In this document: positions 1 through 64,000 of the stretch, in pieces
Numbering within the stretch: the first letter of the stretch is position 1
Layout: each line of letters opens with the position of its first letter
Origin: Desulfovibrio sp. UCD-KL4C
Lineage (GTDB): Bacteria; Desulfobacterota; Desulfovibrionia; Desulfovibrionales; Desulfovibrionaceae
Direction of reading: 5' to 3'
Length of the DNA stretch: 64,000 nt
Assembly (NCBI RefSeq): GCF_006210265.1
Contig: NZ_VCNC01000001.1
Coordinates: forward strand, 506,843-570,842
Translations under genes and position numbers: made by a program
The notes under the pieces: generated by a model
The model's input: only the letters and a program-made list of their open reading frames with translations
The model's database searches: none
What the model was told of the DNA's origin: nothing

Positions 1-987
1 CGCAAAATTGCGCTAGCAACAGGTGCAGATTCTTTTGTTCTTAAGCGTTATGCCGAAGAAAGTGATATCCCATTTGCTGGATTTACATCTTTAATTTCAA
101 ATAACTTTTCTGTTTATGACTCTCATATTTTTATCATGGCTTCGGGTATTGTTGTTCGGGCTATAGCTACTCATTTGAAATCAAAGGATAGTGACCCTGC
201 CGTAGTAGTTCTTGATCAGGAAGGGGAATTTGTCATTTCGCTTGTTTCCGGTCATTTAGGCGGGGCCAACGAGCTTGCTCGTATGATTGCCGATCAGATT
301 GGAGCGACTGCGGTTATCACAACCGCTACAGATTGTGCAGGAGTTCCTTCAATCGATCTGCTTGCGCGTTCTAATGGATTGGTAATCGGTGATATCGGCA
401 TAATTAAGCATGTAAACGCAGCTCTGCTTGATGGGGAGAGAGTCGGAGTCTATGATCCTGAGTTTTTTATAGATTTAAATGATTTTGATGAGTTCTTTTA
501 TAGAGTCAGTAGCGTTGAAGACTTGACTGATCTCCGGTGCAGCGTATGCGTTGATTGGCGAGTTCACAGCCTGCCTGAGCGGGTACTGAAACTTTATCCA
601 AAGTGCTTGCGACTGGGAGTAGGATGCCGCAGAGGTGTTCCTGCTGAAGAGATTAATGCATTGGTAATTGCTATTCTTACGGAACAGAGAATTGCTGGGC
701 AGTCGATTGCTTCAATGGGGACTATAGATGCGAAAAATGATGAAGTAGGAATGCTCGAATTTGCACGGCAGATGAATTTTAAAATAAAATTCTTCAGTGC
801 AGATGAATTAGAAGAAATGAAAGGAACCACTCCTTCGGAGTTGGTTATTAAACATATGGGAGTCGGCAGCGTATGCGAAGCAGCAGCAATGAAACAGTCC
901 GGGGGAAACAATCTGATTGTTCCGAAGAAAAAAAGTGCACGGGTAACAATGTCTCTGGCCAAGGATGTACGGATAAGGGGTGCTTAA
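1..987 (+). CDS. cbiG: Cobalt-precorrin-5A hydrolase CbiG (5' end outside window)
   Basis: The reading frame is open from base 1, so the N-terminus lies upstream; 328 residues are visible. CbiG opens the delta-lactone ring of cobalt-precorrin-5A, releasing acetaldehyde, in the anaerobic cobalamin pathway in the cytoplasm. The central domain shows the family pattern GIVVRAIA followed by VSGHLGGANELA, and the C-terminal domain begins near LGVGCRRG, typical of CbiG_C. The gene runs into the downstream methyltransferase gene with a 115-base overlap, so the two are very probably one operon and translationally coupled. The assignment rests on family recognition of both domains; the missing start is the only uncertainty. 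Confidence 0.9.
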   Translation, partial: RKIALATGADSFVLKRYAEESDIPFAGFTSLISNNFSVYDSHIFIMASGIVVRAIATHLKSKDSDPAVVVLDQEGEFVISLVSGHLGGANELARMIADQIGATAVITTATDCAGVPSIDLLARSNGLVIGDIGIIKHVNAALLDGERVGVYDPEFFIDLNDFDEFFYRVSSVEDLTDLRCSVCVDWRVHSLPERVLKLYPKCLRLGVGCRRGVPAEEINALVIAILTEQRIAGQSIASMGTIDAKNDEVGMLEFARQMNFKIKFFSADELEEMKGTTPSELVIKHMGVGSVCEAAAMKQSGGNNLIVPKKKSARVTMSLAKDVRIRGA

Positions 988-1727
988 AAATAATAGGCCT
1001 TGGTCCTGGTGATGAATGTTTAATGTCTCCGTATGCTCGTGAAGCTATCCAACAGGCTGACGTTGTGGTAGGATATACAGGCTATATAAAGTTGATCGTG
1101 CCTGCTTTGCTTGATGGTAAAGATGTTTTATCTACCGGCATGATGGCAGAAGTTGAGAGGTGCCGAAGAGCTGTAGATGAAGCATTGGCTGGGAAAAATG
1201 TTGCAATGGTTTGTAGCGGAGATCCAGGCATATACGCTATGGCTGGTCTTGTTATGGAACTTTTGGAAACTCGTGATCTTTTTAGTGATATTTGCTTTGA
1301 AGTTATTCCCGGTATTCCGGCATTTGCTGCGGCTGCTGCTTTGCTCGGAGCACCGCTTATGCATGATTTTGCATCTGTCAGCTTAAGTGATTTGCTAACG
1401 CCTTGGGATAAGATTGAAAAAAGGATTAAGTGCGCAGCTGATGCCGATTTTGTAATCGCAATTTATAATCCACGCTCTAAAAAAAGAGCCGGACATTTAA
1501 TTGATGCTATAAATATTATAAAGTTATTCAGACGCGGATCAACGCCTGTCGGGATTGTAAACAGGGCCTATCGCGAAGGGCAAAAAATTCAATTGGTAAC
1601 ACTTGATACAATAAATGAGCAGGATGTTGATATGCAAACGGTTTTGATTATTGGTAATTCTTCCACAAGAGAAGTTGCCGGTAAAATGTTGACTCCGCGC
1701 GGTTATGCCGGGAAATATGACATCTGA
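873..1727 (+). CDS. cobJ: Precorrin-3B / cobalt-factor III C17-methyltransferase
   Basis: SAM-dependent ring-contraction methyltransferase of cobalamin synthesis (CobJ/CbiH). The conserved N-terminal glycine-rich motif IIGLGPGD, the central CSGDPGIYAMAG and the later AIYNPRSKKR motif identify the family. The homologous region begins only near base 984, yet no ATG, GTG or TTG lies between 873 and that point in this frame. The ATG at 873 has a GGGAG ribosome site 10 bases upstream, which supports it. Using it adds about 37 residues rich in Cys and Ser before the usual N-terminus and overlaps cbiG by 115 bases. A frameshift fusion with cbiG is an alternative (see findings). No recognisable terminator follows before the next promoter. 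Confidence 0.88.
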   Translation: MRSSSNETVRGKQSDCSEEKKCTGNNVSGQGCTDKGCLKIIGLGPGDECLMSPYAREAIQQADVVVGYTGYIKLIVPALLDGKDVLSTGMMAEVERCRRAVDEALAGKNVAMVCSGDPGIYAMAGLVMELLETRDLFSDICFEVIPGIPAFAAAAALLGAPLMHDFASVSLSDLLTPWDKIEKRIKCAADADFVIAIYNPRSKKRAGHLIDAINIIKLFRRGSTPVGIVNRAYREGQKIQLVTLDTINEQDVDMQTVLIIGNSSTREVAGKMLTPRGYAGKYDI

Positions 1728-1784
1728 TAATTCGAAAAAGTTTTTGTTTAACAGCAGTTAATAGATTGTTTTTATTGAGTGTGC

Positions 1785-1813
1785 TTGACATGGTTTTTTT
1801 TCTAAATTAAATC
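1785..1813 (+). promoter_or_regulatory. Candidate sigma-70 promoter for cytochrome c3
   Basis: A perfect TTGACA at 1785-1790 is followed after 17 bases by TAAATC at 1808-1813, a moderate -10. It sits about 50 bases upstream of the cytochrome c3 start, in the only gap between cobJ and that gene, suggesting independent transcription. Confidence 0.45.
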
Positions 1814-1864
1814 TCCAAGAAGACTGTAATTAGGTTAACGTTATTTTAATGGAGGAAGATTAGG

Positions 1865-2272
1865 ATGAAAAAGACCTTATTGATTTGTATGGTTACAGCT
1901 GCATTGGTATGTGCATTTGCACTTCCATCTTTGTATGCTGTAGACGCTCCCGGTGATTTGGTTCTTAAAGCGCCTGCTGGTGCTAAGATGACTAAATCTC
2001 CTGTTAATTTTTCTCATAAAGGGCATGCTGCTCTTGACTGTAAAAAGTGTCATCACACATGGGATGGAACTTCTGCAATTAAGAAATGTGATGCTGAAGG
2101 GTGTCATATCGACACCAGCAAAAAAGGTAAGAGAGAACCAACTTCTTACTACTCTGCTTTTCATGCAAAAGCTGACCACAGCTGTGTAGGTTGTCATAAA
2201 GCTTTGAAGAAAGCTAAAGCTAAGACTGGTCCTACCAAATGTGGCGACTGTCATCCTAAGAAAAAGAAGTAA
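1865..2272 (+). CDS. Periplasmic tetraheme cytochrome c3
   Basis: Class III cytochrome c, the soluble periplasmic electron carrier between hydrogenases or formate dehydrogenases and membrane complexes in Desulfovibrio. The 135-residue protein has a Sec signal peptide (MKKTLLICMVTAAL..., cleavage near LYA|VDA). Four heme attachment sites are visible in order: CKKCH, CDAEGCH (the CxxxxCH spacing typical of c3), CVGCH and CGDCH. Extra histidines near FSHKGH can supply the sixth ligands. The sequence is lysine rich, as expected for type I c3, which docks acidic partners. The start has the AT-rich GGAGGAAG ribosome site just upstream. It is monocistronic, between a promoter and a terminator. Confidence 0.93.
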   Translation: MKKTLLICMVTAALVCAFALPSLYAVDAPGDLVLKAPAGAKMTKSPVNFSHKGHAALDCKKCHHTWDGTSAIKKCDAEGCHIDTSKKGKREPTSYYSAFHAKADHSCVGCHKALKKAKAKTGPTKCGDCHPKKKK

Positions 2273-2292
2273 GTCTTCTTGATTTTGTAATG

Positions 2293-2318
2293 AAAGGGGG
2301 CTTGCTAGTCCCCTTTTT
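2293..2318 (+). terminator. Rho-independent terminator after cytochrome c3
   Basis: AAAGGGG (2293-2299) pairs with CCCCTTT (2310-2316) around a 10-base loop and continues into a T run. Confidence 0.8.
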
Positions 2319-2340
2319 AAATTTTCACAGAGGGTAAGCT

Positions 2341-4449
2341 ATGACCCCGGATTCACCGGATAAGCAGGCAAAGGAAGAGGTTCTTGACCTTAATGATATC
2401 GCGGAAGAAATCGTCACAGATGATGCTTCTGGAGTTCATGATGTAGATACAAGTTTTGAGCAGGAACTCGAAGACCTATTTTCCGAAGATCTGGAGCTTG
2501 AAGAACCCGCTGTCGGTGATATCGAGGAAAGTTCAGAGGATGACGATCTTCTTGTTCTTGATGATGTTGTCGAAGAGGTCAGTGATGACGAGTTACTGGA
2601 ACTTGATGACGCCATGATTCTTGATGATGTTGTCGAAGAAGTCAGTGATGACGATTTACTGGAACTTGATGATGCCATGATTCTCGATGATGTTGTCGAA
2701 GAAGTCAGTGATGACGCTATGGTTCTTGATGAAGCCATGATTCTTGATGATGTTGTCGAAGATGACGAAGATGTAGTTCTTGATGATGTCTTAGATGAAG
2801 CTGAAAAATTGGAATCTGCTGATTCTGATTCCGATACAGATACAATGCTTGAAAATTTTGATCTTGGTGAAGAATCACTTATGGCTGCTGAAGCTGAATC
2901 AGCTGAAGGTGAGGTTGATGCCGAGGGATTAGATCATGTCATCGACGAACTTGGCGGGGATAGCACTGTTGCCGCTGATGACAAAGATGATATTGATAAT
3001 TTATTTGATGGCGACACAGATGTCGCAGCCCTTGATCAACTGCTGGATGATTCCGATGCTGATAGCGATATTGATGAACTTAATGATTTGCTTGGTGATG
3101 TCTCAGAAGATGTAGATCTTTCAGAACTCGGAGAAGATATCCTAGCAGATGAAGATATTGAAAGTCTGCTGTCTGACGATGAAGATCTTTTAGAGATTTC
3201 AGAAGAGGGACTTGATCCTTTAGAGGTTGATGAACCTGAAGCTGCAAGCGAGCAGGTTGAACCTGTTAAAGTTCCTGAAGCAGTAGAACCTGCTGAAACT
3301 CCTGAGGTTGTCGAAGCAGAAATAGCAGAAACTTTAGAAGTTGAACTGTCGGGAACTACTGAAGGATTAGAAACTCCAGATGTTTCAGAGCAAAGTGAAG
3401 AAATTTTAGAAAACGTCGTCCTTGATGATGATCTTAATTCAATTACTGAAGAGCCTGCCGGGCCAGATGTATCACCTGCTGTAGATTCAGCCGATATTGA
3501 TACAGACACAGACGATTCAGAGCTTAACGAATTAGATGATAGTGATGCTAGTCAACTTGATGATGACGATATTGATTTGGGTGAATTACTTGAAGATGTT
3601 GAAATAGACCTATCTGATCTTGATGAAGAGGATCTTATGCCAGCAGATGAGTTCGGATCAGCTGATTCTGGACCGCTTGTGACAGTTGAAGCTGTAAATG
3701 AACTGGCTGATAGAATTGATTCGTTTGATTCAGAATTCACAAAACTGAAAGATCTTATTGATTCTACTGCTGCTGGATACAAAGATGCAAATCTTGAAGA
3801 AAAAGTGGTGCTGGCTGAAAAACGGGCTGAGGACCTTGAGGTTGCTCTTGCCGAGTCTTCGGAAAGGATTATTGCTCTTGAAGAAAAAGTCGCTCAGATT
3901 AATTCCCTTGAGGACACTGTTTCGTCATTGATGGCGTCAGTTCAAGGACTTGAAGAACGGCTTTCAAGTGGAGAGATTGATTCTGTTGTTGGACAGAAAT
4001 TAAGTGAAACTCTTAAGGCTGATTCTCCGGCAGTTATTGCCGTTGCAGCTATTGCTGCTGACGAAATACAGGAACGAGTCGAAGAATGGGTCCAGACCGG
4101 AATGCTCGAAATTAAGGCTGAAGTTGCTGAGAAGGTTACAGCTTTAGAAGAAAAACTTAATGCTGCGCCTGATATGGCGGAACTTGTAAGTAACGAGCTT
4201 GAAAAAGAACTTGATCCTGAGTCCACCGCTTTTTATCGCATCAAAAGCCGACTCACAGAAGATATTGAGGATTATTTGACTCCGCGCTTGATTGAAAAAA
4301 TAGAAGAGATGAAAGGAGATGTCGAAGACAACTTTAAATCTACTATTGATGAAATCCTTGCTGAAAAGCTCGAAAGATCGGTCCCTGCTGAAGCCGCACG
4401 GATTATCAGGGAAGAGATTGCGGCTCTTGCCCGCGATTTTGACGAATAG
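2341..4449 (+). CDS. Large acidic repeat/coiled-coil protein, function unknown
   Basis: 702 residues, no signal peptide and no membrane segment seen. Roughly residues 1-440 are extremely acidic (Asp/Glu with Leu, Val, Ser and few basic residues) and include nearly identical 20-21-residue repeats of the type DDVVEEVSDDELLELDDAMIL. Residues about 450-560 look like a coiled coil (heptad-like EEKVVLAEKRAEDLE, VAQINSLEDTVSS). The C-terminal part, around 580-702, is helical and better balanced in charge, with PAVIAVAAIAADEIQERVEEW. No enzyme motif is recognised. It follows cytochrome c3 after a terminator and has a GAGGG ribosome site. A scaffold or polar-localisation role is conceivable from architecture alone, but no function is assigned. 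Long antisense frames opposite the repeat are composition artefacts. Confidence 0.8.
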   Translation: MTPDSPDKQAKEEVLDLNDIAEEIVTDDASGVHDVDTSFEQELEDLFSEDLELEEPAVGDIEESSEDDDLLVLDDVVEEVSDDELLELDDAMILDDVVEEVSDDDLLELDDAMILDDVVEEVSDDAMVLDEAMILDDVVEDDEDVVLDDVLDEAEKLESADSDSDTDTMLENFDLGEESLMAAEAESAEGEVDAEGLDHVIDELGGDSTVAADDKDDIDNLFDGDTDVAALDQLLDDSDADSDIDELNDLLGDVSEDVDLSELGEDILADEDIESLLSDDEDLLEISEEGLDPLEVDEPEAASEQVEPVKVPEAVEPAETPEVVEAEIAETLEVELSGTTEGLETPDVSEQSEEILENVVLDDDLNSITEEPAGPDVSPAVDSADIDTDTDDSELNELDDSDASQLDDDDIDLGELLEDVEIDLSDLDEEDLMPADEFGSADSGPLVTVEAVNELADRIDSFDSEFTKLKDLIDSTAAGYKDANLEEKVVLAEKRAEDLEVALAESSERIIALEEKVAQINSLEDTVSSLMASVQGLEERLSSGEIDSVVGQKLSETLKADSPAVIAVAAIAADEIQERVEEWVQTGMLEIKAEVAEKVTALEEKLNAAPDMAELVSNELEKELDPESTAFYRIKSRLTEDIEDYLTPRLIEKIEEMKGDVEDNFKSTIDEILAEKLERSVPAEAARIIREEIAALARDFDE
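2560..2760 (+). repeat. In-frame 63-bp tandem repeats in the acidic gene
   Basis: Three tandem units start at 2560, 2623 and 2686 (63, 63 and 60 bp) and a partial fourth starts at 2746. Each encodes DDVVEEVSDD...AMIL. Nucleotide identity is high, so copy number could vary by slippage or recombination. Confidence 0.85.
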
Positions 4450-4476
4450 AAATTATAAAAAAAAAGATTAATTGAC

Positions 4477-4512
4477 GGTCCGTTGGAGTGAAATCCAGCG
4501 GACCTCTTTGAT
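4477..4512 (+). terminator. Hairpin terminator after the acidic gene
   Basis: GGTCCG (4477-4482) pairs with CGGACC (4499-4504), extended by TGGA/TCCA inside; only a weak T-rich stretch follows. Confidence 0.6.
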
Positions 4513-4610
4513 TTATATGGTTTTAATTGTTGATGTTTAAGCTGTGATCCTCATTATTTTTGTTTCTGTTTACGTATTAATGTGCGGGTCGACTAAATAA
4601 GGGTCTCATG

Positions 4611-4652
4611 TTAAAGAGCCTCTCAAAAGAGAGGGGCTTTAAAGTTTTTTTC
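4611..4652 (+). terminator. Strong rho-independent terminator
   Basis: TTAAAG (4611-4616) pairs with CTTTAA (4637-4642) and CCTCTC (4619-4624) with GAGAGG (4629-4634) around AAAA, followed by a run of seven T. It ends about 90 bases before the next gene, so it may terminate an unseen short transcript or insulate the menaquinone genes. Confidence 0.8.
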
Positions 4653-4660
4653 TTTTTACT

Positions 4661-4716
4661 CGCCCGGTAGCCCTGCCTGTGGAGGTCGTGGCCATTTCCC
4701 CCCGGGCGGGGTTTTT
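4661..4716 (+). promoter_or_regulatory. GC-rich alternative hairpins, possible attenuator
   Basis: CGCCCGG (4661-4667) can pair with CCGGGCG (4702-4708). The latter overlaps a compact C-run/GGGG hairpin followed directly by TTTTT (4712-4716). The two structures are mutually exclusive and lie just ahead of the small gene and ubiE. The segment is markedly more GC rich than its surroundings. A leader role is inferred only from the structure. Confidence 0.4.
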
Positions 4717-4738
4717 CAGCGCAAGAAGGAGGCATATT

Positions 4739-4921
4739 ATGGATAAAATTGAGAAGCAGGCTTTGCAGGTAACTAAAGAAATCATAGTGAAATTTATTGA
4801 AGTGGGAAGAATCTCTCCTTCAAATTTTTCTGATATTTTCAGTTCTATCTATGCCGATGTTATTGCGTCTGTTCGGGCTCAACAGATCAAAGAGGAAGAC
4901 GTTCGCGGAGAATCTGAGTAG
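4739..4921 (+). CDS. Conserved-looking 60-residue protein upstream of ubiE
   Basis: Start chosen at the ATG preceded by a perfect AAGGAGG six bases upstream; a longer frame from 4679 would read through the GC-rich hairpin and is unlikely. The product (MDKIEKQALQVTKEIIVKFIE... begins) is a small soluble, probably all-helical protein. Its pattern VTKEIIVKFIEVGRISPSNF weakly recalls the N-terminal part of MucR/Ros-type regulators, but the zinc-finger region is absent. The stop codon TAG is immediately followed by the ubiE ATG, so translation is coupled. Function unknown. Confidence 0.7.
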   Translation: MDKIEKQALQVTKEIIVKFIEVGRISPSNFSDIFSSIYADVIASVRAQQIKEEDVRGESE

Positions 4922-5656
4922 ATGCAGGATCAGACTCATCAGGAGCACGGTAAAAAAGTTGCGGCCATGTTTGGGCGCATTGCCGGGTGGTACGATTTCC
5001 TGAACCACGCTTTGAGCGCAGGGCAGGATATATACTGGAGATACAGACTGGTAAAACTGGTCCGCCCCGCTAAAAACGGTTTGGTACTTGATTTAGCCGC
5101 CGGAACTCTTGATGTTTCTGTTGAACTTATAAAACAGTATCCGGACATCAAAGTTCTCTCCATGGATTTTGCTTTTCCTATGCTTGCCTGTGGTAAATCT
5201 AAGAAATTAGATGGCAAATATGAGCGGTCAAGAGGGATTCAAATCGCTGCAGTTCAGGCTGACGGAAAGAAACTCCCTCTTCCTGATTCATGCCTTGATG
5301 GGGCGACGATAGCATTTGGAATTCGTAATATTCTTCCACGTGAAGAGGCATATAAAGAAATTTTGCGTACACTAAAACCCGGTGCAAGATTTTGCATTCT
5401 TGAATTTGGTTCAGGGCGTAAACGTATATGGAAAGGGTTTTACAATTTTTATTTGAGCAGGATTCTGCCGCTTCTAGGAAAAGTTATCTCCGGAGATTCT
5501 GGAGCGTATACCTACTTAGCAGATACAATCCGTTCGTTTCCTGATGAAAGAACTTTAGGCACAGAGCTTCGTAACTCCGGTTTTGATAGAGTTATGTTCG
5601 TCCCCCTGCTTTCAGGCATCGTGTACCTTCACGTTGCTGAAAAACCGGCAGATTAA
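4922..5656 (+). CDS. ubiE: Demethylmenaquinone C-methyltransferase (UbiE/MenG family)
   Basis: SAM-dependent class I methyltransferase catalysing the last C-methylation in menaquinone synthesis. The N-terminus has the family pattern MFGRIAGWYDFLNHALSAG. Motif I is DLAAGTLDV, where most relatives have DLAAGTGD, so one glycine is replaced by leucine. FGIRNI and the late EFGSG segment match the ubiE/COQ5 signature. The start abuts the preceding stop; an internal ATG at residue 15 is possible but would remove conserved residues. With mqnB and a long-chain polyprenyl synthase within 4 kb, it supports a menaquinone role rather than ubiquinone. Confidence 0.88.
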   Translation: MQDQTHQEHGKKVAAMFGRIAGWYDFLNHALSAGQDIYWRYRLVKLVRPAKNGLVLDLAAGTLDVSVELIKQYPDIKVLSMDFAFPMLACGKSKKLDGKYERSRGIQIAAVQADGKKLPLPDSCLDGATIAFGIRNILPREEAYKEILRTLKPGARFCILEFGSGRKRIWKGFYNFYLSRILPLLGKVISGDSGAYTYLADTIRSFPDERTLGTELRNSGFDRVMFVPLLSGIVYLHVAEKPAD

Positions 5657-5675
5657 AATCGCCTAATTAGAGTTG

Positions 5676-5918
5676 TTAAAGCTCTACGAGAGATTGTCCG
5701 AAAGATATAAGCAATAAACCGAAGATCATTGCTATAAGGCCGAGAATTCGCAATTGCCTCGGTCCTTTTTCGATAATAGTGATTAGAATTCTGGGCATAC
5801 GCTCAGAAAACAAAAAATATGGTATTCCTTCAAGAATGAAGGCCAAGCCTAGGGCTGATAGCAGAAAAGACCAGTCGATATTCATAATAGCAGCAGTTTT
5901 ATATTGGCTGCCAGACAT
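5676..5918 (-). CDS. DUF2065 family small membrane protein
   Basis: 80 residues with two hydrophobic helices, one around LLSALGLAFILEGIPYFLF and one around LGLIAMIFGLLLISF. The order 'LxLALxLxxExxPYFxFP...LRxLGLxxMxxGLxLL' is that of the DUF2065/YjeT family, whose role is not established. The start at 5918 has a GAGGGG ribosome site about seven bases upstream; the internal ATG at 5885 has none. It converges on ubiE, with only 19 bases between the stops. Confidence 0.75.
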   Translation of the reverse strand: MSGSQYKTAAIMNIDWSFLLSALGLAFILEGIPYFLFSERMPRILITIIEKGPRQLRILGLIAMIFGLLLISFGQSLVEL

Positions 5919-6022
5919 TGTCTACCCCTCTTCAGGTAGTTTGTTGATAAAATTAGTTATACGGTGATAAAAAGAATTGTCGGTGGCCGGCATTTCGGAA
6001 AAACATTAAAGGATATAACGTT

Positions 6023-7333
6023 ATGATAAAATTTGAAGATATAAAAGATAAGAAAAGTTATGTAGCCGTTGTAGGTCTAGGCTATGTTGGGTTGCCGTTG
6101 GCTGTTGCCCTTGGAAAGCATTTCAACGTTCTTGGAGTTGATATTTCCGAAAAACGTGTAAGCGAACTGCGTACAGGTTACGATCGCACAGCGGAAGTCC
6201 TTGAAACCGACTTTCATAATTTTGTAGAATTCAGCAGTAATCCTGAAGATCTTAAAAAAGCAGGAATTATTATTATTGCTGTTCCTACACCTATCGACGC
6301 TGCTCGTAACCCCGATCTTCGTCCTGTTGTAGGCGCATCTACTATGGTTGGTAAGTATATGTCAGAGGGAACAATTGTTGTCTATGAATCAACAGTATAT
6401 CCCGGTCTCACAGAAGATATCTGCATCCCCATCCTTGCGGAGCAGTCAGGTCTTGAATATCACTCGCAGTTCGGTGTTGGATATTCCCCAGAAAGAATTA
6501 ACCCGGGCGATAGAGAACATACTTTGCAGACAATTGTTAAAGTTGTCTCCGGAAGTTCTGAAAATGTAACTGAAATTTTAGATAAATTATATTCAACCGT
6601 GGTCACCGCAGGAACTCATCGAGCTTCATGCATTAAAGTTGCTGAGGCTGCAAAAGTCATTGAAAACACCCAGCGTGATCTTAATATTGCACTGATGAAT
6701 GAACTTTCCATGATTTTTGACCGCCTGGATATTGATACTTTGGATGTTCTTGAAGCTGCCGGAACAAAATGGAACTTTCTTCCGTTCCGTCCGGGCTTAG
6801 TCGGTGGACATTGTATCGGCGTTGACCCTTACTATCTCACCACTAAGGCAGAAGCTATCGGACATCATCCGCAGGTTATTCTTGCCGGACGTAAAATCAA
6901 CGACGCGGTCGGTAAATTTATTGCTGATACAACCGTAAAACAGATGATTGACGGCGACAGCAAAGTTAAAAATGCTAAAGTTGGTATCCTAGGTCTTACT
7001 TTCAAAGAAAATGTTCCTGACTTGCGTAATACCAAAGTCGTTGATGTTGTGGATGAATTGCTTTCTTTCGGTGTGAAAGTCCTTGTTCATGACCCTTATG
7101 CTGATCCAAAGGAAGCAGTCGAAGAATATGGACTTGAAACCGTTCCTTTTTCTAAATTTAAAAATCTTGATGCTCTTATTCTTGCTGTTTCGCATGATGA
7201 ATATCGCAGCCTGAGTTTTGACGAAATTAAGAGCTGGTTTAGAGAGCCCGATAATGCACTGATCATTGATGTAAAATGCTTTTATGACCGTGATGAGTTA
7301 GATAAGGCCGGAATTAGATCCTGGAGACTCTAG
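6023..7333 (+). CDS. UDP-sugar 6-dehydrogenase (WbpO/TviB-like)
   Basis: NAD-dependent four-electron oxidation of a UDP-hexose(amine) to the uronic acid for surface polysaccharide. The Rossmann motif VVGLGYVGLPLA is near residue 15. The active-site cysteine sits in GGHCIGVDPYY (Cys about residue 264), and the bridging helix reads KVAEAAKVIENTQRDLN. The C-terminal NAD/UDP domain has GLTFKENVPDLRNTKV. The combination HPQVILAGRKIND resembles the WbpO/TviB group acting on UDP-N-acetylhexosamines rather than UDP-glucose enzymes. mqnB begins six bases after its stop, so they are probably cotranscribed though functionally unrelated. Confidence 0.85.
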   Translation: MIKFEDIKDKKSYVAVVGLGYVGLPLAVALGKHFNVLGVDISEKRVSELRTGYDRTAEVLETDFHNFVEFSSNPEDLKKAGIIIIAVPTPIDAARNPDLRPVVGASTMVGKYMSEGTIVVYESTVYPGLTEDICIPILAEQSGLEYHSQFGVGYSPERINPGDREHTLQTIVKVVSGSSENVTEILDKLYSTVVTAGTHRASCIKVAEAAKVIENTQRDLNIALMNELSMIFDRLDIDTLDVLEAAGTKWNFLPFRPGLVGGHCIGVDPYYLTTKAEAIGHHPQVILAGRKINDAVGKFIADTTVKQMIDGDSKVKNAKVGILGLTFKENVPDLRNTKVVDVVDELLSFGVKVLVHDPYADPKEAVEEYGLETVPFSKFKNLDALILAVSHDEYRSLSFDEIKSWFREPDNALIIDVKCFYDRDELDKAGIRSWRL

Positions 7334-7338
7334 AATCA

Positions 7339-8046
7339 GTGAAAGATATTCTTTTTGTCACTGCAACTGTAAAGGAAATGAAAGCCTCTCTCGGAGGTGT
7401 ATGCGAACTGCCTGATCTCAGGCAAGGAGTTGCCGTTCCTTTTGAATTCAGTGGTCAATCAGGTTTATTGCTGGTTACCGGAATCGGGATTATTAATTCA
7501 TCTTTTTCGTTGGGGCAGACTCTTGCAAGATATGAAGTGGGGGTTGTTGTTCTTGCCGGAATAGCAGGAACTTTCAATCCTGACCGTTTTCCAGTCGGTT
7601 CAGCATGCACTGTTAAGACTGAAATATGGCCGGAATACGGGCTTAAAAATGGAAAAGAAGTAGATCCGAAAGGGTTGAGTTTCAGCCTTGCTGAAATAAA
7701 TGGTACCCAAATATGGGACCGGATTGAACTGGGCTGCGGCTGCGGATTTAAAAAGTCAGTGCTTGACCGATTTGCAAAACTGCCCGAAGCTGTTTCTTTA
7801 ACAGTAAGCGGAGTTACTGCAACGGCAGATGAGGCCTTGAGGCTCAAAACCGAGTTTCAGGCGGATATTGAAAATATGGAAGGTTTTGCCACTGCGTATG
7901 GATGCGCTCTTTCGGGAGTTCCTGTATGTCAGGTGCGGACTGTATCGAACCTTGTGGGGTCAAGGGATCGTAAAGATTGGGATTTGAAAGGGGCATTGGT
8001 GGAACTTGGCCGAATTTGTTCTCCTTTGTTTAAAAATAAATCTTGA
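7339..8046 (+). CDS. mqnB: Futalosine hydrolase
   Basis: Nucleoside phosphorylase-superfamily enzyme that cleaves futalosine to dehypoxanthine futalosine and hypoxanthine in the futalosine route to menaquinone. The N-terminus is ILFVTATVKEM, followed by VTGIGIINSSFSLG and the GIAGTF motif. Near the C-terminus, ENMEGFATAYGC matches the conserved Glu-Met-Glu purine and ribose-binding motif. Start is GTG at 7339, six bases after the previous stop. The 235-residue length fits the family. No strong ribosome site is visible, suggesting coupling to the dehydrogenase gene. MTA/SAH nucleosidase is the main alternative but the gene context favours MqnB. Confidence 0.85.
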   Translation: MKDILFVTATVKEMKASLGGVCELPDLRQGVAVPFEFSGQSGLLLVTGIGIINSSFSLGQTLARYEVGVVVLAGIAGTFNPDRFPVGSACTVKTEIWPEYGLKNGKEVDPKGLSFSLAEINGTQIWDRIELGCGCGFKKSVLDRFAKLPEAVSLTVSGVTATADEALRLKTEFQADIENMEGFATAYGCALSGVPVCQVRTVSNLVGSRDRKDWDLKGALVELGRICSPLFKNKS

Positions 8047-8094
8047 TTTTTTGGTCTGTTTTTCCCACTCACAACTGGGATAATTCATACGCGG

Positions 8095-9063
8095 ATGACT
8101 GAGTTATTAGCCTATTTCAAGCAAGAGTTGCCTAAGATAAACGGTTTTTTGGATGAAGAAACCGATAAGCTTGAGGGATTGGTAAAAGGGGTTGCAAAGC
8201 ATGTACTGCTTGCTCCCGGTAAACGGATACGTCCGATTCTTACCATACTTTCTGCACGTAGTCTGGGATATTCAAAAGAAGATATTTACCCTTTAGCCAG
8301 TGCTCTTGAGCTGTTGCATGCTGCAACTTTGCTTCACGATGATATACTTGATGATGCTGATTTAAGAAGAGGAGTTACTGCTTCACATCTTGTTTTCGGT
8401 ACCACAGAAACAGTTCTTGCCGGTGATGTTCTTCTTGCTCTCGCCAATTTAATAGGTGCTGATTACGGTAAATCCCGTATAAGCTCTATTTTGGCTTCAG
8501 CAATTATGTCCACTGCAGACGGAGAAATACGCGAAATAGCACATATTTCAGAACCTAAAGTCGACCGCGCTGTATATATGGATATAATTATAGGCAAGAC
8601 AGCACGACTAATTGAGGCTTCATGTCGCATCGGAGCCGCTGTTGCCTCTGACAACGTGGAATTTGAAGATGCGCTGGGAAATTTCGGCCTCAATATGGGC
8701 ATTGCATTTCAGCTGGTTGATGATGCCCTTGATTATGAATCTCCTGTTGGAGATACTGGTAAACCAGAAGGCGGCGATTTAAAAGAAGGAAAGATCACTT
8801 TACCTTTAATTTTCTACCTTGAGATGTTAGAAGATAAAGAGGCTGAATTACTGCTCTCTGAAATTAAAGATAGAACTCTTTCAGATGCAAAGCGTGATGA
8901 TGTCCTTGAAAGCATTCGGGCGCAAGGTTTAGGAACAAAGACTAGGGAGTCCGCAGCCTCATATATTAAAAAGGCTAAAGCTTGTCTGGCTCCATTGTCT
9001 GACAGTGCCGAACGCCGCATTCTAAAACAGGCAGCAGATTTTGTACTGACGCGTAGCAAGTAA
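8095..9063 (+). CDS. Long-chain polyprenyl diphosphate synthase
   Basis: Trans-isoprenyl diphosphate synthase (IspB/HepT/IspA superfamily) probably making the menaquinone side chain. The first aspartate-rich motif DDILDDADLRRG and the second DDALDYESP...GKPEGGDLKEGKITLP are intact, and LAPGKRIRP supplies the IPP-binding Arg/Lys. The length of 322 residues and wording ALELLHAATLLHDDI fit the octaprenyl/heptaprenyl group, although product length cannot be read from sequence. It lies between mqnB and the HDOD gene, forming a loose menaquinone group with ubiE. Confidence 0.87.
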   Translation: MTELLAYFKQELPKINGFLDEETDKLEGLVKGVAKHVLLAPGKRIRPILTILSARSLGYSKEDIYPLASALELLHAATLLHDDILDDADLRRGVTASHLVFGTTETVLAGDVLLALANLIGADYGKSRISSILASAIMSTADGEIREIAHISEPKVDRAVYMDIIIGKTARLIEASCRIGAAVASDNVEFEDALGNFGLNMGIAFQLVDDALDYESPVGDTGKPEGGDLKEGKITLPLIFYLEMLEDKEAELLLSEIKDRTLSDAKRDDVLESIRAQGLGTKTRESAASYIKKAKACLAPLSDSAERRILKQAADFVLTRSK

Positions 9064-9092
9064 GTGTAGCTTAAATACAGGAGTTGCTGCTT

Positions 9093-11585
9093 ATGAGTCT
9101 GGATGAGATTCTTGAATCACCACGATTGATGATGAAGTTGAGTTTTCCTCCGGTTATGCTCCAGCTTATGGAGGAAGCCAGCAAGGCTGAACCTGATTTT
9201 TCTGTACTCGGAAAAATCATAAGTATGGACCCTGCGCTTTCAGCTACTATTTTAAATCTTGTCAATTCTCCTTTTTATGGTTTGTCGCAGGAAGTTTTTG
9301 ACCTTAAGCGGGCGGCGGTAGTTCTTGGTACCAAAGAACTGCTGAATCTTGCGGTTACTGTTTCTTTTCAGCAGCACCTTAAGACCAATATTGAAAAACA
9401 GGATTATAAGATCTACAGCGATTGGATGCTGACTGTGTGGGGAGCTGTTTCTGCTCAGCTTATTGCTTCAAGAACTTGTCCAGAATATGCCGATAAAATT
9501 TATCTTTGCAGTCTGCTCAAAGATATTTCTCTACTCTTTCTTAAATGTGCTGCTCCCGATGAAATTCCGAAGATGCCTTGTAATGATGCAGTTACAATGT
9601 CTTATCCCGGACAGCCGGAAGCAGAAAATGAAGTTTGGGGTATGACTCACGGCGCTCTCACTCAGCTTTTGTTTTCTCGCTGGAAACTTAAGATGCTTAA
9701 ATGCCCGTCTATTTTGCATCACCATTCGCTTGAAGAGTTGGAATCTTTCGACTTACCTACACAGGCATTAATTTTAGGTACTAAGTGGGCGGAAATGGAG
9801 CTTGGAAAGTCATCTGCCCCGTTTAATGTCCTTCAGTTTGAGCTTAAACTGCAAAATTCGTTGGATTTGGATGAAGAGGCAATTGAAGAATTCAGAGATA
9901 TTTGTCGGACAAAATTTCAATCCATGCTCAGTACCTTGGGAATTGAGCAGGGTGACAGCAGGAGTCATTTCTATAATCATTCAATAAAATCACTTCAATC
10001 CAGCTACCTTATGAGTTTAGAACTGCTTACAGCAGAAGGCGGAGTGGATTCAATCCCTCGTATAATAGCTCGCCATGTTAAGCTTAACTGGGATGTAAGC
10101 AATTGGGAAATAGCCCTCAAATCTCCTGATTTCGATAAATATTACCTGTATAGAGCTGGAGATTCAGGTCTGGAAAGAGTTGCTGCTCAGGTTGATAGAA
10201 AAGATCTCACATGGACTGTGCATATGGAAGGTATAAATATTTCCAGTCATGGTGTTTCTCTTGGTGAGTTCAGGTATGTAGGATCAGGCCTTTCCACAAG
10301 CGAGACAGAAGATTTAAAGTTATATTTCAGATTTATCGGACAGGCTTATGAACATTACAGTCTCAGGTTACATCTGCTGGAAGGCCGGGCTGTAACTCTG
10401 GAAACTCTTCCTCTCGGTATTGCCCGTTTAGATATTCAAGGATGGGTCCTTGATATGAACGATGAAATGGGCCGTATTTTGGGTGGCACAGCTGTTTCTG
10501 GTACAAAGAATTTCAGAGAATTATTTGATATGTTGGTCGGTCCCTCTTTGGGTAAAGAGTGGAGCGAATTTATTTCTGACGATTCCGCAAGTTCTTTTAA
10601 TAAGATTACCTGCGCCAGATTGAGAACTGGAGGGGTCCCGCGTGATGCTTGTCTTTACATCTCAGCATATAAGCAGAAAAGAGGCGACGATTGGCTGATT
10701 TCTACCATAATGGAAGACATTCGCGGAATATCGGAAACGCAAATTCAAGCTCTTAAGCAAAAAGATTTTCTGGAAGGAATCATTGATTCCATGAGTGATG
10801 TTGTTTTTACTGTCGATGCCAGAGGTCATATACATTATGTATCATCTCGTTACTCTAAGATTTTTCTAGGTCGCAATCTTTTTGAGATAGCTGCTCCAGC
10901 AGGGACTTTTACAGGACTTTGGGGGCCGGAGCTATTTGAATATCCTAAGTCCGTCGTGGAAGTTTTGATGAAAAGGACGGATTCGATAGGTTTGCCGTTT
11001 GAACTCGTTATCAGTAAGCTTGAAGGTGCTGATGAAAAATATCTTATTGTTGCCCGTGATATGACTGCTATCAGACGACTTGAAGCTAAACTCAAAAAGC
11101 AGGCTATTTTTGATGGATTGACAGAGCTTTACAATCATACTCAATTCAATACTATGCTTGCACGCGAAATCACTCGGAGCAAGAGAACCGGAAGACCCAT
11201 TGGTATATTGTTTTTTGATCTGGATGGGTTCAAAAAAGTTAATGATACAGAAGGGCATCAGGCCGGAGATCAAGTCCTAAAAGGTGTCGCGAAAATTTTA
11301 AGGGAAGAACTTCGTGCCGGTATGGACTTTCCATGCCGCTACGGCGGAGATGAATTCGGTATAATTGTTACCGAAGTTAGACCTGAATTTCTTGAAATGA
11401 TAGGGAACAGGATTCGAGTAAAAATTGGTACTAAATTTTCCGGGAGAGTCACCATCAGCGGCGGTATGACCGTTTATGAAGATGGCGATTCTCATGTCAG
11501 TATGCTGAAGCGGGCTGACACAGCGGCATATGAAGCCAAGGATTTAGGCGGTAATTTGTTGAAGTGGTCTAAAAAAGAATCTTAA
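9093..11585 (+). CDS. HDOD-PAS-GGDEF signalling protein
   Basis: 830 residues, cytoplasmic. Start set at the ATG nine bases after AGGAG rather than an upstream TTG. Residues about 15-220 form an HDOD domain (PPVMLQLMEEAS, MDPALSATILNLVNSPFYG, RAAVVLGTKELLNLAV). A middle region of about 200 residues is unassigned. Two PAS-like segments follow (LPLGIARLDIQGWVLDMNDEMG and FLEGIIDSMSDVVFTVD). The C-terminal diguanylate cyclase domain has FDGLTELYNHTQF, FDLDGFKKVND and an intact GGDEF, predicting c-di-GMP synthesis. The inhibitory I-site is not canonical: RAGMD replaces RxxD before the GGDEF. Signal unknown. Confidence 0.88.
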   Translation: MSLDEILESPRLMMKLSFPPVMLQLMEEASKAEPDFSVLGKIISMDPALSATILNLVNSPFYGLSQEVFDLKRAAVVLGTKELLNLAVTVSFQQHLKTNIEKQDYKIYSDWMLTVWGAVSAQLIASRTCPEYADKIYLCSLLKDISLLFLKCAAPDEIPKMPCNDAVTMSYPGQPEAENEVWGMTHGALTQLLFSRWKLKMLKCPSILHHHSLEELESFDLPTQALILGTKWAEMELGKSSAPFNVLQFELKLQNSLDLDEEAIEEFRDICRTKFQSMLSTLGIEQGDSRSHFYNHSIKSLQSSYLMSLELLTAEGGVDSIPRIIARHVKLNWDVSNWEIALKSPDFDKYYLYRAGDSGLERVAAQVDRKDLTWTVHMEGINISSHGVSLGEFRYVGSGLSTSETEDLKLYFRFIGQAYEHYSLRLHLLEGRAVTLETLPLGIARLDIQGWVLDMNDEMGRILGGTAVSGTKNFRELFDMLVGPSLGKEWSEFISDDSASSFNKITCARLRTGGVPRDACLYISAYKQKRGDDWLISTIMEDIRGISETQIQALKQKDFLEGIIDSMSDVVFTVDARGHIHYVSSRYSKIFLGRNLFEIAAPAGTFTGLWGPELFEYPKSVVEVLMKRTDSIGLPFELVISKLEGADEKYLIVARDMTAIRRLEAKLKKQAIFDGLTELYNHTQFNTMLAREITRSKRTGRPIGILFFDLDGFKKVNDTEGHQAGDQVLKGVAKILREELRAGMDFPCRYGGDEFGIIVTEVRPEFLEMIGNRIRVKIGTKFSGRVTISGGMTVYEDGDSHVSMLKRADTAAYEAKDLGGNLLKWSKKES

Positions 11586-11632
11586 GTGTTCAGCTTCAGA
11601 CTTCATTATTTATATTAAACAAGGAGATAACC

Positions 11633-14611
11633 ATGCTCTGGCGGGTTGAGGTTGGTCTTAAAAAGAATGTCCAGGATGTTCACGGGAATAAAGTTTCCCG
11701 TAAAATCCGGGAAGAGCTTGGCATAGAAGCCGGTGAAGTCCGGACTATTAAAGTATATACTGTTGAAGGTCTTGAAAAAGCCGATATAGAGAAGGTTTTA
11801 GAACTTGGAGTTTTGCACGATCCAGTGTTGCATACTCCATCCCTTACACCTCTTGCAGCAGACTTTGCTTGGAATCTTGAAGTTGGGTTCCGTCCCGGCG
11901 TAACTGATAACGAAGGGCGTACAGCAAAAGAATCTTTAGTTTTGGTTTTAAAATCTGAAGATTCTGCAAAGGTGAAAGTCTATACCTCTACACAGTACAT
12001 TTTCACAGAAAAGCTTCCGAAAGAGCAGATTGCATCTATAGCAAAAGACCTTTTAGCAAATGAACTCATCCAGCGTTATGAAATTCGTTCTGCTGACGAA
12101 TGGGAGAAATCTCCTGGGTTCGAAGCTAAGGCTGCGCAGGTTACCGGTAAAGCCAGTGAAGAAGTCGCTATTATTGACCTTCTTGCTATGAACGATGATG
12201 AAATGATGGCATTCAGTCGTGCAAATACTCTTGCTATGAGTATTGAAGAATTTCATTGCATCCGTGATTATTACTCTGATCCAGAAGTTATTGCAGAACG
12301 TGAAAAAATGGGAATCGGTGCGAATCCGACCGATGCAGAGCTTGAAGCCCTTGCGCAGACATGGTCGGAGCACTGCAAACATAAAATTTTTAGTTCTAAA
12401 ATTGAATATGAAAATAAAGAGACCGGAGTTTCTTCTACCGTAGACAGTCTCTACAAAACCTGCATTCAGAATACCACGAAGGAAATCCGTAAAGAAAAAG
12501 GCGACGACGATTTTTGTCTATCCGTTTTCAAGGATAATGCTGGGGTTATCAAATTTAATGATAAACTGAATGTTTGCGTTAAGATGGAAACTCATAACAG
12601 TCCTTCCGCTCTTGATCCTTACGGCGGAGCTCTTACCGGAATTGTCGGTGTTAACCGCGACCCAATGGGAACTGGGCTGGGTGCAAACCTGCTTTGTAAC
12701 ACAGATGTTTTCTGCTTTGCTTCTCCTTTCCATGACGGAGAGCTTCCTCCGCGTCTTCTACACCCTCGCAGAGTTCTTGAAGGCGTTCGCGAAGGGGTTG
12801 AACACGGTGGTAATAAATCCGGTGTGCCTACTGTAAACGGCTCTATTGTTTTTGACGAAAGGTACCTTGGTAAACCTCTTGTTTACTGTGGAACTGTCGG
12901 AACTATGCCTGTTAAGGTTGCCGGACGTTTGAGTCATGAAAAGAAAGCTCAGGTCGGTGATATAATTGTTATGACCGGTGGTCGTATCGGTAAAGACGGA
13001 ATCCACGGTGCAACCTTCTCTTCCGAAGAATTGCACGAAGGTTCTCCTGCAACTGCCGTTCAGATCGGTGACCCTATCACTCAGCGTAAAATGTATGATT
13101 GTCTCATGCGTGCTCGCGATACAGGGTTATACAGTGCCATTACTGATAACGGTGCAGGCGGTCTGTCTTCTTCTGTTGGTGAAATGGCTGAAGATACTGG
13201 TGGTTGTGATCTTGATCTTGCTAAGGCTCCGCTTAAATATGATGGTCTAAAGCCTTGGGAAATTCTTGTTTCCGAAGCTCAGGAACGTATGACTCTGGCT
13301 GTTCCACCTGAAAAGCTTGACGAATTCATGGCTCTTGCAAAAGAGATGGATGTTGAAGCAACTGCTCTCGGAACATACACTGACAGCGGTATTTATAATA
13401 TCAGATACGGTGATAAGCCTGTTGCTGCTTTACGCATGGACTTCCTGCATGGCGGTGTCCCTCAGATGAAGCTTAAAGCTGTCTGGGAACGTCCTGTTGT
13501 TGAATTCAAAGGTGAGCCTGAAGTAGAAGACCACACTGCCTTGCTTAAAGATATGCTCGGCAGACTTAATATATGCAGTAAAGAATACGTCATCCGTCAG
13601 TATGATCATGAGGTTCAGGGGCGCAGTGTTGTCAAACCTCTGGTCGGTGAAAAACAGGATGGGCCTGCCGATGCAGGTGTGCTGAGACCTGATCTTGATT
13701 CTGATAAAGGACTTGTAGTTTCTCACGGAATTTGCCCTAAATTCAGTGATCTCGATACATACTGGATGATGGCTAACGCTATTGATGAAGCTGTCAGAAA
13801 TGCTGTAGCCGTTGGTGGAGATATCTCCCATATGGCCGGAATTGATAACTTCTGCTGGTGTGACCCTGTTCAGTCTGAAACAACACCTGACGGTCATTAT
13901 AAACTTGCTCAGCTGGTTAGAGCTAATCAGGCTCTTTCACACTTCAGCCGCGCATTCGGAGTACCTTGTATCTCCGGTAAAGACTCAATGAAAAATGATT
14001 ATAAAGGTGGAGGGGTAAAAATATCCATTCCTCCTACGGTCCTTTTCTCAACAGTCGGTATTGTTCCTGATATAAATAAATGTGTCACCTCCGATTTCAA
14101 GAATCCTGGTGACTTTGTATATGTTCTCGGTATGACCAGAAATGAACTTGGCGGCTCGGAAGTTTCTTCCCAGCTTGGTTTTGTTCATCCTTCTGTTCCG
14201 CATGTAGAAGCTCTTACTGCTCGCAAACGTTATGAAACAGTTCAGACCGCCATGTCTCAGGGCCTTATCTCTGCTTGTCATGACCTTTCTGACGGTGGAC
14301 TAGGAGTAGCGTTGGCTGAGATGTCAATCGGGGGAAGAATCGGCTTAGAGGCTGATCTCTGCTCCGTTCCATGTGAATACGGAATGAGCTCTCTGGCTAT
14401 TCTTTACAGTGAATCTGCAAGTAGATTTGCTGTGACTGTCTCTCCTGAGAATGCTCAGAAGTTTGAAGAGCTGTTCGATGGACAGGTCTTTGGACGTATC
14501 GGCATGACAACCGGACTTAATACCTTCGGCCTCGCAGAGGGAACAACCGGAGTTGTCAGAAGTAAAATCGAACTTCTTGCTGATGCTTTTAAAGGCACAC
14601 TCGACTGGTAG
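11633..14611 (+). CDS. purL: Phosphoribosylformylglycinamidine synthase, PurS-like domains fused to PurL
   Basis: ATP-dependent conversion of FGAR to FGAM in purine synthesis. The 992-residue protein starts with two consecutive PurS-like segments (LWRVEVGLKKNVQDVHG and FAWNLEVGFRPGVTDNEG) and then a PurL core with TWSEHCKHK, the METHNSPSALDPYGGA substrate loop and SGKDSM. It lacks the C-terminal glutamine amidotransferase of the 1,300-residue enterobacterial enzyme, so a separate PurQ is required elsewhere. It is longer than the usual 740-residue small PurL because of the fused N-terminus. AAGGAG precedes the ATG. A strong terminator follows, so it is monocistronic. Confidence 0.9.
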   Translation: MLWRVEVGLKKNVQDVHGNKVSRKIREELGIEAGEVRTIKVYTVEGLEKADIEKVLELGVLHDPVLHTPSLTPLAADFAWNLEVGFRPGVTDNEGRTAKESLVLVLKSEDSAKVKVYTSTQYIFTEKLPKEQIASIAKDLLANELIQRYEIRSADEWEKSPGFEAKAAQVTGKASEEVAIIDLLAMNDDEMMAFSRANTLAMSIEEFHCIRDYYSDPEVIAEREKMGIGANPTDAELEALAQTWSEHCKHKIFSSKIEYENKETGVSSTVDSLYKTCIQNTTKEIRKEKGDDDFCLSVFKDNAGVIKFNDKLNVCVKMETHNSPSALDPYGGALTGIVGVNRDPMGTGLGANLLCNTDVFCFASPFHDGELPPRLLHPRRVLEGVREGVEHGGNKSGVPTVNGSIVFDERYLGKPLVYCGTVGTMPVKVAGRLSHEKKAQVGDIIVMTGGRIGKDGIHGATFSSEELHEGSPATAVQIGDPITQRKMYDCLMRARDTGLYSAITDNGAGGLSSSVGEMAEDTGGCDLDLAKAPLKYDGLKPWEILVSEAQERMTLAVPPEKLDEFMALAKEMDVEATALGTYTDSGIYNIRYGDKPVAALRMDFLHGGVPQMKLKAVWERPVVEFKGEPEVEDHTALLKDMLGRLNICSKEYVIRQYDHEVQGRSVVKPLVGEKQDGPADAGVLRPDLDSDKGLVVSHGICPKFSDLDTYWMMANAIDEAVRNAVAVGGDISHMAGIDNFCWCDPVQSETTPDGHYKLAQLVRANQALSHFSRAFGVPCISGKDSMKNDYKGGGVKISIPPTVLFSTVGIVPDINKCVTSDFKNPGDFVYVLGMTRNELGGSEVSSQLGFVHPSVPHVEALTARKRYETVQTAMSQGLISACHDLSDGGLGVALAEMSIGGRIGLEADLCSVPCEYGMSSLAILYSESASRFAVTVSPENAQKFEELFDGQVFGRIGMTTGLNTFGLAEGTTGVVRSKIELLADAFKGTLDW

Positions 14612-14632
14612 ATTTTGCTCAATATTGCTTTT

Positions 14633-14673
14633 AAAAGTGCCGCAGCGGTTGATTCCGGTGCGGCACTTTTTTA
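14633..14673 (+). terminator. Terminator after purL
   Basis: AAAAGTGCCGCA (14633-14644) pairs perfectly with TGCGGCACTTTT (14659-14670), followed by T-rich sequence. Confidence 0.85.
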
Positions 14674-14805
14674 TTTTTCTGAAAAAACTTCAAATCGTAA
14701 CTCAATTGTAGATCAGTCAAGTTGTCATCTCCATATATGAATACTCAGCAATAAACGAAAATAGCTAATTGATACAATTAAGCTGGGTATCAGGAGGATG
14801 GTGCT

Positions 14806-17238
14806 ATGAGAGGTTCAAATGTCAGGTTAGACCTGCATGTACATTCTAAATATTCAACAAGACCTTCGCAATGGCTTTTACAAAAGCTCGGATGTCCAGA
14901 AAGTTTTACTGAGCCTATTAAAATTTACGAAAGAGCAATAGGGCGATCCATGAATATGGTAACTATTACAGATCATAATACCATTAATGGAAGTCTTGAA
15001 ATAGCTCACTTAGATAACGCATTTATAAGTGAAGAGATTACAACATATTTTCCTGAAGATAGATGTAAGCTTCATGTTCTAGCTTATAATATTACCGAAA
15101 AGCATCATCAAGAATTTCAAAAAATCAGAGAAAATGTCTTTGATCTGGTTACTTATTTACGTGAGCAGAATATTGTCCATGTTCTTGCGCATCCTCTTTT
15201 TGCGGTAAATGAACGGCTCACCGTTGAGAACTTTGAAAAAGCTCTACTAATGTTTAATCTTTTGGAGCTGAATGGAACCCGTGATGAACTACAAAATACA
15301 GCTCTGAAAACCATTACAGAAAATTTGACTCCGCATAAGATACTACAGCTCGCGGATAAGCATTCTATTGAACCTTATGGCGACAGGCCATGGGTAAAAC
15401 ATTTAACCGGTGGTTCTGATGATCATTCAGGACTAAATATTGCCAGAGTGTATACTGAGGTATTGGAAGCAGAGAATCTGCAGGAAATGCTTACAGCTGT
15501 GTCCGAGGGGCGTACTCTTATTCAAGGTAATCCTGCCACTCCGCATACCATGGCTCATAATCTTTATGGAATAGCGTATCAGTTTTATAAGAGTCAGTTT
15601 GATATCGATAATTTTAAACGGTCGGCAGATTGTTTTCAGTTTATAGATAATGCACTTGATCCGGGTGAGAAAGAAGATCCGACCCTTTTAAATAAACTTC
15701 AAAGTTTTATATATAGACGTAAATCTAGAAAATATTTTGAAACATCTGATTCAGTTCAGGCTGCCTTGCTTCGTGAAGCCAATAAGATCGTGGCGAATGA
15801 CAGCAGGGCGCAAAAAGTATGCAGCGGCTTAAAAATAAAGCCTGAAGAACTGGAAGAGGAATGGTTCCGTTTTGTCGGTAATGCTACAGATAAAGTTCTT
15901 TCAGGCCTTGGTGATAAGATAATAAAAAGTGCTCTAGGCGCGAACATTTTTGATATTTTTCACACTGTCGGTGCTGCAGGGTCACTCTATGCTCTGCTTT
16001 CACCGTACTTTCTGTCATATGGATTGTTTGCGCGTGAACAGGAGTTTGCAAGAAAATGTCTGGTCGCATTTAAGCAAAAAGATCCTCTTGGGAGTGAAAC
16101 CAAAATCGCGCACTTTACAGATACATTCAGTGAAGTTAACGGGGTTGCTCTAACTTTGCAAAATCAGCTTAACGTTGCTCGCAAGCATCATAAAAAATTA
16201 ACTGTGATATCATGTGGATCCGCAGGTATAACAGATCAGGTCGCCAGCTTTGCTCCTGCTGGTCAATTTGACTTTCCAGAATATCCGGAATTGTCTTTTA
16301 CTTACCCACCTTTTTTACGAATGTTATCACATTGTCTGGAAAAAAATTACAGCCTGCTCCATTTGGCTACACCTGGTCCTGTCGGGCTGGCGGGGCTGGC
16401 CATTGCTAAGCTCTTGAAACTTCCGGTTCATGGTACTTATCACACTGCTTTCCCGCAATATGTAAGGGCTTTCACTGATGACACCGGGCTTGAAGATATG
16501 GCCTGGAAATTTATGATTTGGTTTTATAATCAGCTTGATACTGTTTTTGTTCCTTCTGAATCTACCGGAGACGAGTTGATAGAAAAGGGCGTTAGTGCAG
16601 ATAAAATTAAGATATACCCGCGTGGAGTGGATATAGGACGTTTTACTCCTGAGAAAAGAAATGGTTTTTTCAGCGGAAAATTTAAAGTGAAAGAAGCTGT
16701 GAAACTTATCTATGTGGGCAGAGTTTCGCTAGAAAAAAATCTTGATGTTCTGACTGAAGCTTTTAAAACTATTTCGCCGATACGGCCGGAACTGCACCTT
16801 GTTGTAGTAGGGGATGGGCCATACCTTAATGAAATGCGAAATGAGTTAGCCGGTCGTCCTGTAACTTTTACAGGATATTTAGACGGGGATGACCTTGCAC
16901 AGGCTTACGCCAGTTCTGATGTGTTTGTATTTCCCTCTGCAACAGATACTTTCGGGAATGTTGTTCTGGAGGCTCAGGCTTCCGGTCTTCCGGTCATTGT
17001 TACAAATTTCGGGGGGCCTTGCGAGAATTTGATTGTTGATAAAACAGGGCTCATCGTTGAGGCGGGGAATCCGGATGCACTTGCCAGAGCTATTTTAAGG
17101 TTGGCTGACCACCCTGAACTTTTACAGTATATGAAGATCAGCGCGCGAACTTATACAGAAAAAAGATCGTTCGACAGTGAGTTCTTAAAAACGTGGACAA
17201 TGTACGAGGAACATTCAAAAGTTGAAGCCGTACATTAG
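14806..17238 (+). CDS. PHP phosphoesterase-like / glycosyltransferase family 4 fusion
   Basis: 810 residues. The N-terminal 250 residues resemble a PHP metallo-phosphoesterase: DLHVHSKYS gives the metal HxH pair, and TITDHNT, HVLAHPLF and GGSDDHSG add further ligands. A helical linker follows. From about residue 430 a GT-B glycosyltransferase begins (HFTDTFSEVNGVALTLQ), with YVGRVSLEKNLDVLTEAF and the nucleotide-sugar motif ATDTFGNVVLEAQASGLPVI, closest to group 1/GT4 mannosyltransferase-like enzymes. AGGAGG precedes the ATG. The fused domains suggest coupled sugar-phosphate hydrolysis and transfer, perhaps in lipid or surface-glycan synthesis. That is inference; substrate is unknown. Confidence 0.85.
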   Translation: MRGSNVRLDLHVHSKYSTRPSQWLLQKLGCPESFTEPIKIYERAIGRSMNMVTITDHNTINGSLEIAHLDNAFISEEITTYFPEDRCKLHVLAYNITEKHHQEFQKIRENVFDLVTYLREQNIVHVLAHPLFAVNERLTVENFEKALLMFNLLELNGTRDELQNTALKTITENLTPHKILQLADKHSIEPYGDRPWVKHLTGGSDDHSGLNIARVYTEVLEAENLQEMLTAVSEGRTLIQGNPATPHTMAHNLYGIAYQFYKSQFDIDNFKRSADCFQFIDNALDPGEKEDPTLLNKLQSFIYRRKSRKYFETSDSVQAALLREANKIVANDSRAQKVCSGLKIKPEELEEEWFRFVGNATDKVLSGLGDKIIKSALGANIFDIFHTVGAAGSLYALLSPYFLSYGLFAREQEFARKCLVAFKQKDPLGSETKIAHFTDTFSEVNGVALTLQNQLNVARKHHKKLTVISCGSAGITDQVASFAPAGQFDFPEYPELSFTYPPFLRMLSHCLEKNYSLLHLATPGPVGLAGLAIAKLLKLPVHGTYHTAFPQYVRAFTDDTGLEDMAWKFMIWFYNQLDTVFVPSESTGDELIEKGVSADKIKIYPRGVDIGRFTPEKRNGFFSGKFKVKEAVKLIYVGRVSLEKNLDVLTEAFKTISPIRPELHLVVVGDGPYLNEMRNELAGRPVTFTGYLDGDDLAQAYASSDVFVFPSATDTFGNVVLEAQASGLPVIVTNFGGPCENLIVDKTGLIVEAGNPDALARAILRLADHPELLQYMKISARTYTEKRSFDSEFLKTWTMYEEHSKVEAVH

Positions 17239-17263
17239 TTTTACACTTATATTTTAGGCAACG

Positions 17264-17298
17264 AAAAAACGCCCCGGAAGCATCTGCTTCCGGGGCGT
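17264..17298 (-). terminator. Terminator for groES-groEL (also opposes the PHP-GT gene)
   Basis: ACGCCCCGGAAGC (17269-17281) pairs with GCTTCCGGGGCGT (17286-17298). The six A residues at 17264-17269 give a U run on the minus-strand transcript; on the plus strand only a weak AT tail follows. Confidence 0.85.
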
Positions 17299-17328
17299 TA
17301 ATATTTATATCACCGAAGTTAAAGACTC

Positions 17329-18915
<1,587 letters not shown>

Positions 18916-18973
18916 TTAAAGATCCTCCTGAGAGAAATTCGTTTTGATTATATAAAGAGACGTTAACTGATAA

Positions 18974-19246
18974 TTATTCAACAACTGCGAGAATTTCTTC
19001 TTCGCGCATGATGATAAAATCTTCACCGTCAACTGAAAGTTCATTGCCTGCATATTTAGCGAAGAGTACAACGTCACCTTCTTTTACAGACATAGGTGCT
19101 TTGTTTTTCCCGGGACCTGCAGCAGCAACAACACCCTTCATAGGTTTTTCTTTGGCAGAATCGGGAATGATAATTCCACCGGCTGTTTTCTGTTCACTTT
19201 CCAGACGCTTAATGAGTACGCGATCCTGTAATGGTTTGAGAGTCAT
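18974..19246 (-). CDS. groS: Co-chaperonin GroES
   Basis: 90-residue lid protein of the GroEL chamber. [12 protein letters not shown] is the canonical N-terminus, the mobile loop reads [16 protein letters not shown] with the GroEL-contact IIIP, and the C-terminus is EEEILAVVE. The ribosome site AGGAGG is just upstream of the ATG. First gene of the groES-groEL operon. Confidence 0.96.
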
Positions 19247-19383
19247 GTTTCCTCCTGAACTAAATAAAGTATTGGTTGATAATCAGTTAATAATCCGCGT
19301 GGTTGTGGCGGATCTTTCTTTAAATTTAAGTCCGGCATTCTATTAATGACGGCAGCCGGACCACTCCATGCTGGTGAAGTTGA

Positions 19384-19414
19384 ATTAAACTAAGACAGCA
19401 GATCAAGAAGTCAA
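19384..19414 (-). promoter_or_regulatory. Candidate promoter for groES-groEL
   Basis: On the minus strand TTGACT (19414-19409) is followed by TAGTTT after 16 bases (19392-19387) or by the better TTTAAT (19389-19384) after 19. It lies about 140 bases upstream of groES. No CIRCE inverted repeat and no clear sigma-32 pair was recognised. Confidence 0.35.
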
Positions 19415-19447
19415 CACCGTATAATAAAAAAAATACTATTACGGTGT
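19414..19447. repeat. Inverted repeat next to the groES promoter
   Basis: ACACCGT (19414-19420) and ACGGTGT (19441-19447) flank an A/T core with further imperfect pairing. On the plus strand a T-rich stretch follows, so it could be a terminator-like hairpin, or an operator touching the -35. The rest of the 19247-19757 gap, including a TTGACA at 19527-19532 and a TATAAT at 19624-19629, shows no convincing gene. Confidence 0.4.
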
Positions 19448-19757
19448 TTGATTTTGTTTTTTAGTTACATATAGACGTTAAATAAAACTTATGAAGTTAA
19501 AAAGTATTGAAATTGTACGGTTCCACTTGACAATAGTGGCCTATCCCCTGTAGTTCGCCACGTCCAGCCTAAATGGTTTAAGAATGTTTTGTTTTGTTGT
19601 ATATAAAGCATTGCTCTTATTGTTATAATAATGGTAGTGCCTAGTTAGCTGTAAATCGATATGACCCTATGGCTTTTTGTCATTTAATGATGTAATGGCC
19701 TTTTTGGGGTACGGATAAATCGCCTTAGTGCGGTTCAAAAAAATGAAGGAGTTTATT

Positions 19758-20030
19758 ATGAGTAAGACTGTTCTTGTTAAGAAGTTCCGGGAAAAATTAG
19801 ACATGAGTGCAAAAGACGCTTCCGCTGCAATTGACGGCGTTCTCGGCGCTATTGAAGATGGCCTTAAAGAAGAAGGTAATGTAACTCTTACAGGATTCGG
19901 TACATTTAAGACCGTTGAGCGTTCAGCCCGTACAGGCCGTAATCCTCAGACTGGCCAGGCCATTGAAATCCCAGCTTCACGTGGAGTAAAATTTGCTCCC
20001 GGAAAATTTCTTAAGGACGCAGTTAAATAA
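19758..20030 (+). CDS. HU-family histone-like DNA-binding protein
   Basis: 90-residue nucleoid protein. The ATG at 19758 is placed after GGAG, excluding an upstream in-frame ATG. The helical dimerisation part (MSKTVLVKKFREKL...) precedes the conserved core LTGFGTFKTVERSARTGRNPQTG, whose ARxGRNPxTG forms the DNA-binding arm, and ends with KFAPGKFLKDAV. Its single-gene transcript ends at a strong hairpin. Whether HU or IHF type cannot be fixed, but length and arm favour HU. Confidence 0.93.
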   Translation: MSKTVLVKKFREKLDMSAKDASAAIDGVLGAIEDGLKEEGNVTLTGFGTFKTVERSARTGRNPQTGQAIEIPASRGVKFAPGKFLKDAVK

Positions 20031-20052
20031 GTTAGTTATATATTTACTGTTT

Positions 20053-20091
20053 AAGCCGCTTCCGGAAATTTCGGAAGCGGCTTTTTTTTTT
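20053..20091 (+). terminator. Terminator after HU gene
   Basis: AAGCCGCTTCCG (20053-20064) pairs with CGGAAGCGGCTT (20072-20083), followed by ten T. Confidence 0.92.
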
Positions 20092-20238
20092 GAGCTGAGG
20101 ACTTCTTCTTTTTTTCTAAATTTGATTATTGGTATTTTAGTTTTTATTAATATCAAGAATGATAAATTCTGATTGCGGTAATTTTAGACAAGATCTAAGC
20201 GTATTGTTATTTAACTGTTGCTTACGGAGTAATGTAAA

Positions 20239-21609
20239 ATGGTTTCTCGGTGGAATCAGCCTTTCGGCTACAAAGATGTTTTAAAAATAAGCTTGCCGTT
20301 AGCCGTGAGTATGGCCTCTACCACGCTTATGCAGATAACCGACAGGATCTTTCTAGGCAGGTACTCTGTAGAAGCAATTGCCGCTGCGCTTCCTGCCGGG
20401 ATTCTCGCATTTTTATTCATTTCTTTTTTTATGGGCGTTGCCAGCTACATTAACGTTTTTATAGCTCAGTACACTGGGGCTGTGCGACCTGATAAAGTTG
20501 CAACCAGCCTCTGGCAGGGAATATATTTTTCTTTAATTGCATGGATAGTTCTGGTCGTTATTGGCCACTTTCTTACTCCATTACTTGCTCTGGGCGGGCA
20601 TCCACCAGAAGTAATAGTGTTAGAAACTCAGTATTTTAAAATTTTGATGTTTGGAGCAGGGTTGCCTGTGCTTGATACTGCTCTTTCCAGTTTTTATTCC
20701 GGCCGCGGTTTAACCAGAACTGTGATGCTCGTAAATATGCTGGGTGCACTGGTTAATATTCCGCTTGATTATGCTCTGATAAACGGTATTTGGATTTTTC
20801 CTGAAATGGGTATCCGAGGAGCCGCAATAGCAACCATTGTATCATGGTGCGTAATTATATGCCTTTATTGTCCGCTGATTTTCAATAGTAAAAATGAAAA
20901 AAAATACGGAATTATAAGTAATTTTAAATTTGCTCCTAATCTTTTTCGTCGATTTATCAGGTTCGGAATGTCAAACGGAATGCAGTTTTTCCTGGATATC
21001 TTTGCTGTAACTTTTTTTGTGTATATGGTCGGTAGACTTGGAACTATTATCCTCGCTGCCAGTAATATTGCTTTATCAATTGATGGGATTTCGTTTTTTC
21101 CTGCATATGGAATTTCCGTTGGAGTCAGCACACTTGTAGGTCAGGCACTAGGACAGAATCGTCCTGATTATGCGAAAAGGGCTACAACTTGCGCTTTTCA
21201 TATTACTTGCGTCTGGATGGGGTTTATGGGGCTTATTTATCTACTGATGCCAGATACTCTTATCACTATGTTCCGCCCGCATGAAATAAATGATGCCCAG
21301 TTTGCTGAAGTTTTGGTACACGGCAGAGTTTTTCTGCTGTTTATGGTTGCATACATCTTATTTGACGGGCTTGTACTTGTTTACTCCGGGGCTCTCAAAG
21401 GAGCTGGAGACGTTGTTTTTGTCATGAAAGCTGTAGGTTTTTTCTGTGTATTGCTGATGGTCATACCTTGTTACCTCGGCGTAGAGGTCTTTAAGGCCGG
21501 GCCCAATTTCTTATGGACAATTTTTACAGCTTATGTGGTTGTGCTCAGCTTGGTATTTTATATCCGATTCAAAGGCGGAAAGTGGCAATACATGAGAGTT
21601 ATAGAATAA
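20239..21609 (+). CDS. MATE-family multidrug/Na+ antiporter
   Basis: 456 residues with about twelve hydrophobic segments and the two-half MATE arrangement. The N-terminal half has PLAVSMASTTLMQITDRIFLGRYS and the second half GISVGVSTLVGQALGQNR, the usual repeated 'GxxxxVGQxxGA' landmark. MATE proteins export cationic compounds using Na+ or H+. CGGAG precedes the ATG. It is monocistronic with its own terminator. Substrate unknown. Confidence 0.88.
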   Translation: MVSRWNQPFGYKDVLKISLPLAVSMASTTLMQITDRIFLGRYSVEAIAAALPAGILAFLFISFFMGVASYINVFIAQYTGAVRPDKVATSLWQGIYFSLIAWIVLVVIGHFLTPLLALGGHPPEVIVLETQYFKILMFGAGLPVLDTALSSFYSGRGLTRTVMLVNMLGALVNIPLDYALINGIWIFPEMGIRGAAIATIVSWCVIICLYCPLIFNSKNEKKYGIISNFKFAPNLFRRFIRFGMSNGMQFFLDIFAVTFFVYMVGRLGTIILAASNIALSIDGISFFPAYGISVGVSTLVGQALGQNRPDYAKRATTCAFHITCVWMGFMGLIYLLMPDTLITMFRPHEINDAQFAEVLVHGRVFLLFMVAYILFDGLVLVYSGALKGAGDVVFVMKAVGFFCVLLMVIPCYLGVEVFKAGPNFLWTIFTAYVVVLSLVFYIRFKGGKWQYMRVIE

Positions 21610-21635
21610 TATAAATAAGTTTTAGATGATAATGC

Positions 21636-21675
21636 AAGAAAGGGCATAAGAGGAATTCCTCTTATGCCCTTTCTT
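21636..21675. terminator. Bidirectional terminator between MATE and cbiM
   Basis: A 40-bp near-perfect palindrome (AAGAAAGGGCATAAGAGG, AATT, and its complement) with A/T tails serves the converging MATE and cbiM genes. Confidence 0.9.
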
Positions 21676-21700
21676 TATGGAGGTCTTGAAACTGTTTTTG

Positions 21701-22312
21701 CTAAGCGTGTTCCTGAGTGATCATCAGCATTTCAGGCCTTACTTTAAATAGGAAGCTGTAAGTGAACAGGCAGATAAACCCTTCGATAATCATAATCGGA
21801 ATATGTGCATAAATTATGATCTGAGCCGCTCCGACGAAACTGTCATCGGTAAATGATAACGCGAATGACGTTAAGACAGCGGAAAGACCGATTGAAAGTG
21901 CGCCGCACAGGAATGAACCTACGCTCATACTTCTGCCGCCCTTCGCGAGCATTGAACGGAATAGGTAGTGGCAAAGAACTGCAGGTAAGGCCATTGTAGC
22001 GGTATTTACTCCGATTACTGTAAGTCCGCCGTATTGAAACAGGATAGCTTGCAGTAGCAGTCCTATGAATATTGCCGGAAAAGCGGCCCAGCCAAGAATC
22101 AGCCCTATAAGGCCGTTTAAAATGAGATGTGCGCTTGAAGGTCCGACCGGGATATGAACGAGAGAAGCAACAAAGAAAACAGAAGAAAGAAGAGCTACTG
22201 TAACTAGTTTCTCTGAATCCATTTTTTTGAGTCCTATTACTAATCCCGCGGCGGTCACCGCAGCCCCAGTTGCAAGCACGGGAATCGAGAGTACTCCTTC
22301 TGATATATGCAT
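21701..22312 (-). CDS. cbiM: Cobalt ECF-transporter membrane component CbiM
   Basis: Substrate-specific S component of the cobalt importer. The functional start is set at the ATG giving MHISEGVLS, because the N-terminal Met-His is the metal ligand in CbiM/NikM, and AAGGA lies eight bases upstream; a longer frame adds 40 unrelated residues. HIPVGPSSAHLILNG and about seven membrane helices fit the family. Unusually, cbiN, cbiQ and cbiO are not adjacent: a terminator follows directly. The energising module must be elsewhere if the protein is active. Not preceded by a cobalamin riboswitch. Confidence 0.88.
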   Translation of the reverse strand: MHISEGVLSIPVLATGAAVTAAGLVIGLKKMDSEKLVTVALLSSVFFVASLVHIPVGPSSAHLILNGLIGLILGWAAFPAIFIGLLLQAILFQYGGLTVIGVNTATMALPAVLCHYLFRSMLAKGGRSMSVGSFLCGALSIGLSAVLTSFALSFTDDSFVGAAQIIIYAHIPIMIIEGFICLFTYSFLFKVRPEMLMITQEHA

Positions 22313-22403
22313 GATTAAAATCCTTGTTTGCTTCGTGTTTTTTTTAAAAGAAGTGGTGGTCCTGAAAAAATAATAAAGACTCTGTATGTGTATACTTTTT
22401 TTA

Positions 22404-22432
22404 AAATTATGGCACACAGTTTTGGGTGTCAA
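22404..22432 (-). promoter_or_regulatory. Candidate promoter for cbiM
   Basis: Minus-strand TTGACA (22432-22427) with CATAAT (22411-22406) at 15 bases or TAATTT (22409-22404) at 17, about 95 bases before the CbiM start. Confidence 0.45.
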
Positions 22433-22551
22433 GTTGTTTTAAAATATAGAAGCTAATTATAGTTTTTTTTTATTTAAATAACATTATTGAATCATTGAAT
22501 GAGTACTTACTGTTTATTACTAGCATCATAGAAAATTCTAGAGGTGGAATT

Positions 22552-22920
22552 ATGAAGCGGGTAAAATTAGTAATACTACTTAGTTTATGCTTACTCTCAT
22601 GCAGGGTAAGTAGGTTAGCAGCAAATGCAGATAATATACATACTACTGATTGTGCCGCTAGGGTTTTGTTAACTCATAAAAATAATGATCATAGTGCATT
22701 AAATGGTTCTTCAAGCACTGATCTGGTCGCAGCGACTACAGATCGTAAGGGATTTGATGTCTCTTCAGGAGACATTTCTTTAGCCGTGCTGAATCTTCAT
22801 GTTCACCAGTCTTCTGGTCCGGGAGGGTGTGTAATGAATCCTTCTGCCGGTTTCGGTCTTGACTGGGTTTTGCTTGCTATTGTGATGTTAATCGGATTTT
22901 TACGTTCTCGCACGAGATGA
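22552..22920 (+). CDS. Small exported protein with C-terminal membrane anchor
   Basis: 122 residues from the ATG at 22552, which has GAGGTGG upstream. The N-terminal hydrophobic segment ends in LCLLSC, so it may be a lipoprotein signal or a simple Sec signal. The middle is hydrophilic. The C-terminus reads GGCVMNPSAGFGLD, then a short hydrophobic stretch (VLLAIVMLIGFL) and a basic end RSRTR. This three-part tail with a Gly/Cys motif is like protein-sorting CTERM signals, perhaps the JDVT type, but that is a suggestion only. No family recognised. Two other very small membrane genes follow. Confidence 0.55.
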   Translation: MKRVKLVILLSLCLLSCRVSRLAANADNIHTTDCAARVLLTHKNNDHSALNGSSSTDLVAATTDRKGFDVSSGDISLAVLNLHVHQSSGPGGCVMNPSAGFGLDWVLLAIVMLIGFLRSRTR

Positions 22921-23049
22921 GCGTTTATTTGAATGTGAGTTTATTTAAAGTTGTCAGAGTTTTCAGGTGACTTTTTTTTAGTCTAAAACTTTATATAAAT
23001 TCATATTCAGTGGTTCGTATGTTGCAATAAAGGGTGAAGGAGGAAAAAA

Positions 23050-23223
23050 ATGCACAAAGTTAGATTTACAGAGAAAACTATTCCCATTTTGTTTGATGTT
23101 GTCGTTTATGGCGGCTTTGTGGCGTTTTTGATAGCCAGCTACCTAACATTTCAAACTTTTTGGGAGCGATTCTCAGGTCCTGCCCAGAAAATTATCGGTT
23201 TGTTGCACAAGTTCTTAGTATGA
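23050..23223 (+). CDS. 57-residue single-helix membrane protein
   Basis: Read directly: ATG at 23050, TGA at 23221, with a strong AAGGAGG seven bases upstream, which is the main reason to accept it. The peptide (MHKVRFTEKTIPILF... begins) has one membrane helix around VVVYGGFVAFLIASYLTF and an amphipathic tail ending GLLHKFLV. No family recognised; context is a group of small membrane proteins next to cbiM. Confidence 0.6.
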   Translation: MHKVRFTEKTIPILFDVVVYGGFVAFLIASYLTFQTFWERFSGPAQKIIGLLHKFLV

Positions 23224-23329
23224 GTCGTCGATCAATGAATAATTCATTTAAAAAAAATGTTGACTTAGACTGAATAAATACTGATTATTAATTAAATGAA
23301 ATTGATTTTCTATATCACTAGGAGCTTTT

Positions 23330-23512
23330 ATGCAAGATGTAATTGTTTCAGTTATAATATGTATTGCGGTAGTTTATTTGTTTTTCAAATGGTTTAGAAA
23401 AGGGAACTCTGGCTGTGGTTGCGGGTGTAGCTGCGGTGGCACAAAGAAGAATTCTAGTGCAGATTGTGAAAATTCGTGTGAATCTTCTCAGGGAGACTTT
23501 AAAAAAAAATAA
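23330..23512 (+). CDS. FeoB-associated Cys-rich membrane protein-like
   Basis: 60 residues: one N-terminal membrane helix (VSVIICIAVVYLFFKWF), then a cysteine cluster SGCGCGCSCGG and two more cysteines near the end. That is the layout of the small proteins often found beside feoB (PF12669-type). No feoB or feoA lies in the window, so a role in ferrous iron uptake is only suggested. AGGAG precedes the ATG. A terminator follows. Confidence 0.65.
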   Translation: MQDVIVSVIICIAVVYLFFKWFRKGNSGCGCGCSCGGTKKNSSADCENSCESSQGDFKKK

Positions 23513-23556
23513 ATACCTTATGAAAGAGTGTTAGTCACATTTAAAAAAAATTAATG

Positions 23557-23588
23557 AAAAAGCTGTCCGATACTGGATGGCTTTTTTT
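23557..23588 (+). terminator. Terminator after the Cys-rich gene
   Basis: AAAAAGCTGTCC (23557-23568) pairs, with two G-U pairs, to GGATGGCTTTTT (23575-23586). Confidence 0.75.
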
Positions 23589-23698
23589 AATTTAAAACAA
23601 GTTTTGTAGCTTTATAGTCTATTTTAAAGCTTTATAATGAATTTTACACATCAGAATTGTCTGAATATTAATAAAAATGGAATTGTTCATTTCTTAAA

Positions 23699-23726
23699 AT
23701 ACAAATTTGTTAAAATAAATTTGTAT
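23699..23726. repeat. 10-bp inverted repeat in a long AT-rich gap
   Basis: ATACAAATTT (23699-23708) and AAATTTGTAT (23717-23726) are perfect complements with an 8-base spacer, like a dimeric regulator's operator. It lies in the 23590-24170 gap upstream of oadA, which otherwise holds no gene. The gap also has a TCTAGAC/TTAGAC pair near 23883-23900. Confidence 0.5.
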
Positions 23727-24180
23727 GGACGTAATTTTCTTCTTTATTGATTAGTAATCCTGTGCTTAACTTTAAGTTGTGAGTTTGTGATTGCGGAATG
23801 CGAAATTGTTTGTTTTTTGCCATTATAATCATGATAATTTTTTTATAATGTGTTTTTAATAGTAAAAAAAAGGTGTTACAAGTCTAGACTTTTGTTAGAC
23901 TGTTCTTTTTTGTTCGCGAAAAAACGACATATTTTTACTTTCCTTATCAAAACCAGCATTTAATTTTTTTTATGCTGCTGTTTCTTGCTGAATTTGTAAC
24001 TGAATTATGCTAAACCGTTGTCACTTTCAGCTTGTCATAATGTCATGTTATATTCCTACATGGCGAAAATGTTCTCGTAACTATTTGGTTTCTTTAAAAG
24101 AGATATGTTTAACAAGAATGTTTAAACGTAGGCTGTCGAGTCTGCGGTGAATAATTCATTCACGTACAACGGGAGGGGAA

Positions 24181-26016
24181 GTGGCCAAGAAGAAAATTAG
24201 GTTCATGTGTACTGCATTCCGTGACGGTTTTCAGTCCGTTTACGGTGCCAGAGTCAAGACAGATGATTTCCTGCCAGCTGTTGAAGCTGCAAAGGAAGCA
24301 GGTATAAACTGGTTTGAAGCTGGTGGTGGAGCTCGATTCCAGGCTCTTTATTTTTATTCAAATGAAGATGCTTTTGATATGATGGATCGATTCAGGGCAA
24401 CAGCCGGACCTGACGCAGACTTACAAACTTTGGCTCGTGGAGTTAATGTCGTTGGACTCGAGTCTCAATCTAGTGATGTTATCAAAGCACATGCTGACCT
24501 TTTTGCTAAGCATGGTATTACTACTATCCGAAATTTTGACGCTCTTAATGACGTTAACAACTTGATTTACAGCGGACAGTGTATTGCTAATGCCGGATTG
24601 AAACATCAGGTTGTTGTTTCAATGATGGAACTTCCTCCGGGATGTTCCGGCGCGCATGATGCCGCATTCTATGAAAAGACTCTTCGTCAGATTTTGGATG
24701 CAGATATTCCTTATGATTCTGTCTGTTTTAAAGATGCTTCCGGAACTTCTACCCCCTCAAAAGTTTTTGAGACAGTTAAGCTTGCCCGCAAAATGTTGCC
24801 TGCTGATGTTATGCTCAATTTTCATACGCATGAAACAGCCGGAATAGGTGGACTTTGCTATAAAGCTGCCATTGACGCAGGAGCTGACGCAATTGATTTG
24901 TCAATGGCCCCTGCCTCCGGAGGTACCTGTCAGACTGATATTATCACTATGTGGCATATTCTGCGCGGTACAGATTACACCCTTGATATAGATATAGATA
25001 AAATTATTGTTGCTGAAGATGTATTCCGTGACTGTATGAAGGATTATTTCCTGCCGCCTGAAGCAACACAGGTTGATGCGATGATTCCTTTCAGCCCTAT
25101 GCCAGGTGGCGCGCTGACTGCGAATACTCAGATGCTCCGCGATAATGGGCTTATGGACCGCTATCCTGAAATAATCCGTGCCATGAGTGAAGTCGTACGC
25201 AAAGGTGGTTTCGGTACTTCCGTTACTCCTGTTTCCCAGTTTTATTTCCAGCAGGCATTCAATAATGTTATGTTCGGTCCTTGGGAAAAATTTGCGGATG
25301 GCTATGGTAAAATGGTTTTGGGATACTTTGGTAAAACTCCTGTTGCTCCGGATGCTGAAATTGTTAAGCGAGCTTCCGAACAGCTTGGACTTGAACCTAC
25401 AACCAAAAGTCCTATTGAACTTAATGATGCAGACCCTTCAAAGGGGCTGGCTCCTGCCCGTAAGCGTCTTGAAGAAGAAGGTCTTCCTGTTACTGACGAA
25501 AATGTTTTCATCGTTGCAACTTGTAAGGATAAAGGAATCACTTATCTTAAAGGTGATGCACGTATAGGAATTCGCTATAAGAAAGACGTAGAAGCAGAAC
25601 AGATTGCTAAATTGACCGGATCTACTTCCAGCACTTCTAGTTCCTCCGGTTCTGGAACAGTCAACGTTTCTGTTAACGGTTTATCGTATGCAGTTACTGT
25701 TGACGGTGATACCGCTACTTTGAACGGTAAGTCCTTCAGTATCGGTTCCGGAGACGGAGCCCCTGTAGATACTAATGCCAGCGCGCCTGCCGGCGGAGCA
25801 AATGAACCTATTGTGGCTCCTATGCCTGGGCTTATTGTTCGTTTGCTGGTGACCCCTGGAACAGTCGTTCAGGAAGGTCAGACTCTGTTGACTATGGAAG
25901 CTATGAAGATGGAAATTGAAGTTAAAGCTCATAAGCCCGGAACTCTGGTCTCTTTCGGTGTTACTCCCGGAGATCAGGTTCAGCAGGGGCATGCTTTAGC
26001 TCAGATGATCATCTAA
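24181..26016 (+). CDS. oadA: Oxaloacetate decarboxylase alpha subunit (biotin carboxyltransferase)
   Basis: 611 residues. The N-terminal carboxyltransferase barrel transfers CO2 from oxaloacetate to biotin. The usual RDAHQS is here FRDGFQS, keeping the metal-binding Asp and the Gln; FKDASG supplies the catalytic Lys and NFHTHETAG the two metal His. A Ser/Gly-rich linker around residue 480 leads to a biotinyl domain with the biotinylated Lys in EAMKMEIEV. GTG start after GGGAGGGG. oadG and oadB follow, completing a Na+-pumping decarboxylase. The divergent barrel means pyruvate carboxylase subunit B or another 2-oxo acid substrate cannot be excluded. Confidence 0.85.
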   Translation: MAKKKIRFMCTAFRDGFQSVYGARVKTDDFLPAVEAAKEAGINWFEAGGGARFQALYFYSNEDAFDMMDRFRATAGPDADLQTLARGVNVVGLESQSSDVIKAHADLFAKHGITTIRNFDALNDVNNLIYSGQCIANAGLKHQVVVSMMELPPGCSGAHDAAFYEKTLRQILDADIPYDSVCFKDASGTSTPSKVFETVKLARKMLPADVMLNFHTHETAGIGGLCYKAAIDAGADAIDLSMAPASGGTCQTDIITMWHILRGTDYTLDIDIDKIIVAEDVFRDCMKDYFLPPEATQVDAMIPFSPMPGGALTANTQMLRDNGLMDRYPEIIRAMSEVVRKGGFGTSVTPVSQFYFQQAFNNVMFGPWEKFADGYGKMVLGYFGKTPVAPDAEIVKRASEQLGLEPTTKSPIELNDADPSKGLAPARKRLEEEGLPVTDENVFIVATCKDKGITYLKGDARIGIRYKKDVEAEQIAKLTGSTSSTSSSSGSGTVNVSVNGLSYAVTVDGDTATLNGKSFSIGSGDGAPVDTNASAPAGGANEPIVAPMPGLIVRLLVTPGTVVQEGQTLLTMEAMKMEIEVKAHKPGTLVSFGVTPGDQVQQGHALAQMII

Positions 26017-26046
26017 GCCAACGCTTAAAAGCAAAAGGAGATCCTA

Positions 26047-26313
26047 ATGCAGGAAGTGATGTTTAGTTGGCAGCATGTAGTCAATGGTAACGGTGTTGCT
26101 CTTTCCGTAACTGGTATGAGTATCGTGTTTGTGGCTTTGATGCTGGTGAGTCTTTATATAGCTATGCTTCCGAAGTTAGCTAGTTTATTTGATAAGATTA
26201 TCCCGCCTGCAGTTCATCATTGCGGGGAGGAGGCTCCACCAGCTCCGTCGGGACCGGTTGAGGCTGAAATAGTCGCAGCTGCAGTGGCATATCTGCATAA
26301 AAATAAGAGCTAG
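26047..26313 (+). CDS. oadG: Oxaloacetate decarboxylase gamma subunit-like protein
   Basis: 88 residues with one membrane helix (GVALSVTGMSIVFVALMLVSLYIAML), the OadG/OAD_gamma signature 'GxxVVFxxLxxL', and a Pro/Ala-rich hydrophilic tail ending AAVAYLHKNK. The gamma subunit joins the alpha and beta subunits and can bind zinc. It lies between oadA and oadB, nine bases before the latter. AAGGAG precedes the start. Confidence 0.82.
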   Translation: MQEVMFSWQHVVNGNGVALSVTGMSIVFVALMLVSLYIAMLPKLASLFDKIIPPAVHHCGEEAPPAPSGPVEAEIVAAAVAYLHKNKS

Positions 26314-26322
26314 ACGGACGAC

Positions 26323-27450
26323 ATGGATATACTTCTTGATTTTCTAAGTACAACGGGCTTTGCACAAATGACGACTGGCAATTTCATAATGATTGTCATC
26401 GGCATTTTCTTTATCGCCCTTGCAATTATTAAGGACTATGAGCCACTTTTGCTCCTGCCGATTGGTTTTGGAGCTATTATAGGTAATATCCCGTCTATCG
26501 CGGGTATGCCTCTCAGCGTTTATGACGATGGGAGTGTGCTCTCTTATTTATACTTCGGGGTCAGCAAAGGTATTTTCCCGCCGCTGATATTTCTTGGAAT
26601 CGGAGCTATGACCGACTTTTCGTGCATGCTCTCCAACCCTAAGTTAATCCTTCTGGGCGCTGCAGCGCAAATGGGTATATTTGCGACACTTATCGGAGCC
26701 TTATACCTTGGATTCAGTCCGGCTGAAGGTGGCGCAATCGGAATTATCGGCGGGGCTGATGGTCCTACTGCAATATTCCTTGCGGCTAAACTAGCGCCAC
26801 ATCTGCTGGGGGCAATAGCCATTGCTGCATATTCGTATATGGCCCTTGTTCCCGTTATTCAGCCTCCTATCATGAAGCTTCTGACAACCAAGAAAGAACG
26901 TTTGATTCGCATGGCTCCGCCAAGACAGGTTACTGTTCGCGAGAAAATTCTTTTCCCAGTTGGAGCATTGCTCATCACAACGTTAATTGCGCCTGGTTCA
27001 CTTGTTTTGGTAGGGATGCTTTTCTTAGGCAACCTTCTTAAAGAATCCGGCGTAACAGAACGGTTGGCTGAAACTGCACGTACTTCACTCATTGACTCCG
27101 TTACTATACTGCTCGGAGTTTCTGTCGGTGCGTCAACTCAGGCTCAAACCTTTTTGACTCCTGGCAGTTTGTTGATTTTTGGTCTTGGCGCAGCTTCATT
27201 CTGTGTCGCAACGGCATGTGGCCTGCTCTTTGCTAAGTTTATGAACCTTTTCCTTAAGGAAAAGATTAATCCTCTGGTTGGGGCTGCCGGAGTTTCCGCT
27301 GTTCCTGACTCTGCCAGAGTTGTGCAGATGGTTGCTCGCAAAGAGGATCCTCATAACTTCCTGCTTATGCATGCTATGGCACCAAATATCGCTGGAGTTC
27401 TCGGTTCTGCTGTTGCAGCCGGTGTCCTCTGGTCAGTATTAGGGTTATAA
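26323..27450 (+). CDS. oadB: Na+-pumping oxaloacetate decarboxylase beta subunit
   Basis: 375-residue integral membrane subunit that decarboxylates carboxybiotin and exports Na+. GIGAMTDFSCML and GGADGPTAIF contain the Asp implicated in Na+ and proton coupling; the C-terminal VGAAGVSAVPDSARVVQ is also typical. About nine to eleven membrane helices. With oadA and oadG it forms a primary sodium pump that uses oxaloacetate decarboxylation, consistent with a marine anaerobe. Methylmalonyl-CoA or glutaconyl-CoA decarboxylase beta subunits are close relatives; the alpha subunit settles the substrate class. Confidence 0.92.
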   Translation: MDILLDFLSTTGFAQMTTGNFIMIVIGIFFIALAIIKDYEPLLLLPIGFGAIIGNIPSIAGMPLSVYDDGSVLSYLYFGVSKGIFPPLIFLGIGAMTDFSCMLSNPKLILLGAAAQMGIFATLIGALYLGFSPAEGGAIGIIGGADGPTAIFLAAKLAPHLLGAIAIAAYSYMALVPVIQPPIMKLLTTKKERLIRMAPPRQVTVREKILFPVGALLITTLIAPGSLVLVGMLFLGNLLKESGVTERLAETARTSLIDSVTILLGVSVGASTQAQTFLTPGSLLIFGLGAASFCVATACGLLFAKFMNLFLKEKINPLVGAAGVSAVPDSARVVQMVARKEDPHNFLLMHAMAPNIAGVLGSAVAAGVLWSVLGL

Positions 27451-27456
27451 GGAAAT

Positions 27457-27573
27457 ATGATGGTAGTACTCAAAAGTCGAGCGCGAATGAAAAAGCTCAG
27501 GCGAGCTATATTCATCAAAAAGCTTGGTCAGATGACTACCATGCCGATAGAAAAAACAAGCTTTGTTCGTTAA
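27457..27573 (+). CDS. Possible 38-residue very basic peptide after oadB
   Basis: A short frame begins seven bases after the oadB stop with AAGGA upstream and ends at TAA 27571-27573, ten bases before the operon terminator. The product is strongly basic (KSRARMKKLRRAIFIKKLG). No family recognised. It may be a chance frame; its position and ribosome site are the only support. Confidence 0.3.
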   Translation: MMVVLKSRARMKKLRRAIFIKKLGQMTTMPIEKTSFVR

Positions 27574-27583
27574 CGAAAAAAAA

Positions 27584-27619
27584 GCGCATTCTCGAAATGA
27601 GAATGCGCCTTTTTTTTTC
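27584..27619 (+). terminator. Terminator of the oad operon
   Basis: GCGCATTCTC (27584-27593) pairs with GAGAATGCGC (27599-27608) around GAAAT, followed by about ten T. Confidence 0.93.
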
Positions 27620-27810
27620 GTAATGAATCAATTTTTTAACATTTAATTGTAGGATCTGGGTGGCTGATTTTTAGTATACATGTCAATTTTTTTTAGCCCT
27701 TCACAATATTATTAAAGAGGGCTATTAAATAGAGTGGATTTTTGTAAGTGATAGTATTAGGCGGTTCATAACCTTAAGTTATATTTATATTTTCTTTGGA
27801 GGAATAACCA

Positions 27811-29547
27811 GTGGCTAGTAAGTCTACATATGAGTTCTATCAAGAAGACCTATCTAAAATACCCCCTTTAAGGGCGATTGCTGAGACTCTCGTTAACGAT
27901 AAAAGAGTAAGAAAAGTAAACGCTGCGGAAGCATATGCATTAGCTAAAACGCAGTGGGATGTAATGGATACTGATCAGGAGATTTATCCAGAGGCAGCCA
28001 AACGGTTAGGTTTACCGAAAGGCGCTACGGTTTTAAATAATTGCCAAGGCAAGATTGTCGGCCGCACAGGGCAGGCGCGCAGGTTTTACAGTAAACTGAA
28101 TGGACCTGATCAGCGTAAAGTGCTTGGCGACCTCAGAGAAGCTATTTCTGACATGCAGAAGCGCCCCTTGATCAAGGCTGAAGCCATAATCGGTCTCGAT
28201 AAAGATCTCATGATTAGAGCCACCATTGTAGGCGGAGAGGATGATGCCGCGAATATTTTCAATTGGCTGGTAAACTTTACGCCTTACGAAGAACTTGCAG
28301 CAGAATACGAAAAAAGTGCTAAGCTTCCTATTCAGGATATTATCATCATCGGAGATAATGTCTGGAGAAATGAAGATCCTTTTTATCATAATCAGGGTTT
28401 TCCGCAGCTCGCACTTGTCGATGAAGATTCTAATGTTATCTATAATTTTGGAATGCGTTACTTTGGTGAACGGAAGAAAGGGACTTTGACTCTTGCATGG
28501 ACCTCTGGCATTCGTGTTGGAATGGCGGCGTGTCATGGCGGAATTAAGGAACTTGATTTCTCCAATTGCACAGATGAGAATGCAAAGCAGATAGGCCAAC
28601 GCTCAATCGCTTTCTTTGGACTTTCCGGCACCGGAAAATCTTCTCATACCAATTCGCATGATAATGGCGGAACTCTTCCTGAAGGGTTTACAAAGAAAGT
28701 TCTGCACGATGATGCTTTTCAGATAGATATTAAGAATCGTGTCTGCCGTGCGTGGGAACCTACACTGTTTGATAAGACAGATTCAAGACCTCTTGGGCAT
28801 CCTGATTGGAAATACATGGTTTCAGTTATGAACCATGCAACACTAAATGTTGATGGAAAAATTCTGCCTCTTGGACAGGATTTGCGTAATCCAAACGGAA
28901 GAGCCTTAATTGACCGTGACGTTTTGGGTAAATATGTCAATAGCTGTAAGTTCCCTGAAGTTTTGTGTTGGCTCATGAAAGATACATGTCTGCCACCGAT
29001 TATCAGGTTCACTGATACATATCTAGCTGTCGCGATGGGCGCAGCACTGATGACAAAGCGCAATCTTGCTGAAAATGTTTCAGAAGAAGAGCTTAAGAAG
29101 CTGGTGTTTGTTCCTTATGCCAATCCGTTCAGAGTATATGAACTCTGGAAAGATGTTGATGCATTTGCGAATGTGTTTGAAAATGGCGCAACCGGATACA
29201 GTTTTAACTCAGTCGGATTCTGGAAGTCTTCTGACGTTAATCTCCATGCTATCCCTCTGCAGACTTCACTTACTTTGCAGTCTTTGATCCTGCTGGATAA
29301 GCTGGAATGGGAAGACTGGTCTCTACTGCCAGGTGCGCAATTTCCTAAACGCAATTGTATAGAGAAGATTCTTCCGGGATTTTACGATACTTACAATCCG
29401 CAGAATACAGAGAATCAGGGTGAGTATATTCAGACTCTTAAAGATAGGTTTGCTCAGCGCAGGCATTTTCTTGAGGATACAAAAGACCTAAATTGCAAGC
29501 CTGAAATATTAGCAAAGCTTACTAAGGTTCTTAGAGTAAAAGAATAA
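27811..29547 (+). CDS. pckA: Phosphoenolpyruvate carboxykinase, divergent ATP-type
   Basis: 578 residues. Reversible oxaloacetate + nucleotide to PEP + CO2. The P-loop FFGLSGTGKSS is the PEPCK kinase-1a motif and LHDDAFQID stands at kinase-2, where classical enzymes have IGDDEH. The N-terminal half has GPDQRKVLGDLREA and GMAACHGGIKE. It is longer than usual 530-residue ATP enzymes, so it is a divergent subgroup. GGAGG lies before a GTG start. Next to the oxaloacetate decarboxylase it forms an oxaloacetate node feeding gluconeogenesis. Nucleotide specificity is inferred from the P-loop form. Confidence 0.8.
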   Translation: MASKSTYEFYQEDLSKIPPLRAIAETLVNDKRVRKVNAAEAYALAKTQWDVMDTDQEIYPEAAKRLGLPKGATVLNNCQGKIVGRTGQARRFYSKLNGPDQRKVLGDLREAISDMQKRPLIKAEAIIGLDKDLMIRATIVGGEDDAANIFNWLVNFTPYEELAAEYEKSAKLPIQDIIIIGDNVWRNEDPFYHNQGFPQLALVDEDSNVIYNFGMRYFGERKKGTLTLAWTSGIRVGMAACHGGIKELDFSNCTDENAKQIGQRSIAFFGLSGTGKSSHTNSHDNGGTLPEGFTKKVLHDDAFQIDIKNRVCRAWEPTLFDKTDSRPLGHPDWKYMVSVMNHATLNVDGKILPLGQDLRNPNGRALIDRDVLGKYVNSCKFPEVLCWLMKDTCLPPIIRFTDTYLAVAMGAALMTKRNLAENVSEEELKKLVFVPYANPFRVYELWKDVDAFANVFENGATGYSFNSVGFWKSSDVNLHAIPLQTSLTLQSLILLDKLEWEDWSLLPGAQFPKRNCIEKILPGFYDTYNPQNTENQGEYIQTLKDRFAQRRHFLEDTKDLNCKPEILAKLTKVLRVKE

Positions 29548-29578
29548 GATTCTGTTTAAAATAGCAGAACAATTACAG

Positions 29579-29616
29579 AAAAAGTCCCGATAAAGATTTC
29601 TTTATCGGGACTTTTT
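29579..29616. terminator. Bidirectional terminator between pckA and the chemoreceptor
   Basis: AAAAAGTCCCGATAAAG (29579-29595) pairs perfectly with CTTTATCGGGACTTTTT (29600-29616); both strands end in T runs. Confidence 0.92.
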
Positions 29617-29652
29617 CTTAGTCTGGTTGTGCAGTTTATTTCTATTGTCAGT

Positions 29653-31605
29653 TTAAAACCGCTGAAAGTCTGAATCAGAGTCGAGTTCAGTTTCCATGTC
29701 TAAAGAAAGACCTGATGTTGTTGATTTAACAGGTTTGATAATATTTTTCACTGGCGTTGATTGATTGCTATGATTTTTACCGGAAGTAATTTTTTTCGGT
29801 CTGGTGTAAGCAACTTTTTCATTCTCTGAAAGGTGAAAGAAACTAATTGCATTTGTCAAATTCTCAGCTTGTATTTGGAGTTCAGCTGATGAAGCGCTGA
29901 CTTCTTCAGATGTTGAAGCACTGTTTTGAACAGCTATGTCGAATTGTTGAAGAGCACTGTTAATTTGTTCCGCTCCGGAATTTTGTTCTGCGCTGGAAGC
30001 AGTAATTTCTTGAACTAGCTCAGCTGTTTTTTGAATGTTAGGCACAATCTCGTTAAGCATGCCACCTGCTGTTTCTGCGATCTCTACACTAGTGGTGGAA
30101 AGTTCGCTGATTTCTGCTGCAGCAACTCCACTTCTCTCTGCTAGTTTGCGAACTTCAGCGGCAACTACCGCAAACCCTTTACCATGTTCACCGGCTCGTG
30201 CCGCTTCGATGGCTGCATTAAGTGCTAGTAGATTAGTTTGCCGCGCAATTTCTTCAACTACTGAAATTCTGGCTGCAATCTTATGCATGGCTTCAACGGT
30301 CTGAACAACCGCTGTGCCGCTTTTTTCTGCTTCAAGTGCAGCCTTACGGGACATAGTGTCAGTTTCATTTGCATTTTCAGCGTTATGAGCAATTCCAGCC
30401 ACCATTTCTTCCATTGACGCAGAAATTTCTTCCATCGAAGAAGCTTGCTCCGCAGCTCCCTGAGACATGATTTGTGATGTGGAGCTTAGTTCATTGCTGC
30501 CGGATTCGACGAATGAGGAAGCCTGTTGAACTTCACGTACAACACCTGAAATACGGCTTACCATTTCGTTTGTAGCTGACGAAAGTTCAGCTATTTCATC
30601 ATGTCCTTTTACTTCAGCATGAACAGAAAGGTTGCCTTTGGCGATTTTTTTAAAAATTTCAAGAAGGTTAGAAATAGGATATATAATAATTTTTCCAGTC
30701 AGCAAAATAATGATTAAGGATAATATTACTATCGAACCAATTCCCAGCCATAAAAGAGTCCATGCCATACGTGTGCTTTCTTTAAAAATATCGTTATGAG
30801 TGACTGTTGATATAATATACCATCCAGTTTTTGCATCTTTCTGCCAACTCATACGTTTGTCAATTCCGTCGTAGCTGTAGTCAATAGAACCAGAAGGGCT
30901 AGCTAAAATCTTCTTGCCCCAAGTGTAATCTTGGAGCTTGGATTTAAATATCAAACTTTTTTGGGGATGGCTGATTATAAAACCTTCAGAGTCAGCCATG
31001 AACAAGTATCCTTCATCTCCGATTCTGCTATTTTTTAAGAATTTTTCTGTATAATCAGAAATTTTAGGGGTAATACCGAGGATACCTATTAGTTTTCCAG
31101 ATCGCATAATTGGAAAAGTTTGCAGGTAAACTGCATTTCCATTTTTACTTTCATAGGCCATTCCCATATATTTTTGATTTTGCTTTGCTTTTTCAAGGTT
31201 TATGCGTCCACTTGGAGTCGAAGATATATTAGAATCTTTTGCAGTTTCTTGTTTTCCTTCTGCCTGAATTGTTCCGTCAGGCGTCATAAGAAAGATGTTG
31301 TCGTATGTGTTTGATTTTTTTAAATATTCGCTAAGGGTAATCTTAACCTCATCATAGTTATCAGTAGTTAAAGCTTCATCGATTTCAGGAAAAGTCGGTA
31401 ATATTTCCCCATCTCTAATTATTGAGCTATGCCAGAAGTCTAGATAAGATGCAGCCTTTTCTCGTGTGTTAATCATTGCAGCTGTAAGTTCTTTTTCAAG
31501 ACTTCCTGACCCGGAAGAGTAAGCAACCCATGATAAGATGCCGATTGTAATTGCTACCATAGGGATAATTGAAAAAACAAATTTTGCCTTTAAATTAAGT
31601 TTCAT
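29653..31605 (-). CDS. Methyl-accepting chemotaxis protein with Cache domain
   Basis: 650-residue membrane receptor. N-terminal helix at about 8-30, a periplasmic dCache-like sensor ([48 protein letters not shown]), a second helix around residue 285, HAMP ([22 protein letters not shown]), and the cytoplasmic signalling bundle with hairpin tip [20 protein letters not shown]. After a basic and then acidic linker it ends in DFQRF, matching the xZxxZ aromatic pentapeptide that tethers CheR or CheB. Ligand unknown; dCache sensors usually bind small organic ligands. Monocistronic. Confidence 0.92.
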
Positions 31606-31837
31606 GCTCTAAATTCCTTATGGATTATGGGGTGAGTTGTAAAATTGTATAGAAAGCTGCACTAAATTTTAAAGATGTATGCAACTATTCTCTATCCTAA
31701 AATTATACATACCTTAATTTATATATGTTTTTTGCAACTGATAAACAAATTAAATTTGAATTATTTACTTTATTATTGCCTTATAATAGTTTTAATATTG
31801 ATTGATGTTAAATAAATTGAGTTGTACTCAAATAAAA

Positions 31838-32833
31838 TTAATTTTTGGAAGATATAAGATATTTTTGCTTAAGCTCAGGATCTGAAACAGCCTCAGCCCA
31901 ATGTAGGTAGATAGTTTTCATAAAATTTTTGCGAATTAATGGCGCCGCTTCAAGGCGGGCAGCTATAGCGACATCAACATCCATACTTAAAATTGTATCT
32001 TGAAGAGTTTCAGCTCTATTGATTATTCGATGTGATGATTCAATGAGCGCATTTCCTTGTGTTGCAATTTTTTCGCGCAACTCTTTGTTGGCAAGTAGTA
32101 TTTCAAGTTTTCTTACAAGGTCTGCAACATTATTAGCTTTGTATGTAGTAAGATGGACACCGTCTGAAAATATATCTGATAAACCATGATCGATATGCGG
32201 AGTCAGTAAACATGAACCGCATGCCAGTGCTTCAAAAACTCTGAAATTTAAATCCCCGCGTTCAGCAATATTCAGTACGACTTTAGCCTTTGGAAATAGT
32301 TTTCTATATTCACCTTGAGTAATGTGTAGTCCGGGAACATGCTTCGCCACTTCATCAAGAAACTTCATCCGTTCAGGAGTCAAATCCGGGTCTACTTTAC
32401 CAACAAAAAGCAGATCCCATTCTTTTTTCATGGCAAGCGGAACATCGTTATCCATAACAACGGGTGGAAACCATAAAAGTTTGGAATGAGGAAGTCGGTG
32501 AGCAAATCTTTCTAAATGATCTTTAAGACTGACAAGGCAGATGTCGAACCCTTGTGCGTAAAGCGGATACCAGCTGTGGATGTGTGTATCAATGCAATAG
32601 AAAACAGTCAGGCATGGAAAATTTTCCACTCCGGCCAGTGGTGGAGCGATACTCCGATCAGCATAAACCACCATATCCGGGATGGATTCTGTCTTTTCGA
32701 CTATTTCATCCCATGTAAAAACTTGTTGTCCGCGAATTGGAATATGAATTGTTTTATATCCAAGTTTATCCATTCCTGTACGGAAAAAAGTATTGCCGAT
32801 CCATGCTATCTTTTTGATGTTTGTTTTCTTCAC
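31838..32833 (-). CDS. CgeB-like glycosyltransferase
   Basis: 331 residues, GT-B type. KIAWIGNTFFRTG starts the first Rossmann half. DLLFVGKVDPDLTPER and the C-terminal FRVFEALACGSCLLTPH...LSDIF are the landmarks of the PF13524 (CgeB/spore maturation-like) group. Such proteins occur in the genomes of sulfate reducers and may modify flagella, cell surface or lipids; the acceptor is unknown. A second, only distantly similar member lies at 59475. The 232-base gap upstream of the receptor gene and downstream of this one shows no gene. Confidence 0.8.
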   Translation of the reverse strand: MKKTNIKKIAWIGNTFFRTGMDKLGYKTIHIPIRGQQVFTWDEIVEKTESIPDMVVYADRSIAPPLAGVENFPCLTVFYCIDTHIHSWYPLYAQGFDICLVSLKDHLERFAHRLPHSKLLWFPPVVMDNDVPLAMKKEWDLLFVGKVDPDLTPERMKFLDEVAKHVPGLHITQGEYRKLFPKAKVVLNIAERGDLNFRVFEALACGSCLLTPHIDHGLSDIFSDGVHLTTYKANNVADLVRKLEILLANKELREKIATQGNALIESSHRIINRAETLQDTILSMDVDVAIAARLEAAPLIRKNFMKTIYLHWAEAVSDPELKQKYLISSKN

Positions 32834-32941
32834 AGGTAAAAAGATAGCAAATTATTTAAATGTGATAAAGCATGCATTTAAAGATTGCGCAGCTGAGGGG
32901 GGATTGTAGATGTGCTTGTGTGTCGACAGTTGCTTCTTAAG

Positions 32942-33295
32942 TTATTTGCTGAGCATTTGGTGAATAGTTTCATCATCAATATCAAGTGCAGGAGTAAAGC
33001 GCAGTCCTGCAATAGAGTTTTCTTTCCAAACCGCAACGGCCTTTTGACTGCTTAAGAACCCTATGCTGTCATTGAAAATGCAGCCACGGATAAAAACTTT
33101 AGAATTAAGTTTCAACTTATCGAAGTCTTCTTCTGAATTAAGTTTTACTTTCATCCCGCGTGGAGAAATATTTATAATAGTGATGTCCAGATCACTGTCG
33201 CACGAGGACACGGCTATGTCACATTGTTTAAAAAAAACATTAATCTTTTCTAGGTCGACTCTATTTGATTCACGTCTGTCATGTAATTCGTTCAT
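32942..33295 (-). CDS. PilZ-domain c-di-GMP receptor protein
   Basis: 117 residues, single domain. Contains RRESNR near the N-terminus (the RxxxR element) and INISPRGMKVKL, matching the NxSxxG element; together these bind c-di-GMP. FRKxxAG-like GLRFTP near the end is usual for the family. Acts as a soluble effector; target unknown. The diguanylate cyclase at 9093 is a possible source of its ligand in the same genome. Confidence 0.85.
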   Translation of the reverse strand: MNELHDRRESNRVDLEKINVFFKQCDIAVSSCDSDLDITIINISPRGMKVKLNSEEDFDKLKLNSKVFIRGCIFNDSIGFLSSQKAVAVWKENSIAGLRFTPALDIDDETIHQMLSK

Positions 33296-33502
33296 TTTAA
33301 TTCTCTTGGGTTCAAAAAATATATATAAGCTTTGATCAAAGTGTATTATTAAAAAAATCGTAGGGAAATGCTATTTCAATCCTTGGCTAAACTCGATAAA
33401 GTAGTTAAGTAATTACAATGTAGCTAAAATTGAATGAGTATATAAAGTAGCTAGTTTGAGATTGCAAGGTTACCTAAAATTTATTTCTTCTAGGAGTTCG
33501 GG

Positions 33503-34075
33503 GTGCAGAAGTTATTTACTGTTTTTATTCTGATCGGTTTGATGCTTTCAGGTTGTGTCTACGTCGACATGAATGTCGTTAATAAGGCTGAACCGGGCTT
33601 AGATATGAGTTCAGTTCATACTTTTGCTTACAAAAAATCTAATGATTCAAGAAGTGATCTTGAGGCTATTTTGCTTCAAACTGCAAGAGCAGAATTGGAA
33701 GCAAAAGGCTTTGTTTATGATGTTATTTCTCCTGATTTTCTTGTGGTTATCAACTTCGGTTCCAAGTCTGTGGTTGAAAGAGGCGTTTCATATAAACGTG
33801 ATTCGTATAATTACAATTACCTGAGCAGGTCATACAGCGATGTTGGTGTTGTTAAAACGGGTGATGCAGATAAAAATGATAATACCGTGAAAATATATAT
33901 GGTTACTCCGGAAAATAAAGGAATGAAAACTTTTTTGTGGCGTGGCAGTGCTACCAGTCAGAATCAGGAAGGTGTGGATGTCTTCGGTAAATGTCTAGTA
34001 AAAGGGGCATTGCTGAAATTTCCAGCTTCGGATGCATCCTTTCGCGAAAAAGTTCGGTTTGGAACATGTGAATAG
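33503..34075 (+). CDS. DUF4136-type lipoprotein
   Basis: 190 residues from a GTG start with AGGAG upstream. The signal ends in lipobox LMLSGC, so the mature protein is lipid anchored at Cys18. The rest has the DUF4136-like order: an early HTFAY, a LLQTARAELEAKGF helix, DFLVVINF and a late LWRGSAT. Function of the family is unknown; usually outer-membrane or periplasmic. Monocistronic with terminator. Confidence 0.7.
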   Translation: MQKLFTVFILIGLMLSGCVYVDMNVVNKAEPGLDMSSVHTFAYKKSNDSRSDLEAILLQTARAELEAKGFVYDVISPDFLVVINFGSKSVVERGVSYKRDSYNYNYLSRSYSDVGVVKTGDADKNDNTVKIYMVTPENKGMKTFLWRGSATSQNQEGVDVFGKCLVKGALLKFPASDASFREKVRFGTCE

Positions 34076-34103
34076 AGTTTAATTTTATTTCATAGTCGGT
34101 TCT

Positions 34104-34141
34104 AATCCCTTCAAAAGTATACTTTTGAAGGGATTTTTTTG
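34104..34141 (+). terminator. Terminator after the lipoprotein gene
   Basis: AATCCCTTCAAAAGTAT pairs with ATACTTTTGAAGGGATT, a near-perfect palindrome followed by seven T. Confidence 0.9.
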
Positions 34142-34221
34142 TTTTTTGGATACCTATTAATTAGCCTTAACAAATAAAATGTAAATCAGGCTTGACTTAA
34201 GTGGAAAGAATAGGCATTTTT

Positions 34222-34259
34222 TATTTCACTATATAAAAGTATGTTTATATAGTGAAATA
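34222..34259. repeat. 16-bp perfect inverted repeat upstream of the B12 riboswitch
   Basis: TATTTCACTATATAAA (34222-34237) and TTTATATAGTGAAATA (34244-34259) are exact complements with a 6-base loop. A TTGACT lies about 25 bases upstream (34192-34197). Located exactly between the promoter region and the aptamer, it is a candidate operator for a dimeric regulator or a 5'-end RNA stem. Confidence 0.7.
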
Positions 34260-34261
34260 TT

Positions 34262-34440
34262 GATGTTGATACTGCAGGAAACGGAAGGTGGTGAAATTCC
34301 TCCGCAGACGCGCTGCTGTAACCGGAAAAAGTAGTAAGAGTAATTGTCATGTGGTGTCCAGTCCACTGGGAAACCGGGAAGGACTGGGCTCTGTGCGTCA
34401 TAAAGATCCGGAAGCCAGAAGACGTCCTGTAGAAACGCAT
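34262..34440 (+). promoter_or_regulatory. Cobalamin (B12) riboswitch controlling metE
   Basis: Core landmarks are present in order: GGAAGGTGGTGAAATTCC, CGCGCTGCTGTAACC, the CCACTGGGAAACCGGGAAG arm and the B12 box AGCCAGAAGACGTCC (34413-34427). The closing stem is CTGCAGGA (34272-34279) with TCCTGTAG (34425-34432). Downstream at 34470-34487 GAGAAGA/TCTTCTC and then a GCTATAAGGC hairpin near the ribosome site provide an expression platform, more like translational than terminator control since no T run follows. Expected effect: adenosyl- or other cobalamin represses metE. Confidence 0.93.
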
Positions 34441-34526
34441 ACTGAACCTCGCGAAAAGGGTTTATAAACGAGAAGAGTTTTCTTCTCTCCGCTATAAGGC
34501 GGGCACCATTAAATAGGAGATGAAAA

Positions 34527-36803
34527 ATGCTGACGCACACTTTAGGCTATCCCAGAATGGGAAGTAACAGGGAACTTAAAAAGAAACTTGAATTATATTG
34601 GAAGGGGGATGTGCTGGAAGATGATCTTGCTTCCACAGCCCGCTCACTCAGAAAACTACATTGGGAGAATCAGTCTCAGGCAGGTGTGGATCTTATCCCT
34701 GTAGGAGATTTTTCATATTACGATCATATGCTTGATAATGCTGTCAGGTTCGGTGCTATTCCTGAAAGGTATGGCGTTACTGACGAAAAAGCAGACCTCA
34801 GTAATTATTTTGTTATGGCACGTGGAGAAACGGGTGAAAATGGAACTCCTGCTATGGAAATGACAAAATGGTTTGATACGAATTATCACTATATCGTTCC
34901 AGAGTTCATTGAGGGGCAGAATTTTTATGTCGCTGATGAATCGCTTTTAAAACAGGTTAAAGAAGCAGCTTCGATGGGTTACAATGTTAAAGCCGTTTTA
35001 CCCGGTCCGCTTACTTTTTTGCTTCTTGGAAAATGCTCTGGAGAAGAGTTCGATAGGTTAACGCTGCTTGAAAAGTTAATTCCTGCATACTGCGACCTGA
35101 TCGAACGCCTAGCCGGCTCTTGTTCATGGATTCAATTTGATGAACCAGTGCTTTCACTTGATTTAGATAAAGATGTTTTAAAGCTGTTTGCTCCAGTATA
35201 CAGAACTTTTAAAGAAGCAGCTTCAGATACCAAAATTATGGTAGCAACATATTTTGGAGGGCTTGGCGAGAACCTGACAACGGCAGCAAATCTTCCTGTT
35301 GATGCATTACACGTAGATCTTATTCGCGGCGAACAGGATATTGATGATCTATTAGTTAATTTAGATAGCAGGTTATCCCTCTCTATTGGTGTTGTTGACG
35401 GCAGAAATATTTGGCGCACTGATCTTGATAAAAGCATTTCTTTTGCTGAAAAAGTTGTGAAGGTTTTAGGAAGTGAGAGAGTTTTTATTGCCCCTTCATG
35501 CTCACTTTTGCATGTGCCATTTGATCTTGATCTTGAAACTTCTCTTGATTCTGAAATTAAATCATGGATGGCATTCGCCCGTCAGAAGTGCTCTGAAATA
35601 AGAGTTGTCGCCGATGCAGTCAGCGGAGTTGATGTTAAAGACAAGCTGGCGATTAATCGCAAAATTATCGAATCTCGTAAAAGTAGCGCCCGAGTAAATA
35701 ATCCAGAAGTATCAAAGAGAATTGAAGATTTAAAAGATGCAGATTTTAAGCGATCTTCGATTTATAATATACGTGCCGAAATTCAGCGAAATGATCTCGG
35801 TTTTCCTCTTTTACCTACAACAACGATCGGTTCATTTCCTCAAACAATTGAGGTTCGTTCTAATAGAAGAAAATTTAAAGCCGGACAGATTAGTACAGAT
35901 GAGTATGAAAAATTTATGCATGAATACATAGCAGATTGTATTCGTCGTCAAAATGATATCGGACTTGATCTTTTTGTTCACGGTGAACCTGAACGTAATG
36001 ATATGGTGGAATATTTTGGTGAACACTTCGAAGGATATTGTTTTACTTCAAATGGGTGGGTTCAGAGTTATGGATCAAGATGTGTAAAACCACCTATAAT
36101 TTTTGGTGATGTCTCGCGTCCTGAAGCTATTACCGTTGACTGGATTAATTATGCACGAACTATTTCTCCAAAAGAAGTTAAAGGGATGTTGACCGGTCCG
36201 GTAACTATTCTTTGCTGGAGTTTTGTCCGTGATGATCAGCCGCGCAGCGAAACCTGCAGGCAGATTGCCCTTTCGGTTCGCGACGAAGTTGCAGATCTGG
36301 AAAAAAGCGGAGTTAAAGTTATTCAAATTGATGAACCGGCTCTACGTGAAGGCATGCCTCTTCGTAAGGCTGAACAAGCTGAATACCTTAAGTGGGCTCA
36401 GGAGTGTTTCCGGCTGTCCTCTTCGTGCGTGAAAGACGAGACTCAGATTCATACTCATATGTGCTACTGCGAATTTGATGAAATAATCGAAACTATTGCA
36501 GCTCTTGATGCAGACGTAATCAGCATTGAAGCCAGTCGCAGCCGCATGGAACTACTCGGTAGTTTTAAAAACTTCAGTTATCCAAATGAAGTAGGACCTG
36601 GTGTTTATGATATTCATAGTCCCGCGATCCCTGCGGAAGAGGAGATGACTCTACTGCTTGAGAAAGCCTTGGAAGTTATTCCTGCCGAAAAACTTTGGGT
36701 TAATCCTGATTGCGGACTTAAAACTCGCAGGTGGGAGGAAGTTGAGCCTTCGCTAATAAATATGGTTAAGGCTGCTAAAAGAGTACGTCTAAAAATTCAA
36801 TAA
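34527..36803 (+). CDS. metE: Cobalamin-independent methionine synthase
   Basis: 758 residues. Transfers methyl from 5-methyl-tetrahydropteroyl-polyglutamate to homocysteine without B12. The N-terminus LGYPRMGSNRELKK and the TIGSFPQT motif opening the C-terminal barrel are diagnostic. Zinc ligands appear in HMCYCEF and the late NPDCGLKTR. AGGAGA precedes the ATG. It lies behind a cobalamin riboswitch, the usual arrangement where a B12-dependent MetH exists as well. metF follows in the same direction 68 bases on, completing methyl-folate supply. Confidence 0.96.
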   Translation: MLTHTLGYPRMGSNRELKKKLELYWKGDVLEDDLASTARSLRKLHWENQSQAGVDLIPVGDFSYYDHMLDNAVRFGAIPERYGVTDEKADLSNYFVMARGETGENGTPAMEMTKWFDTNYHYIVPEFIEGQNFYVADESLLKQVKEAASMGYNVKAVLPGPLTFLLLGKCSGEEFDRLTLLEKLIPAYCDLIERLAGSCSWIQFDEPVLSLDLDKDVLKLFAPVYRTFKEAASDTKIMVATYFGGLGENLTTAANLPVDALHVDLIRGEQDIDDLLVNLDSRLSLSIGVVDGRNIWRTDLDKSISFAEKVVKVLGSERVFIAPSCSLLHVPFDLDLETSLDSEIKSWMAFARQKCSEIRVVADAVSGVDVKDKLAINRKIIESRKSSARVNNPEVSKRIEDLKDADFKRSSIYNIRAEIQRNDLGFPLLPTTTIGSFPQTIEVRSNRRKFKAGQISTDEYEKFMHEYIADCIRRQNDIGLDLFVHGEPERNDMVEYFGEHFEGYCFTSNGWVQSYGSRCVKPPIIFGDVSRPEAITVDWINYARTISPKEVKGMLTGPVTILCWSFVRDDQPRSETCRQIALSVRDEVADLEKSGVKVIQIDEPALREGMPLRKAEQAEYLKWAQECFRLSSSCVKDETQIHTHMCYCEFDEIIETIAALDADVISIEASRSRMELLGSFKNFSYPNEVGPGVYDIHSPAIPAEEEMTLLLEKALEVIPAEKLWVNPDCGLKTRRWEEVEPSLINMVKAAKRVRLKIQ

Positions 36804-36811
36804 AGTTTAAC

Positions 36812-36848
36812 CTCCCTGAGTCGTTTCTTTAGTATTCGATTCAGGGAG
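36812..36848 (+). repeat. Hairpin between metE and metF
   Basis: CTCCCTGA (36812-36819) pairs with TCAGGGAG (36841-36848) with a 21-base loop and no T run. Likely an intercistronic processing or stability element rather than a terminator. Confidence 0.5.
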
Positions 36849-36871
36849 AAATTATATAAGGATATAATATA

Positions 36872-37750
36872 ATGAATGTAGCAAGCAGCATAAAAGAATC
36901 CGGACAGTTTTTTTCCTTTGAATTTTTTCCTCCTAAAGAAAAAGGTGCATGGGATAACTTTATGGGAAAGGCAGAAAGATTAGCTGCTCTAGAACCTTTA
37001 TTTGCATCGGTTACCTATGGGGCAGGCGGTTCAAGCCATGATAATTCTCTTGCTGTTTGCGAGGCTATTAACAAGGAAATGGGTATTGATATTCTTGCTC
37101 ATCTGACATGTGTGGGGGCAAGTGAAAATTCAATTGATGATTTTGTCGGCCGACTAAGTGAGGTGGGCGTTTCAGATATTCTCGCTCTTGGTGGTGACGG
37201 GCGAAGTGATGATGTGAATGATGAAAGTAGATTTTACCGAGCCGCAGATCTTGTAGAATATGTTGGGAGTAAATTTTCAGATATGGGAATAGCCGTTGCC
37301 GGGTATCCGGGCGGGCATCCTGATTCTCCTACGATCGCGCAGGATATAAGTTATCATTGTGAGAAACTGTCTAAAGGCTCTGACTTTACTATCACTCAGC
37401 TTTTCTTTGATAATAGACAATATTTTGATTACGTGGACAGGGTTGAAGCTTTGGAGTTTAATCAACCGGTAATTCCCGGAGTTTTGCCGATTCAATCCTT
37501 GGGATCACTACGAAGGATTATGTCACTTTGCGGCGCATCAATTCCCGGTGATTTATACTGCGGAGTTGAAAAAGCTTTTAAGGAAGGCGGTGACGAGGCT
37601 GTAATGGAGTTTGGTTTTAATTTTGCGCAGAATCAAATTGTAGGTCTTCTTAAAGGAGGAGCCCCGGGGGTTCATATCTATACTCTTAACCGTGTCGCTA
37701 TGTGTGAAAGGTTAATCGGAAGTTTAAAGTCTGATGGTTATTTTGCTTAA
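36872..37750 (+). CDS. metF: 5,10-Methylenetetrahydrofolate reductase
   Basis: 292 residues; FAD-dependent reduction of methylene-THF to methyl-THF, the substrate of MetE. FFSFEFFPPK at the N-terminus, VTYGAGGSS, LAHLTCVGAS and LALGGDGR (usual LRGD) are family landmarks, and TQLFFDN precedes the C-terminal substrate site. The LRGD-like motif reads ALGGDG, with the Arg missing. Same direction as metE and probably under the same riboswitch. A terminator follows. Confidence 0.94.
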   Translation: MNVASSIKESGQFFSFEFFPPKEKGAWDNFMGKAERLAALEPLFASVTYGAGGSSHDNSLAVCEAINKEMGIDILAHLTCVGASENSIDDFVGRLSEVGVSDILALGGDGRSDDVNDESRFYRAADLVEYVGSKFSDMGIAVAGYPGGHPDSPTIAQDISYHCEKLSKGSDFTITQLFFDNRQYFDYVDRVEALEFNQPVIPGVLPIQSLGSLRRIMSLCGASIPGDLYCGVEKAFKEGGDEAVMEFGFNFAQNQIVGLLKGGAPGVHIYTLNRVAMCERLIGSLKSDGYFA

Positions 37751-37761
37751 GTTTTTTACTG

Positions 37762-37801
37762 TGTCCCCGCTTACTTTTATTAAAAAAGCGGGGACATTTT
37801 T
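37762..37801. terminator. Bidirectional terminator after metF
   Basis: TGTCCCCGCTT (37762-37772) pairs with AAGCGGGGACA (37786-37796), T run on the plus side; A-rich loop side serves the converging minus gene. Confidence 0.9.
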
Positions 37802-37804
37802 ATT

Positions 37805-38473
37805 TTAGAGAAACCCTTTAAATGCTTCAGCTAATTTTCCGGCAGTTTTAACTTGCTCAGGACCGTTTTCCAGAATGAATGGCAGAATGTTGTCAGAGTA
37901 GTCACTGAGATTTGAAAGTAGTGTGCCGCCTAAACTTTGAGAAGATGGAGCTGCAATAAACTTTTTTATTTCCGAATAAAGAGTCTTGGCTTCTGTTACA
38001 GATGTATTGCCGGTAGTATAAGAGTTGGTAGCATCGCTATAAATCGATTTTGCCTTATCAAGGCTAGTTGGGTCAGTCATAAGCTTACTGAGTCTTCCTG
38101 TCAGGTCCATACCGTCTATTTCAGATTTCATACTTTGCGAAAACGAAGTCATTTGCATCAGTTTATCAATCCCTGTTGCAGAATCATATGATCCGAGCTG
38201 TTCAACATATCCTGCACTCTTAGTTGGATTTATAAGGTCCATGGTTGCAGTCTGAGCACTGATAAGACTTTCAGTTGAGGATGAGAAGCCGGAATAAACA
38301 TTATTTGCTTTATTTAGCAGGCTTGCACCGTCAGTGGCTGTTTTAGCTGATTCAGCTGTCGATGAAAGGTCGCTTAAACTGAAAGCATTTGCGGTTGAGA
38401 GTTGAAACAGGAAGAGTGATAAGGCTATGAATAATAAAAATAAAGACCTTGTAAAAAAATGATAAATTTTCAT
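37805..38473 (-). CDS. Secreted helical protein of unknown function
   Basis: 222 residues: signal peptide (LFLLFIALSLFLFQLSTANA, cleavage near ANA|FSL) then a Ser/Thr/Leu-rich, low-Cys helical protein with repeated KAxSxxS and SLDKAKSIYSDATN segments. No family recognised. It has no obvious operon partner; a tRNA-Leu lies just upstream on the same strand. Periplasmic location inferred only from the signal. Confidence 0.65.
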   Translation of the reverse strand: MKIYHFFTRSLFLLFIALSLFLFQLSTANAFSLSDLSSTAESAKTATDGASLLNKANNVYSGFSSSTESLISAQTATMDLINPTKSAGYVEQLGSYDSATGIDKLMQMTSFSQSMKSEIDGMDLTGRLSKLMTDPTSLDKAKSIYSDATNSYTTGNTSVTEAKTLYSEIKKFIAAPSSQSLGGTLLSNLSDYSDNILPFILENGPEQVKTAGKLAEAFKGFL

Positions 38474-38561
38474 GATGGACTCTCCGTTTGTTAAAGTAGA
38501 TTTAATATATACTTAAAAGAGAGTTTTTTGGCTATTAGAAAGCGAATTGAATGCAAACAAA

Positions 38562-38587
38562 AAAGCCGCAACATTTGTTGCGGCTTT
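38562..38587 (-). terminator. Terminator of tRNA-Leu
   Basis: AAAGCCGCAAC pairs with GTTGCGGCTTT around ATTT; on the minus strand it is followed by a T run and lies directly after the tRNA. Confidence 0.85.
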
Positions 38588-38599
38588 ATTATTCTCGAG

Positions 38600-38685
38600 T
38601 GGTGCCGAAGAGAAGATTCGAACTTCCACGGAGTAACTCCACTAGACCCTGAACCTAGCGTGTCTACCAATTCCACCACTTCGGC
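38600..38685 (-). tRNA. tRNA-Leu (anticodon CAG), copy 1
   Basis: 86 bases on the minus strand, GCCGAAG acceptor start pairing with CTTCGGC and encoded ACCA end. Anticodon stem CTAGG/TCTAG with loop TTCAGGG gives CAG, reading CUG. A long class II variable arm (TGGAGTTACTCCA) and GTTCGAATC T-loop are visible. Identical to the copy at 54261-54346. Confidence 0.96.
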
Positions 38686-38885
38686 ACTCGGAAGCATTTT
38701 CTATATTGATTTAAAGGTTCTTTGGCAAGAACTTTTTAATGATATAGTGTCGTAAAATAAAAATTTCAATTGAAGTAAACAGTTTGGTTCATGTGCAATT
38801 ATGAATTCAATTAATTTCTAATTGTTAGTAGTGACTAGACTTGGTATACCTCCATAAATCAGAAAAATATTTAGGGGGAATATCT

Positions 38886-39926
38886 ATGATCCCATCTTCA
38901 CTTATTCCGGCGATACATAACATTGCCGTTTCTCCAATCTGGCTTGAAACTTTTTTGATAATAACTTTTGCGATTCATCTAATGCTTATGAATATTGCGG
39001 TTGGGGGAACAGTCATTGTCGCTTGGCACAGTTTAAGCGGAGGCAGTAACATTTCACGTGATTTATCCGGGAAATTGCCGACGATATTGGCTTTAGTTAT
39101 TAATGCCGGAGTTCCGCCTCTTCTGTTTGTAAAAGCAATTTACGCTCAGTTTAATTATACGTCATCCGTACTTATGGCTGTGTACTGGCTTGCGGCTATA
39201 ATCGCTTTGCTCGTCGGTTACTATGGGCTGTACTGGCATTACTATCGCTATGAAAGTTTGAAAGACGGTGGCCGCAAGGGGCTCATTTTCATGGTACTGT
39301 GTATCCTTTTATATGTAGGATTCATGTTCTCGAATAATATGACTTTGATGCTCAGGCCTGATCATTGGATTGAATATTTTGATAATCCGCATGGATTTAT
39401 ACTCAATTTAAATGATGCAGCATTTTTCCCGCGCTACTTGCATTTTATGGTAGCATCACTTGCTGTTGGCGGACTTTTTGTGGCTGTTCTTGGTAAAATG
39501 AAGTCTGATCAGGATTATATTGAAACCGGTTTTAAGTGGTTTGTGCGGGCAACTGTTTTGAATATTACTGTAGGTTTAGCGTTTATGATCTCGCTTCCAA
39601 GAGATTTGATGCTGATGTTTATGGGAAAGAATATGATTGCAACTTCATTGTTTGGAGTTGCAATAGTGGGATCCGTCTGTCTTATTTATTTAGGAATAAA
39701 GCATAAAGTGGTGCTGGCATCCATTATTACTGTTGTGCTGGTCTATGTGATGGTAATTATGCGGCACCTGCTGCGAGATGCGTATCTTGCTCCTTATTTT
39801 AAACATGAGGACCTGATAAACACTAGTCAGTATTCTTCCTTATATTTATTCTTAATTTCGATCGTTATAGGTCTTATTGCGATAATCTACATGCTTAAGC
39901 TTATGTATAAATCGGGGAGGAGTTAA
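38886..39926 (+). CDS. Cytochrome bd-like membrane subunit (CydA-related), no c-hemes
   Basis: 346 residues from the ATG at 38886, chosen over an upstream in-frame ATG because GGGGGA lies just before it. About nine membrane helices are visible. IWLETFLIITFAIHLMLMNIAVGG is similar to the first helices of quinol oxidase subunits and has an in-helix His; LHFMVASLAVGG and MRHLLRDAYL carry further His candidates. There is no CXXCH. The stop overlaps the ribosome site of the next gene, so the two are coupled. It is best described as a half of a bd-like quinol oxidoreductase; it may be a CydB-like partner. Function unproven. Confidence 0.65.
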   Translation: MIPSSLIPAIHNIAVSPIWLETFLIITFAIHLMLMNIAVGGTVIVAWHSLSGGSNISRDLSGKLPTILALVINAGVPPLLFVKAIYAQFNYTSSVLMAVYWLAAIIALLVGYYGLYWHYYRYESLKDGGRKGLIFMVLCILLYVGFMFSNNMTLMLRPDHWIEYFDNPHGFILNLNDAAFFPRYLHFMVASLAVGGLFVAVLGKMKSDQDYIETGFKWFVRATVLNITVGLAFMISLPRDLMLMFMGKNMIATSLFGVAIVGSVCLIYLGIKHKVVLASIITVVLVYVMVIMRHLLRDAYLAPYFKHEDLINTSQYSSLYLFLISIVIGLIAIIYMLKLMYKSGRS

Positions 39927-39928
39927 CC

Positions 39929-42397
39929 ATGGAATATCCAATTTGGCACCTCACCACTTTCGGAGGCGGTTTCTGGATTGCTTTTATTGCTACCATTCAT
40001 GTTTTCGTGGCTCAGTTTGCTGTAGGCGGCGGATTGTTTCTGGTTATAAGCGAGCAGATGGCTTACCGTACCGGATCGGAGGAACTTCTCGGTTACGTTA
40101 AAAAACATTCGAAATTTTTTCTGCTCCTGACGATGGTTTTCGGAGGAGTCAGCGGGGTTGCTCTGTGGTTTAGCATGGCATTGCTCAGCCCGCAGGGGGC
40201 ACTTGTTCTCGTTACAGAATTTGTATTTGCATGGGCAACAGAGTGGGTCTGGTTTGTCGGTGAAATTGTAGCCTTACTTATTTATTTTTATTCATGGCAC
40301 AAAATGAACCGTTCTGATCATGTAAAAATAGGCTGGTTCTATTTTATTTTTGCGTGGCTTTCCCTTTTTACTATCAACGGTGTGGTAGGCTTTATGCTTA
40401 CCCCCGGAGACTGGCTGCAAACCCATAATTTTTGGGACGGTATCTTTAATCCTACTTTCTGGCCTCAATTGGCGTTCCGCTCATTTCTTTCCGTTATGCT
40501 GGCTGGGCTTTTTGGTTTTGTTACTGCGTCATGGCTTAAAAATCCGGTAGTGCGTTGTAAGATGGTCCGCCTTTGCAGTCTTTGGACTCTGCTCGGACTG
40601 ATTATTACTTTGCCATGCGGGTATTGGTATCTGATGGCATTGCCGCCGCAGCAAGCCTCTATGATCATAGAAAAGTCGCATCGCGTTGCGTATTTTATGA
40701 AAATATTCGAAATCACCGCACCGATAGTTTTGATCGGCGGGTTGATTATGGCAATCTGTGCACCACGTAAAGTGAAGTTCCCGTCAGCGTTAATTTTACT
40801 TTTAATTGCACTTATTTTTTACGGTTCATTCGAGTTTATTCGTGAAGCAGGCAGAAAGCCTTATGTCTTATGGGGGGTTGTTTATTCCAATTCGGTCATG
40901 GTTGATCAGGCCGTTGCAATGGAAGGGAAATCCCTTTTACAGAATGCTAAATGGGTTCCGGATGGTTTAAGAAAGGTCACAAGTAAAAATAAACTGAAGG
41001 CCGGAGAATGGTTGTATCAGATGGAATGTATTTCATGTCATGCCATTAACGGGCCTATGAATGATATTGTGCCTAGAACCGCTAAGTACAACGCTGCCGG
41101 ACTGGATGCGTTTTTGTCAGGAATGGGTAGACTCAGTAAATATATGTCACCTTTCTTAGGTGATGAGGCTGAGCGTATGGCTCTTGCGGAATATATTGAT
41201 AGTCTCAGCCCCCGGGCGAAGGTCGTACTTTCAGATATTAGAGAATCTGATGTTAAGCCTGCCCCTTTTAAGAGTGATCAAAAATACACTTTACTGGCAT
41301 GGCCCGTTGAAGGACTACGTTTAGTTCTTGAAAATAAAGGTAGAGTTGCTCTTTCCGAGAGCGGCAGCAAGGTTCGTGCTCAGTTGATTTTGCGAGGTGA
41401 TCCACCTGAAGTTGTAACCGATGATGTAAAGATTGTTTGCGAGCTTAAAGCGATAAATCAACCATATGATATGACAGCTGAAGGCGGCTTTTTTGAGTCA
41501 CCGCCTATCAATGCGCTTCCATATTCAAATGACGGATATCAACCGTTGCCTTTGGTGGAAGTAAACGCAGTGAATAGTGCAGGTGAGATTTTCGCGACAA
41601 CTACAATTGTTCTTCCTGTTTCAACCAGAGCTACATGCAACAATTGTCATGGAGGCGACTGGGCGGTTAAGAATCAAGGCGGACTTTCCACGCGGACTGC
41701 TGATGATTTTTTGAAGATTCATGACCGCGACAATCATACTGATTTTATGGAGCGGGTTAAGTCTGTAAATGGTGATACAATTGATTGCGCAAGTTGCCAT
41801 GATGGTGACTCTCAGCTTGATTTATCTGCTGCACTGCATGGTTTTCACGCAGTATATCTTTCCGGTAAGGATAATGAGGCATGCACCATGTGTCATCCTC
41901 TTGAAAGTTTACGTGGTCACCATCGCACTGTCGGTATGGAATGTGTTAATTGTCATGGAGTGATGGAAAATCATGCGCTGGCTCTTCTTAAAGCAGACGA
42001 AGACAAACCTGCGGCAAAAGAGTTGATGGTTCTATTAACTCCGGTTGATATGGATAAGGAAGAGGTCAATTCTCGTAAGCCGTGGATACAGGAACCGGAT
42101 TGTCTGACCTGTCATGCAGATTTCGCAGAGCCGGATACTGATTCAGCCTTTAACGTCTGGAATGAAGATAAGTCAGGTCTGTTCCGCAATCGTAAAGATG
42201 AGATGGATGCAGTAATGTGCGCCGCATGTCATAATGCGCCGCATGCAATATTCCCTGCCGAAGATGAGCGGGATAATTTGCGTGCACTTCAATATATGGG
42301 TGAGGCTAAGCCTTTAGGGTCCGGTGGAACTTGCACCGTCTGCCATGAGAATGACATGGAATACGCAGCACATCACCCTGGCATGGGGCTTGAGTAG
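39929..42397 (+). CDS. Cytochrome bd-like membrane domain fused to an octaheme c-type cytochrome
   Basis: 822 residues. Eight membrane helices in residues 1-305. Landmarks of cytochrome bd subunit I are seen: AFIATIHVFVAQFAVGGG (helix 1 His), ATEWVWFVGEI (acidic pair) and FEFIREAGRKPYVLWG, which matches the GRQPW segment. From about residue 335 a periplasmic domain has eight CXXCH sites: CISCH, CNNCH, CASCH, CTMCH, CVNCH, CLTCH, CAACH and CTVCH. The pair with the preceding gene would move electrons between menaquinol and periplasmic c-hemes; whether O2 is ever reduced cannot be read. No signal peptide is needed as the first helix targets it. Terminator follows. Confidence 0.75.
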   Translation: MEYPIWHLTTFGGGFWIAFIATIHVFVAQFAVGGGLFLVISEQMAYRTGSEELLGYVKKHSKFFLLLTMVFGGVSGVALWFSMALLSPQGALVLVTEFVFAWATEWVWFVGEIVALLIYFYSWHKMNRSDHVKIGWFYFIFAWLSLFTINGVVGFMLTPGDWLQTHNFWDGIFNPTFWPQLAFRSFLSVMLAGLFGFVTASWLKNPVVRCKMVRLCSLWTLLGLIITLPCGYWYLMALPPQQASMIIEKSHRVAYFMKIFEITAPIVLIGGLIMAICAPRKVKFPSALILLLIALIFYGSFEFIREAGRKPYVLWGVVYSNSVMVDQAVAMEGKSLLQNAKWVPDGLRKVTSKNKLKAGEWLYQMECISCHAINGPMNDIVPRTAKYNAAGLDAFLSGMGRLSKYMSPFLGDEAERMALAEYIDSLSPRAKVVLSDIRESDVKPAPFKSDQKYTLLAWPVEGLRLVLENKGRVALSESGSKVRAQLILRGDPPEVVTDDVKIVCELKAINQPYDMTAEGGFFESPPINALPYSNDGYQPLPLVEVNAVNSAGEIFATTTIVLPVSTRATCNNCHGGDWAVKNQGGLSTRTADDFLKIHDRDNHTDFMERVKSVNGDTIDCASCHDGDSQLDLSAALHGFHAVYLSGKDNEACTMCHPLESLRGHHRTVGMECVNCHGVMENHALALLKADEDKPAAKELMVLLTPVDMDKEEVNSRKPWIQEPDCLTCHADFAEPDTDSAFNVWNEDKSGLFRNRKDEMDAVMCAACHNAPHAIFPAEDERDNLRALQYMGEAKPLGSGGTCTVCHENDMEYAAHHPGMGLE

Positions 42398-42427
42398 CTC
42401 GTTGATGTATAAAAAAAATAGGCCAAA

Positions 42428-42462
42428 AAAAGCCCGCCCAAGGTTACTTGGGCGGGCTTTTT
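42428..42462. terminator. Bidirectional terminator
   Basis: AAAAGCCCGCCCAAG pairs with CTTGGGCGGGCTTTT around GTTA; serves the bd-like operon and the converging helicase gene. Confidence 0.93.
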
Positions 42463-42480
42463 AAGTATTTTATCTCTCAA

Positions 42481-44049
42481 TTAAGCACGTCTGAGAAGAG
42501 GCTTACCGTTATTGGAAGATTTGTTAACTGCGCGCATTACTCTATCAGAGTCATCACCTGGAACGGAGAATGTTGACTGCTGACCGCTGATCTTAACATT
42601 TTGAATGCGGACAGGGTTTATTTTTGATCTTACGCAGATCATATCAACGAGTTTGCGAGGTGTCATGCCGTGTGCGCGACCTACGCAAGCAGTAAATCTA
42701 ACTCGACCACGAGGGCTTCCTGAGTTACGTCCGCCTTCGTCGATTCTACGATAGCTCTTTTTATCAAGAACGCTACCCTGTGAATGCTGGAGAAGAGCTG
42801 CAATGATTTCAACAGGATCACTGTTTTCAAGCAGTTCGTTTGCAAGGGGAAGGTATGACAAATGCTTGCCGTTGGTAACGATTTCGTTGAGCTCAGCACC
42901 CATGTGGGCTTTCTTTGCTTCGATGACTTGGTCAATGGTAGGCAGAGGCTTTTTGTTTATTTTTGCGCCTGTGACTTTTGCGATATATCTGAGTTTGCCG
43001 AATTCATGCGGGTTGATCAAAGTAACCGCGATACCGCTTTTACCTGCACGGCCGGTACGACCGATACGATGAACGTAACTCTGCGGGTCCTGAGGAAGGG
43101 CAAAGTTGACAACATGAGTCAGGTCAGGAACGTCAATGCCTCGTGCTGCAACGTCGGTGGCAACAAGGATTTTGCACTTACGTCTTTTGAACTTACGGAG
43201 AATTTCTTCACGACGGGACTGTGAAAGATCGCCATGAATAGGTTCTGCAGGGTATTTTCTTTCGTTAAGAGCAGCCGCTACGCGGTCAGCATCTGCACGT
43301 GTCCTACAAAAAACCAGTCCGAAAAAGTCATTCTGGGAGTCGATAACACGGCAAAGAGCTTCCAAACGGTCACGTTCAGGCATTTCGTGAAAAACCTGTT
43401 CGGTGAGAGGAATCTCATTTTTTTCAGGTTTTACAGAAACAACATCATAATCGCCCATAAACTTACGGGCAATACGCATAACAGCCTGAGGCATGGTTGC
43501 GGAGAAAAGCAGTGTGCGATGATCTACACTGGCGCTTTCCATGATTTCGCTTACGTCTTCAAGGAAGCCCATGTTGCACATTTCATCTGCTTCATCCAGA
43601 ACAAAGTATGAAATATCTTGAAGTTTTAAAGTCTTACGCTTGATGTGGTCAAGAACTCTTCCCGGAGTACCGACAACGATGTCTGCGCCGCTCTTGAGGG
43701 CTTTAAGCTGAGGAAGCATAGCCTGTCCGCCGTATACGGTAGCAATGCGGATTCTTCTTTTACCGCGGAAGGAGTTAAGTTCATCAGCAACCTGCATAGC
43801 AAGTTCACGTGTAGGAGCGAGGATGATTGCCTGAACATGTCCTGCACCTTCTACAACATTTTCAAGGATAGGCAGACCGAATGCAGCGGTTTTACCTGTT
43901 CCGGTCTGAGCCTGACCAACGATATCTTTTTCACCGGAGAGGAGCATCGGAATTGTTTGTGCTTGAATAGGTGTAGGTTCGGTGAAACCTTTTTTTGCAA
44001 GTGCGTCGATAATCGCTTCAGAGAGGCCGAGATTTCTAAATTTTTCCAT
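42481..44049 (-). CDS. DEAD-box RNA helicase with C-terminal RNA-binding domain
   Basis: 522 residues. Motif Q-side FTEPTPIQAQTIP, Walker A AQTGTGKTAAF, PTRELAMQ, DEAD box VLDEADEM, SAT and motif VI HRIGRTGRAG are all intact. The C-terminus (RVRFTACVGRAHGMTPRKLVDM...) is a DbpA-type RNA-binding domain as in CsdA/DeaD, so a ribosome assembly or cold-shock role is likely. A 600-base leader upstream is notable. Monocistronic. Confidence 0.9.
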   Translation of the reverse strand: MEKFRNLGLSEAIIDALAKKGFTEPTPIQAQTIPMLLSGEKDIVGQAQTGTGKTAAFGLPILENVVEGAGHVQAIILAPTRELAMQVADELNSFRGKRRIRIATVYGGQAMLPQLKALKSGADIVVGTPGRVLDHIKRKTLKLQDISYFVLDEADEMCNMGFLEDVSEIMESASVDHRTLLFSATMPQAVMRIARKFMGDYDVVSVKPEKNEIPLTEQVFHEMPERDRLEALCRVIDSQNDFFGLVFCRTRADADRVAAALNERKYPAEPIHGDLSQSRREEILRKFKRRKCKILVATDVAARGIDVPDLTHVVNFALPQDPQSYVHRIGRTGRAGKSGIAVTLINPHEFGKLRYIAKVTGAKINKKPLPTIDQVIEAKKAHMGAELNEIVTNGKHLSYLPLANELLENSDPVEIIAALLQHSQGSVLDKKSYRRIDEGGRNSGSPRGRVRFTACVGRAHGMTPRKLVDMICVRSKINPVRIQNVKISGQQSTFSVPGDDSDRVMRAVNKSSNNGKPLLRRA

Positions 44050-44640
44050 ATTATTTACTTTCTTTTATGTGTTGAATTGGTTGATTATATAAGTTGAATA
44101 ATGAAAACAGGGCAATAAACATCACAAAGGGGCCATTAAATAAGTGGTCCCATGTTTAATTCCCGTTATTCAGCTAATCCGGATTTATTATAAACCATCA
44201 GGTGCTTATCTAAAACTTTTGCGCAAAGCAAAAATAATAAAGGCGCGATCAACTCTTCGTGATCGAGGGTTCCGGGTCGGCGGAAATTGCGGGGTGCAAA
44301 CAAAAGAAAAGCCCACCCCAAAAAAATGGGGAAGTCTTTCTACCGTAATTAATGTCCGGTATCTGAGGGGACCCGTCCGGTTATCGCGATCTACAAACAG
44401 CAAGCGTTAGCAAGCCAGTCAAAGGCAGATCGTACTTATCCTTAGAACAGCCAAGCGGGGTGCTTAGCATAACTGGTCCCTGTAATTTAAAAGGAGTTCT
44501 AAGGTCTATCGTCTATTAGGTAGGACGGAGTACGAAACAGGTACACTGCCCTTGCAATGATTCGATTCTGCAAACACAGAATCAACACAACCGGATTTGG
44601 ACGGACGATGCTCTCTTAAGCATTAAAAGTGAAGTGGGTC
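44050..44640 (-). other. Long leader or unannotated RNA upstream of the helicase gene
   Basis: No protein gene is convincing between 44050 and 44822. On the minus strand a TTGACC (44643-44638) suggests a transcript start near 44612. The segment can form several stems: GATTCTG/CAGAATC near 44563-44583, CGATCA/TGATCG near 44257-44276, and a terminator-like hairpin at 44306-44340 (GAAAG..CCCCA / TGGGG..CTTTTC followed by TTTTCTTTTG). It may be a regulated 5' leader or a separate small RNA of about 300 bases. RNase P, tmRNA and SRP RNA signatures were looked for and not found. Confidence 0.4.
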
Positions 44641-44822
44641 AAGAGTTTTCTGTGGGGAGTGAGACTTAATAGATGTTTATTGATAATGATAAATCAACTT
44701 TAAATTATTCAATTTAAGCTAAACTAAAATAATAAATTAAGCATATCTTCAAATCCCACCTCCAAATAATCCTTATTGATCTACTTCATTTCTATAGATA
44801 ATATACTCCACTAGGAGTGAAT

Positions 44823-46244
44823 ATGAAAAATCTTGTTTCTTGTCTTTTTCTCAGCTTGAGCCTCATTTTTTTAGTTTCAGGCTGTAATTCTACGCCCGAG
44901 ACTCCAACCAGATCTTCTAAAAAGTGGAAGATGGACCTGCCTGATAGTTTAAAACTTAAACTTCCGATACGTGTTCTGGTCAGTTATAACCGCACAAATT
45001 TTTTCACAGTTAAAGGGGCGACTCGGGGGCTTGAACATGACCTGATGCAGGCTTACAAGAAATATTTGTCTAAAAAATCAAAAAATGAACATGTGCGTAT
45101 GGTTTTTATTGCCTTGCCGTTTGAGGAACTTATTCCTGCATTGCTTGAGGGAAGAGGGGATATTATAGCCGCAGGGCTGACGGTTACACCTAATCGCAAA
45201 AAGAAAGTCGATTTTGCATCTCCATATATGGAAGGAGGGGCAGAAATAGTTGTTGGATCGCGAAAAGCTAAGCCCATTTCAAAATTGACTGATCTTGCAG
45301 GTAAAACTGTTTATGTAATGGCGGGTAGCAGCTACAAAACCCGTCTTGAATCTTTAAATTCCGGTTTTAAAAAGAAAGGGCTTGCTCCTGTAGATATAGT
45401 TGAAGCAGACAAACATCTTGTTACAGAAGATCTGCTGGAAATGGCCGAGCGCAGTATGATTGAATATGCTGTTGCTGATAGTCACGTTGCAGAGCTTTGG
45501 AAAAAACCACTTCCGGATATTAGACTTTATAGAGACGCTCCTTTGCATGGTGGCAGAGAAATCGCTTGGGCTATCAGGCCATCCAGTAAGGTACTGCAGA
45601 AAAGTTTGAGTGAATTTGCCGCAACTGTCCGGCAGGGAACGCTTCTCGGTAATATGGTTTTTAAGCGTTACTTTGTGAATACAAGATGGGTCAAAAGTCC
45701 TTCTATGGTTATAGGTTGGAAGGAAATGCAGCCAATTACCAATGTTTTTAAGAAATACGGTAAAAAATATAATTTTGACTGGCTTAAGCTTATGGCGATT
45801 GCGTATCAGGAATCAGGTCTCAATATGAATAAATCAAGCCATAAAGGAGCTGTCGGCATTATGCAGATCAAGCCTTCTACCGCAGCTGATAAAAATGTTG
45901 ATGTTAAAAATATTAATACGCTTGATGGCAATGTTCATGCCGGAGTTAAGTATCTTAGATTTTTGCGTGATAGATATTTTAAAGATGTGGCAAAAGATGC
46001 TCAGGTTGATTTTGCTCTCGCCGCCTATAATGCCGGGCCTAATCGTATCATCAAGCTTAGAAAGCAAGCGAAAGAAATGGGCCTTGATCCTAATCAATGG
46101 TTCGGAAACGTGGAATACGCTGCTTACAAGGATATAGGTTCTGAAACTCCTACATATGTTGCCAATATTCAAATGAACTATGCTTTTTATAAATCAGCTG
46201 CCAAAGTTTTGGTTAAGCGGATTGAAGTGAAAAATGATAACTGA
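44823..46244 (+). CDS. mltF: MltF-type membrane-bound lytic transglycosylase
   Basis: 474 residues starting at the ATG after AGGAG; lipobox LVSGC makes it a lipoprotein. Residues about 45-290 form a solute-binding (SBP_bac_3) domain (FFTVKGATRGLEHDLMQAY, AAGLTVTPNRKKKVDFASPY). Residues from about 300 form the transglycosylase domain: LMAIAYQESGLN with catalytic Glu about 330, GAVGIMQIKPSTA and ALAAYNAGPNR. It cleaves peptidoglycan with 1,6-anhydro products, and the binding domain can modulate activity. Single gene. Confidence 0.92.
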   Translation: MKNLVSCLFLSLSLIFLVSGCNSTPETPTRSSKKWKMDLPDSLKLKLPIRVLVSYNRTNFFTVKGATRGLEHDLMQAYKKYLSKKSKNEHVRMVFIALPFEELIPALLEGRGDIIAAGLTVTPNRKKKVDFASPYMEGGAEIVVGSRKAKPISKLTDLAGKTVYVMAGSSYKTRLESLNSGFKKKGLAPVDIVEADKHLVTEDLLEMAERSMIEYAVADSHVAELWKKPLPDIRLYRDAPLHGGREIAWAIRPSSKVLQKSLSEFAATVRQGTLLGNMVFKRYFVNTRWVKSPSMVIGWKEMQPITNVFKKYGKKYNFDWLKLMAIAYQESGLNMNKSSHKGAVGIMQIKPSTAADKNVDVKNINTLDGNVHAGVKYLRFLRDRYFKDVAKDAQVDFALAAYNAGPNRIIKLRKQAKEMGLDPNQWFGNVEYAAYKDIGSETPTYVANIQMNYAFYKSAAKVLVKRIEVKNDN

Positions 46245-46318
46245 TATTAAAGTGGAACACTCGTGACCTATAAGTAACCTATTAATTTTTCAATATTAAA
46301 ATGTATCGGGTCTTTTTT

Positions 46319-46348
46319 TTGACATTTATTTTTGAATTGTCCTATATA
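46319..46348 (+). promoter_or_regulatory. Candidate sigma-70 promoter for the acetyltransferase
   Basis: TTGACA (46319-46324), 18-base spacer, TATATA (46343-46348), ninety bases upstream of the start. Confidence 0.5.
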
Positions 46349-46437
46349 ACAGTACGTTAAGAAACAATTTAAAAATTTATGATGCGCGAAATGGAAGCCT
46401 TTTTCAGTTCCAGTTCGGCACGAGAAAAGGAAATAGT

Positions 46438-47067
46438 ATGAGTACTCCTTTATTTCCCAGATCTGATGATAAGAACACTTGCAATCTTAGGGAAGCTATC
46501 ACGAATGAGTATATTATCGTGGGTGAATACACTTATTACCATGATTTTGAAGATCCGCTGAAATTTCAGGAAAAGAATGTCCTTTATCATTATCCCTTCG
46601 TGAACAACGACAGATTGATTGTTGGCAAATTTTGCTCCATAGCACACGGAGCAAAATTTTTATTCAATGGCGGAAATCATAAACAGGCGGCTTGCTCCAA
46701 TTATCCTTTCGCAATATTCGGCGAACTTTGGGAGCATGAGTTTGGAATTACCGAAAGCTGGGATAACAAGGGCGATATCGTTGTCGGAAACGATGTCTGG
46801 ATCGGGTTTGAAGCGTTGATTATGGCGGGGGTAACCATAGGCAATGGTGCAAGGATCGGTTCGCGGTCAATAGTTACGCGGGATGTTCCTCCTTATGCTG
46901 TCGTGGCGGGTTCTCCTGCAAAACAGATCAAGAAACGGTTTTCGGATGAAGATATTGCGTTTCTAGAGGAACTGCGGTGGTGGGACTGGTCGGAAGACCG
47001 TATAAAAAAGGATGCGGGACTGCTGATGGGGAATATTGCGAGTTTGAAACAAGCTGTGGGAAGATAG
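46438..47067 (+). CDS. Hexapeptide-repeat xenobiotic-type acetyltransferase (CatB/Vat-like)
   Basis: 209 residues, left-handed beta-helix. LIVGKFCSIAHGAKFLFNGGNH contains the active-site His, and GDIVVGNDVWIGFEALIMAGVTIGNGARIGS the repeats, with the PAKQIKKRF tail used by CatB and Vat enzymes. The family acetylates chloramphenicol or streptogramins, but chromosomal members are often of unknown substrate. Own promoter, no mobile element adjacent. Resistance is not implied. Confidence 0.85.
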   Translation: MSTPLFPRSDDKNTCNLREAITNEYIIVGEYTYYHDFEDPLKFQEKNVLYHYPFVNNDRLIVGKFCSIAHGAKFLFNGGNHKQAACSNYPFAIFGELWEHEFGITESWDNKGDIVVGNDVWIGFEALIMAGVTIGNGARIGSRSIVTRDVPPYAVVAGSPAKQIKKRFSDEDIAFLEELRWWDWSEDRIKKDAGLLMGNIASLKQAVGR

Positions 47068-47098
47068 TGAGTTTTGGATGCAATAAAAAATAAATTAG

Positions 47099-47758
47099 CT
47101 ACCAATACATAATCAGCGGAAGGTGCGGCCTTAAGTCATATTTTTTTTGCTGTGCATGCTCATCAAATTCAAGTTCAAGCAAATATTCTTTGCCTTCGGC
47201 AATTGCAAAATTATGTAGTTTTGAAGCACAAATTGCTGCTGGCGATAAATTTTCTGAGTCTGGCGTTATCAGCCGTACACTGGTTAGCTCATTAATACCT
47301 GCGGGATGTTCTAACGGCTGACGGCTTTCGGCCGGGGCTTCATCAGGGCGTTTAGAAAACGATAAATAAAACCACATCGGTTCAGCGAGATTTATAGGGG
47401 CTACGTCAATATTTAGCGGCGTAGGTAAATAGCGCGGTTTATAATCTCGGCAAGGGAATGGAGCCGCTGACTCGTTTTGACTCGTTGGTCTGAAGCAAAT
47501 TCCGAATGGAGCGATATTAAGGGAATTTGAAGTAAGCCGTTCAAAAAGATGTAATTGGCTTGTGGTTTCATTCTGACACTCATCAATCTTTTCGACAAAC
47601 AGCAGCTCAATACAAAAATTCTTAAAAAAGAACCTTCGGTTTGCTGTTCCTTGCCCTGCATGCTGATTAGAAGATCCTTCAGTTAAACCTATCTTTTTAA
47701 GAAGTTCAGCCTCAGGCGCATTGTGCTTGACTTTTATGAATATATGATCAGTTTCCAT
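47099..47758 (-). CDS. VOC/glyoxalase-like protein
   Basis: 219 residues, soluble. Starts METDHIFIKVK, has RRFFFKNFCIELLFVE and a second half with MWFYLSFSKRP, compatible with a duplicated beta-alpha-beta-beta-beta VOC fold. Metal ligands cannot be assigned. Hypothetical by default. It converges on the acetyltransferase with 31 bases between the stops. Confidence 0.5.
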   Translation of the reverse strand: METDHIFIKVKHNAPEAELLKKIGLTEGSSNQHAGQGTANRRFFFKNFCIELLFVEKIDECQNETTSQLHLFERLTSNSLNIAPFGICFRPTSQNESAAPFPCRDYKPRYLPTPLNIDVAPINLAEPMWFYLSFSKRPDEAPAESRQPLEHPAGINELTSVRLITPDSENLSPAAICASKLHNFAIAEGKEYLLELEFDEHAQQKKYDLRPHLPLIMYW

Positions 47759-47899
47759 TGTGTATTATTCTAACAATATTAATATATTAAGAAGTAATTA
47801 ATGCCATGTTGTAGCTAAGTCAAGATGTACTTGAAGCATTGAATGAGCTTTCAAAAGCAGCACTTCCTCCGCTTTCAGATCCGGCACGCAATAAAGAAG

Positions 47900-49717
47900 T
47901 TATACTCTGATCAGTGATTCTACTTGTTTAGGACCTAATTCCATACGGTAAAACAGACGGTAGAACTCTCTGGTTTCACGCATAATATCCCAATTGAACC
48001 ATTCGGGGTAGAGCAGGTTAGTAAGCCATATTAATCCCATAAGTCTGTTCACGGACGGAGGGCGATCGAACCAGTTATACATGGCCCCCGGCGGTTCGTA
48101 GATATTACCACTTCGGGTGGCTTTTAATTGAGACCAGAATGGATCCGTTTTAACCCGGTTGTATAGCCGTTGTTGTGATTTGCCTTCGTCTGAAAGCATG
48201 ATGATAAAGTCCGGATTCCAGCGAGCCAAATCTACAGCGCACACCGATGTACGTCCGCACCCGCGTTGCTCGTGAACTTCGGCAATATTTATTCCTCCGG
48301 CGTATTCTATGATTTCGCCATGCCGTGATTTTCGTGGTTCTGTGAGCAGGCCCGTTGGGGACTGTGCATAATAGACGGTGTGGCGTTCACTTCTTGGAAT
48401 TTGTGCAATAGTTTTCTGAATTTTAAAAAATTTATCCTCGAAATATTCGGCGAGTATGTTGCCTCTGTCACATGCGCCCACTAAAGATCCGACTCTTCTC
48501 AGAACTTCTGCGGTACATTCGAGTCCTCCGTCATATATCAGTACGGGAATCCCTAATTCCTGCTGAAGCTGATTTGCAACGTTTACTTCAATTTCATCTA
48601 TGGCGAAAAGCGATAGGGACAGTATCAGGTCAACCTTATTTTGCTGTATGGCTTCCTTGTTGAAGGTGTTTTTACCACCCCCGAAGTTTCCACCCATAAC
48701 GCCTAGAACGGGTAGTGAGAGGTAATCTTGGTCTGCCAGCATGCGTTCCGGAGGCATAGAAGGCATGCCGAGTCCTGCTATTTTTTCAGGAGCCAAGGCG
48801 AAGAGTAGAGCCGTGACCATGGGATTATATCCAAAAACTTTGTTGATTTGGGATTTGACTAAAATATTACGCCCAGCCATGTCTTTGGCTAATTTTGTTT
48901 CAGGCATGTTAACGGGTTTGAACTCTACCATATTAACCTCTTTTATTTTGTTCTGTAAGTTTACTTTTGCATCAGGTGTATCGTAGCTTTTTTTATTGTT
49001 CCCAAATGCTGATTCAACGATATTATCAGCCAGCAACGCAGTCACTGTCTTATGAATAAAGTCTGTATTTCGGTTTAAAAAAGATTGTGGGATTTGTTTT
49101 TCGTATACAATGCGACCCGGTGATGGGGCGAGGATTACGATGCGGTGACTGATCCGCACTGCTTCAAAAAGATCGTGAGTCACGAATACAGCTGACAGCC
49201 CGCGTTCAAGAATAAGTTCAAGGACAAGGTCTTGGAGTTCTCGGCGCAGTCCTACATCAAGTGCGCTGAAAGGCTCGTCTAGTAGCAGTAACTCAGGCTC
49301 AACAGCCAGAGCTCTTGCAAGGGAAACACGTTGTTGCATGCCTCCGCTTAATTCATGTGGATATTTAGTTATATCGCATGGGCGCAGCCCTATACGTTCA
49401 GCCAGCTTTCTAGCTTTTGTCAGTCTATCTACACTGTTTTTGCCCATGGCTTTAAGGCCGAATGCGATATTATCCAGAGAGTTGCGCCAAGGCAGAAGGC
49501 GAGGGTTTTGAAATACGCAGGCAGTATGTGAAAATGTATTGATGACTTGTCCGTCTGTAGGAACAAGTAAACCTGCGGCCATGTTCAGAAGTGATGTTTT
49601 TCCACAACCGGAACGCCCTGTCAGTGCCAGAATTTCTCCTGAATTTACTTGCAGATTTACTCCGGAAAGTACTGGGTTTTCTCCATAGTCGTGAGAGATA
49701 TTTTTCCAAGTCAGCAT
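47900..49717 (-). CDS. ABC transporter ATPase fused to a periplasmic-type binding protein domain
   Basis: 605 residues from the ATG giving MLTWKNIS; an upstream TTG start would overlap the permease. Residues about 1-250 are an SsuB/TauB-like ATPase: Walker A GRSGCGKTSLLN, signature LSGGMQQRVSLARAL, Walker B LLLLDEPFSALD and H-loop THDLFEA. In the same frame, with no stop, residues from about 263 form a BtuF/FhuD-type (PF01497) domain: KDMAGRNILVKS, ALAPEKIAGLG and RWNPDFIIML. An internal ATG at 48931 with AGAGG six bases upstream could yield the binding domain alone, but no signal peptide would be present. Downstream of a matching permease and binding protein. Confidence 0.8.
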   Translation of the reverse strand: MLTWKNISHDYGENPVLSGVNLQVNSGEILALTGRSGCGKTSLLNMAAGLLVPTDGQVINTFSHTACVFQNPRLLPWRNSLDNIAFGLKAMGKNSVDRLTKARKLAERIGLRPCDITKYPHELSGGMQQRVSLARALAVEPELLLLDEPFSALDVGLRRELQDLVLELILERGLSAVFVTHDLFEAVRISHRIVILAPSPGRIVYEKQIPQSFLNRNTDFIHKTVTALLADNIVESAFGNNKKSYDTPDAKVNLQNKIKEVNMVEFKPVNMPETKLAKDMAGRNILVKSQINKVFGYNPMVTALLFALAPEKIAGLGMPSMPPERMLADQDYLSLPVLGVMGGNFGGGKNTFNKEAIQQNKVDLILSLSLFAIDEIEVNVANQLQQELGIPVLIYDGGLECTAEVLRRVGSLVGACDRGNILAEYFEDKFFKIQKTIAQIPRSERHTVYYAQSPTGLLTEPRKSRHGEIIEYAGGINIAEVHEQRGCGRTSVCAVDLARWNPDFIIMLSDEGKSQQRLYNRVKTDPFWSQLKATRSGNIYEPPGAMYNWFDRPPSVNRLMGLIWLTNLLYPEWFNWDIMRETREFYRLFYRMELGPKQVESLIRV

Positions 49718-49733
49718 GGCATATTTATATTTT

Positions 49734-50531
49734 TCATGATGTTTGCAAAACTTTTCTGCGCCAAGGTTCAAGACGGTGTTTTAAAGGTTCCAGTATCAGC
49801 AATTCAACAACTAAGAGCAGAGCAACCACAGCGATAACCCAAGCCAGAGCTTCTGCTGTTTCCATATTTACTCTTGCAATAGCCATGTTGGCTCCTATGC
49901 CGTCTGTGGAACCAAGCAATTCAGCCATAACAGTAACTTTCCATGCCAATCCCAGTGCGGTTATCCATCCGGGGAAAAGGTATGATAGGATATGCGGTAG
50001 GTATACATCCCAAAGCAACATGAAATGTGGTGTTTTGAAGGAGCGGGCCATCTTCTCAAGCCCTTCATCTCTGGTGCGGGCTCCTTCTACTGCTACAGCG
50101 AAGGTGATGGGCAAAGTCGTTACTACAACTGTGAATACTGGAGTAAATCCTGTTGTGCCGAACCATAGTAAGGCAAGAACTATCCATGCAATTGGTGGGA
50201 TACCCAGTAGAATGGCGGCTATCGGTTTGAGTGTTTGCGCAAGTTTCGGACGCAGACCTGCGAAAATTCCTACGCTGCTGCCAATGATGCCTGCAATGAG
50301 AAATCCACCCAAAGCCCGTTCTGTGGTAATCCACATGGCCTTGAAAGCTTTTCCATCTAGAATAAGTTGCCATAGAGCCTTACAGGTTTCCCAAGGAGAG
50401 GGGAGTATAAATGATCCGTAATTAACACTTCCCACCCACCATAGGAGAATGAAAAGAGCCACTCCCAGCAACGGGTACCATATGCTGTTTAATTTATGCC
50501 ATGCTGGTTTTGCTGGGCGTAACATCTTCAC
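49734..50531 (-). CDS. ABC transporter permease (SsuC/TauC-like)
   Basis: 265 residues with about six membrane helices. The EAA loop for ATPase contact reads EGARTRDEGLEKMARSFKTPHF, and the C-terminal part has AWKVTVMAELLGSTDGIG, typical of nitrate/sulfonate/taurine-type permeases. It is eight bases downstream of the binding-protein gene and sixteen upstream of the ATPase start. Substrate not readable. Confidence 0.88.
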   Translation of the reverse strand: MKMLRPAKPAWHKLNSIWYPLLGVALFILLWWVGSVNYGSFILPSPWETCKALWQLILDGKAFKAMWITTERALGGFLIAGIIGSSVGIFAGLRPKLAQTLKPIAAILLGIPPIAWIVLALLWFGTTGFTPVFTVVVTTLPITFAVAVEGARTRDEGLEKMARSFKTPHFMLLWDVYLPHILSYLFPGWITALGLAWKVTVMAELLGSTDGIGANMAIARVNMETAEALAWVIAVVALLLVVELLILEPLKHRLEPWRRKVLQTS

Positions 50532-50538
50532 CTGGTCT

Positions 50539-51525
50539 CTAGCCTAGGTAGAAAGCATCATCCGGCAGTTTGCCGCCGATCAGTTTCGGCGACATTTCTA
50601 TGAGGGTCGTATAATAGAATTCAAGATCCTTTTTAGCTACTTTGGCCGTAAGCTGGCTGACTGGGAATGTTTCCAAGGATTTTTGCAACACCGGAGCTTT
50701 GAGCCCGAAGAAGCCAGCAAACTTCTGAGCTGCTTCTGCCGGATGTTGATTTATCCATTTTATGCTCTGCTTAATGCCTATTTGTAATTCTTTTATTATC
50801 TCAGGATTTTCTTCCGCCAAAGAAGCCTGACATATTGTTCCGCCGAGAGGCAGAGGTAACTTGCTGTCAGTAACCTGCTCCCAAACATCGTGAAGGACAA
50901 TACGCGTAAGTTTCATACCATGAGATTTCCCTTTCATTATAGCTGCGGTAGCTGCCGGCTCAGGCAGTAAAACTGTCTCTGCCCGTGAGGACAGCAGCAT
51001 CTGCAAAGCTTCGAAAGGAGAATCTACATAGGATATGTCCATGTCAGTATCAGGGCTGATTCCCTGTTTTGTGGCAAGGTAGCGGACAATCATATCCGGT
51101 GTATCGCCCCGGAAAAACAAAAGAACTTTTTTCCCTTTAATATCCGTAAATTTTTTGATCGAAGGATTACTGGTGAGAATGCTTAAGATGCCGCCATTGT
51201 TTACATCCAGTAAACGCACAGGTAGACCTTTATTATAGAGAATGGCTGCGGCGTTGGAAGGAGCTGCTGAAACTTGCACTTCGCCGGAAATCATCCATGC
51301 CCTCATTATATCCGGGTTGCGCCATTGTCTCATTTCCATATTTGGTAATGCCGTAGGCAGTGTTGTTTTTTTTGCCAGTCGGGCCAGAGGCAGACTCAGC
51401 GGAGCCGGTGGGCCCGCAAGCACTAATTTTGATAAACTTGCAGCGTTTGCCCTGGTGGAAAACAGAAAAGGAAACAAAGCTAAGGATTTGGCACTAATTG
51501 AAAGAAAATTTCTACGTGTGATCAT
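50539..51525 (-). CDS. Tat-exported solute-binding protein of an ABC importer (SsuA/NMT1-like)
   Basis: 328 residues. The N-terminus TRRNFLSISAKSL...ANA is a twin-arginine type signal, suggesting a folded or cofactor-bound protein. The mature part has KKFTDIKGKKVLLFFRGDTPD and SYVDSPFEALQMLLSSRAETVLLPEP, the usual NMT1/SsuA landmarks for aliphatic sulfonate, nitrate, or thiamine-precursor type ligands. It heads the three-gene importer. Substrate unknown. Confidence 0.85.
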   Translation of the reverse strand: MITRRNFLSISAKSLALFPFLFSTRANAASLSKLVLAGPPAPLSLPLARLAKKTTLPTALPNMEMRQWRNPDIMRAWMISGEVQVSAAPSNAAAILYNKGLPVRLLDVNNGGILSILTSNPSIKKFTDIKGKKVLLFFRGDTPDMIVRYLATKQGISPDTDMDISYVDSPFEALQMLLSSRAETVLLPEPAATAAIMKGKSHGMKLTRIVLHDVWEQVTDSKLPLPLGGTICQASLAEENPEIIKELQIGIKQSIKWINQHPAEAAQKFAGFFGLKAPVLQKSLETFPVSQLTAKVAKKDLEFYYTTLIEMSPKLIGGKLPDDAFYLG

Positions 51526-51694
51526 TGGTAAATCCCCTTGCGAAGATCGTGTTGGGTGTGAACATGTTGTGAAAATCTTTTTGATAATAAATTAAATTAT
51601 GTAGTTACTTGCTTCAGGTATTGCAATGGCGTCACGCAAAGGGGAATAATCGTGACATATAAACAGGTAATTACTTTTCAAGGTTAAACTGTAC

Positions 51695-51712
51695 TGGCCT
51701 TATAATTGCTTT
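51695..51712 (+). promoter_or_regulatory. Possible sigma-54 promoter for the APC permease
   Basis: TGGCCTTATAATTGCTTTT keeps the invariant GG (51696-51697) and GC (51708-51709) with a 10-base interval and a good -12 TTGCTTT, but -24 is TGGCCT, not TGGCAC. It also contains a TATAAT, so a sigma-70 -10 is an alternative. Confidence 0.4.
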
Positions 51713-51755
51713 TGCCCTTGGTCATAAGTACAAGAGGTGATGGAGGGATTAAAGC

Positions 51756-53093
51756 GTGAGTGATGATAAAAAAGGATCTATAGGACTTTACGGAGCTATC
51801 GCTATAGGAATTGGCGGTATGGTCGGCGGCGGTATTTTTGCCGTGCTCGGTCTTGCTGTTTCAATGGCGCACGGTGCAACTCCGCTTGCCTTTGCTATTG
51901 CCGGAGCTATTGCTATGTTAACGGCATTTTCTTATGCGAAGCTGTCGGTAGCCTTTCCAAGCCAAGGAGGTACTGTTGTCTTTCTGGACCGTGCATTCGG
52001 GCATGACAGTATAGTAGGCGGTCTAAATTTCGTTTTATGGCTCAGTTATCTTGTCACATTGTCACTTTATGCCACCGCTTTTGAATCATATGCCAAAACA
52101 TTTTTCCCTGTCGGTTTACAGACTGCATGGCTGCACCACGGGCTTATCAGCATCGCGATTATTATCCCTGTTGTAATCAATCTGCTTGGTGCGGAACTTA
52201 TCAGTAAGTCTGAAACATTTATCGTTGTGCTTAAGCTTATTCTGCTTGGCATAGTTGTTTCATCCGGTGCCATGTTTATTGAGCCTGCACGTTTAGCCGT
52301 ATCAAACTGGGCTCCTATGTCAGCCGTGATTCCTGCCGGAATGGTTATCTTTGTAGCATATGAGGGATTTGAATTGATATCTAATGCTGCTGAAGATGTA
52401 CGCAATCCATCTGTCACTCTGCCTCGGGCATATTATAGCTCTGTAGGAATAGTTGTCGTTTTGTATATTTTAGTGGCAATTCTAACTGTCGGAGTTGTTC
52501 CGGAAAGTCTTGTTGCATCTTCAAAGGATTATGTACTTGCGGAAGCGGCTCGTCCTGCACTCGGTCAACTCGGTTTTTATCTTGTGGGGGTAGCTGCAAT
52601 GCTTGCTACTCTTTCAGCTATCAATGCAACTATTTATGGTAATGCTCGTTTAGGTTTTATTCTCGCACAGGATCATGAATTACCAAAGATTATGGAGCGT
52701 AAGGTATGGGATCAACCATTTGGTGTTCTTGTGGTAGGCGCAATCACTTTATGCATGGCTAATTTGCTTGATATCGAGTCCATAGCTGTGATTGCAAGTG
52801 CGGGCTTTTTATTGATTTTTGCCGCAGTTAATCTAGCTGGAGCCAAGCTGGCACCGACTCTCAACGCACAAAGAGTTCCTATGCTGATAGGTTCCGTAGT
52901 CTGTTTTGCTGTGCTTTGTATTTTGTTGTGGCGGTCCGCAACGGATAACCCGAAGGCTTGCGTAGCTTTCTTTGCTGTGCTTGTCTGTGCATTCTTATTC
53001 GAATTTTTTCTAGCGATGTTTTATAAACCTTCGAAGCGTGCTTGGCATTGTTTTCGGAAATGTTCTGTTGGTAGGGCGACTAAACACTTGTAG
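51756..53093 (+). CDS. APC-family amino acid/amine permease
   Basis: 445 residues, about twelve membrane helices. GAIAIGIGGMVGGGIFAVLG is the glycine-rich helix 1 motif of APC transporters, and VIFVAYEGFELISNAAEDVRNP is the conserved helix 6 region. GTG start following GGAGG. Substrate unknown. Transcribed away from the ABC importer; a possible sigma-54 site lies upstream. Confidence 0.87.
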   Translation: MSDDKKGSIGLYGAIAIGIGGMVGGGIFAVLGLAVSMAHGATPLAFAIAGAIAMLTAFSYAKLSVAFPSQGGTVVFLDRAFGHDSIVGGLNFVLWLSYLVTLSLYATAFESYAKTFFPVGLQTAWLHHGLISIAIIIPVVINLLGAELISKSETFIVVLKLILLGIVVSSGAMFIEPARLAVSNWAPMSAVIPAGMVIFVAYEGFELISNAAEDVRNPSVTLPRAYYSSVGIVVVLYILVAILTVGVVPESLVASSKDYVLAEAARPALGQLGFYLVGVAAMLATLSAINATIYGNARLGFILAQDHELPKIMERKVWDQPFGVLVVGAITLCMANLLDIESIAVIASAGFLLIFAAVNLAGAKLAPTLNAQRVPMLIGSVVCFAVLCILLWRSATDNPKACVAFFAVLVCAFLFEFFLAMFYKPSKRAWHCFRKCSVGRATKHL

Positions 53094-53105
53094 ACCTTTT
53101 GTTCT

Positions 53106-54074
53106 CTACTCGGGGGCATCAACAGTTACTTGAAAAGTTAAAGTAATGATTGATCCTCCATGCTCATTAGGAAGAACTGTAATTTCACCTTCAATCATTA
53201 AAATTAGCCAGTACGCCAGAACTAAGTGGTTATTTGGATTGAATGTTTGATGTGTTCGAAAGTAGCTTCCAGAGTTTTCGTAGTCGAATAGCTTTTGTTT
53301 TTCCTTTGGAACAGGATCCCCAATATTCGATACTCTAATCTCAATTGTTTTTACAATTTCTTCAAAGCTGGCGTGTCTCAGCTGGACACTAATAAGGCCA
53401 TGCCGCGATCTTTCCATAGCGTCATGAAGAATTTCTGTAATAAGTTGTAATATTGCATATTCATTCCCATAGCATTTGTTTGGAAAACCTGTTTGGACTA
53501 AAAAATGAATTTCAGCTCCTATCGTTTTAGCCTTTAGTTTGAGATTTTGCTTTATGTCACGCAGTATTGGATGAAAATGAATTTCATCTTTATTTTTTGT
53601 TGAGTAGTCAGAGCCGATTGAGCACACAGTCGTAATTTTATCGATCAATCTTTCAAGACTACCTGAATTAAGTAGTATTTCTTGATTGGTGTTTTTAAGC
53701 GAAAGATTTAACACCTTTTTAAGTTCTATACTTAAATTATTGATCAGATCGTACCTGGTCCTTTCCATAAATTTTTTATGTTCTAACTCGGCACGTAGAA
53801 ACTCAAGACCATCCTTTAAAGATTCATTTTTAACCATAATTCTATGGGAAACAATAAGTGATATTGGACCTAGGAAGGATAAGGTTATAACTAACCCCAT
53901 AAGAATGTCATCTAGGTTCCAACTTTCGTGTTTCCGTGTGAAATGATAAAAATCTTCATACGAATCGAAAAAAATAAGAATCCCGAGGAAAAAGACAAAG
54001 GATAGGATAATAAGCCCTAGCGCAATGGAAGGATAATAATTTAAGAGATTCTTTCGAATAATTTTCTTTATCAT
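53106..54074 (-). CDS. Degenerate histidine-kinase-like membrane protein
   Basis: 322 residues from the ATG after GGAGG. Two membrane helices (about 18-36 and 58-76) precede a coiled linker, a helical pair and a GHKL ATPase-like end. The phosphoacceptor motif reads NLSIEL where active kinases have NMSHELR, so the His is Ile116. The N-box reads LHDAMERS with Asp218 in place of the Mg-binding Asn. The G1 region VSNIGDPVPKEK and the G2-like end GGSIITLTF are recognisable. No response regulator is adjacent. Probably a pseudokinase or scaffold. Confidence 0.7.
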   Translation of the reverse strand: MIKKIIRKNLLNYYPSIALGLIILSFVFFLGILIFFDSYEDFYHFTRKHESWNLDDILMGLVITLSFLGPISLIVSHRIMVKNESLKDGLEFLRAELEHKKFMERTRYDLINNLSIELKKVLNLSLKNTNQEILLNSGSLERLIDKITTVCSIGSDYSTKNKDEIHFHPILRDIKQNLKLKAKTIGAEIHFLVQTGFPNKCYGNEYAILQLITEILHDAMERSRHGLISVQLRHASFEEIVKTIEIRVSNIGDPVPKEKQKLFDYENSGSYFRTHQTFNPNNHLVLAYWLILMIEGEITVLPNEHGGSIITLTFQVTVDAPE

Positions 54075-54213
54075 GCCTCCCTCCACATCTAGACGATATC
54101 AATTTAAAATTTCTACTTGAATTTATATCTTTTTATTATTTAAAGTACGTAACAACTTGCTTTAGGGCAATGCCTTTCAATATGTAAGTTATTACGGTGT
54201 ATGTTTGCGCAAT

Positions 54214-54254
54214 AAAAAAAGGGTTGCAGCTATTAAGCTGCAACCCTTTTTTTT
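54214..54254 (-). terminator. Terminator of the second tRNA-Leu
   Basis: AAAAAAAGGGTTGCAGC (54214-54230) pairs with GCTGCAACCCTTTTTTT (54237-54253) around TATTAA; U run on the minus strand. Confidence 0.93.
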
Positions 54255-54260
54255 GAAAGA

Positions 54261-54346
54261 TGGTGCCGAAGAGAAGATTCGAACTTCCACGGAGTAACTC
54301 CACTAGACCCTGAACCTAGCGTGTCTACCAATTCCACCACTTCGGC
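54261..54346 (-). tRNA. tRNA-Leu (anticodon CAG), copy 2
   Basis: Same 86-base sequence as at 38600-38685, with encoded CCA, anticodon CAG and class II variable arm. The flanks differ outside the gene. Confidence 0.96.
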
Positions 54347-54414
54347 ACGGAGAGAGGATATAAATTGAACTCTCTGTTAAAGCAAGTATTTTCTGATTGG
54401 ATTCACCTAATGAC

Positions 54415-54452
54415 AAAAATCAAGGCTGCATTCTGTATTAGAAGCAGCCTTG
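54415..54452 (-). terminator. Terminator after citrate synthase
   Basis: CAAGGCTGC (54421-54429) pairs with GCAGCCTTG (54444-54452); AAAAAT at 54415 gives the U run on the minus strand. Confidence 0.85.
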
Positions 54453-54467
54453 GTTTATATTACTAAA

Positions 54468-55757
54468 TTATTTCCTGAAATTGATAGGAATGTAGTTTCT
54501 TTGAGTCTGCCCTGTGTATATCTGTCTCGGACGGTTGATTCTGGTGGTTGGATTTTCGAAATCTTCATACCAATGAGCAATCCATCCGGGTAGTCTGCCT
54601 ATAGCGAACATTACTGTGAACATTGCAACCGGAATTCCGAGTGCTCGTAAGATGATCCCAGAGTAAAAGTCCACATTTGGATAAAGACTGCGTTCGGTAA
54701 AGTAATCATCGTTGATAGCTTTTTCTTCAAGTTCAAGGGCAATGTCCAGAAGCTGATCGTCAAATCCGTTTGCAAGCAGGTTATGTGCGGCTTTCTTAAG
54801 AATGCGTGCACGCGGGTCAAAGCTTTTATAGATACGGTGACCGAATCCCATGAGTCTGACTTCTTTTCTTTTAACTTTTTCTAAGTAGTCATCAATAGTC
54901 GTATTACCTGCTTTAATCTGTTCAAGCATTTCAATAACAGCTGCGTTTGCCCCTCCGTGTAGTTTGCCCCACAGAGCGCATATTCCAGCTGATACGGACG
55001 CAAAAATGTTTGCCTGAGTAGATCCGACCATACGCACTGTTGATGTGGAACAGTTTTGTTCATGATCGGCATGCAGCATAAACACTAATGAAAGAGCCTT
55101 AACGGCCTCAATCGGCGGGTCATAATGTTTATTCGGGATAGAAAACATCATATGTAGAAAATTATGACAGTAACTGAGGTCCGGATTGGGGTACATAAAA
55201 GGTCTGCCGATAGATTTTCTGTATGAAAATGCGGCTATAGTTCTAACCTTGGATATCATTTTACCCACAGCAAGGAAAAATTCAGACTTATTATGGATGT
55301 CGTAAAGGTCAGTATGATAACTGCCAAGTGCATTGATTACCGCAGAAAGAATCGCCATAGGTTGGCTCTTGTGAGACGGAAAGCCGTTGAAGTGATGAAG
55401 TAAATCTTCGTGAATCAGTTCTTCAGCACAAAGAAGTGCTCTGAATCTGGCAAGGTCTTCTTTCAGAGGTAACTCTCCGAAAATAAGCAGCCATGCTGTT
55501 TCAATGAAATTTCCGTGTTCGGCAAGTTCTTCAATTGGATAGCCTCTGTAACGCAGAATTCCGTTTTCACCGTCAACAAATGTGATGTCACTTTTGCAGG
55601 CTCCGGTATTTCCGAACCCGGGGTCAAAAGTGATTAATCCGCTTTGTGATCGCAGATTAGATATATCCAGACCTACTTCGCCTTCAGTTCCGGTTATGAT
55701 TGGCAAATCATAGGTTTTGCCGTTGTAATTTAAAGTAGCTTTTTCTTCATTGCTCAT
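54468..55757 (-). CDS. gltA: Citrate synthase (type II-like, GltA)
   Basis: 429 residues. Condenses oxaloacetate and acetyl-CoA. Active-site His regions MLHADHEQNCSTSTVRMVG and GFGHRIYKSFDPRA, and the NVDFYSG motif are intact. The N-terminal DITFVDGENGILRYRGY is typical of the long bacterial hexameric enzyme, an Si-citrate synthase. Several Desulfovibrio relatives are described as using Re-citrate synthase, so its presence is worth noting. GAGGAGACT precedes the ATG. Monocistronic. Confidence 0.94.
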   Translation of the reverse strand: MSNEEKATLNYNGKTYDLPIITGTEGEVGLDISNLRSQSGLITFDPGFGNTGACKSDITFVDGENGILRYRGYPIEELAEHGNFIETAWLLIFGELPLKEDLARFRALLCAEELIHEDLLHHFNGFPSHKSQPMAILSAVINALGSYHTDLYDIHNKSEFFLAVGKMISKVRTIAAFSYRKSIGRPFMYPNPDLSYCHNFLHMMFSIPNKHYDPPIEAVKALSLVFMLHADHEQNCSTSTVRMVGSTQANIFASVSAGICALWGKLHGGANAAVIEMLEQIKAGNTTIDDYLEKVKRKEVRLMGFGHRIYKSFDPRARILKKAAHNLLANGFDDQLLDIALELEEKAINDDYFTERSLYPNVDFYSGIILRALGIPVAMFTVMFAIGRLPGWIAHWYEDFENPTTRINRPRQIYTGQTQRNYIPINFRK

Positions 55758-56142
55758 TGGTGGAGTCTCCTCTGGAGGTTTAATCCCATGTGCGCTGCCT
55801 TTTCCGGTCTTGATGGCAAGCTTTTAAAGTTGTTCTTAGCTTATATCGTATAGAAAGAACTGAAATTTGCTTGATGCCGGGGTAATGCAATTTACGGTTT
55901 CAAAGGGATATTCCTTTAAATCCGGAGGCCATGCAGGCAATCTTGTTGTTTAGGCACTGGAATCAAGCCAGTGTATAAGGTGTACGGCTGAAAAAGCGGG
56001 GTTAAAGACTGGAGCTTTTTCCCCTGATGTTCAGAAACGACTACTTAATTTGTCGGAAAATGTCCAGTATTAACAATTATCGTTTTCTTTTTTGAAAAGG
56101 AATTGGTCCCCTGAATTATTATGACAAATACGGTATATTGAA
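55758..56142. other. Gap between citrate synthase and the sigma-54 activator
   Basis: Contains the upstream region of gltA and the 3' side of the activator gene. No protein gene, riboswitch or clear terminator was recognised; no GG-N10-GC site with a good -24/-12 was found. Confidence 0.5.
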
Positions 56143-57528
56143 TTATTCGTATATGCGGTACTCAATACCATGCTTTCTAATTCTGTTATGGATGGTTCCG
56201 CGGCTGACATTTAAGATCCGCGCTGCCTCGCTTTTGTTACCAGACGTTTTTTTTAGAGCGGAGATAAGTTCTTCTTTTTCAGTCAGCCCGCGAGGCGGTG
56301 TTTTCTGCATATTAACTGATGGAGCATTGTAGTCTTCACCGGAAAAAGAAACGATTTGCGGAGGTAGATGTTCCGGCTGCATCGGGCCTGCTTCTTTTAC
56401 TACAGCGGCATATTCCAGAGCACTTTTAAGTTCACGCACATTACCGGGCCAGTCGTATTCAATGAGTTTTCTCATAGTTTCCGGCGTTGGGCTTTCGCTT
56501 TTATCAAGATTTGGATTGGTATTTATGAAATGTTCAACCAGTCTATGCAGGTCTCCCTTTCGGTCTCGAAGCGGAGGTAAATATACGGGTATTACATTGA
56601 TACGGAAAAAGAAATCTTCGCGGAATTTTTTGTCACGCACCAGTTCCTGCAGATTTTGATTTGTGGCAGTGATGAGTCTCGCATTCATGGAAAGCGTGAG
56701 GCTGTCTCCGACTCGTTCGAAAGATTTCGTTTCAAGTACACGAAGCAGCTTAACTTGAATATGCAGCGGAACGTCACCTATCTCATCTAGAAAAATATCT
56801 CCGCTTCCAGCTTCTTCAAACCGACCTGATCTGTGTCTGTATGCTCCTGTGAACGATCCTTTTACATGTCCAAACAGTTCGCTCTCAAGCAACGCATCGT
56901 TAAGAGCTGCGCAATTAAGTTGTACAAACGGTTTGTCCTTTCGTGGACTGAGTTGGTGGATGGCCTGTGCAGCTAGTTCTTTGCCTGTACCTGATTCTCC
57001 GAATATAATGACAGGTGCATCAGATTGAGCTGCTTTCTTAATGAGCGTATACACCTTCTGCATCGGTGCGGAATTACCTATAAATCCGCAAAATTGTTTG
57101 TCATCACGGTTCAGTTGCAGCGATAACTCTTGTATTTTTAACTCCTTGCGATCAAGTTCGGATATATCTGTAAGTGTTTCAACCGCACCTATAATTTCAC
57201 CGTTTTCGTTTTTAAGGATGGAAGCGTTTTTTAGCACGTGTAGATAAGAACCGTTTTTGCTGATAATATAGCAGTTTTTACTGCCTTCTTTCCGGGTATT
57301 GAATAATCTACACCAATGTTGTTTACCTAACTCTCTAGACTGTTCACACGCATCGCAGCCGAACACAGAGCATGGTTTACCAAGCAGCTCTTCCCTTTTG
57401 AATCCAGTCATTTTGAGCAGGGCGTCATTCACCATCATGATGGTTCCGTTCGGGCTAATTAGGAAAAGACCTTCGTTCATTGTATCAATTACTTCACGCA
57501 TATATAAATTGATTTCCTGATCTTTCAC
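56143..57528 (-). CDS. PAS-containing sigma-54-dependent transcriptional activator
   Basis: 461 residues: PAS sensor (TMNEGLFLISPNG), AAA+ domain and a Fis-type HTH (NKSEAARILNVSRGTIHNRI). The sensor carries a cysteine set at about 53, 58, 61, 73 and 86, suggesting a metal, Fe-S or redox cofactor. Walker A is GESGTGKE (177-184); the sigma-54 contact loop is GSFTGA (224-229) instead of GAFTGA; Walker B follows as IFLDEIGDV and the Arg finger region is FREDFFFRI. It is transcribed away from the octaheme-cytochrome operon, whose promoter region has a 26-bp palindrome and a good sigma-54 site. Confidence 0.9.
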   Translation of the reverse strand: MKDQEINLYMREVIDTMNEGLFLISPNGTIMMVNDALLKMTGFKREELLGKPCSVFGCDACEQSRELGKQHWCRLFNTRKEGSKNCYIISKNGSYLHVLKNASILKNENGEIIGAVETLTDISELDRKELKIQELSLQLNRDDKQFCGFIGNSAPMQKVYTLIKKAAQSDAPVIIFGESGTGKELAAQAIHQLSPRKDKPFVQLNCAALNDALLESELFGHVKGSFTGAYRHRSGRFEEAGSGDIFLDEIGDVPLHIQVKLLRVLETKSFERVGDSLTLSMNARLITATNQNLQELVRDKKFREDFFFRINVIPVYLPPLRDRKGDLHRLVEHFINTNPNLDKSESPTPETMRKLIEYDWPGNVRELKSALEYAAVVKEAGPMQPEHLPPQIVSFSGEDYNAPSVNMQKTPPRGLTEKEELISALKKTSGNKSEAARILNVSRGTIHNRIRKHGIEYRIYE

Positions 57529-57627
57529 TTCCCCTCCTCTTTCTGTCTTCTAAAATCTATTAGCGGTATTTTACTAGCTAAAAAAGTGTTTATTGGTGTT
57601 CAATTTCAATCGATATGTGTATATAAT

Positions 57628-57653
57628 TGGACATATGTTTAAACATATGTCCA
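57628..57653. promoter_or_regulatory. 26-bp palindromic activator binding site
   Basis: TGGACATATGTTT is followed directly by its exact complement AAACATATGTCCA. It ends about 100 bases upstream of the -24 element, a typical enhancer distance for NtrC-family activators, and lies between the activator gene and the operon. Confidence 0.75.
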
Positions 57654-57753
57654 GATATTTGTAGTCATTGAAAGTCTAATTTTGATTAATAAATAGCCTG
57701 AAGATGGTGTTAACCGTATATCCTGTGGTATTTATATATAAAATAAATCATTC

Positions 57754-57769
57754 GGGCACGGATTCTGCT
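57754..57769 (+). promoter_or_regulatory. Sigma-54 promoter of the octaheme operon
   Basis: GGGCACGGATTCTGCT: GG at 57755-57756 and GC at 57767-57768 separated by exactly ten bases, with a GGCAC -24 and a TGCT -12. About 100 bases before the first gene. Confidence 0.8.
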
Positions 57770-57869
57770 CTAATATAAAAGTGCAAATTAAAATTAAAAA
57801 TAGAAATCAGAAAATCAAGGACTTATCAGTTGAGTCTGAGTTTAAATTTTAATGTGGAGACAGGAAAAT

Positions 57870-58868
57870 ATGACAGAAAAAAAGAAAGGGATATCGAGGC
57901 GAAGTTTCTTAAAAGGGCTTGGAGTTGGAAGTGCCGCCATGCTTTTGCCTTCCACGTCTACAGCAACGGCTGCATCATCTGGAACAGAAGAGCTGGCGAC
58001 TTTGCTTGATATTTCAAAATGTATCGGTTGCGGTGAGTGTGTAAACGGGTGTTCTGAAGTTAACGGGTCAAAATATCCTGAACCTAAGAAGCCTTTTCCG
58101 GTAATGTATCCTACGTCTCGTGTTAAGGTTGAGGATTGGTCGGATAAGCGGGGTGTGGATGACAGGCTTACACCATATAACTGGCTTTTCATTCAAAGTG
58201 CGGAAGTAGAGTATAAGGGTGAAAATTATGAAGTAAATATTCCGCGCCGCTGTCTGCATTGCCAGAATCCTCCTTGTGCAGATCTTTGCCCTTGGGGTGC
58301 GGCGGCAAAGCAGAAAAACGGTATAGTACGTATTCAGCCAAATGTCTGCCTTGGCGGGGCAAAGTGTCGGGCCGTTTGCCCTTGGCATATACCACAGCGG
58401 CAAACCGGAGTGGGATTATACATGCGTCTTCTTCCTAAATTTGGCGGTAACGGTGTGATGTATAAGTGTGACCGTTGTTACAATCGTATTAACGAAGGCA
58501 AACTTCCTGCCTGCATAGAAGTCTGTCCTGAACATGTTCAGACCATAGGTCCGCGTAGCGAAATTTTAGCTAAAGCGCATGAATTGGCAGATAAAAATGG
58601 TTGGTTCATTTATGGGGAAGAAGAAAACGGCGGAACCAATACAATTTATGTATCACCGGTACCTTTTGATCTTTTGAATAAAGCAATTGAGAAAGGCGCA
58701 GGAAAACCGGGGCTACAACCTGTTGCCGACTCAATGGCGGATGAAGAAAATCTTGCTAGTGCAATAGCTATTGCACCGCTTGCAGGTATTGCTGCCGGAA
58801 TTATCAAAGCAGGAAATTATCTATCCTCTGCTGCAGATGATAAGAACAAGGATAAGAATGATGAGTAA
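57870..58868 (+). CDS. Tat-exported four-cluster ferredoxin (PsrB/DmsB/HmcB-like electron transfer subunit)
   Basis: 332 residues. Start set at the ATG giving MTEKKKGISRRSFLKG, a twin-arginine signal. Cysteine groups: CIGCGECVNGC, CLHCQNPPCADLCP, CLGGAKCRAVCP and CDRCYNRINEGKLPACIEVCP, enough for four [4Fe-4S] clusters in the usual two-pair arrangement. A C-terminal Ala/Ile-rich helix (AIAIAPLAGIAAGI) may anchor it. It passes electrons between the membrane and the periplasmic octaheme protein encoded downstream. First gene of the operon. Confidence 0.9.
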   Translation: MTEKKKGISRRSFLKGLGVGSAAMLLPSTSTATAASSGTEELATLLDISKCIGCGECVNGCSEVNGSKYPEPKKPFPVMYPTSRVKVEDWSDKRGVDDRLTPYNWLFIQSAEVEYKGENYEVNIPRRCLHCQNPPCADLCPWGAAAKQKNGIVRIQPNVCLGGAKCRAVCPWHIPQRQTGVGLYMRLLPKFGGNGVMYKCDRCYNRINEGKLPACIEVCPEHVQTIGPRSEILAKAHELADKNGWFIYGEEENGGTNTIYVSPVPFDLLNKAIEKGAGKPGLQPVADSMADEENLASAIAIAPLAGIAAGIIKAGNYLSSAADDKNKDKNDE

Positions 58869-59331
58869 AAACATATACGGCTGGTTTTTTAAAATTGTTG
58901 TCTTTTTTATGGCCCTCACCGGAGTAGCTCAGATGCCTATCTTCAAAAGATATTACATCGCCAGTATTCCCGGTTTAAGTTGGCTTTCCAATTTCTATCT
59001 CACCAATAAACTTCATTACATGTTGGGCGCAGTGCTGATCTTTATGGTTATGTTCATGGCCACGGATTTTATTATGAGTAAGCGCGGTAAGATACGTTTA
59101 TCTCTTTGCGGGAAAGTGCGCGCATTTCTTTTTGCTGCGGTTATATTTACCGGCGTTTTTCGCGTAATAAAGAATCTTCCGTATGTAACTATGGACCCTT
59201 TTACGGTAATGATGATAGACTGGACTCATCTGGGATTTGCGATTCTTCTTGGAATCGCTGCTCTTATTGCCTTGGTTCGAGGACGTTCATCATATTTTGA
59301 AAGTGTTCGAGTTGGAACTAATGTTCGTTAA
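58858..59331 (+). CDS. Small membrane subunit (cytochrome b-like), C-terminus altered by a duplication
   Basis: 157 residues with four membrane helices. Overlaps the end of the ferredoxin gene and follows AAGGA. In-helix His residues occur in NKLHYMLGAV and DWTHLGFAIL, compatible with heme b or quinone binding. The last residues after GRSSYFE are SVRVGTNVR. The repeated segment at 60698-60847 instead continues in frame to GYKEHYGGS and a stop, so the original tail probably was the latter. The 120-bp segment 59182-59301 is present twice. Confidence 0.75.
   Translation: MMSKNIYGWFFKIVVFFMALTGVAQMPIFKRYYIASIPGLSWLSNFYLTNKLHYMLGAVLIFMVMFMATDFIMSKRGKIRLSLCGKVRAFLFAAVIFTGVFRVIKNLPYVTMDPFTVMMIDWTHLGFAILLGIAALIALVRGRSSYFESVRVGTNVR
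59182..59301 (+). repeat. 120-bp direct repeat, copy 1
   Basis: Identical over 120 bases to 60698-60817 (offset 1,516). It covers the last third of the membrane-subunit gene. Identity stops abruptly on both sides. Confidence 0.97.
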
Positions 59332-59426
59332 TGAGAGGTTTTTTATAGCCTTATAGATCATAAAGAAGATTAAGGAATTAGAGCATGAATCTCTCTTAGT
59401 TATATGTATATGTGGAATATTCAGTG

Positions 59427-59432
59427 TATAAT
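59427..59432 (+). promoter_or_regulatory. Possible -10 for the inserted glycosyltransferase
   Basis: A TATAAT 43 bases before the start codon; no convincing -35. Suggests the gene could be transcribed independently of the operon. Confidence 0.25.
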
Positions 59433-59474
59433 CTCTGGTAGACTTTGTTTGTTTCGAAAGATAATTATTTATAG

Positions 59475-60659
59475 ATGATTAATATTCCACATATAAAGGG
59501 CCAGCGTCCTCGGGTTCTGCTTATCACTCAAGATTATTTTGTTATTCCTGAGCTTGCCAGAGGTTTGAAGTCTCTTGGAATTTCCTTTGTTTCAGTCGAA
59601 TTTCAACAGACCCCTTTTTTTCTTAAGAAGTTGCTTGATAAAGTCGCGCTTTTAAAACCTCACTTTATTTTATCCGTCAATCATGCTGGACTGGATCGGG
59701 AAGGGCAGGTTCTGGGACTGTTAAAACGTTGTGGGGTTCCATTTGCAAGCTGGTTTGTAGATCGTCAGGAAATATTTCTTAGATCAGATGTTGACGCAAA
59801 CTCCCTACTTGCTGTTTTCAGTTGGGACCCAGAAGCTATTGTGTCTTTGAATAAGCGAAATGTTCCTTATGCACAGTATCTTCCACTTGGAACTGATACT
59901 TCTATTTTTCATCCAGTTAAGGGATATCATGAATACTTATACCCTGTTTCATTCGTCGGTTCTACGTGGACACCGAAGATAGTTGAGGTGCTGCGAGCCG
60001 GTGGTTTTCCTGTAACTTTACTGCGCAAGTACAAGACTCTTGGTGGGTTGCTGGAAGAAGATTTCTCAATTGATATGAATGAATTACTTAATCGTGCAGG
60101 GAATGATGTCTTTGAAACATGTATAAGTTTGCCTTCAGATAAACAGGAGATGTTTTTTCGCCTTATACAGCTGCAGGCTACAAGGTTAAGGCGTATCAAT
60201 ATTGTGTCTGGGTTATTAGAGTTTAGTCCTGCTATTGTGGGGGATACTTATTGGGTCAGGGCTTTGTCTAAAAAGAAGATAGATTTTACATGGTGGAATC
60301 ATCTTAAATATGAGGATGAATTACCTGCTTTTTATAGGCAGTCTATATTGAACTTTAATGCTGTAAGTCTCCAGTCTGCCGCTTCTTTAAATCAACGTAT
60401 TTTCGATGTGCCTGCTTGCGGTTCTTTTTTGCTGACTGAGTATAACTCAGCACTTGAAAATCTTTTTGAACCAGGCAAAGAGGTTGCATGTTACGATAAA
60501 GATGACAATATCCAGGGAGTTATATCGAAATGGCTCTCAGATGAAAAAGGGCGGGAAAAAATAATTCGTGCCGGTATGAAAAGAATTTTTGCTGAGCACA
60601 CTTATCAACACAGAATTATAAAAATTATTTCAAAGATGAACCAGTTTTTTTATAAGTAA
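59475..60659 (+). CDS. CgeB-like glycosyltransferase inserted in the operon
   Basis: 394 residues, GT-B type with a DUF3880-like N-half (PRVLLITQDYFVIPELARGL, DREGQVLGLLKRCGVPFASW) and a C-half of the PF13524 group (QRIFDVPACGSFLLTEYNSALENLFEPGKE). No strong ribosome site precedes it. It lies in the 1,396-base segment between two identical 120-bp repeats, within an electron-transfer operon to which it has no evident functional link. Acceptor unknown. Distantly related to the protein at 31838. Confidence 0.82.
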   Translation: MINIPHIKGQRPRVLLITQDYFVIPELARGLKSLGISFVSVEFQQTPFFLKKLLDKVALLKPHFILSVNHAGLDREGQVLGLLKRCGVPFASWFVDRQEIFLRSDVDANSLLAVFSWDPEAIVSLNKRNVPYAQYLPLGTDTSIFHPVKGYHEYLYPVSFVGSTWTPKIVEVLRAGGFPVTLLRKYKTLGGLLEEDFSIDMNELLNRAGNDVFETCISLPSDKQEMFFRLIQLQATRLRRINIVSGLLEFSPAIVGDTYWVRALSKKKIDFTWWNHLKYEDELPAFYRQSILNFNAVSLQSAASLNQRIFDVPACGSFLLTEYNSALENLFEPGKEVACYDKDDNIQGVISKWLSDEKGREKIIRAGMKRIFAEHTYQHRIIKIISKMNQFFYK

Positions 60660-60697
60660 GTATAAATACCCTGATCATAGGTTCTCTAAAAATATAA

Positions 60698-60817
60698 TAT
60701 GTAACTATGGACCCTTTTACGGTAATGATGATAGACTGGACTCATCTGGGATTTGCGATTCTTCTTGGAATCGCTGCTCTTATTGCCTTGGTTCGAGGAC
60801 GTTCATCATATTTTGAA
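60698..60817 (+). repeat. 120-bp direct repeat, copy 2
   Basis: Perfect copy of 59182-59301; flanked upstream by the end of the glycosyltransferase region and downstream by operon sequence leading to the octaheme gene. Confidence 0.97.
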
Positions 60818-60847
60818 GGCTATAAGGAGCATTATGGAGGCAGTTAG
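60698..60847 (+). pseudogene. Detached 3' end of the membrane-subunit gene
   Basis: Reading in the frame of the intact copy, 49 codons run YVTMDPF... through RGRSSYFE and then GYKEHYGGS to a TAG at 60845-60847. No start or ribosome site of its own. It appears to be the original end of the gene at 58858, separated from it by the inserted segment. Confidence 0.75.
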
Positions 60848-60876
60848 TATAAGCTTTTAACGAGTGGAGGGCTGTA

Positions 60877-62505
60877 ATGGGGTTCATAAGGAGATCAGTT
60901 TTAGCACTGGCAACAGTTGCTTTTCTGTGCGGTCCTGTGTTCGGAGCGAGTGATGATGCTCCGGGCATAGAAATGGCTCGTCAGGCGACCAAGGGTAAAG
61001 AACTTTGGATAACAGCGGATCATTCCAAATTTGATGTCCTTAAGCAGCCGTTTACCAAAGGTCCGGAAGTTACACAGGCCTGTCTGACCTGCCATACCGA
61101 GGCCGGACATCAGTTTCATAAAACCATTCACTGGACATGGCTTGACCCCAAAGCAGAAAAAGAAATGGGGATAGGCAAGGGCGGTTTGGTGATGAATAAT
61201 TTTTGTATTAACATTCAATCCAATGAACCTCGCTGTACTTCCTGTCATGCCGGATATGGATGGAAAGATAAGAATTTTGATTTTTCGTCTCAAAAAAAGA
61301 TAGATTGTCTGGTTTGCCATGAGCAGACGGGAACATATAAAAAGTTTCCTGCCGGAGCCGGTAATCCTGCCCCACCTCCCGGGATGAAATTTAAGGGGAA
61401 CGGCAAGTATTATAAATCCCCTGATTGGAACAAGGTTGCACAATCAGTCAGTCGTCCAACCCGTGCTAATTGCGGTACCTGCCATTTCTATGGTGGCGGT
61501 GGTGACGGAGTAAAACATGGTGATCTTGATTCTTCCATGCGTATGCCGAGCAAGAATCTTGATGTTCATATGAGCATGGAAGGGCAGAAGTTTGAATGTA
61601 CTCGCTGTCATACCACTGTAAAACATCAAATTGCGGGCCGCATTTATTCAAATCCTGCCGCTACGGACCGTAAATCTCTACTTGAAGATGATTTAGGCGC
61701 AAAAATTATGTGTGAATCCTGCCATAGTGCAACTCCGCATAAATCGGAAATTGGTATGAAGCTTAATGATCATACTGATAAAGTTGCCTGTCAGAGCTGT
61801 CATATACCTACCTTTGCACGTGAGCTTCCAACCAAGATGTGGTGGGACTGGTCACAGGCCGGTAGAAAGAAAGACGGCAAAGCTTATGTCGTCAAAGGTG
61901 AGTGGGGCAAGCCTACATATATGACCAAGAAAGGTGATATGCGGTGGGAAAAAGATGTTATTCCTGAATATTACTGGTTTAACGGTACAATTGAATCTAT
62001 CACCGCCAAGACTGTTGTTGATCCGAGCCTTCCTGTACAGGTTAGCAGGCCGATCGGAAGCAGTAAGGACAGCAAATCACGTATCATGCCTTTTAAGGTA
62101 CATCGTGGAAAGACTCCCTATGACATTGTTAATAAAAATATGATAATTCCTCACTTGTTCGGCAAGGATGAGGCTGCATACTGGAAGGGATATGACTGGG
62201 TAAAAGCATCCGCTGCCGGAATGGCATATGCAGGTCTTCCATTCAGCGGTAATGTTGGTTTTGTTGAAACTGAATATGTTTATCCTATCACTCACATGGT
62301 TGCACCCAAAGATAATGTTCTTGCCTGTGAAGCGTGTCATAGCAAGCAGAGCCGATTAAGCAATCTCAATTCCTTTTATATGCCAAGACGAGATTCAAAT
62401 CGTGTTGTTGATGCCGGTGGATGGTTTATAGTCATAGCTTCTGCTGTAGGAGTGATTCTGCATGCACTCGGACGAATCTTCATAAAGGGACGTAAGGAGG
62501 ACTAG
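60877..62505 (+). CDS. Octaheme c-type cytochrome, OTR (tetrathionate reductase) family, membrane anchored
   Basis: 542 residues: signal peptide (SVLALATVAFLCGPVFGA), eight CXXCH motifs (CLTCH, CTSCH, CLVCH, CGTCH, CTRCH, CESCH, CQSCH, CEACH) and a C-terminal helix (WFIVIASAVGVILHALG). The opening FDVLKQPFTKGPEVTQACLTCHTEAG and HWTW is the hallmark of the octaheme tetrathionate reductase family known from Shewanella; relatives also reduce nitrite or hydroxylamine in vitro, so the physiological substrate is open. GGAGG precedes the ATG. It is the presumed catalytic subunit of the operon. Confidence 0.9.
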   Translation: MGFIRRSVLALATVAFLCGPVFGASDDAPGIEMARQATKGKELWITADHSKFDVLKQPFTKGPEVTQACLTCHTEAGHQFHKTIHWTWLDPKAEKEMGIGKGGLVMNNFCINIQSNEPRCTSCHAGYGWKDKNFDFSSQKKIDCLVCHEQTGTYKKFPAGAGNPAPPPGMKFKGNGKYYKSPDWNKVAQSVSRPTRANCGTCHFYGGGGDGVKHGDLDSSMRMPSKNLDVHMSMEGQKFECTRCHTTVKHQIAGRIYSNPAATDRKSLLEDDLGAKIMCESCHSATPHKSEIGMKLNDHTDKVACQSCHIPTFARELPTKMWWDWSQAGRKKDGKAYVVKGEWGKPTYMTKKGDMRWEKDVIPEYYWFNGTIESITAKTVVDPSLPVQVSRPIGSSKDSKSRIMPFKVHRGKTPYDIVNKNMIIPHLFGKDEAAYWKGYDWVKASAAGMAYAGLPFSGNVGFVETEYVYPITHMVAPKDNVLACEACHSKQSRLSNLNSFYMPRRDSNRVVDAGGWFIVIASAVGVILHALGRIFIKGRKED

Positions 62506-62507
62506 TC

Positions 62508-63164
62508 ATGGCTTTAACACATCATCATATGAAAAAAATATATTTGTACTCACGTTTCGAACGTTTCTGGCACTGGACACAGTCTGTGCTGATTGTCCTG
62601 CTTATGGTCACAGGACTTGAGGTTCACGGGCTCTTTAATCTATTCGGTTTTGAAAGAGCCGTAGATCTGCATAATACCTTTGGAATCAGTTGGCTGGTAT
62701 TGTTTGTATTCATTATCTTCTGGTTACTGACAACAGGTGAATGGAAACAGTATATCCCAACGTCTAAGAAGCTTTTTGCGGTGGCAAGATATTACGCTGT
62801 AGGAATATTCAAAGGTGAAGATCATCCTGTTCACAAAAGTTCTGGCGCAAAGCATAATCCGTTGCAACGGCTTGTTTATCTGGGATTATCTGCAATTCTG
62901 CTTCCCTTACAAATGGTAACTGGATTGTTGTACTGGACTTATAATGACTGGGTCGCTTACGGGATTAACTTTGTAAGTCTCGAAACTGTTGCAAATGTGC
63001 ATATGGGCTGTGCCTACGCATTGTTGGCCTTCCTTATAGTGCATATTTATATGACCACAACAGGACACTCCATAACAGCTCACGTTGCTGCCATGTTCAG
63101 CGGATGGGAAGAAGTTCCGGTAGATTATAAAGTAGAAGAGTGGGAAGTTCATAAGAAGAGTTAA
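62508..63164 (+). CDS. Membrane cytochrome b (PhsC/HydC-like) of the octaheme system
   Basis: 218 residues, about four membrane helices with heme-ligating His: FERFWHWTQSVLIVLLMVTG, LHNTFGISWL, VHMGCAYALLAFLIVHIYMTTTGH. This is the di-heme cytochrome b module found with hydrogenases, formate dehydrogenases and thiosulfate/OTR systems, linking menaquinol to periplasmic hemes. AAGGAGG six bases before the ATG; two bases after the octaheme stop. Last gene of the operon. Confidence 0.9.
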   Translation: MALTHHHMKKIYLYSRFERFWHWTQSVLIVLLMVTGLEVHGLFNLFGFERAVDLHNTFGISWLVLFVFIIFWLLTTGEWKQYIPTSKKLFAVARYYAVGIFKGEDHPVHKSSGAKHNPLQRLVYLGLSAILLPLQMVTGLLYWTYNDWVAYGINFVSLETVANVHMGCAYALLAFLIVHIYMTTTGHSITAHVAAMFSGWEEVPVDYKVEEWEVHKKS

Positions 63165-63185
63165 AAGTTTCAAATTCTAAAAAAT

Positions 63186-63222
63186 AACACCCCGCTGAAT
63201 TATATGACAGCGGGGTGTTTTG
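63186..63222. terminator. Bidirectional terminator
   Basis: AACACCCCGCTG pairs with CAGCGGGGTGTT; T run downstream, A-rich side upstream. Ends the octaheme operon and the converging last gene. Confidence 0.92.
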
Positions 63223-63230
63223 ATTAAAAA

Positions 63231-64000
63231 TCAGCCGAGGCCCATACCGGGCTTCATAGTTTTCCCTGTCATGGTAATTTCGTAACCACCAAGGCTCTTA
63301 ATAGCTTCTTTAATTTCATCTGATTTCAGCAGATTAACAAGTGAAATAATTCTTGTATCATGCATATATTTATCAGGTATTATAAGGTCATATCTCTCAT
63401 TAGCTAAAGGTATAAAGTCTAGATTCAAAGCTTTGGCGGCGGCATATATTCCAAGTCCGCAGTCAGCAGTTCCTGTTAACACATTCGCAGCAACAGCCAT
63501 GTGAGTGAATTCTTCCCGATTGTATCCTTTTACTGACTCAGAATCTATTTTTGCTTTTTCGAGATGATAGTCGAAGAGAATTCTTGTTCCTGCACCTCTT
63601 TGCCTGTTGATAAAATTAATACTACCGTCACGGAGGCTTTCAATTCCGGTGATCTTTAGAGGATTACCCTTAGGGACAATAAATCCTTGATGGCGGATCG
63701 CCAGATTGATCACAGTCACATCTAGGTCCGGAAGGTATATATCAAGGAATGGAAAGTTGAAGTCTCCGCTTTCAGGGGCAAAAAGGTGCGATCCGGCGAA
63801 TAGGGCCACATCATTCTTAAGGGCTGTAATCCCACCCATTGAACCCGCATGAGTAGATACAAGGCGTATGGGAGTCTCTGCTCCCATAAGAATATCTCCA
63901 AGTAGGTCAAGAGTGTTGTCATGACTTCCAACGTGCATGATTATGTTTTTTAAATTCTGTTTGTCTGAGAAAAGTTCAACTTCAACTAATTCATTCAGTT
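63231..64000 (-). CDS. PBP-like (COG1910/PF12727) domain protein, 5' end outside window
   Basis: The minus-strand frame is open to the window edge, beyond the ATG at 63938: LVEVELFSDKQNLKNI leads into VGSHDNTLDLLGDIL, so the N-terminus lies outside. The domain resembles molybdate-binding-like PBP_like_2: STHAGSMGGITAL, INFINRQRGAGTRILFDYHLEKA, HMAVAANVLTGTADCGLG. It is commonly fused to a ModE-type HTH or to MoeA, so a molybdenum/tungsten-responsive regulator or molybdopterin enzyme is likely. Which one depends on the missing part. Confidence 0.8.
   Translation of the reverse strand, partial: LNELVEVELFSDKQNLKNIIMHVGSHDNTLDLLGDILMGAETPIRLVSTHAGSMGGITALKNDVALFAGSHLFAPESGDFNFPFLDIYLPDLDVTVINLAIRHQGFIVPKGNPLKITGIESLRDGSINFINRQRGAGTRILFDYHLEKAKIDSESVKGYNREEFTHMAVAANVLTGTADCGLGIYAAAKALNLDFIPLANERYDLIIPDKYMHDTRIISLVNLLKSDEIKEAIKSLGGYEITMTGKTMKPGMGLG

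Follow-up and report, generated by a model that had tools for sequence, protein, structure and literature searches.

How did a glycosyltransferase gene come to lie inside an electron-transfer operon between two perfect direct repeats, and how long has it been there? A preliminary description of this locus had proposed a recent insertion with a long duplicated target. The layout supports an insertion that duplicated its target, and the comparison of related genomes described below speaks against its being recent.

The interrupted operon

Within the window (the whole 64,000-nucleotide stretch analysed), positions 59182-59301 (R1) and 60698-60817 (R2) carry the same 120 nucleotides with 100% identity at a start-to-start spacing of 1516, and this sequence occurs at these two places only in the 3.93-Mb genome, here designated G000. 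R1 forms the 3' part of a small membrane-subunit gene (58861..59331, 156 aa), and R2 is a copy of that 3' part severed from its 5' part. The 1,396 bp of inserted DNA between them (59302..60697) consist of a 173-bp leader, a complete glycosyltransferase gene (59475..60659, 394 aa) and a 38-bp tail, all features of the locus being on the forward strand. The membrane-subunit gene is complete through R1 and ends in the insert-derived tail SVRVGTNVR (...SSYFESVRVGTNVR), and the frame of the right copy continues into the native 3' end at 60818..60847, GYKEHYGGS followed by a stop (...SSYFEGYKEHYGGS). The perfect repeats, the enclosed gene and the differing frame ends are thus as previously described.

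The 394-aa protein matched PF13524 (Glyco_trans_1_2; 9.4e-28, 97.4 bits, cut-off 25) in its C-terminal part, preceded by PF12996 (DUF3880; 1.1e-10, 42 bits, cut-off 25.2), a pair that we take to be the mark of CgeB-type enzymes; no NCBIfam model matched it. Profile matches also identified the surrounding electron-transfer operon as an octahaem-cytochrome operon, of which the membrane-subunit gene is the second gene. It is preceded by a gene for an HmcB/HybA-like Fe-S subunit with a Tat signal (57852..58868), which did not reach the curated cut-offs of the equivalog models concerned, and the repeat-bounded DNA is followed by genes for an octahaem cytochrome c of the tetrathionate-reductase family (60877..62505; TIGR04315, 624.1 bits against a cut-off of 375) and a cytochrome b561-type subunit (62508..63164; PF01292, 3.6e-30). 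The small membrane-subunit protein was matched by no Pfam or NCBIfam model. Promoter-like sites (7, against 7.8 in shuffles) and terminator-like sites (4, against 3.2) were at shuffle level.

Direct repeats were surveyed in 464 kb, comprising the window and 20 stretches of 20 kb from elsewhere in the same genome (these stretches amounting to about a tenth of that genome), counting pairs that were 50 bp or longer, at least 85% identical and less than 12 kb apart within one stretch. Two pairs were found, R1/R2 and a closely spaced repeat at window positions 2555-2762 (85 bp, 89% identical, start spacing 126); a second widely spaced pair of the R1/R2 kind was absent from the 464 kb. An assembly duplication peculiar to G000 was rejected, because two further assemblies, G014 and G006, show this structure too.

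Age of the insertion and of its repeats

Among 17 genomes of the genus, the membrane-subunit protein was matched in all, with a second, partial match in three (G000, G014 and G006). In these three the glycosyltransferase lies inside the operon between repeat copies, at the same place and with the same junctions, and a DNA search with the 173-bp leader matched solely them. The rpoB tree placed them as ((G000,G014),(G006,G005)),(G012,G007), with local support of 0.998-1.0 on these branches. The genus, possibly Maridesulfovibrio, belongs to the Desulfovibrionaceae, the locus of G009 being identical over 4,623 bp to a contig of Desulfovibrio sp. UBA2564. The two repeats of a genome are 100% identical in G000 (120 bp), 92.8% in G014 (125 bp) and 94.3% in G006 (88 bp). 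The preliminary description had held that relatives with the same interruption and diverged repeats would speak against a recent event; G014 and G006 are such relatives, and a recent insertion was rejected. Three genomes, G007 (L071), G008 (L078) and G012 (L070), had a membrane-subunit match yet no octahaem-cytochrome match; as the closest outgroup of G000, G014, G006 and G005 consists of G012 and G007, the lower half of the operon is lost or lacking there.

Divergence of the insert is about equal to that of its flanks. Between G000 and G014, the differences amounted to 120/1185 in the inserted gene (0.101), 17/173 in the leader (0.098) and 5/38 in the tail (0.132), compared with 38/321 in the membrane gene part (0.118) and 170/1629 in the octahaem gene (0.104). 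Between G000 and G006, they were 34/124 in the leader (0.274; 124 of 173 columns alignable) and 17/38 in the tail (0.447), alongside 68/305 (0.223) and 122/302 (0.404) in the two flanking intergenic stretches. The insertion is best explained, on these comparisons, as older than the split of the group of G000, G014, G006 and G005.

Synonymous divergence is evidence for a rival reading, in which the insertion postdates the species split and passed horizontally between lineages by recombination in the flanks, with G005 retaining the original empty site. The dS of the glycosyltransferase was 0.295 for G000-G014 and 0.51-0.54 for G014-G006, similar to that of rpoB (0.248 and 0.505) and lower than that of six flanking genes (0.45-0.65 and 0.85-1.9), at about 0.25-0.85 times the flanking values, varying by pair and gene. 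Either a slower rate or a later spread between lineages could account for this. The rival also gains from R1, which differs between G000 and G014 at 6/120 positions, whereas the adjoining gene part differs at 38/321. Against it, the leader and tail, which are non-coding, show roughly the divergence of non-coding DNA in the flanks, and in 200-bp bins no tract of low divergence was confined to the insert. The dN/dS of the glycosyltransferase between G000 and G014 was 0.21, compared with 0.02-0.13 for six neighbour genes; by this measure the gene looks to be under selection between these genomes, less so than its neighbours. In G006 it is frameshifted and split around codons 190-200.

If the repeats of an insertion older than the split had diverged freely, left copies should resemble left copies. 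The copies group instead by genome, which points to gene conversion. Across 120 columns of the G000 and G014 repeats, 107 were invariant in all four copies, 4 sorted by genome and none by copy, 7 were private to the G014 right copy and 2 showed other patterns. In a tree of nine repeat sequences, in which one of five inner branches was well supported, forcing the left copies into one clade cost 29.7 log-likelihood units (p-AU 0.0001) and forcing the right copies together with G005 cost 29.5 (p-AU 0.0003); both tests left the identical G000 pair free. Independent insertions fail to explain the grouping, because the junctions and inserts are homologous. Had there been no conversion, the chance of finding no difference in 120 bp would be about 3e-7 at the rate of 38/321 or 0.002 at the rate of 6/120. 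The complete identity in G000, previously taken as a sign of recency, is thus better explained by gene conversion, which would have homogenised the repeats of an old insertion, completely so in this genome. The right copy of G014, now outside any gene, is drifting; that of G006 contains a 29-nt gap.

The empty site in G005

A sister genome with an uninterrupted operon, as the preliminary description had suggested looking for, was found in G005, the sister of G006 (rpoB 99.2% identical; locus 94.5-95.5%). Its operon is without the insert and one repeat, and when it is aligned with G006 on either side, the two alignments share 88 bp at the repeat. Immediately before the repeat, G005 and the three right copies have A, where the three left copies, like G012 and G007, have G. 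At the third position of the repeat, G005 shares C with the right copy of G006 and with the distant G015, whereas every other repeat copy, and likewise G012 and G007, has T. The single copy in G005 differs from the G006 right copy at 3/91 positions and from the left copy at 6/120, and the right-copy-like signal at its left edge, two bases, is small because G005 differs little from either copy.

G005 is best read, from the uninterrupted operon and these aligned bases, as a clean excision product of recombination between the repeats, and the two bases would be explained by crossing over or annealing close to the left edge of the repeat. Recombination between the repeats had been expected to excise the gene and restore the operon, and in the species comparison G005 looks like that product. 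The right-copy bases at its left edge also count against an original empty site, and we consider horizontal spread after the species split unlikely.

An old insertion, homogenisation of its repeats by conversion and excision in G005 together make up a history that we hold to be highly probable, an assessment that excludes the nature of the first event. A 1.4-kb DNA with one CgeB-type gene would have landed in the 3' part of the membrane-subunit gene ahead of the split into four species, with about 120-125 bp of the target duplicated on entry. The repeats would afterwards have been homogenised by gene conversion, to completion in G000. In G005, recombination between them would have deleted the insert and one repeat and restored the operon, and in G006 the inserted gene would have decayed by frameshift. 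Conversion and excision presumably used host homologous recombination. The operon probably remained usable after the insertion, since the duplicated segment leaves the 5' gene intact except for its last residues. Compared side by side, the genomes show a shared insertion site, flank-like divergence, repeats grouped by genome and a seamless empty site, and the history read from them is a combination of already known processes. A more elaborate scheme treats the 1,516-bp unit of insert plus one repeat as a recombinase-free cassette, leaving and re-entering by host recombination, passing between species through the 120-bp homology, keeping its repeats alike by conversion and serving as a reversible glycosyltransferase switch; we regard it as very improbable.

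Origin of the duplication

Neither a transposase nor an integrase was found in the insert by the ORF list and the domain scan, consistent with the preliminary description. Its only long ORF is the glycosyltransferase gene, overlapped by a 90-aa minus-strand ORF that lay outside the domain scan. The ends of the insert carry no terminal inverted repeat above chance (local score 10; 122 of 500 shuffles scored as high). PF01609, the transposase family searched genome-wide, which we take to be the one covering IS1634 transposases, had no match in G000.

Relatives of the glycosyltransferase with 50-69% identity occupy two further sites in genomes of the genus, behind rnfB in G003, G010 and G004 (in G004 with a single 369-aa ORF intervening), and following a pair of tRNA-Met genes in G013, where DNA similarity extends from 37 bases 5' of the start codon through the stop codon. 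A match to the gene was obtained within about 1.5 kb behind rnfB in three of the 17 genomes, G000, G014, G006 and G005 giving none there. The rnf operon is thus a second electron-transfer operon adjoining this gene family (L059, L060, L061). Counted as protein matches of at least 50% identity over most of the protein, the glycosyltransferase occurs in 7/17 genomes at three places (G006 in two pieces), and is therefore an accessory gene. The preliminary description had also suggested looking for other CgeB-like genes flanked by long direct repeats. When the loci of the four relatives (G003, G004, G010, G013) were compared with themselves (E<=1e-3), no direct repeats were found besides the tRNA-Met genes of G013, which look unrelated because that stretch has two or more matches in 16 of the 17 genomes; repeat-flanked copies of the gene elsewhere were accordingly rejected.

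A genome-contig scan with the glycosyltransferase alignment yielded 45 stretches that fit a pattern, none of which was confirmed, and a scan for octahaem cytochromes yielded 65 loci, none with a glycosyltransferase match at E<=1e-3. Other direct repeats are contained in two of the 65 (L109 and L170); that of L109, from Desulfococcaceae bacterium HSG8, is a 424-bp direct repeat at 459-1350 (90% identical, spacing 468) upstream of an octahaem cytochrome gene. A literature search combining CgeB, glycosyltransferase and Desulfovibrio returned no paper, and the titles and abstract openings of related literature contained no description of the locus.

For the first event, we put about an even chance on a one-off accident of duplicative repair or template switching rather than an active element. 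A circle bearing the gene and the 120-bp segment could instead have integrated by a single homologous crossover of the Campbell type. Such a crossover would give the repeats directly, the layout as judged from them being that of its product, and a loss of the G005 type would be the reverse step; but the circle must already have held the 120-bp gene piece, and protein searches of plasmid and phage collections gave no close relative of the gene, which leaves this origin doubtful. In insertion-duplication (Campbell) integrants, direct repeats undergo conversion and loss between them. The present locus resembles them in its geometry and in a homogenisation and loss that probably proceeded by homologous recombination, and differs in being natural and retained through several speciations.

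A remnant of a site-specifically integrated element, with the repeats as att sites and the recombinase lost, would account for insertion in the 3' part of a gene, the one full target frame kept and the direct repeats. Tn5253 is a precedent, with reported 83/84-bp att repeats at rbgA and precise excision (PMC6079316). As in elements of the Tn5253 type, the long direct repeats include part of the target gene and clean loss would restore the site; unlike them, the locus is without a recombinase within its insert, measures 1.4 kb with one enzyme gene, and has an excision deduced from a comparison of species. The glycosyltransferase as the only long ORF, the three partial, distant plasmid and phage matches (26-32% identity) and the presence of this one-gene insert in three species make this origin distinctly unlikely.

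The statement that the repeats are far longer than target-site duplications made by transposases was too strong: direct repeats of 8-514 bp are reported for IS1549 and IS1634 (PMC2266710), a range that includes the length seen here. Carriage as a passenger of such a transposase is nevertheless a weak and most improbable explanation, as the insert, unlike those insertions, has neither transposase nor inverted repeats above chance, PF01609 is unmatched in the genome and no second widely spaced pair was seen in the surveyed 464 kb.

These results carry a caution for the dating of insertions: perfect flanking repeats give no date, because conversion can restore identity long after the insertion. 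Together, the four related species offer a rare ordered series of perfect repeats, diverged repeats, a decayed insert and an empty site, which is of use in judging conversion against excision where a direct repeat occurs naturally in a non-model bacterium.
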